Of a stretch of 17,456 nt of DNA, positions 1-17,456 are shown piece by piece (position 1 is the first letter of the stretch; every line of letters starts with the position of its first letter). Position numbers and translations under genes: made by a program. The DNA is taken from positions 1 through 17,456 of the forward strand of contig BNUY01000053.1 of NCBI GenBank assembly GCA_025997715.1, given 5' to 3'. The notes below the pieces were generated by a model. That model made no database searches, was not told the origin of the DNA, and saw nothing but the letters and a program-made list of their open reading frames with translations. This DNA is from Spirochaetia bacterium. GTDB lineage: Bacteria > Spirochaetota > Spirochaetia > Treponematales > Breznakiellaceae.

Positions 1-115
1 TCGAGGTTCACCCGGTCTCCCGGACTTCCTCACGGCGCCGAACTGCCTGCCACCGGCTCCCTGGCCCCGTCAGACCAGAGTACCACTTTTCCCGATATTT
101 GAAATCATAGTATCT
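1..115. other. GC-rich structured stretch, unassigned
   Basis: This stretch holds no open reading frame I can support. It is GC-rich and rich in short inverted repeats such as CCGG-tctc-CCGG near position 13, and GGCGCC near 34. Read on the minus strand it includes GTGAGGAAGTCCGGG, which is loosely like the GAGGAAAGTCCGG core of RNase P RNA, but the surrounding bases do not follow that RNA as I know it. It could equally be part of a group II intron or another structured RNA cut by the window edge. I leave it unassigned. Confidence 0.2.
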
Positions 116-168
116 TTGCGGTTAAAATTCTTCTCTTTTCTTCATTATTTTTTCTATGCGTTTATCCC
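116..168 (+). repeat. Dispersed repeat, copy 1
   Basis: A 50-base stretch (118-167) is repeated in inverted orientation at 4111-4160 with about 2 mismatches. It begins GCGGTTAAAATTC and ends ATGCGTTTATC. It sits just downstream of the phosphoesterase stop codon. Together with copy 2 it brackets the HDOD-HDOD-phosphoesterase operon. Confidence 0.7.
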
Positions 169-174
169 GTCATT

Positions 175-1017
175 TTAGTCCGTATCCGCGTCAACAAAAA
201 ACTCCGCCCACACCGGGTAATGATCGCTCACCTGCTGCGGCTGTATGGTCAGTTCCGTAAAATCGTAGAGCTCGTCAAACCGGATAACCCCGCAGGCGCC
301 GGCGTAATCTTCCAGGGCAGAAGCAGTGATAATAATACGGTCGTAGGTATTATCACTAAGTGCCACGGTGGTATCATACTCGTTGGTAATAATACTGTGG
401 TACTCGTTCTCCGGGAATACCCCGGCCAGCATCGTTTCATCATAATAATTGCCGTCGGCGTTAAAATCACCGGCCAATACCACATCCGGTTCACCCCATA
501 GTTCCTGGAAATAGCGAACCACTTCCGGCAGGGCGGCAATCTCCCGGGCGGCGTTTGAGGGCTGGATGTGATTGTTTATCAGAATAAAATCAAATGCGTC
601 TTTGGTTTGAAAATAGACCCCCAGGGGATTCCGTTCAAACAGATCATCCGGGTCAGCCCAGGTTGTCTCCGCCGCAAGCCGCAGCTTAGTGGTGTCATAA
701 ATTACCCAGTACTGTTCTTTTGATCCGGACCGGCCTTCCCGGGGGCCTAAGACATAGGCGTATTTTGGGGGCAGCAGTTTCATAAACTCAAGCACCGGGG
801 CTATATCCCGGGACCGGACTTCCTGGATGGCCGTCACATCGGCTTGGGAAACAATATCCGCCAGGATGCGCGCCGCCTCCGGCTTCGCCATCTTCGATGC
901 GCCGAATATTTGAATGTTGAAAGAATAGAGCTTGATGGTTTCGGCATCGGCGTTAAGGGCATGGAAAGAGAGGAGGAGGAATAGGGGGAAATACCGCAGC
1001 GCCGAATTACGGAACAA
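175..1017 (-). CDS. Secreted endonuclease/exonuclease/phosphatase-family (DNase I-like) protein
   Basis: A 280-residue protein with the full metal-dependent phosphoesterase signature. It has an N-terminal signal peptide (about residues 1-25, hydrophobic PLFLLLSF, likely cleavage after ADA), the SFNIQIFG strand (N34), the catalytic AIQEVR glutamate (E66), SKEQYWVIY (99-107, as in DNase I-like proteins), NNH (148-150), GDFNADG (183-189) and the C-terminal SDHYPVW (264-270) with its Asp-His pair. It probably cleaves phosphodiester bonds in extracellular or periplasmic nucleic acid; a lipid or sugar-phosphate substrate cannot be excluded. The start is TTG at 1015-1017, directly abutting the TAA stop of the upstream HDOD gene (TAATTG), with a GAGGGG ribosome-binding site inside that gene's last codons. 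This implies translational coupling. The family is secure; the substrate is inferred. Confidence 0.88.
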   Translation of the reverse strand: MFRNSALRYFPLFLLLSFHALNADAETIKLYSFNIQIFGASKMAKPEAARILADIVSQADVTAIQEVRSRDIAPVLEFMKLLPPKYAYVLGPREGRSGSKEQYWVIYDTTKLRLAAETTWADPDDLFERNPLGVYFQTKDAFDFILINNHIQPSNAAREIAALPEVVRYFQELWGEPDVVLAGDFNADGNYYDETMLAGVFPENEYHSIITNEYDTTVALSDNTYDRIIITASALEDYAGACGVIRFDELYDFTELTIQPQQVSDHYPVWAEFFVDADTD

Positions 1018-2517
1018 TTACCCCTCAAGCTCCTTCTTGAACCCTGCGGAGAACCGTGCCAGGAGCTTGTCAATCTGGTTCTTGGTAGTGAGGCCGAAGC
1101 GCGCCAACACCGTCGGCTCGAACTGATCAAAGTTTACCGTGTTATTCTCGTATAGGCAGAACATATTGGCCAGATATACGGTGTCCACCAGGGTCCGGTA
1201 TTCCGCCGGGGCGGAGGCGGGATCATGGTGGTAACGGATGACGTTGATCAGCGCAGCAGAGAAATTCCATTTTTCGGCAACCATGGCGCCAATCTCGGCG
1301 TGATCCATCCCGGAGGCCAGGTACTCAAAGGTTGCGATGGGAAGGGACTTTTGGTCGCAAAATTCCCGGATATGGTTCATTAAATCAGGGTGAACCTGGG
1401 CGAAGATGATCTTGCCCATGTCATGGAGTATGCCCCCAACATAGACATCGTCCAGAACTTCGGGGTCCTTTTTGAAATTTTTGATGAGATTAAAGGCGTA
1501 GAAGGCCGTTTTATAGGAATGATCCCAAAGGACTTTCTTGTCGGCGGACTCTTCACCAAGGACTTTCAGGGTCCCGTAAGAATAGAGCAGGTTCCTGATG
1601 CCCTGGATACCCACCAGTTTAACCGCTTCGGCGATATTATTCACCTTTTTAGTGAGCATATACTGGGCGGAATTGACGATTTTCAGGAGGTCTGCGGTCA
1701 TCGCCGGGTCTGTGGAGATTTTCTGGGCAATGATGACGATGTTCGCATTGGGCTGCCTGATAAGCTGCTGTACCCGCCGTATGTTTTCCGGGAACTGGGG
1801 CAGGGAATTCACCTGCGCTACAATTGCGGCGGAGAGGGCGGAGAGGGCGGGAACCCCTTCCACCATCCTCCTGTCCATGGGAATACTAATCCGGGCGATG
1901 GTTTCCTTATCCGTGCTTCCGATGATAAAACTATCCTCATTGAGCCCCATTTTTTTGAGCATCTGCACCAGGATTGCCAGCCCTAGGCCGGCGCCCTCGG
2001 TAGCGTCCATTAATGGCCCAATGGCCTCCTCCAGATTATTGAATTGCCAGTTCAGCTTCTGTTGGATACGGATCAGCTCAGCGGCATTTATGATTACGTT
2101 ATTCCGGACCTCAATGGTGATGATATTGTTCCTAATTTGCAGGATAACCTTAATATAGAGGTCCTGTTCCTTCTGGAGCTGCAGATAATGGCCGATGTTG
2201 TTGAGGGTATCCTCCTTGAAGGATACTATTCCCTGGTCATAATCCCGGGGATTGACGAGGTCCAGGCCCCGTTCCTTAAAATAAACCCGTTTTGTGTTTG
2301 CCTTTTTCGCGTTCACCGCCAATTCCTGAACGCAATACACCAGATAATCCTTCAATTCCTCCCTATGAACCTCTTTGAGGAAGACGGAGATTACCTGCTC
2401 TATGTACAGCTCTACTTCATGGGGAAGGGCATACGTGGTGATGGTCAGGGGCGCCCCAGATATAACGGCCCCCCGTATTTTTGCTTCATCGACAGCCAAT
2501 TCCTGCACTGAAACCAT
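1018..2517 (-). CDS. GHKL ATPase-like / HDOD domain signalling protein (paralogue 2)
   Basis: A 499-residue protein. I start it at the ATG at 2515-2517, with AGAGGTAGGT just upstream, because the longer frame would run through the 3' end of the previous gene and lose similarity to the paralogue. Residues 1 to about 215 hold a GHKL-type ATP-binding fold: an N-box-like ELAVNAKKAN and a G2-like EGAGLGL. The rest is an HDOD domain. HDOD domains often lack HD-phosphohydrolase ligands, but here LWDHS, LHDMGK, DHAEIG and IRYHHDP are kept. This suggests metal binding or activity. It is closely similar along its length to the gene 37 bases upstream, so it arose by tandem duplication. Its last codon abuts the phosphoesterase start. 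A role in signalling, for example nucleotide or stress signalling, is inferred from family only. Confidence 0.85.
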   Translation of the reverse strand: MVSVQELAVDEAKIRGAVISGAPLTITTYALPHEVELYIEQVISVFLKEVHREELKDYLVYCVQELAVNAKKANTKRVYFKERGLDLVNPRDYDQGIVSFKEDTLNNIGHYLQLQKEQDLYIKVILQIRNNIITIEVRNNVIINAAELIRIQQKLNWQFNNLEEAIGPLMDATEGAGLGLAILVQMLKKMGLNEDSFIIGSTDKETIARISIPMDRRMVEGVPALSALSAAIVAQVNSLPQFPENIRRVQQLIRQPNANIVIIAQKISTDPAMTADLLKIVNSAQYMLTKKVNNIAEAVKLVGIQGIRNLLYSYGTLKVLGEESADKKVLWDHSYKTAFYAFNLIKNFKKDPEVLDDVYVGGILHDMGKIIFAQVHPDLMNHIREFCDQKSLPIATFEYLASGMDHAEIGAMVAEKWNFSAALINVIRYHHDPASAPAEYRTLVDTVYLANMFCLYENNTVNFDQFEPTVLARFGLTTKNQIDKLLARFSAGFKKELEG

Positions 2518-2554
2518 ACCTACCTCTGCAATAACTATATAGGAAAATAGTGGA

Positions 2555-4039
2555 TCAGTAAAGGCTCCTGAACCCCTCGGAGAACCGCGCCAGGAGGCTG
2601 TCGATCTGGGTCTTGGTATTGATACCGAGGCGCTCCAGTACCGCCGGATCGAATTGGTCAAAGCTAATAACGCCGTTCTCGTATTCGCAGAACATATTGG
2701 CCAGATACACGGCATCCACCAGGGTCCGGTATTCCGCCGGGGCCGCATCGGGATCATGGTGGTAGCGGATGGCGCAGATCAGGGCTTCGGGGAAATTCCA
2801 CTTTTCGGCGATCAGGGCGCCTATTTCGGCGTGGTTCATCCCGGCGGCGAGGTTCTCAAAGGTGGTGGGGGGAAGGGATTTTTGCTCGCAGAATTCCCGG
2901 ATATGGCTCATTAAATCCGGGTGGACATTGGCAAAAATGATCTTACCCATGTCATGGAGTATGCCCCCGACATAGGCATCGTCCGGAACATCCCCTTTCT
3001 TTTGAAAACTTTTCATAAGGCTCACCGCGTAGAAGGCCGTCTTATTGGAGTGTTCCCAGAGGGCTTTCTTGTCGGCGGATTCATCACCCAGGATTTTCTG
3101 GGTCCCATAGGAATAGAGCAGGGTCTTAATGCCCTGGATACCCACCAGTTTAACCGCTTCGACGATATTATTCACCCGCCGGGGGAGCATATACCGGGCG
3201 GAATTGACGGTTTTCAGGAGATCCGCGGTAATCGCCGGGTCCATGGCAATTTTCCGGGCAATGGTGACAATATCCGCATCGGGCTGCCTGATGAGCTGCT
3301 GTATCCGGAGGATATTTTCCGGGAACTGGGGCAGGGAATTCACGTTATCCACAATTGAGGCGGAGAGGGCGGCAATGCTTTCCATCACCCCCTTTTCCAT
3401 GGGGATACGTATCCGGGCGATAGTTTCCGTTTCGGTACTGCCGATGGCGAAACTATCCTCCCCGAGCCCCATTTTTTTGAGCATCAGCACCAGGATTGAG
3501 AGCCCCAGGCCGGCGCCCTCGGCCTCGTCCAGCACCAGGGCCATGGCATCCCCCAGATCATCGTTTTCCCAGTTCAGCCGCTGGTGGATACGGGTCAGCT
3601 CGGCGGTACTTACGGTTACATTATTCCGGACCTCAATGGTGATGACATTGTTTTTGATCAGCAGGAGCATCTTGATATAGAGGCCCCGTTCTTTCTGGAG
3701 CTGCAAATAGTGGCCAATATTGTTGAGGGTATCCTCCTTGAAGGATCGCATCCCCTCCTGATAATCCCGGGGATTGGCAAGGTTGAGCCCCCGTTCCCGA
3801 AAATAAACCCGTTTGGTGTTCGCCTTTTTCGCGTTCACCGTCAATTCCTTGACGCAATACACCAGATAATCCTTCAATTCCTCCCGGTGAACCAGTTTGA
3901 GGAAGACGCCGATTATCTGCTCTATGTACAGTTCCGCTTCATGGGGAAGGGTATAGGTGGTGATGATCAGGGGTATGCCGGATTGAACGGCTCTCCGTAT
4001 TTTTACTTCATCAACGGCTAATTCCCGGACAGGGGCCAT
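2555..4039 (-). CDS. GHKL ATPase-like / HDOD domain signalling protein (paralogue 1)
   Basis: A 494-residue protein starting at the ATG at 4037-4039 behind AGAGGTAGGT, the same ribosome-binding site as its paralogue. Residues 1 to about 217 form a GHKL-like domain: N-box KELTVNAKKAN at 64-74 and G2-like EGAGLGL at 174-180. The classical DxGxG box is not evident; VRNNV stands in its place. Residues about 222-494 are HDOD: SLPQFPENI (235-243), WEHS (328-331), ILHDMGK (360-366), NHAEIG (402-407) and RYHHDP (425-430). First gene of a three-gene operon (gap of 37 bases to paralogue 2). The fusion of an ATP-binding module to a metal-ligand-retaining HDOD domain suggests a nucleotide-responsive regulator, but no partner kinase or receiver is seen nearby. 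Confidence 0.85.
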   Translation of the reverse strand: MAPVRELAVDEVKIRRAVQSGIPLIITTYTLPHEAELYIEQIIGVFLKLVHREELKDYLVYCVKELTVNAKKANTKRVYFRERGLNLANPRDYQEGMRSFKEDTLNNIGHYLQLQKERGLYIKMLLLIKNNVITIEVRNNVTVSTAELTRIHQRLNWENDDLGDAMALVLDEAEGAGLGLSILVLMLKKMGLGEDSFAIGSTETETIARIRIPMEKGVMESIAALSASIVDNVNSLPQFPENILRIQQLIRQPDADIVTIARKIAMDPAITADLLKTVNSARYMLPRRVNNIVEAVKLVGIQGIKTLLYSYGTQKILGDESADKKALWEHSNKTAFYAVSLMKSFQKKGDVPDDAYVGGILHDMGKIIFANVHPDLMSHIREFCEQKSLPPTTFENLAAGMNHAEIGALIAEKWNFPEALICAIRYHHDPDAAPAEYRTLVDAVYLANMFCEYENGVISFDQFDPAVLERLGINTKTQIDSLLARFSEGFRSLY

Positions 4040-4110
4040 ACCTACCTCTTTGGGAATAGTATATAGCATGAGGGTAAATGCACGCAAGGGGAGCGCGGCT
4101 ATGGCAGCCA

Positions 4111-4185
4111 GGATAAACGCATAGGAAAAACAATGAAGAAAAGAGAAGAATTTTAACCGCGAAGGCGCCAAAGGCGACGAAGGAA
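4111..4185 (-). repeat. Dispersed repeat, copy 2 (inverted to copies 1 and 3)
   Basis: On the minus strand this reads from a TCGCC-TTTGGCGCC-TTCGCGG block into GGTTAAAATTC and ends ATGCGTTTATCC. Bases 4111-4160 match copy 1 (118-167) almost perfectly. The GC-rich block at 4157-4183 is the inverse of copy 3 at 4258-4284 with 3 mismatches over 27 bases. Frames through it give low-complexity hydrophobic peptides that are easily mistaken for genes. Confidence 0.7.
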
Positions 4186-4254
4186 AGAAAGAACAAGAGA
4201 ATCTGGCTAAAAAAATACTGAATTGTGCCTACGAAGTCCACTCATTTCTCTTCT

Positions 4255-4309
4255 TCCCCTTTGTCGCCTTCGGCGCCTTTGCGGTAAATTCTTTTCTTAT
4301 GCGTTTATC
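4255..4309 (+). repeat. Dispersed repeat, copy 3 (shorter variant)
   Basis: Contains TTTGTCGCC-TTCGGCGCC-TTTGCGG followed by a shortened AAATTC...TATGCGTTTATC tail. It faces copy 2, so the pair could form a hairpin with arms of about 27 bases and a loop of about 75 bases. Its terminal ATGCGTTTATC overlaps the last four codons (INA-stop) of the 152-residue gene, so the repeat appears to have supplied that gene's stop codon. It may also end transcription of the five-gene operon. Confidence 0.65.
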
Positions 4310-4755
4310 TTGCTTTCCCCCGGGGTATAGAGGATTCCCCCTGCCAAGTCTGCTATAGTGTATTGTTCATCCCCAGTCGTTGTGTAAATTGCTGCCTCTG
4401 CCATCGGCCCCACCCAATCTACCATTTTTGCAGCCCAATCAGAAATATAGTCTTTGGCCCTTTCAGATAAGGCAGCAAGCTGAATAGTGTAAAAATATTT
4501 ATTTTTTCTTATACGTATCCAGCCTTTGTTTAAAATATCCTTTATGATTTCTTCCCGGGCATTTTTCTCCGTTCCTACCGCTTCACCATAAAAGTGATAG
4601 CGATCCTCGATTTTCTCTATTGTCCAGCCAAACACTTTAGGGTTTTCAATAACCATTCGGATATGGGTATCCCCGTGTTTGATGCCCAGTATGTGTCCTT
4701 GAGGGCTAATCCACCATGCCGGGGCATTGGGATCAATGCTGATTGCTTCGTCCAT
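4297..4755 (-). CDS. Hypothetical 152-residue protein (last gene of HsdS/HsdM operon)
   Basis: I do not recognise a named family. The N-terminus WWISPQGHILGIKHGDTHI (about 14-32) and the middle KNAREEIIKDILNKGWIRI (about 63-81) recall small proteins I associate with phages and mobile regions that begin WISPDG and carry a GWIRIR motif; this is a memory-based impression. No signal peptide or membrane segment is visible. The start ATG at 4755 has GGGAG upstream at good spacing. It follows the DUF4116 gene by 15 bases and so is probably co-transcribed with it. Its C-terminal INA-stop lies inside a dispersed repeat, suggesting the original end was altered. Confidence 0.65.
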   Translation of the reverse strand: MDEAISIDPNAPAWWISPQGHILGIKHGDTHIRMVIENPKVFGWTIEKIEDRYHFYGEAVGTEKNAREEIIKDILNKGWIRIRKNKYFYTIQLAALSERAKDYISDWAAKMVDWVGPMAEAAIYTTTGDEQYTIADLAGGILYTPGESKINA

Positions 4756-4770
4756 AATTAATTTCTCCCA

Positions 4771-6195
4771 TCATTCCTCATTGGTAAAGCTGAAAGTATA
4801 ACGGTTTTTTGGATTACGTCCAAGCTGTATGTAGGACTGGCCCGGGTCGAGGAGGCCCGAAGGCGGGGGCGGCGGTTCTGTCAGGGTGCGGCCTTCCAGA
4901 GCAGCGATGAGTTCCGCGTAGGATGCGGGGTTTTCGGCTATAGGATTTTTGGGGTGGTACTTGTTTCTGATCGCCACCACGTCCCGCCAGCCATGGATAT
5001 TTAAGCCTTTGCCGTGGCCGCCTTCGAATTGTTCATCGCAGACAATACAACGGCAGCGCAGCCATACACTGCCCGAAAGAGGGCTCCCCGCAAAGGTATA
5101 CAATACTCCGGTTCCACCGCATTTACAGGCGGCAGTGAAAGCAGGTTCGTTTTCCCATAGCTCAATCAATTCCCCCAGGGTGACAAAATGATCTCCCATG
5201 TTGTTGAAAGTGACGTAACTGGTACCCCATAGGGCGGTTGGTTTGGGCATTGAATAGAAACGGGGCTCGGCCTTGATGATGTCCCTCTTTTTATAGATGA
5301 GGGGCAGGTACTCATTAAAAAGACGAACCTCCTCATCAAACAATCGCTTTCGCTCTGCCGCCACAGCCCTTTTCGCTTCCGTATAGGCAAGCATTTCCAC
5401 CGTGGGTTTCAGTATTTTATTGATCATTTCGTAATCCTGTTCAAGGGCAAACCAACAGAGATCTTCTGTCTGATCCCGCACTTGGCTGATCACACCGGCC
5501 TGTTTTTTTATCGCCGCCCGGCATACTTCAGGAGTCTGTTCCTTGACGTATTGGAGCACTTTTGGATTTTTGTTCACCGCATCCAGGCACAGGTCATTGG
5601 TACGGAAATATTCAGGGACATACCGCAGGGCATTTGCATCCTTTTCCACGGCGATGCGGCATAGATTTGCGGTGAGCAAGTCTTCGGGTACAAAGGCAAG
5701 GGCGTTGGGGTTTTTCTTCACCGCAATTTCGCACAACTTGGCCGTTGGCTGCGCAATACCTTCCAGACGGCCGTTTTCGGCGGCCAGTTTGCACAAATGA
5801 TTGTAGCGTGCTTCGCCATTTTGCGCTTTAATGAATGTCTCACGGTCAACCAGTGACATGTTAGCATCTTCGCCGTGATCGTTGAATACCATCTCGCAAA
5901 TGTCGCAGTATTCGTCTGCGGTGCAGGGTCTTGCATCCACAAAGGCCAGTGCCGCAGCACTGTGTGCTACTGCCAGGAAATAGCGTTCGATGGTATGCAA
6001 CTCCGGAGGCACAAATTGCAGGGCAGCCCCGTTTTTCCGCAGGGCGATGTCGCATAATTCCGCAGTTTTCTCCCGCACATATTGCAATGCGAGTCCGTCA
6101 TGCTCCAATGCTGCCTTGCAGAGGTCGTAGGGCTGAGGCAGCCCCAGTTTCGCCATGTGCCGGATTTTCCGAATTGGTTTAGTAAAGTAACCCAT
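4771..6195 (-). CDS. DUF4116-repeat protein with C-terminal Cys-rich (zinc-ribbon-like) region
   Basis: A 474-residue protein. Residues about 23-265 are repeats of roughly 22 residues of the form [D/E]LC-x-A-[V/L]-x-K-x-x-x-A-L-x-[Y/F]-V-x-E, for example LCEIAVKKNPNALAFVPED and VCRAAIKKQAGVISQV; these match DUF4116 as I know it. A charged helix follows (about 270-310). The C-terminal part carries CKCGG (357-361) and CRCIVC (381-386), a likely metal-binding knuckle, and then a proline run near 451. The ATG at 6193-6195 begins 1 base after the stop of the SUKH gene (TAA-T-ATG), with AGGAG inside that gene's end, so translation is coupled. DUF4116 has no known function to my knowledge; a scaffold or recognition role in the operon is an inference. 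Confidence 0.75.
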   Translation of the reverse strand: MGYFTKPIRKIRHMAKLGLPQPYDLCKAALEHDGLALQYVREKTAELCDIALRKNGAALQFVPPELHTIERYFLAVAHSAAALAFVDARPCTADEYCDICEMVFNDHGEDANMSLVDRETFIKAQNGEARYNHLCKLAAENGRLEGIAQPTAKLCEIAVKKNPNALAFVPEDLLTANLCRIAVEKDANALRYVPEYFRTNDLCLDAVNKNPKVLQYVKEQTPEVCRAAIKKQAGVISQVRDQTEDLCWFALEQDYEMINKILKPTVEMLAYTEAKRAVAAERKRLFDEEVRLFNEYLPLIYKKRDIIKAEPRFYSMPKPTALWGTSYVTFNNMGDHFVTLGELIELWENEPAFTAACKCGGTGVLYTFAGSPLSGSVWLRCRCIVCDEQFEGGHGKGLNIHGWRDVVAIRNKYHPKNPIAENPASYAELIAALEGRTLTEPPPPPSGLLDPGQSYIQLGRNPKNRYTFSFTNEE

Positions 6196-6196
6196 A

Positions 6197-7372
6197 TTAT
6201 ACTCCTATAATAGTTATCATTTCGTCAGTAACAGCTTCAAGCCAGGTAATTAATTCTTCTAATACCGCAATTATATGATGCTTATACCTTCTGTAATCAA
6301 TGTTATCACTATAATAAAAATCAGGATAGTCCATTATTTTCTTTTTCGGATGAAACATGAAGTTTTCATTATTCTTCATTTTATCCACCCTGATTGACAA
6401 TAGTGCAATCAATTCCTTTATCTGCTCTTTTGAATATTCTGTTGATATACCATAATAATCGAAATCCGGGTTGGCCTTTAGTAATAAATCATAAATTTTA
6501 TTAATTGTCCGCTCCGGAACCACTATTGCTTCTTTACGTCTTTTCCTCCAGTTATCATAACTCCCGGGCACAATAATTGATCCGATAACAGCAGAAAGCC
6601 TTTTGTAAATTTTATAATCATTCGCGGGATTATCTCTTTTCTCCGGTTTAATACCATTGCTATTCAAATTAGCTATTGTCTTTTTGTAAATACCTGCGTC
6701 GCCGGCAGCAAAATTTAAATACCCCATTTTATTGACATTGTTCTCTGAAATATATAAAATATGCATCGCAGAGCGATTATCCATATAATAATTTGAATAA
6801 ACTGTTCCATTATCCTTTGTCTGTGATATGTCAGCTAATTTTTGAATAAGAATAGTTCCATTATTTATTAACAGAGTTACTCTTTCAATATCATGGATAT
6901 CATGTACGCTAAATCTATATTCCAATCCTCCCTCCAAACTATTCTCAATACTGAAATGGAGTAGAAATTTTTCAAGTGTTTCCTTGTTTTTCGAGCTTTC
7001 ATGCCAGACAAAGGTAAAATGATGGCTGGTATCACCTTTTAACCGTTCACTGCTTTTTGTATATACCAATGGATTTTTTTGCTGCATGTCCGCTGCTTTT
7101 ATTCCATAAAATTTATTCCAACCTTTTTCCTTGCAGAATACTACATAATCTTCATCCAGAAAAATATCTTGTATTCTGAATAATTCATCATTATAGTTTA
7201 GTATCTGACTGTTGCCAAACTGCAGGTAGTAGTTTCGTAATTGTTCAGGAAAAACCAAGTGAAGCATCTTTTCAGCATCTTTAATTTCAGCTTCATTGAT
7301 TCCGCACTGCTCTAATTGCTGAGCCGGGTAGAGTGTAGTGATAACTTGTTCTATAAACACCTTATTTTCCAT
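6197..7372 (-). CDS. SUKH (SMI1/KNR4)-type domain protein
   Basis: A 391-residue protein read from the ATG at 7370-7372; a TTG two codons upstream is possible. The N-terminal stretch GINEAEIKDAEKMLHL..FPEQLRNYYLQFGNS fits the SMI1/KNR4 (SUKH) pattern, in which a helix with an acidic start is followed by P-x-x-[LY]-x-x-[FY]-[LY]. The remaining 250 or more residues have no motif I can name and are rich in Asn, Tyr, Lys and Ile. Its base composition is clearly more AT-rich than that of its operon neighbours, a sign of separate acquisition. It overlaps the 3' end of the methylase gene by 11 bases. SUKH domains are known as immunity proteins for polymorphic toxins and as partners in conflict systems; which role applies here is unknown. 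Confidence 0.68.
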   Translation of the reverse strand: MENKVFIEQVITTLYPAQQLEQCGINEAEIKDAEKMLHLVFPEQLRNYYLQFGNSQILNYNDELFRIQDIFLDEDYVVFCKEKGWNKFYGIKAADMQQKNPLVYTKSSERLKGDTSHHFTFVWHESSKNKETLEKFLLHFSIENSLEGGLEYRFSVHDIHDIERVTLLINNGTILIQKLADISQTKDNGTVYSNYYMDNRSAMHILYISENNVNKMGYLNFAAGDAGIYKKTIANLNSNGIKPEKRDNPANDYKIYKRLSAVIGSIIVPGSYDNWRKRRKEAIVVPERTINKIYDLLLKANPDFDYYGISTEYSKEQIKELIALLSIRVDKMKNNENFMFHPKKKIMDYPDFYYSDNIDYRRYKHHIIAVLEELITWLEAVTDEMITIIGV

Positions 7373-8729
7373 TATCAATTTCTTTAAAACACCTTTTCAT
7401 TTCTGTATCGAGTATTTCAATCTCGTCCTTGATATGCCCGATTAGTTCATTGATTTTCTGAATGTCCCGTGGGCCGGTTTTTCCATCCTCTGCGGAATTA
7501 ATATAACGATTAAGACTGAGGTTATAATCGTTATTTCTTATTTCATCGATAGAGATACGGCGGGCATAATTTTCTACATTAGTCCGTTTTATATGGGCGG
7601 CAACAATTTCGTCCACTCCCATTTTTTCTGTGTCAATAAAAAAAACATCCCGCTCTTTACGTTTCTTTTTAAAAACAAGAATGCAGCCGGAAACGGCGGT
7701 TTCCAAAAAGCTGTTTTTAGGCAGAGCGAGTACCGCGTCAAGAAGATTTTCCTCAATAATATTGCACCGTATATCACGTTCCGAGGATATTCTGAAAAGT
7801 GCCCCCGCCGGCGCCGTCGCTATGACACGGCCATGGCCATTGCAGCTTGCCAGCATGTGCTGCAAAAATGCCCAACTGCTCCAGGAAGCCGAGGGGACAC
7901 CGTACTTAAAACGGTGAAAGGGATCCGTTGAATTTTCCAATTTAACATGGGGGTCTTCATCGGGACGTAATCCCGCTTTCCAGTTGCGTTTGTTTAAGGG
8001 GATATCCGAAATGACGATATCAAATTGTTTCAGTTTATTCCCCGCAGCGGTAAAGGCCGGATTAGCAAAGGTGTCTCCCTGGGTTATTGTTGCCCGGGTA
8101 AAACCATTGATGAGGACATTCATTTTCGCAACCGCTGCCGTGGAAATATCAATATCCTGTCCATAAAGCCCGGCGGAATATCCCTTTGCTTTTTTTGCAG
8201 TCTTGATAAGCAGGGATGCGGATCCGCAGGCGGGATCGTAGATTGTTTCACCTTCCCTGGGGGCTGCAAGGGAACTGATCAGGTCTGATACAAAGGGGCG
8301 GGTGTAGCACGGGCCGTACTTACCGGAGCCGCTGATCCCGGCAAGCCGTTCAAGAATACGGTCGAATGTTTTACCAAGCTCCTGTTGATGCAGATCAAGG
8401 GGAGCGATATATTCCAAAACGCCTTTCAGCACCCTGTCCCGCTGTTCCTGTCCGCCAAAAAGCACCGTGTTGGAGTAATCCGCCACGGTTAATACCCCGG
8501 AGAGGGTTTGCGCATTATCAGCTTCGATTGCCGCAAACGTTTTATTAATGCGCTCCCCAAGACCGGGATCGTTCCTTTGAGCAAACAGGGCGGAAAATGA
8601 ATTTTCTTCTATATACTTGACAAAGAAAAGGGGAAGGAGATAGTCCCTGACCGCTCCGATGCCAACCGTGCCCGCGAGCAGGTTTCCGGCTTTCAGTATG
8701 GCCTGTTCAATATTGTTTGTCTGTTCCAT
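7362..8729 (-). CDS. Type I restriction-modification methylase-like protein (HsdM family), altered motif IV
   Basis: A 455-residue protein (start ATG 8727-8729, GGGGAC upstream; an ATG at 8744 is an alternative). The N-terminal helical region (1 to about 130) ends in LGKTFDRILERL, then comes the Rossmann fold. The AdoMet motif I is intact: DPACGSASLLI (165-175). GRVIATAPAGALFR (300-313), VLALPKNSF (333-341) and the C-terminal DYNLSLNRYI (401-410) are typical of HsdM. The catalytic motif IV, normally NPP[YF], reads SDIPL (241-245), losing the first proline and the aromatic residue that stacks on the flipped adenine. Methylation of adenine may therefore be weak or lost. It begins 1 base after the HsdS-like stop (TAA-G-ATG). 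No HsdR gene is in the window. Confidence 0.88.
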   Translation of the reverse strand: MEQTNNIEQAILKAGNLLAGTVGIGAVRDYLLPLFFVKYIEENSFSALFAQRNDPGLGERINKTFAAIEADNAQTLSGVLTVADYSNTVLFGGQEQRDRVLKGVLEYIAPLDLHQQELGKTFDRILERLAGISGSGKYGPCYTRPFVSDLISSLAAPREGETIYDPACGSASLLIKTAKKAKGYSAGLYGQDIDISTAAVAKMNVLINGFTRATITQGDTFANPAFTAAGNKLKQFDIVISDIPLNKRNWKAGLRPDEDPHVKLENSTDPFHRFKYGVPSASWSSWAFLQHMLASCNGHGRVIATAPAGALFRISSERDIRCNIIEENLLDAVLALPKNSFLETAVSGCILVFKKKRKERDVFFIDTEKMGVDEIVAAHIKRTNVENYARRISIDEIRNNDYNLSLNRYINSAEDGKTGPRDIQKINELIGHIKDEIEILDTEMKRCFKEIDNGK

Positions 8730-8730
8730 C

Positions 8731-9324
8731 TTATTCGTCCCCATTATCGCTGCGGATTGTTTCAAAAACCGCCAGCATTTTTTCATCTTCTATGGCGGCA
8801 AGTTTTTCGGTCAGCGCCTTTTTCCTGCGGTGAAGGCGGTAGAGGCTGCAAAACTGTTCCTGTTGTTTCAGCGGCGGGATATCCAGCGGAAGTTCCGATA
8901 GTGTTTTTACGCTTATTGACCGCATCACGGCGCCGCTTGTCCGGGACAGTAAATAGATTCCGGTTTCCGGGAGGGATAAAAAGTATTGTAAATATTCGGG
9001 GTACACATCTTTTTTTACGGTTATGCCCGCCATTTGCGAGGGGATGACAAAGCCCTCCTGCCCTTTTTGGACGACCACCGGGTTGAGGGGGGTAAAGAGC
9101 TTTATCACTACCATGTTCTCTCTGGTAAGAAAATGCCCGTCCAGGGCTTCCGATGCGTAGTAGGTTTCATTTTGAACCATATCAAGGGCGCCATCCGCCC
9201 CCAGGGATTTAAGGGACAGCTTTTGGTACTCGTACAAGGATTTCCCGGGAGCCTTTTTCCGGGATAAGACCAAGCCGATTTCGAGGTCAGAAACATCCTT
9301 CAGGGTACATTTCAAGGTATACAT
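8731..9324 (-). CDS. HsdS-like specificity half-subunit (single TRD)
   Basis: A 197-residue protein, about half a normal HsdS. The start TLKDVSDLEIGLVLSRKKA (about 7-25) is typical of a target-recognition domain opening. SLKSLGADGAL, EGFVIPSQMAGITVK (about 90-104) and YPEYLQYFLSLPE (108-120) are its core. SELPLDIPPLKQQEQF (143-158), followed by a charged helix to about 185, is the conserved spacer helix. With one domain it would need to dimerise to form a specificity unit. First gene of the five-gene operon; it directly precedes the HsdM-like gene. Start ATG at 9322-9324 with GGAAAAGG just upstream. Confidence 0.85.
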   Translation of the reverse strand: MYTLKCTLKDVSDLEIGLVLSRKKAPGKSLYEYQKLSLKSLGADGALDMVQNETYYASEALDGHFLTRENMVVIKLFTPLNPVVVQKGQEGFVIPSQMAGITVKKDVYPEYLQYFLSLPETGIYLLSRTSGAVMRSISVKTLSELPLDIPPLKQQEQFCSLYRLHRRKKALTEKLAAIEDEKMLAVFETIRSDNGDE

Positions 9325-9340
9325 CCTTTTCCATCAAATT

Positions 9341-9380
9341 GTTATGCAATAAACATAACATATTTTTACAAGAATGTCAA
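9341..9380 (-). promoter_or_regulatory. Promoter with overlapping inverted repeat (possible operator) of the HsdS operon
   Basis: On the minus strand, a perfect -35 TTGACA (9375-9380) and a -10 TATGTT (9352-9357) are separated by 17 bases. An inverted repeat GTTATG-N7-CATAAC (9341-9359) covers the -10 and the likely start site. Such placement fits a repressor operator. No regulator gene is identified in the operon. Confidence 0.55.
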
Positions 9381-9584
9381 CTAAAAAACTAAAAAAAATG
9401 AAAAAAGTGTGGGGGGGTTTCTTTGGCCCAAAGTTCCCGGCGTTCAATATGGCCCGTGGTAATTTCTGAAAGTCTGATTTTCTTGAATGGAGAATAAGGG
9501 AAGAGGTGAAGCCCGGGCCGACATGGGTTTTTCTTTTGGTGGAACGCCGCTATATATAACAAAGAAATAGCAAAACGCTATTTT
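9381..9584. other. Intergenic stretch with a small hairpin
   Basis: I see no gene here. The stretch includes an A-rich segment, a run of seven G (9412-9418), and a hairpin AAATAGC-N5-GCTATTT (9565-9583). On the minus strand this hairpin is followed by CTTTGTT and could end the tRNA transcript. Confidence 0.4.
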
Positions 9585-9590
9585 CTACGG

Positions 9591-9615
9591 GGTTGTATCC
9601 AACTGAGCTACAACC
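9591..9615 (-). pseudogene. tRNA-like fragment (acceptor/D-arm remnant)
   Basis: The minus strand reads GAGGTTGTAGCTCAGTTGG then ATACAACC. GTAGCTCAGTTGGATA is a standard tRNA D-arm sequence, and GGTTGTA (acceptor-like) pairs perfectly with TACAACC 11 bases later, in place of the rest of a tRNA. It lies 9 bases downstream of tRNA-Ser(GCT) on the same strand. Best read as the 5' end of a decayed tRNA gene, but it could also be processed as a small hairpin RNA. Confidence 0.5.
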
Positions 9616-9623
9616 TCAAAAAA

Positions 9624-9711
9624 CGGAGCAGGGGGGATTCGAACCCCCGGTACCCGGTTAGGGTACGACGGTTTAGCAAACCGTTGGTTTCGGCCACTCA
9701 CCCACCGCTCC
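9624..9711 (-). tRNA. tRNA-Ser(GCT)
   Basis: The minus strand begins GGAGCGG and ends CTGCTCC plus discriminator G, with a G.T pair in the stem. The D-arm is TGAGTGGCCGAAA, the anticodon loop sits in GGTTTGCTAAACC, a long variable arm typical of serine follows, and the T-arm is GGGGGTTCGAATCCCCC. CCA is not encoded. It reads codons AGC and AGT. Confidence 0.95.
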
Positions 9712-9776
9712 AAAAGTTAACCAATCAACTATATAATGGGAACTCTATCCCAAAACACCACTTTCAAACAACCTTC

Positions 9777-9861
9777 CGGAGCAAGGGGGATTCGAACCCC
9801 CGGTACCTTGCGGCACAACGGTTTTCAAGACCGCCTCCTTCAACCACTCGGACATCGCTCC
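9777..9861 (-). tRNA. tRNA-Ser(TGA)
   Basis: The minus strand begins GGAGCGATGTCCGAGTGG and ends TTGCTCC plus discriminator G. The anticodon loop is CTTGAAA between CGGT and ACCG. A class II variable arm and the T-arm GGGGGTTCGAATCCCCC are present, and CCA is not encoded. It lies 65 bases upstream of tRNA-Ser(GCT) on the same strand and is probably transcribed with it. Confidence 0.95.
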
Positions 9862-10285
9862 AAATTACACCCTTCAAAAGCGACGGCCTATCCGAACTCC
9901 AAGACGCTCTGAATGAGTCTCAAGGATAACGGGATTTGAAACCAATGTCAAGCCGTCCAGGGCACAGATTCTCGGGGAAAATTTGCCCTTTTGGGGGGAA
10001 ATAAGTGGAATTTCATCGAATTCCCTTGACATTTTCCTCTTTTCCCTCAATACTTCTTTCAAGAGTTGGAAACTCCCAGACATTACTATGATCTTTTCTA
10101 AGTACTTTTGGAAAGTCTGCTATTTTTAGTTACTGGTCTTCAGTTCTATTACAAAATATCCGGATTATCTACTACTTTAACAATCATGAAAAGAAAGTCC
10201 TGTATGTCCGTTTTTTCCCAGCTTGCAAGCTCATCATGGATGAGCGGACTACAAAAGACCCGGTAAACCGGGCAAAGGAAGCCAA
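9862..10285 (+). promoter_or_regulatory. Gene-free region with candidate promoter and structured leader of the RRM gene
   Basis: No convincing gene lies in these 424 bases. A plus-strand TTGACA (10026-10031) lies 17 bases before AATACT (10049-10054), a fair promoter, which would give the RRM gene a leader of about 220 bases. Near the end are the palindrome AGCTTGCAAGCT (10220-10231), a hairpin GCTCATC-ATG-GATGAGC (10229-10245) flanked by GTCCG and CGGAC, and CCCGG-TAAA-CCGGG (about 10259-10272) just before the ribosome-binding site. Bacterial RRM proteins are often controlled through the leader, for example by cold; that link is inferred. Confidence 0.4.
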
Positions 10286-10558
10286 ATGGCTAAAAAATTA
10301 TATGTAGGTAATCTTTCCTACAATACCCACGAAGATAACCTCAGGAGCCTCTTCTCCTCTTTCGGCACGGTGGAATCGGTTAAAATCATCACCGACCGGG
10401 ACACGGGCAATTCCAAGGGCTTCGGCTTTGTGGAAATGGGTAACGATGCGGAAGCCCAGGCTGCCATCAACGGAACCAACGGCTCGGACCTTGATGGCCG
10501 GGCTATTAAGGTAAACGAAGCGATGGACAAACCCCGCCGGGAAAACAACCGCTGGTAG
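10286..10558 (+). CDS. Bacterial RRM-type RNA-binding protein
   Basis: A 90-residue single-domain RNA recognition motif protein. RNP2 is LYVGNL (5-10) and RNP1 is KGFGFVEM (44-51); both are intact, including the aromatic residues that stack on RNA bases. ITDRDTGNSKG before RNP1 and DGRAIKVNEA after it are typical of the cyanobacterial/spirochaetal Rbp group. A short basic tail (KPRRENNRW) follows. The ATG has AAAGGAAG upstream. It probably acts as an RNA chaperone or post-transcriptional regulator. It lies 58 bases before the EndoQ-UvrD gene, but a strong hairpin sits between them, so co-transcription may be partial. Confidence 0.93.
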   Translation: MAKKLYVGNLSYNTHEDNLRSLFSSFGTVESVKIITDRDTGNSKGFGFVEMGNDAEAQAAINGTNGSDLDGRAIKVNEAMDKPRRENNRW

Positions 10559-10565
10559 AACACGC

Positions 10566-10600
10566 TGCCGCCATGGGGCTTACCGGGCTCCACGGCGGCA
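10566..10600 (+). terminator. Hairpin between RRM and EndoQ-UvrD genes
   Basis: GCCGCC (10567-10572) pairs with GGCGGC (10594-10599). The stem extends inward through TGGGGC to give about 13 pairs with one A.C mismatch and a 7-base loop. It is not followed by a T-run (AATACCCTCC follows), so it is more likely an attenuator or RNA-stability element than a full terminator. Confidence 0.45.
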
Positions 10601-10616
10601 ATACCCTCCTTAAACA

Positions 10617-13600
10617 ATGCGGATCATCGCAGACCTTCACCTCCATTCCCCCTATTCCAGGGCTACCAGCAGGCGGAATTCCCCGGCTCACCTGGAGCGG
10701 TGGGCTCAGATCAAGGGTATTAACCTGGCGGGAACCGGGGACTGTACCCACCCGCAGTGGCTTGCGGATCTGACGGAAGCCCTTACTCCGGCGGAAGAAG
10801 GGTTCTATATCCTGAAAGAGGATACACGCCGGGATTTTGACCGGTTTTCTGCCCTGGAAGAAGGACTTCCCCACCCGGCGGAGGCGGCGCCGGTACGGTT
10901 TGTGTTGACCGGAGAAATCAGCACGATTTACAGCCGGGATGGGAAAACCCGGAAGGTCCACCATGTAATCCTGCTCCCCTGCCTGGAGGCCGCCGCTGCC
11001 TTTCAAGCCCGGCTGGAAAAGGTCGGTGGTAATATCCGTTCCGATGGACGGCCCATTCTGGGTTTGGATTCTCGGGACCTTCTGGAAATGCTCCTGGAAT
11101 CGGACTCCCAATCAATGCTTATCCCCGCCCATATCTGGACCCCCTGGTTTTCCGCTCTGGGCGCCCGCTCGGGCTTCGACTCCATCGACGAATGTTACCG
11201 GGACCTTTCGCCCCATATTCACGCCATAGAAACGGGCCTTTCCTCCAATCCTCCCATGAACTGGGCCGTCAAGTCCCTGGACCGCTTCGCCATTATCTCA
11301 AACTCCGATGCACACTCCCCGAACAAGCTCGGACGGGAAGCCACGGTCTTGGAAATGGAATACGCTTACCCGGCTTTGGCTGCAGCCCTGGCTAAGGTAA
11401 AGCAGAAACCGGCTAAGTTCGGTCCGGCTATTCTTGAAACGCTGGAATTTTTCCCACAAGAGGGGAAATACCACTACGACGGCCACCGGAACTGCGGGGT
11501 CTCTCTTAGCCCGGAAGAAAACGCCGCCAATGGACCACGGGTCCAATGCTGCCCGGTCTGCGGCAGTCCCCTGACGCCGGGGGTGCTGGGCCGGGTCCGG
11601 GAACTGGCCGGCCAACTGGTAAGCGAAGACGCCCCTTGCCCTCCCGATTTTGAAGGAACCAACCGCCGCCCCTACCGCTCCCTCATACCCCTGGAGGAAA
11701 TGCTTGGGGAAATCCTCGGTGTGGGGACCGCCTCAAAAAAGGTGAAAGAAGCCTATGGGATGCTCATTGAAAAAGCGGGCAGCGAATTTGCCATCCTGAT
11801 GGACCGGAGTATCGGGGATATCGAAAGGCTGAACTGCCCCGGCATACGCGGAGAGCTGTTGTCCGCCGCAGTAGACCGGATGCGGAAAGGGGAGGTTTCA
11901 ATCACCGCAGGCTATGACGGCGTATACGGGATCATCCGCGCCTTTCCACCGGGGATGGTTCCGGGAGACCGGGGACAGGGCACAGAAGCAGGGCTTTTTG
12001 AGGAGGATCCCTATATCCCCGGCAGTCGTAAGGGTATAAATGCAGAGTGCATTGGTACAAATGCAAAGCGCATCGGTACAAACGCAGAGTGTATCGGTAC
12101 AAATGCAGAGTGTATCGGTACAAATGCAGAGTGCATCGGTACAAACGCAGGGTGCATCGGTACAAATGCAGAGTGTATCGGTACAAACGCAAAGCGCATT
12201 GGTACCAATGCAGAGTGTATTGGTATAAATACAGAGTGCATTGGTATAAATGCAAAGCGCATTGGTACCAATGCAGAGTGTATTGGTATAAATGCAAAGC
12301 GCATTGGTATAAATGTAGAGTGTATTGGTATAAATGCAGAGTGTATTGGTACCAATGCAAAGCGCATTGGTATAAATGCAGAGTGTATTGGTACAAACGC
12401 AGAGTACACGGGTATCTCTGCAAGCAGGGGGTTCATCCCGGACCCGGACCAGGAGCGGGCGATAAACCACCCCGGAGGTCCGGCCATGATAATCGCCGGG
12501 CCGGGAACGGGGAAGACCGCAGTCCTGGCGCGGAGTATCGCCCGGCTTATGGATGGGCCGGATAAAACGGGCGTCCGGGTTCTGGCATTGAGCTTTACGG
12601 TGAAGGCCGCAGAGGAACTGCGGGAACGCATAAGCCGGATAATGGGAAGCATAGACGCCGCCGTCCTTACCGTGGGGACCTTCCATTCCCTGGGACGATC
12701 CATCCTCAAAGTTGAGGCGGCGCAGGCGGGGCTCCGTGATGATTTTACCATTCTGGATGAGGAAGCCCGGGCGGAACTACTCAAGTCCATTACTGCGGGG
12801 AAAAAGCCGCGGGTTTCCGCCGGGCGGCTGGGTTCATATATAGAAGAACGGAAGCGGTTTCTCCTCCTGCCGGGCGATACAACGCTCCGGCTTGGGCCGG
12901 CGGCGGAAAAAACCCTGGGGGCGGCGGCTTCGGATGCCGGGATTCAACCTCCGGACCCAGCCCTGGACCGGCTCTACGGGGAATACCGTGAGGCTCTCTT
13001 AGCCGGGAACACCCTGGACTTCGACGATCTCCTGGCCGGTACGGCTCGCCTCCTGGCCGCCAAACCTGAACTGCCCGCCAAATACCGGGAGCGGTTTACC
13101 CACATTTTTGCCGACGAGTATCAGGATATCAACTTTGCCCAATACGTCCTGTTGATGCTCCTGGCAGGGGAGGAAATCCGCGTTATCGGGGACCCGAACC
13201 AGGCCATTTACGGCTTCCGGGGCGCATCCAATCGGTACATGGATCGCTTCCTGGCGGATTACCCCGGAACGGCGGTCTACCGCTTGAACAAAAGTTTCCG
13301 CTGCGCCGAGCCGATCATCCGGGCGGCGAACAGCCTTACCGGGACCAACCTGCGGGGAACTCCCGGCGCAGTTGCGTCCGAAACCGTATGCCTGTACCGC
13401 ACCCCCTATCCCACAGACCGCGCCGAGGCAGAGGGCATAACCCGCCGGATCGATGCGCTTATCGGGGGGACCGGGTTTTTCGCCATGGACAGCGGCACAG
13501 CGAACAGTAATACTGCCGGCCTCACCAGCCTGGGCCAATGCGCCATCCTGATCCGGGCCGCCGCCCTGGCGCCGCCCATTGAGGAGGCCCTGAAAAATCA

Positions 13601-13985
13601 CGGCATCCCCTACCGGCTTATGGGGGAAAACCTGGAGGATATCCGGTGGAGTACCGAAGAGGTGGCCCTCATGACCATCCACGCATCCAAGGGCTTGGAA
13701 TTCGACCATGTTTTTGTAAGCGGCCTTGAGGAGGGCATACTCCCCTTTACCCTTTTCGGCGCAGACAAAATGGAGGATATCGCAGAAGAACTGCGGCTCC
13801 TCTACGTGGCCATGACCCGTGCCCGCAACGGCCTCCACCTGTCATGGGCCGCCTCCCGCAGCTTTCGCGGCAGAACCCTTACCCTGGGGCCCAGCCGTTT
13901 TCTTGCGGGGCTGGAAAGCCTTATCCCCGAGTTGAAACAGGGCATCAAACGGGAACGGGATAAGCAGCCGGATCTGTTTTCATAA
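10617..13985 (+). CDS. EndoQ-type PHP nuclease fused to UvrD-family helicase through heptapeptide repeats
   Basis: A 1122-residue fusion. Residues 1 to about 460 look like complete endonuclease Q (EndoQ/YqxK type): PHP motifs DLHLHS (6-11), GTGDCTHP (39-46), GEIST (99-103), PAHIWTPW (170-177), ETGLSSNPPMNW (205-216) and SNSDAHSP (228-235); a zinc ribbon HRNCGVSLSPEE..CCPVCG (290-316); then helices ending in GYDGVYGII. Residues 477-602 are 18 heptapeptides. Residues 603-1122 are a compact superfamily 1A helicase: Walker A GPGTGKT (628-634), ALSFTVKAAEEL, GTFHSLG, DEYQD (833-837), GDPNQAIYGFRG (858-869), NKSFRC (891-896), TIHASKGLEFDHV (1020-1032), LLYVAMTRAR (1061-1070). The C-terminal QPDLFS resembles a sliding-clamp-binding motif. 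EndoQ nicks 5' of deaminated bases, so nicking followed by unwinding in one protein is likely. The ATG at 10617 has only a weak ribosome-binding site. Some repair role is secure; fusion function is inferred. Confidence 0.88.
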   Translation: MRIIADLHLHSPYSRATSRRNSPAHLERWAQIKGINLAGTGDCTHPQWLADLTEALTPAEEGFYILKEDTRRDFDRFSALEEGLPHPAEAAPVRFVLTGEISTIYSRDGKTRKVHHVILLPCLEAAAAFQARLEKVGGNIRSDGRPILGLDSRDLLEMLLESDSQSMLIPAHIWTPWFSALGARSGFDSIDECYRDLSPHIHAIETGLSSNPPMNWAVKSLDRFAIISNSDAHSPNKLGREATVLEMEYAYPALAAALAKVKQKPAKFGPAILETLEFFPQEGKYHYDGHRNCGVSLSPEENAANGPRVQCCPVCGSPLTPGVLGRVRELAGQLVSEDAPCPPDFEGTNRRPYRSLIPLEEMLGEILGVGTASKKVKEAYGMLIEKAGSEFAILMDRSIGDIERLNCPGIRGELLSAAVDRMRKGEVSITAGYDGVYGIIRAFPPGMVPGDRGQGTEAGLFEEDPYIPGSRKGINAECIGTNAKRIGTNAECIGTNAECIGTNAECIGTNAGCIGTNAECIGTNAKRIGTNAECIGINTECIGINAKRIGTNAECIGINAKRIGINVECIGINAECIGTNAKRIGINAECIGTNAEYTGISASRGFIPDPDQERAINHPGGPAMIIAGPGTGKTAVLARSIARLMDGPDKTGVRVLALSFTVKAAEELRERISRIMGSIDAAVLTVGTFHSLGRSILKVEAAQAGLRDDFTILDEEARAELLKSITAGKKPRVSAGRLGSYIEERKRFLLLPGDTTLRLGPAAEKTLGAAASDAGIQPPDPALDRLYGEYREALLAGNTLDFDDLLAGTARLLAAKPELPAKYRERFTHIFADEYQDINFAQYVLLMLLAGEEIRVIGDPNQAIYGFRGASNRYMDRFLADYPGTAVYRLNKSFRCAEPIIRAANSLTGTNLRGTPGAVASETVCLYRTPYPTDRAEAEGITRRIDALIGGTGFFAMDSGTANSNTAGLTSLGQCAILIRAAALAPPIEEALKNHGIPYRLMGENLEDIRWSTEEVALMTIHASKGLEFDHVFVSGLEEGILPFTLFGADKMEDIAEELRLLYVAMTRARNGLHLSWAASRSFRGRTLTLGPSRFLAGLESLIPELKQGIKRERDKQPDLFS
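12033..12422 (+). repeat. In-frame 21-bp tandem repeat (18 heptapeptide units)
   Basis: The unit GAGTGYATYGGTACMAAYGCA encodes ECIGTNA. There are 18 full units (12045-12422) preceded by a partial GINA. Twelve units have EC or GC, five have KR (KRIGTNA or KRIGINA) and the last is EYTGISA. Thr/Ile at position 5 varies. The repeat contributes 12 cysteines. Units differ mainly at synonymous sites, with T/C changes at third positions. Because 21 is a multiple of 3, unit gain or loss keeps the frame. Other frames stay open here only because of the repetition. Confidence 0.95.
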
Positions 13986-14030
13986 ATAATTGAGCCGGTT
14001 CAAAAATGCAAAGCCTACCGTGAAAAGTTT

Positions 14031-14092
14031 GCGACATTTTTTGTTGCCCGATAAAGGAAACCGAAGGTTTCCAGCAACCGCAAAAATGTGCC
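14031..14092. repeat. Imperfect inverted repeat downstream of EndoQ-UvrD
   Basis: The core GGAAACC-GAA-GGTTTCC (14056-14072) is nested in GTTGC...GCAAC (14043-14047/14074-14078) and further in ACATTTTT...AAAAATGT. The resulting long hairpin could protect or end the EndoQ-UvrD transcript, or be a diverged recombination site of the array next to it. Confidence 0.55.
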
Positions 14093-14096
14093 GGAG

Positions 14097-14134
14097 AAAA
14101 AATGCACAAAGGCCGCAGGCCGACTGCGTTTTTT
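14097..14134. terminator. Bidirectional terminator-like hairpin
   Basis: AAAAAATGCA (14097-14106) pairs with TGCGTTTTTT (14125-14134), with an inner GGCC-GCA-GGCC stem. It has T-runs on both strands, so it could end both the rightward EndoQ-UvrD transcript and the leftward cassette transcripts. Confidence 0.6.
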
Positions 14135-14149
14135 CGTAGGCCAAGCCGC

Positions 14150-14194
14150 TACTACGGCGCAGCGTATAGCGTATGTTATGCGCAGTTTTGCCCT
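14150..14194 (-). repeat. attC-like site A
   Basis: The minus strand reads GGGCAAAACTGCGCATAAC then ATACGCTATACGC. It shares the GCATAACATACG core with sites B-D and starts just after the stop of cassette gene 1. Its distal half is diverged (GCGCCGTAGTAG) and runs into GC-rich DNA, as expected for the last site of the array. Confidence 0.5.
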
Positions 14195-14196
14195 CT

Positions 14197-15255
14197 TCAT
14201 GGAATCATATTTTCGATTCTTAGTAAATATTGTAAATTTTTTCTTTCAATGTCATTAAAATCTTTTTCTGAAAATTGTTCATTTATTATATATTTAGTAC
14301 TATCAACATCCATAAATCTATCGAAGTTTTCAAAATAATTTTTGTATAATTGGTTTTTAAAATTATAACCATGAAATGCATAAAAGAAATTTATAAATAA
14401 CCGTATTTGATTTTTAGTATAAAGTCTAATTTCATTGTCATTTTCATATAATAAAATTTTGTTCCAACACCAACCTTCAGCCCAATCTCCAAATTCATTG
14501 CCGTACTCACCATAAATATCAAATGGTTCAACACCTATTGTAATTGTATCTGATAATTTTGGCTCTATATTGTTTAGTACAAATCTATATTCACCATTAC
14601 CAATCCATGTAAAATTGTTTTTAAATAAATTAAGGTTTAATAAAAACCTACCGGTTTCTAATGATCTTCCTAATGCTGGACTGCGGATTAGTATATCATC
14701 ACTATGTTTAATATTTATTGTCATAGTTCCTATAGAGTTTTTCCAATTATAGCCTGTTCCATATATATATCCGGCAGCTTTGAAAAATCCATGCTCGCTA
14801 TATTGTACCCTATACGTTACTCTTGAATAGGTGTGTTCATGTCCTTTAAACAAAATTTCTCTTAAATACCAAATACGTTTTGTTTCATAAGAACGGTCTA
14901 CTTCGACAATTTCTTCTTTAATAGTATAATTATCTATTAAATTTCCATTGATATAATTCGTAAAATTTAAATTTTTCCATTCATTATTAACGTTATCATA
15001 TGTTAAAAGAACTGTTTCTATTGGAAATCCTAACAATACAGTTTCATCATTTCCTTCATTGTAAAAATCAAATGTAACGTCAATTTCATAATATTCTTTA
15101 AATAAGGTAATATTTATTACTTCAGTCTCCATAATTATATTTGTATTTTCATTATCAATTATCCCTACAGAACTTCCATATATTGTTCTGGAATCATTTG
15201 CGAATGTATTAATACCCAGTAAAACAAAAAATTGAAATATAATGATATTCTTCAT
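14197..15255 (-). CDS. Cassette gene 1: secreted DUF4424-like protein with C-terminal YARHG domain
   Basis: A 352-residue protein with a signal peptide (MKNIIIFQFFVLLGINTFA, cleavage likely before NDS). The body is beta-rich, with GSSVGIIDNENTNIIMETEVINI and F-x-F-Y-N-E-G-N-D-E-x-V-x-L-G-F-P near residues 82-98, recalling DUF4424-like proteins. The C-terminal YAFHGYNFKNQLYKNYF (292-308) and DIERKNLQYLLRIE fit a YARHG domain, an extracellular domain known in bacterial secreted proteins, often in treponemes. Very AT-rich, unlike the neighbouring EndoQ-UvrD gene. It has its own promoter whose -10 lies only 8 bases before the ATG. The stop codon is 2 bases from attC-like site A. Cell-envelope location is well supported; function is unknown. 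Confidence 0.8.
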   Translation of the reverse strand: MKNIIIFQFFVLLGINTFANDSRTIYGSSVGIIDNENTNIIMETEVINITLFKEYYEIDVTFDFYNEGNDETVLLGFPIETVLLTYDNVNNEWKNLNFTNYINGNLIDNYTIKEEIVEVDRSYETKRIWYLREILFKGHEHTYSRVTYRVQYSEHGFFKAAGYIYGTGYNWKNSIGTMTINIKHSDDILIRSPALGRSLETGRFLLNLNLFKNNFTWIGNGEYRFVLNNIEPKLSDTITIGVEPFDIYGEYGNEFGDWAEGWCWNKILLYENDNEIRLYTKNQIRLFINFFYAFHGYNFKNQLYKNYFENFDRFMDVDSTKYIINEQFSEKDFNDIERKNLQYLLRIENMIP

Positions 15256-15263
15256 ATTATTCC

Positions 15264-15291
15264 AGTATAGTACTATATTTTATTTTGTCAA
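15264..15291 (-). promoter_or_regulatory. Promoter of cassette gene 1 (near-leaderless)
   Basis: The minus strand has TTGACA (15286-15291), a 16-base spacer and TATACT (15264-15269). The ATG at 15253-15255 begins 8 bases after the -10, so the mRNA would start about 1-3 bases before the start codon. GGAA overlaps this interval, so the usual ribosome-binding site would not be transcribed. Confidence 0.65.
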
Positions 15292-15315
15292 GGCTATTTT
15301 ATATTATTTTCCAAC

Positions 15316-15366
15316 AACGTTAGGGCAAAATTGCGCATAGCGTATGTTATGTGCAGTTTTTGCCGC
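15316..15366 (-). repeat. attC-like site B
   Basis: The minus strand reads GCGGCAAAAACTGCACATA, ACATACGC, TATGCGCAATTTTGCC, CTAACGTT. GGCAAAA pairs with TTTTGCC and TGCACATA with TATGCGCA (one wobble), leaving an 8-base loop. It starts 4 bases after the stop of cassette gene 2. Confidence 0.58.
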
Positions 15367-15370
15367 TTTA

Positions 15371-16273
15371 CTACATTCTTCCAAATATCAATTCTTTTGT
15401 TTTATTGAGATTTTTTAATTCATAATTATTTAAATCAAAAGAATAAGCATGTATAATTTCCTTGTAACTTTTTTCATCTATATTAATTGTATCTACATGC
15501 CAATCTTGTTTATATACAATTACTTTATTCAAATCAAGTATTTCTATTTTCCTAAAATCCCATACCCCTTTAAATATACTTTTACCATTTTGTAAATTAT
15601 ATATTTCCAGTTCTCTTAATACTGGTGCTGTACCAATATCTAAAAATATCGAATTATCATATATTCCTATAAAATTATAATAATCATCTTTTATAGTTGC
15701 AACCCTTACTCCATATATTTCATATTCAGAATACAATAAATTTTGATTATATCTATATACATAATAACCCAATGCCCCATAACCATTTTCTCGATTGGTT
15801 ATTCCCATTGCCACATATTTTTCATATACATAAACATTTCCTACATATCCCCTTCTATAATCTGTATACCCTAAATATTTATTATTCGATGACGGTTCAA
15901 TATTTATCTGATTCTTATTTGTGCTTAAACGTAATAAATTTAAATCGAATATTCTATCCCTTGAAGGATTTCGATAATAAACGTCTAAATAAAACCCATA
16001 TACCCAGCCAATTTTATTATCGCCTGTTTGAACATTAAACCAATACGAATCCATATTTTCTATAATTTGCCTTTCTTCATTTACACCTAATATAGTCACG
16101 GTTTCATTTATATTTAATAAAGTTATTATTTCGCTATTTAAATTTGGATCGGTTCTTAATCTAACATTTGAATCGTTTAATGTTGCCAAATAATTATTTT
16201 CAAGTATTTCTTCCGGGTATATATTAAACGAGATTACTAATAACATTATCATAAAACGTATTGCCTTTTTCAT
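15371..16273 (-). CDS. Cassette gene 2: secreted SH3b-domain protein
   Basis: A 300-residue protein from the ATG at 16271-16273, which has GGAG five bases upstream; a GTG two codons earlier is in frame but less likely. Residues 1 to about 20 are a signal peptide. Residues about 29-98 are a bacterial SH3 (SH3b/SH3_3) domain: NVRLRTDPNLNSEIITLLN and YWFNVQTGDNKIGWVYGFYL. The remaining 200 residues are Tyr/Asn-rich and beta-rich without a motif I can name. SH3b domains commonly bind cell wall or act in extracellular recognition. Single gene between attC-like sites, strongly AT-rich, with its own promoter. The stop TAG is 4 bases from site B. Confidence 0.8.
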   Translation of the reverse strand: MKKAIRFMIMLLVISFNIYPEEILENNYLATLNDSNVRLRTDPNLNSEIITLLNINETVTILGVNEERQIIENMDSYWFNVQTGDNKIGWVYGFYLDVYYRNPSRDRIFDLNLLRLSTNKNQINIEPSSNNKYLGYTDYRRGYVGNVYVYEKYVAMGITNRENGYGALGYYVYRYNQNLLYSEYEIYGVRVATIKDDYYNFIGIYDNSIFLDIGTAPVLRELEIYNLQNGKSIFKGVWDFRKIEILDLNKVIVYKQDWHVDTINIDEKSYKEIIHAYSFDLNNYELKNLNKTKELIFGRM

Positions 16274-16288
16274 AAACACTCCAATTAT

Positions 16289-16317
16289 ATTATTATACCT
16301 TTTTCTTATTTTGTCAA
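16289..16317 (-). promoter_or_regulatory. Promoter of cassette gene 2
   Basis: The minus strand has TTGACA (16312-16317) followed by AAATAAG. A -10 AATAAT (16289-16294) lies at 17-base spacing, and a perfect TATAAT (16292-16297) at only 14. The same TTGACAAAATAA string precedes genes 1 and 3. Confidence 0.6.
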
Positions 16318-16325
16318 TATATTAA

Positions 16326-16377
16326 CCAACAAATTCGGCAAAAATTGTACATAACGTATGTTATGCGAAGTTGGGCC
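16326..16377 (-). repeat. attC-like site C
   Basis: The minus strand reads GGCCCAACTTCGCATAAC, ATACGTTATGTAC, AATTTTTGCCGAATTTGTTGG. It contains GCCCAAC, a perfect match to the attC RYYYAAC core, and the shared GCATAACATACG centre. It starts about 9 bases after the stop of cassette gene 3. Confidence 0.58.
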
Positions 16378-16386
16378 ATTTTTATA

Positions 16387-17009
16387 CTATTTATTTTCGT
16401 ACAATAATTTAAGGTATATATCCAGTCTATTTTTAATGCCTTCAAAATAATCTAATTCTTCGACTGTATTCATTTGTATTTTTTCAACAATTATTCCAAT
16501 ATTATTTATATGAATATATTCCACAATGCCATTATATAATTGAATGGATTCGAATAAATTATTATATTCTTCAGGTAAAATTATGTTTGGACATAACACA
16601 AAACCAGCCCTGGGACCATCTTTTATTGCGTCAGGATGCGTGGGGTCATACATCATCATTGGTTCTCTTTCAGTATCTTGTTTTATCATAATACCTTCTT
16701 TCACATCAATATCCATATATTTCCTTATAAATGGACCACCTTCAGCCGTTCTTGTTGTATATATATTTTGAATATTATCCCTTATAATTTCTATATTAAT
16801 ATATTCGAGTTGAATAATATTTTTTAGTATATCTATATTAATTGACAATTCTATATAATCATTATCTTTTATATAATCTATACACTTATAGGTAAAATAA
16901 TTTTCATAAAATCCAATTTGCCGATTACTGTAAAACTTAACGTAAATATTTCCATTATCTGCAAAACAAAATGAAATTATATTAAAAATATCATTATTAT
17001 TTTTTTCAT
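16387..17009 (-). pseudogene. Cassette gene 3: secreted protein of about 207 residues, frameshifted in its signal peptide
   Basis: The ATG at 17007-17009, with GGAGG at good spacing and a near-perfect promoter, opens MKKIIMIFLI-stop. One base out of frame the reading continues ISFCFADNGNIYVKFYSNR... into the long open frame that ends at 16387. Adding one T to the T5 tract (16984-16988 on the plus strand as A5) restores a perfect signal peptide: MKKIIMIFFNIISFCFA then DNG. The only in-frame start downstream is a TTG at about 16848, without a ribosome-binding site. The body (PHPDAIKDGPRAGF, PNIILPEEYNNLFESI) matches no family I know. Possible causes: real inactivation, phase variation at the homopolymer, or a sequencing error. 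Confidence 0.72.
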
Positions 17010-17031
17010 TTTATATTCCTCCATAAAATAC

Positions 17032-17060
17032 ATTATATTATTTTTTATTTATTTTGTCAA
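17032..17060 (-). promoter_or_regulatory. Promoter of cassette gene 3
   Basis: The minus strand has a perfect TTGACA (17055-17060), a 17-base spacer and a perfect TATAAT (17032-17037), followed by GGAGG (17018-17022). The -35 starts 1 base after the AACGTT end of attC-like site D. Confidence 0.8.
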
Positions 17061-17061
17061 T

Positions 17062-17107
17062 AACGTTGGCCCAATTTCGCAAACCGTATGTTATACGCCG
17101 TTTGCCC
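17062..17107 (-). repeat. attC-like site D
   Basis: The minus strand reads GGGCAAACGGCGTATAAC, ATACGGTTTGCGAAATTGGGCC, AACGTT. It shares the TATAACATACG core and the AACGTT end with site B. It starts 12 bases after the stop of the truncated cassette gene 4. Confidence 0.55.
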
Positions 17108-17119
17108 GTACCCCATACT

Positions 17120-17347
17120 TTAATTTTTTGCCCATATTACTATTATTCTTAAAATTGATAACAATCCAACTATAACTGATGAAGAATAGTATAAAAACGG
17201 ATTCTTGGAAAAGGCTGTCCTTAGGGGGCGTAGAAAACCTATAATTGCCCCTACTATAAAGCCTATAATTGCTACAAACATACCAGTAACCAAGAATGCA
17301 AATGGTGCCCCATTACCGAAAAACGCACCTAATAAAGCATCCTCGCC
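17120..17347 (-). pseudogene. Cassette gene 4: 5'-truncated small membrane protein
   Basis: An open minus-strand frame ends at TAA 17120-17122 and runs back to a TAG at 17348-17350 that lies inside the GC-rich hairpin. It encodes two hydrophobic segments, FAFLVTGMFVAIIGFIVGAI and SSSVIVGLLSILRIIVIW, separated by a basic loop (FLRPLRTAFSK). There is no start codon with a ribosome-binding site, so the 5' end is missing. Its position before attC-like site D, orientation and low GC content match the other cassettes. The family is unknown. Confidence 0.6.
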
Positions 17348-17456
17348 CTAAAGGGCGAGGTATTGAAGATTTCTCTTTGAAATCTTTGCGCACGTGGGGG
17401 AACATATCCCCCACACCCCCAGCTTTACGCCCTAAAGGGCGGGGAATTATACCCTT
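17341..17456. mobile_element. Hairpin-rich element end, possibly IS200/IS605-type
   Basis: Four hairpins follow one another: CCTCGCCC-TAAA-GGGCGAGG (17341-17360), AGATTTC-TCTTT-GAAATCT (17369-17387), GTGGGGGA-ACATA-TCCCCCAC (17394-17414) and CGCCC-TAAA-GGGCG (about 17429-17442). The first and last share CGCCCTAAAGGGCG. The composition is unlike the AT-rich cassette it interrupts. Subterminal hairpins of this kind are typical of IS200/IS605 ends. No transposase is visible because the window ends at 17456. Confidence 0.4.

Follow-up and report, generated by a model that had tools for sequence, protein, structure and literature searches.

A probable chromosomal-integron lineage in a spirochaete family, linked to an IntI-like recombinase without the I2 insert

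In this work, we analysed a stretch of 17,456 nucleotides from a spirochaete genome (hereafter, the window) and found that its positions 14013-17456 form the distal end of a cassette array. Quite probably, this array belongs to a lineage of chromosomal integrons in that spirochaete's family whose integrase is an IntI-like tyrosine recombinase lacking the I2 insert. Judged by sequence comparison, it would be a new integron variant whose putative integrase fails a defining test of integrons; recombination itself we infer.

Sites, cassettes and genes of the window

Within this end of the array lie four minus-strand genes, and a GCATAACATACG-type core follows each of them (Table 1). The R″ boxes of the four sites (14175-14181, 15346-15352, 16360-16366 and 17090-17096) all have the same orientation. 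An 18-base pattern of the repeats, with up to three mismatches allowed, gave 30 matches in the window's assembly vs. 6 for a reversed control, and a 20-base core, at the same tolerance, gave 23 vs. 0. These numbers, far above the controls, indicate that the repeats are not due to chance and confirm what an earlier sequence-only reading of this DNA had noticed. That reading had also put each repeat 2-12 nt behind the stop of a gene on the minus strand, which is correct as to proximity, but the distance from the terminal arm to the stop is 4-12 nt. The contrast it saw between AT-rich genes and a GC-rich flank was borne out by the GC content (0.25-0.28 from 14501 on vs. 0.59 in 13501-14000). It had proposed four attC-like sites within 14150-17120; there are indeed four sites, but only site 1 is a complete attC, which reaches left to 14013, about 140 nt past that region, and the other three are shortened.

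Table 1. Features of the array in the window
Feature	Position	Strand	Remarks
Site 1	14013..14181	-	full-length attC, 169 nt, array end; R″ at 14175-14181
Cassette A	14175..15341	-	imperfect inverted repeat between its ends, mismatch at position 11
Gene A	14197..15255	-	352 aa; YARHG domain, Pfam PF13308, 27.5 bits (cut-off 27)
-35 element, cassette A	15286..15291	-	promoter-like, sigma-70-like; with the -10, 11/12 consensus positions
Site 2	15335..15352	-	short two-arm, R″-ATAC-R′-like; R′ starts GCT
Cassette B	15346..16355	-	ends follow the cassette-end rule
Gene B	15371..16279	-	open frame, 302 aa; bacterial SH3 domain, Pfam PF08239, 33.9 bits
-35 element, cassette B	16312..16317	-	promoter-like; 11/12 consensus positions
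Site 3	16349..16366	-	short two-arm, GCATAAC-ATAC-GTTATGT
Cassette C	16360..17085	-	ends follow the cassette-end rule
Gene C	16387..16848	-	open frame, 153 aa; no Pfam match
-35 element, cassette C	17055..17060	-	promoter-like; 12/12 consensus positions
Site 4	17079..17096	-	short two-arm, GTTTGCG variant
Gene D, 3′ part	17120..17341	-	membrane-protein-like frame, from translation

Site 1 scored 144.7 bits (E 4.3e-34) with R1, a covariance model for which it is itself among the 41 source sequences, and it shares 88% identity with a site in another contig (C24) over 175 nt. Its R′ position (14013-14019) reads GGTAGGC in the cassette orientation, so that the crossover triplet GTT has been lost there. 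A folding attC with R″, L″, L′ and R′ boxes was found in site 1 and in the R1 sites but not in sites 2-4, site 2 giving a weak match in the covariance search (10.6 bits, E 0.1). Cassettes A-C conform to the cassette-end rule described below (own-end repeat with a mismatch at position 11). Each of these three whole cassettes has a promoter-like sequence of its own, so that a platform promoter would not be indispensable for expression; in some genomes, too, cassette-borne promoter-like sequences were found. By eye, gene A has a signal-peptide-like start, and the frame of gene C is apparently broken close to its 5′ end. On its 5′ side, gene D is interrupted by other DNA close to the contig end.

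The attC type and the recombinase linked to it in relatives

R1 matched sites in at least 154 of 195 genomes of the same family, a lower bound, as no more than 14 candidates were scored per genome; eight of the scored genomes, the window's included, contributed to the model. A canonical IntI reached the cut-off in only 5 of the 195 genomes, and R1 was found in none of these five. Likewise, 18 canonical-integron loci (310 kb) gave no R1 match at E <= 0.1. The suggestion of a divergent attC type, made from the window alone, proved correct. The fold predicted for the bottom strand consists of an R stem and an L-box stem with a spacer between them, followed by a branched crown whose hairpins are terminator-like, and 12 of the 23 consensus pairs show double compensatory changes. 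R1-type sites from several genera align over their full length (mean column identity 59%); the sites measured were 149-181 nt long. In minimum-energy folds, to which this comparison is confined, the trunk had at most one one-sided bulge in 186/194 new sites and two or more in 73/76 canonical ones; exceptions are 5 of 6 sites from G141, G025 and G146, with two bulges. Since most new sites are predicted with one one-sided bulge, we dropped the description of a new attC without any extrahelical base.

The cassette ends were compared in 157 cassettes. They form 18-bp cassette-specific inverted repeats, the two ends of a cassette matching one another and not other cassettes, and in 156 of them position 11 is an A/C mismatch; canonical Treponema cassette ends match over only 8 bp. 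On the bottom strand, this mismatch would form a G.T wobble, with A.C on the top one, and the bottom-strand R stem is the more stable in 148/157 new vs. 25/70 canonical cassettes. The variable outer arms of the hairpins are cassette-specific terminal repeats, which leaves the centre as the conserved part; this agrees with the sequence-only reading, except that its "centre" is R″ plus the spacer.

In the window's own assembly, which is 77% complete, we found neither an insertless recombinase nor a canonical IntI; TIGR02249 gave no match at E <= 1e-60, and a canonical IntI was rejected there. Two Xer-type proteins are present, and no attI-like sequence was seen in the window or its assembly. This 77%-complete assembly by itself would fit an attC cluster without an integrase, but the sites of the relatives G009, G141 and G025 are linked to a recombinase that belongs to another clade. 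In the complete genome of Breznakiella homolactica (G009, contig of 4,646,109 bp), a tyrosine recombinase at 3518822-3520072 directly precedes an array of 42 R1 attC over 38.5 kb, all on the same strand. The complete genome G141 has the recombinase, an attI-like sequence and 3 attC in the 19.5 kb examined. By eye, attI-like two-arm sequences were noticed in all three relatives. In long arrays, the cassettes (gene plus site) follow one another head to tail in one orientation, opposed site orientations being found only in loci L118 and L122 and in contig C68; the reading of this end of the window as an integron-like cassette array is correct.

Among 21 loci hand-picked from 70 recombinase loci, an R1 site lay near the recombinase in 12, on the 3′ side in 11 (one weak, 26 bits) and on the 5′ side in one. 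No R1 site was nearby in the other 9. In eight of these, the contig stops no more than 1.5 kb away on one side, but four of the eight have 6-16 kb without R1 on the 3′ side; one R1-free locus (L256, genome G002) has no contig end near. Over the 195 genomes, 62 had both the insertless recombinase and R1, 8 the recombinase only, 92 R1 only and 33 neither (Fisher p 0.017). The co-occurrence is only moderate, although a strong one had been expected.

The recombinase lacks the insert of about 41 residues specific for IntI. Two catalytic motifs are separated by 58-60 residues in 111/111 proteins measured (162 examined) vs. 100 residues in 149/149 IntI; the distance was measurable in 81/120 new homologues and 30/42 new loci (some genes twice), the rest having no clean motif. 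The insert is also missing in an alignment of 35 distinct recombinase members, and a comparison with IntI4 (2a3v) gave two aligned stretches with 22 vs. 64 residues between them. The best stretch with TIGR02249 scored 117 bits for the G196 recombinase and 111 bits for that of G199 (cut-off 265). The recombinase is thus not a member of the IntI family with its IntI-specific additional domain, and this, together with the absence of R1 from the five canonical-IntI genomes, speaks against the assignment to a canonical Treponema integron. The G009 recombinase scored 117-156 bits against 29 IntI and 69-90 bits against 7 Xer-type proteins of spirochaetes and planctomycetes.

In a first tree, from which other_L049 and other_L209 were left out of 74 distinct rows and whose bootstrap had not settled, the new recombinases and IntI formed separate clades (support 98/99 and 100/100). 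The clades stayed apart (support 97 and 99) in a second tree with 30 further IntI, which sampled 20/35 new sequences, 11/29 IntI loci and 30/120 IntI homologues. Both trees were rooted on 7 Xer rows flagged for their long branches. A structure model of the recombinase, for which 40 of 120 homologues were used, had a pTM of 0.46, and TM-scores among the Foldseek matches listed were low (0.30-0.56).

Twenty cassette pairs were common to different genome bins, 10 of them at >= 95% and up to 99% identity. In the 10 pairs examined, the common DNA was one cassette with its flanking attC, and in 5 of these the match ended 12-19 nt past the start of R″, so that the same gene had a different crown. Four of the sharing bins come, by name, from one sample (PG1894), and misbinning could therefore inflate the sharing; one shared set includes MS502-68. 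The PG and MS bins are presumably from termite guts.

Proposed mechanism and alternative explanations

We propose that the bottom strand of a cassette circle would fold into a hairpin whose R stem, owing to the match between the two cassette ends, is 18 bp long. The strand to be cut could be marked by the position-11 wobble and the crown, and not by extrahelical bases that I2 recognises, and the recombinase would join the cassette at G|TT to the attI next to its gene. Site 1 is the last attC of the window's array, and sites 2-4 may have lost L″-crown-L′ by deletion or may stem from cassette entry at the L″ position. More tentatively, though still as a serious possibility, the lineage may be a surviving pre-I2 grade of integrons, with folded sites and an insertless recombinase, in which the 18-bp wobble stem and branched crown would choose the strand and an Xer-like double-strand exchange at R″-L″ would swap crowns and make short sites.

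Compatible with the integron lineage, if rather doubtful, is the idea that sites 2-4, short as they are, represent a second type of functional site, at which the recombinase, being without I2, exchanges both strands at R″-L″, so that cassettes enter and crowns swap. The short sites do read R″-ATAC-R′, half of the shared pairs examined diverge just past R″, and contact of I2 with attC reportedly impedes the second cleavage (PMC4792948). Short sites would, however, also result from slipped-strand deletion between short repeats of a long hairpin, and the 12-nt stop might simply be the point at which attC types start to diverge. It is unlikely that the array is a cluster of attC sites lacking an integrase (CALIN) whose cassettes were placed by a canonical IntI from elsewhere, the insertless recombinase being an unrelated neighbour. 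The window's assembly without a recombinase and the 92 genomes with R1 only would fit this, but canonical IntI is rare in the family and never accompanied by R1, and, in the canonical Treponema arrays examined, the attC are of a different type and the cassette ends match over 8 bp only.

Cassette movement by housekeeping XerC/XerD at dif-like sites is still less probable. In Xer pdif modules, XerC/XerD sites alternate in inverted orientation around each module. The R″-spacer-L″ and attI-like sequences do resemble two inverted arms around a 6-bp centre, and the assembly has its two Xer-type proteins; the sites of long arrays, however, are direct and, apart from the three exceptions above, do not alternate, the folded sites show compensatory changes, and relatives have a dedicated recombinase at the array start. 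Plain dif sites, a first impression that came from the E. coli dif sequence, were rejected. The least credible alternative is a dispersed REP or terminator-like repeat behind genes, to which, according to the sequence-only reading, a genome without any integrase and with repeats scattered behind unrelated non-cassette genes would point. Half of this was found in the window's assembly, where single copies lie on many contigs and neither kind of integrase was seen, and the crown hairpins look like terminators. The repeat is nevertheless tied to the upstream end of its own gene's cassette, runs for long distances in one orientation, is shared as one cassette with its flanking attC, and is linked to the recombinase in relatives; we therefore rejected this alternative. 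Taken as a whole, the interpretation made from the window alone is partly supported.

Relation to known systems

The chromosomal integrons of Treponema (T. denticola, T. succinifaciens and T. brennaborense; PMC3607928) resemble the arrays studied here in that each cassette has one gene, the attC contain R and L boxes and the crossover is at GTT. In both, the recombinase is about 400 aa long and its gene is read towards attI, in the same direction as the cassettes (here in 11/12 linked loci), but the Treponema integrons differ in their canonical IntI with the insert and in the cassette ends (8 vs. 18 bp). According to the same paper, their attC are 63-68 nt long in T. denticola and T. vincentii and up to 132 nt in T. 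succinifaciens; the 63-66 nt types that we folded are single stems with mostly 2-4 bulges, much shorter than the new sites. That source (PMC3607928) reports no integrons for T. primitia and T. azotonutricium, two species of a family in which R1 attC now prove widespread. Among the open-access literature matches listed, there was neither an insertless integron integrase nor an integron in termite treponemes. We take T. primitia and T. azotonutricium to be the family genomes G141 and G139.

The Vibrio superintegrons (VchIntIA/IntI4, PDB 2a3v; VCR) are similar in their long arrays and long attC with a branched top (PMC2727003). Among the matches listed, IntI4 is the closest solved structure to the recombinase both by sequence and by Foldseek, but it has the insert. 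The VCR top is reportedly variable, its deletion having a minor effect (same source), whereas the new sites align across genera over their whole length. XerA-type recombinases (4a8e, 5hxy) also lack the insert and align with the recombinase in one stretch, but match over the core only. CALIN elements are likewise attC arrays without a recognised intI, and differ in that the arrays of relatives are linked here to a dedicated recombinase from another clade.

A finder that needs an IntI-specific profile would be expected to call such arrays CALIN (PMC9668308), and some arrays filed as integrase-less may have an integrase rejected by the usual profiles. IntI is defined by the additional domain reading extrahelical attC bases, and the order in which domain and site arose has been described as a chicken-egg paradox (PMC4792948). 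This question becomes testable with a widespread type of array that seemingly manages without I2, which makes it of interest here and may show how integrons could work before the IntI-specific domain existed; a pre-I2 grade, if true, would answer which of I2 and attC came first.

Rfam at gathering scores found two tRNAs and nothing else, a search of viral_contigs for the exact core gave no match, and PADLOC found nothing in the three window proteins. In G009, PADLOC returned nothing for six of seven cassette proteins, and the seventh was Old/GajA-like.

Architecture of the window array

The last 3.4 kb of the window carry four minus-strand genes with a GC content of 25-28% (from 14501 on), adjoining the plus-strand gene of a UvrD-type helicase with a GC content of 59-62%, which bears out the AT-rich genes beside a GC-rich flank described in the sequence-only reading. 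In the gene orientation, all four repeats read R''-ATAC-G, and an 18-base pattern (up to three mismatches) gave 30 matches in the window's assembly vs. 6 for its reversed control. Contig C24 of this assembly bears seven consecutive sites on one strand, laid out as R'' GCATAAC, spacer, L'' CTATACG, long middle, L' CGTATAG, spacer and R' GTTATGC, with the mirror of each core lying about 150 nt further on; in one of these seven sites the L boxes are of the GTTTGCG type. Judged by its sequence, site 1 is a full attC of the same extent as the C24 sites, and its R' position, GGTAGGC without GTT, fits the far end of an array. In sites 2-4, which lack L'', the middle and L', ATAC and an R'-like arm follow directly after R''. 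Of the four attC-like sites proposed earlier, all carry the R'' core, but only site 1 is complete; the short sites may stem from deletion or from entry of a cassette at the L'' position. One to three sites were also seen on each of many other contigs of the assembly (C11, C23, C36, C40, C68, C71, C75, C80, C92, C97, C100, C107 and C111; loci L032 to L044), some bearing other crown hairpins.

Coordinates of the array elements and of other features in the window and related loci
Feature	Position	Source or context
36-nt repeat, four copies	14162, 15333, 16347, 17077	window
R'' boxes	14175-14181, 15346-15352, 16360-16366, 17090-17096	
Site 1, full attC as judged by sequence	14013-14181	
HsdM-type methylase and short HsdS-like specificity protein	7362-9324	
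21-nt tandem repeat	12033-12405	UvrD-helicase gene
Hairpin pair	17340-17456	contig end
Tyrosine recombinase gene	3518822-3520072	G009, complete Breznakiella homolactica
First cassette of the G009 array	L226:10255-11949	
R1-type attC and cassettes beside rpsB-tsf-like genes	L157:3744-5286; L123:1908-4491	Planctomycetes MAG contigs

Structure of the sites and behaviour of the cassettes

The alignment of 41 attC, from which the covariance model R1 was built, has 23 consensus pairs, 12 of them with double compensatory changes, spread over the L stem and the middle and third hairpins. The consensus lacks the first crown hairpin, which was seen in single folds. Minimum-energy folding of the bottom strand gave a trunk closed by a multi-branch loop for 193 of 194 new sites vs. 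none of 76 canonical sites (Treponema integrons with IntI). One-sided trunk bulges number at most one in 186/194 new sites, but at least two in 73/76 canonical ones; just one of six sites from the genomes G141, G025 and G146 has no more than one.

In a set of 157 cassettes drawn from four genomes, the opening 18 nt of a cassette are for the most part complementary to its own closing 18 nt; at positions 13-18, own matches amount to 64-100%, vs. 13-52% when the partner end belongs to another cassette of that genome. In 156 of the 157, the bases at position 11 are A (5' end) and C (3' end), whereas in canonical cassettes (54 of the T. denticola type and 16 of the T. succinifaciens type) end matching ceases beyond position 8. 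When the ends are joined, the bottom strand is more stable in 148/157 new vs. 25/70 canonical cassettes. Cassettes A, B and C of the window show the same end pattern, with an extra base near the start of C. Position 11 and the crown may determine the strand choice.

Comparison of 262 inter-site segments revealed 20 pairs common to different bins (some overlapping), ten with at least 95% identity, for instance one of 591 nt with 99.2%, one of 607 nt with 98.5%, and a stretch of about 1,055 nt that three bins share with 95-96%. Four bins carry one sample name (PG1894), so misbinning is possible; the three-bin set includes MS502-68. In the ten shared pairs examined, the match comprises one cassette with its flanking attC (about 45 nt longer in one case), and in five it ends 12-19 nt beyond the R'' start, so that the same gene has a different crown.

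Promoter-like pairs that match the consensus at 10 or more of 12 positions were found within the first 130 nt of 57/78, 27/45 and 5/6 cassettes of three genomes, against 5/78, 4/45 and 0/6 mid-cassette and 12, 9 and 23% in shuffles; the counts were 5/28 in G009, 6/54 in T. denticola-type and 3/16 in T. succinifaciens-type cassettes. In the window, the pair of cassette C scores 12 of 12 and those of A and B score 11 each.

The linked recombinase family

An intI gene, which the sequence-only reading suggested looking for, did not appear: of the 11 phage-integrase-family genes in the window's assembly, which is 77% complete, ten were compared with NCBIfam, where two proved XerC/XerD-like and none reached the integron-integrase cut-off. 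TIGR02249, the integron-integrase profile, had no match at E <= 1e-60 in the five same-genus genomes, and its cut-off was reached in 5 of 195 same-family genomes. In G009, assigned to Breznakiella homolactica through an identical recombinase protein, a gene for a 417-aa tyrosine recombinase precedes first an attI-like sequence and then an array of 42 R1 sites across 38.5 kb, all in one direction (the search gave 43 rows, two being halves of one site). The recombinases at L191 and L192, from array-bearing genomes, belong to the same family, and homologues at E <= 1e-40 occur in 70/195 family genomes, among them the complete G141 and, in part, the complete G139, which we take to be T. primitia ZAS-2 and T. 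azotonutricia ZAS-9, respectively.

Of these 70 loci, 21 picked by hand were examined with their flanks, and 12 have an R1 site near the recombinase, 11 on the 3' side (L262 weakly, 26 bits) and one on the 5' side. The latter, L261 of G175, differs from the remaining 11 in having the divergent arrangement usual in integrons. In eight of the nine loci without a nearby R1 site, the contig ends less than 1.5 kb away on one side; four of these eight (L263, L266, L267 and L272) are free of R1 for 6-16 kb on the 3' side, which leaves only the other side for an array. L256 (G002) has neither a nearby R1 site nor a close contig end. For the window array, we infer the recombinase from these relatives.

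The new recombinase is distinct from IntI, whose defining domain was tested for and is absent. When 35 distinct members were aligned with 29 IntI and 7 Xer, two blocks (31 and 10 columns) filled in IntI were less than 20% filled in the new family. The distance from GKGxKDR to HxLRH is 58-60 residues in all 111 members measured (81/120 homologues and 30/42 loci, some genes counted twice), 100 residues in 149/149 IntI and 63-65 in 7/7 Xer. By eye, in the 12 rows displayed, the new family and most IntI (L085 excepted) have an N-terminal extension in common, and a C-terminal SPxD-like tail. The closest solved structure by sequence is IntI4, which aligns in two stretches separated by 22 vs. 64 residues; XerA-type proteins align in one stretch. 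For an AlphaFold model with mean pLDDT 79.7 and pTM 0.46, the top Foldseek match was again IntI4, followed by XerA; the TM-scores were low. In a tree without the insert columns, the new family forms one clade (98/99) and IntI another (100/100), and both persist with 30 IntI from a wider search (supports 97 and 99); since the Xer branches are long, the insert may have been either gained by IntI or lost in the new family. PMC3607928 gives the coordinates by which the T. succinifaciens and T. brennaborense integrases were recognised; both are canonical.

The array would work like an integron, and the tested parts agree, with the exception of the integrase domain and possibly of the strand marks. 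Since that domain defines integrons and is absent here, the array does not belong among the canonical ones. The sequences establish its architecture, linkage, conservation and cassette sharing between bins; the insertless recombinase would move the cassettes.

Distribution and neighbouring features

At E <= 1e-5, R1 matched 154/195 family genomes but none of the five IntI-bearing ones; eight of the 195 had supplied sequences to the model. Canonical integron loci totalling 310 kb gave no match at E <= 0.1. Of 390 genomes sampled from the order, 137 matched, 135 from the window's family; outside it, G416 gave at least seven matches and G221 one weak match. G416 (family f3, one contig) is absent among the 87 genomes listed for TIGR02249 at E <= 1e-60. 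Named records of 12 genomes, ten from Spirochaetia and two from Planctomycetes, contain the exact 20-base core in a total of 69 stretches, a count that may omit the window's own genome; with up to two mismatches it occurs in 13/195 family genomes, including G009, where the sites are consecutive in one orientation. On two Planctomycetes contigs, R1 sites (171 and 80 bits) and cassettes adjoin rpsB-tsf-like genes (identified by eye), which might reflect cross-phylum transfer at one locus or else misbinning.

The window also encodes an HsdM-type methylase and a short HsdS-like specificity protein. In the G009 array, the product of the first cassette is a defence-type protein, an ATPase resembling Old/GajA/AbiLi. 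A 21-nt tandem repeat occupies part of the helicase gene (17.8 copies with 83% matches and no indels); it keeps the reading frame, each unit giving 7 residues, and precedes the helicase domain. At the contig end, gene D is cut by the hairpin CGCCCTAAAGGGCG, which is present twice and may be the end of an IS200/IS605-type element.
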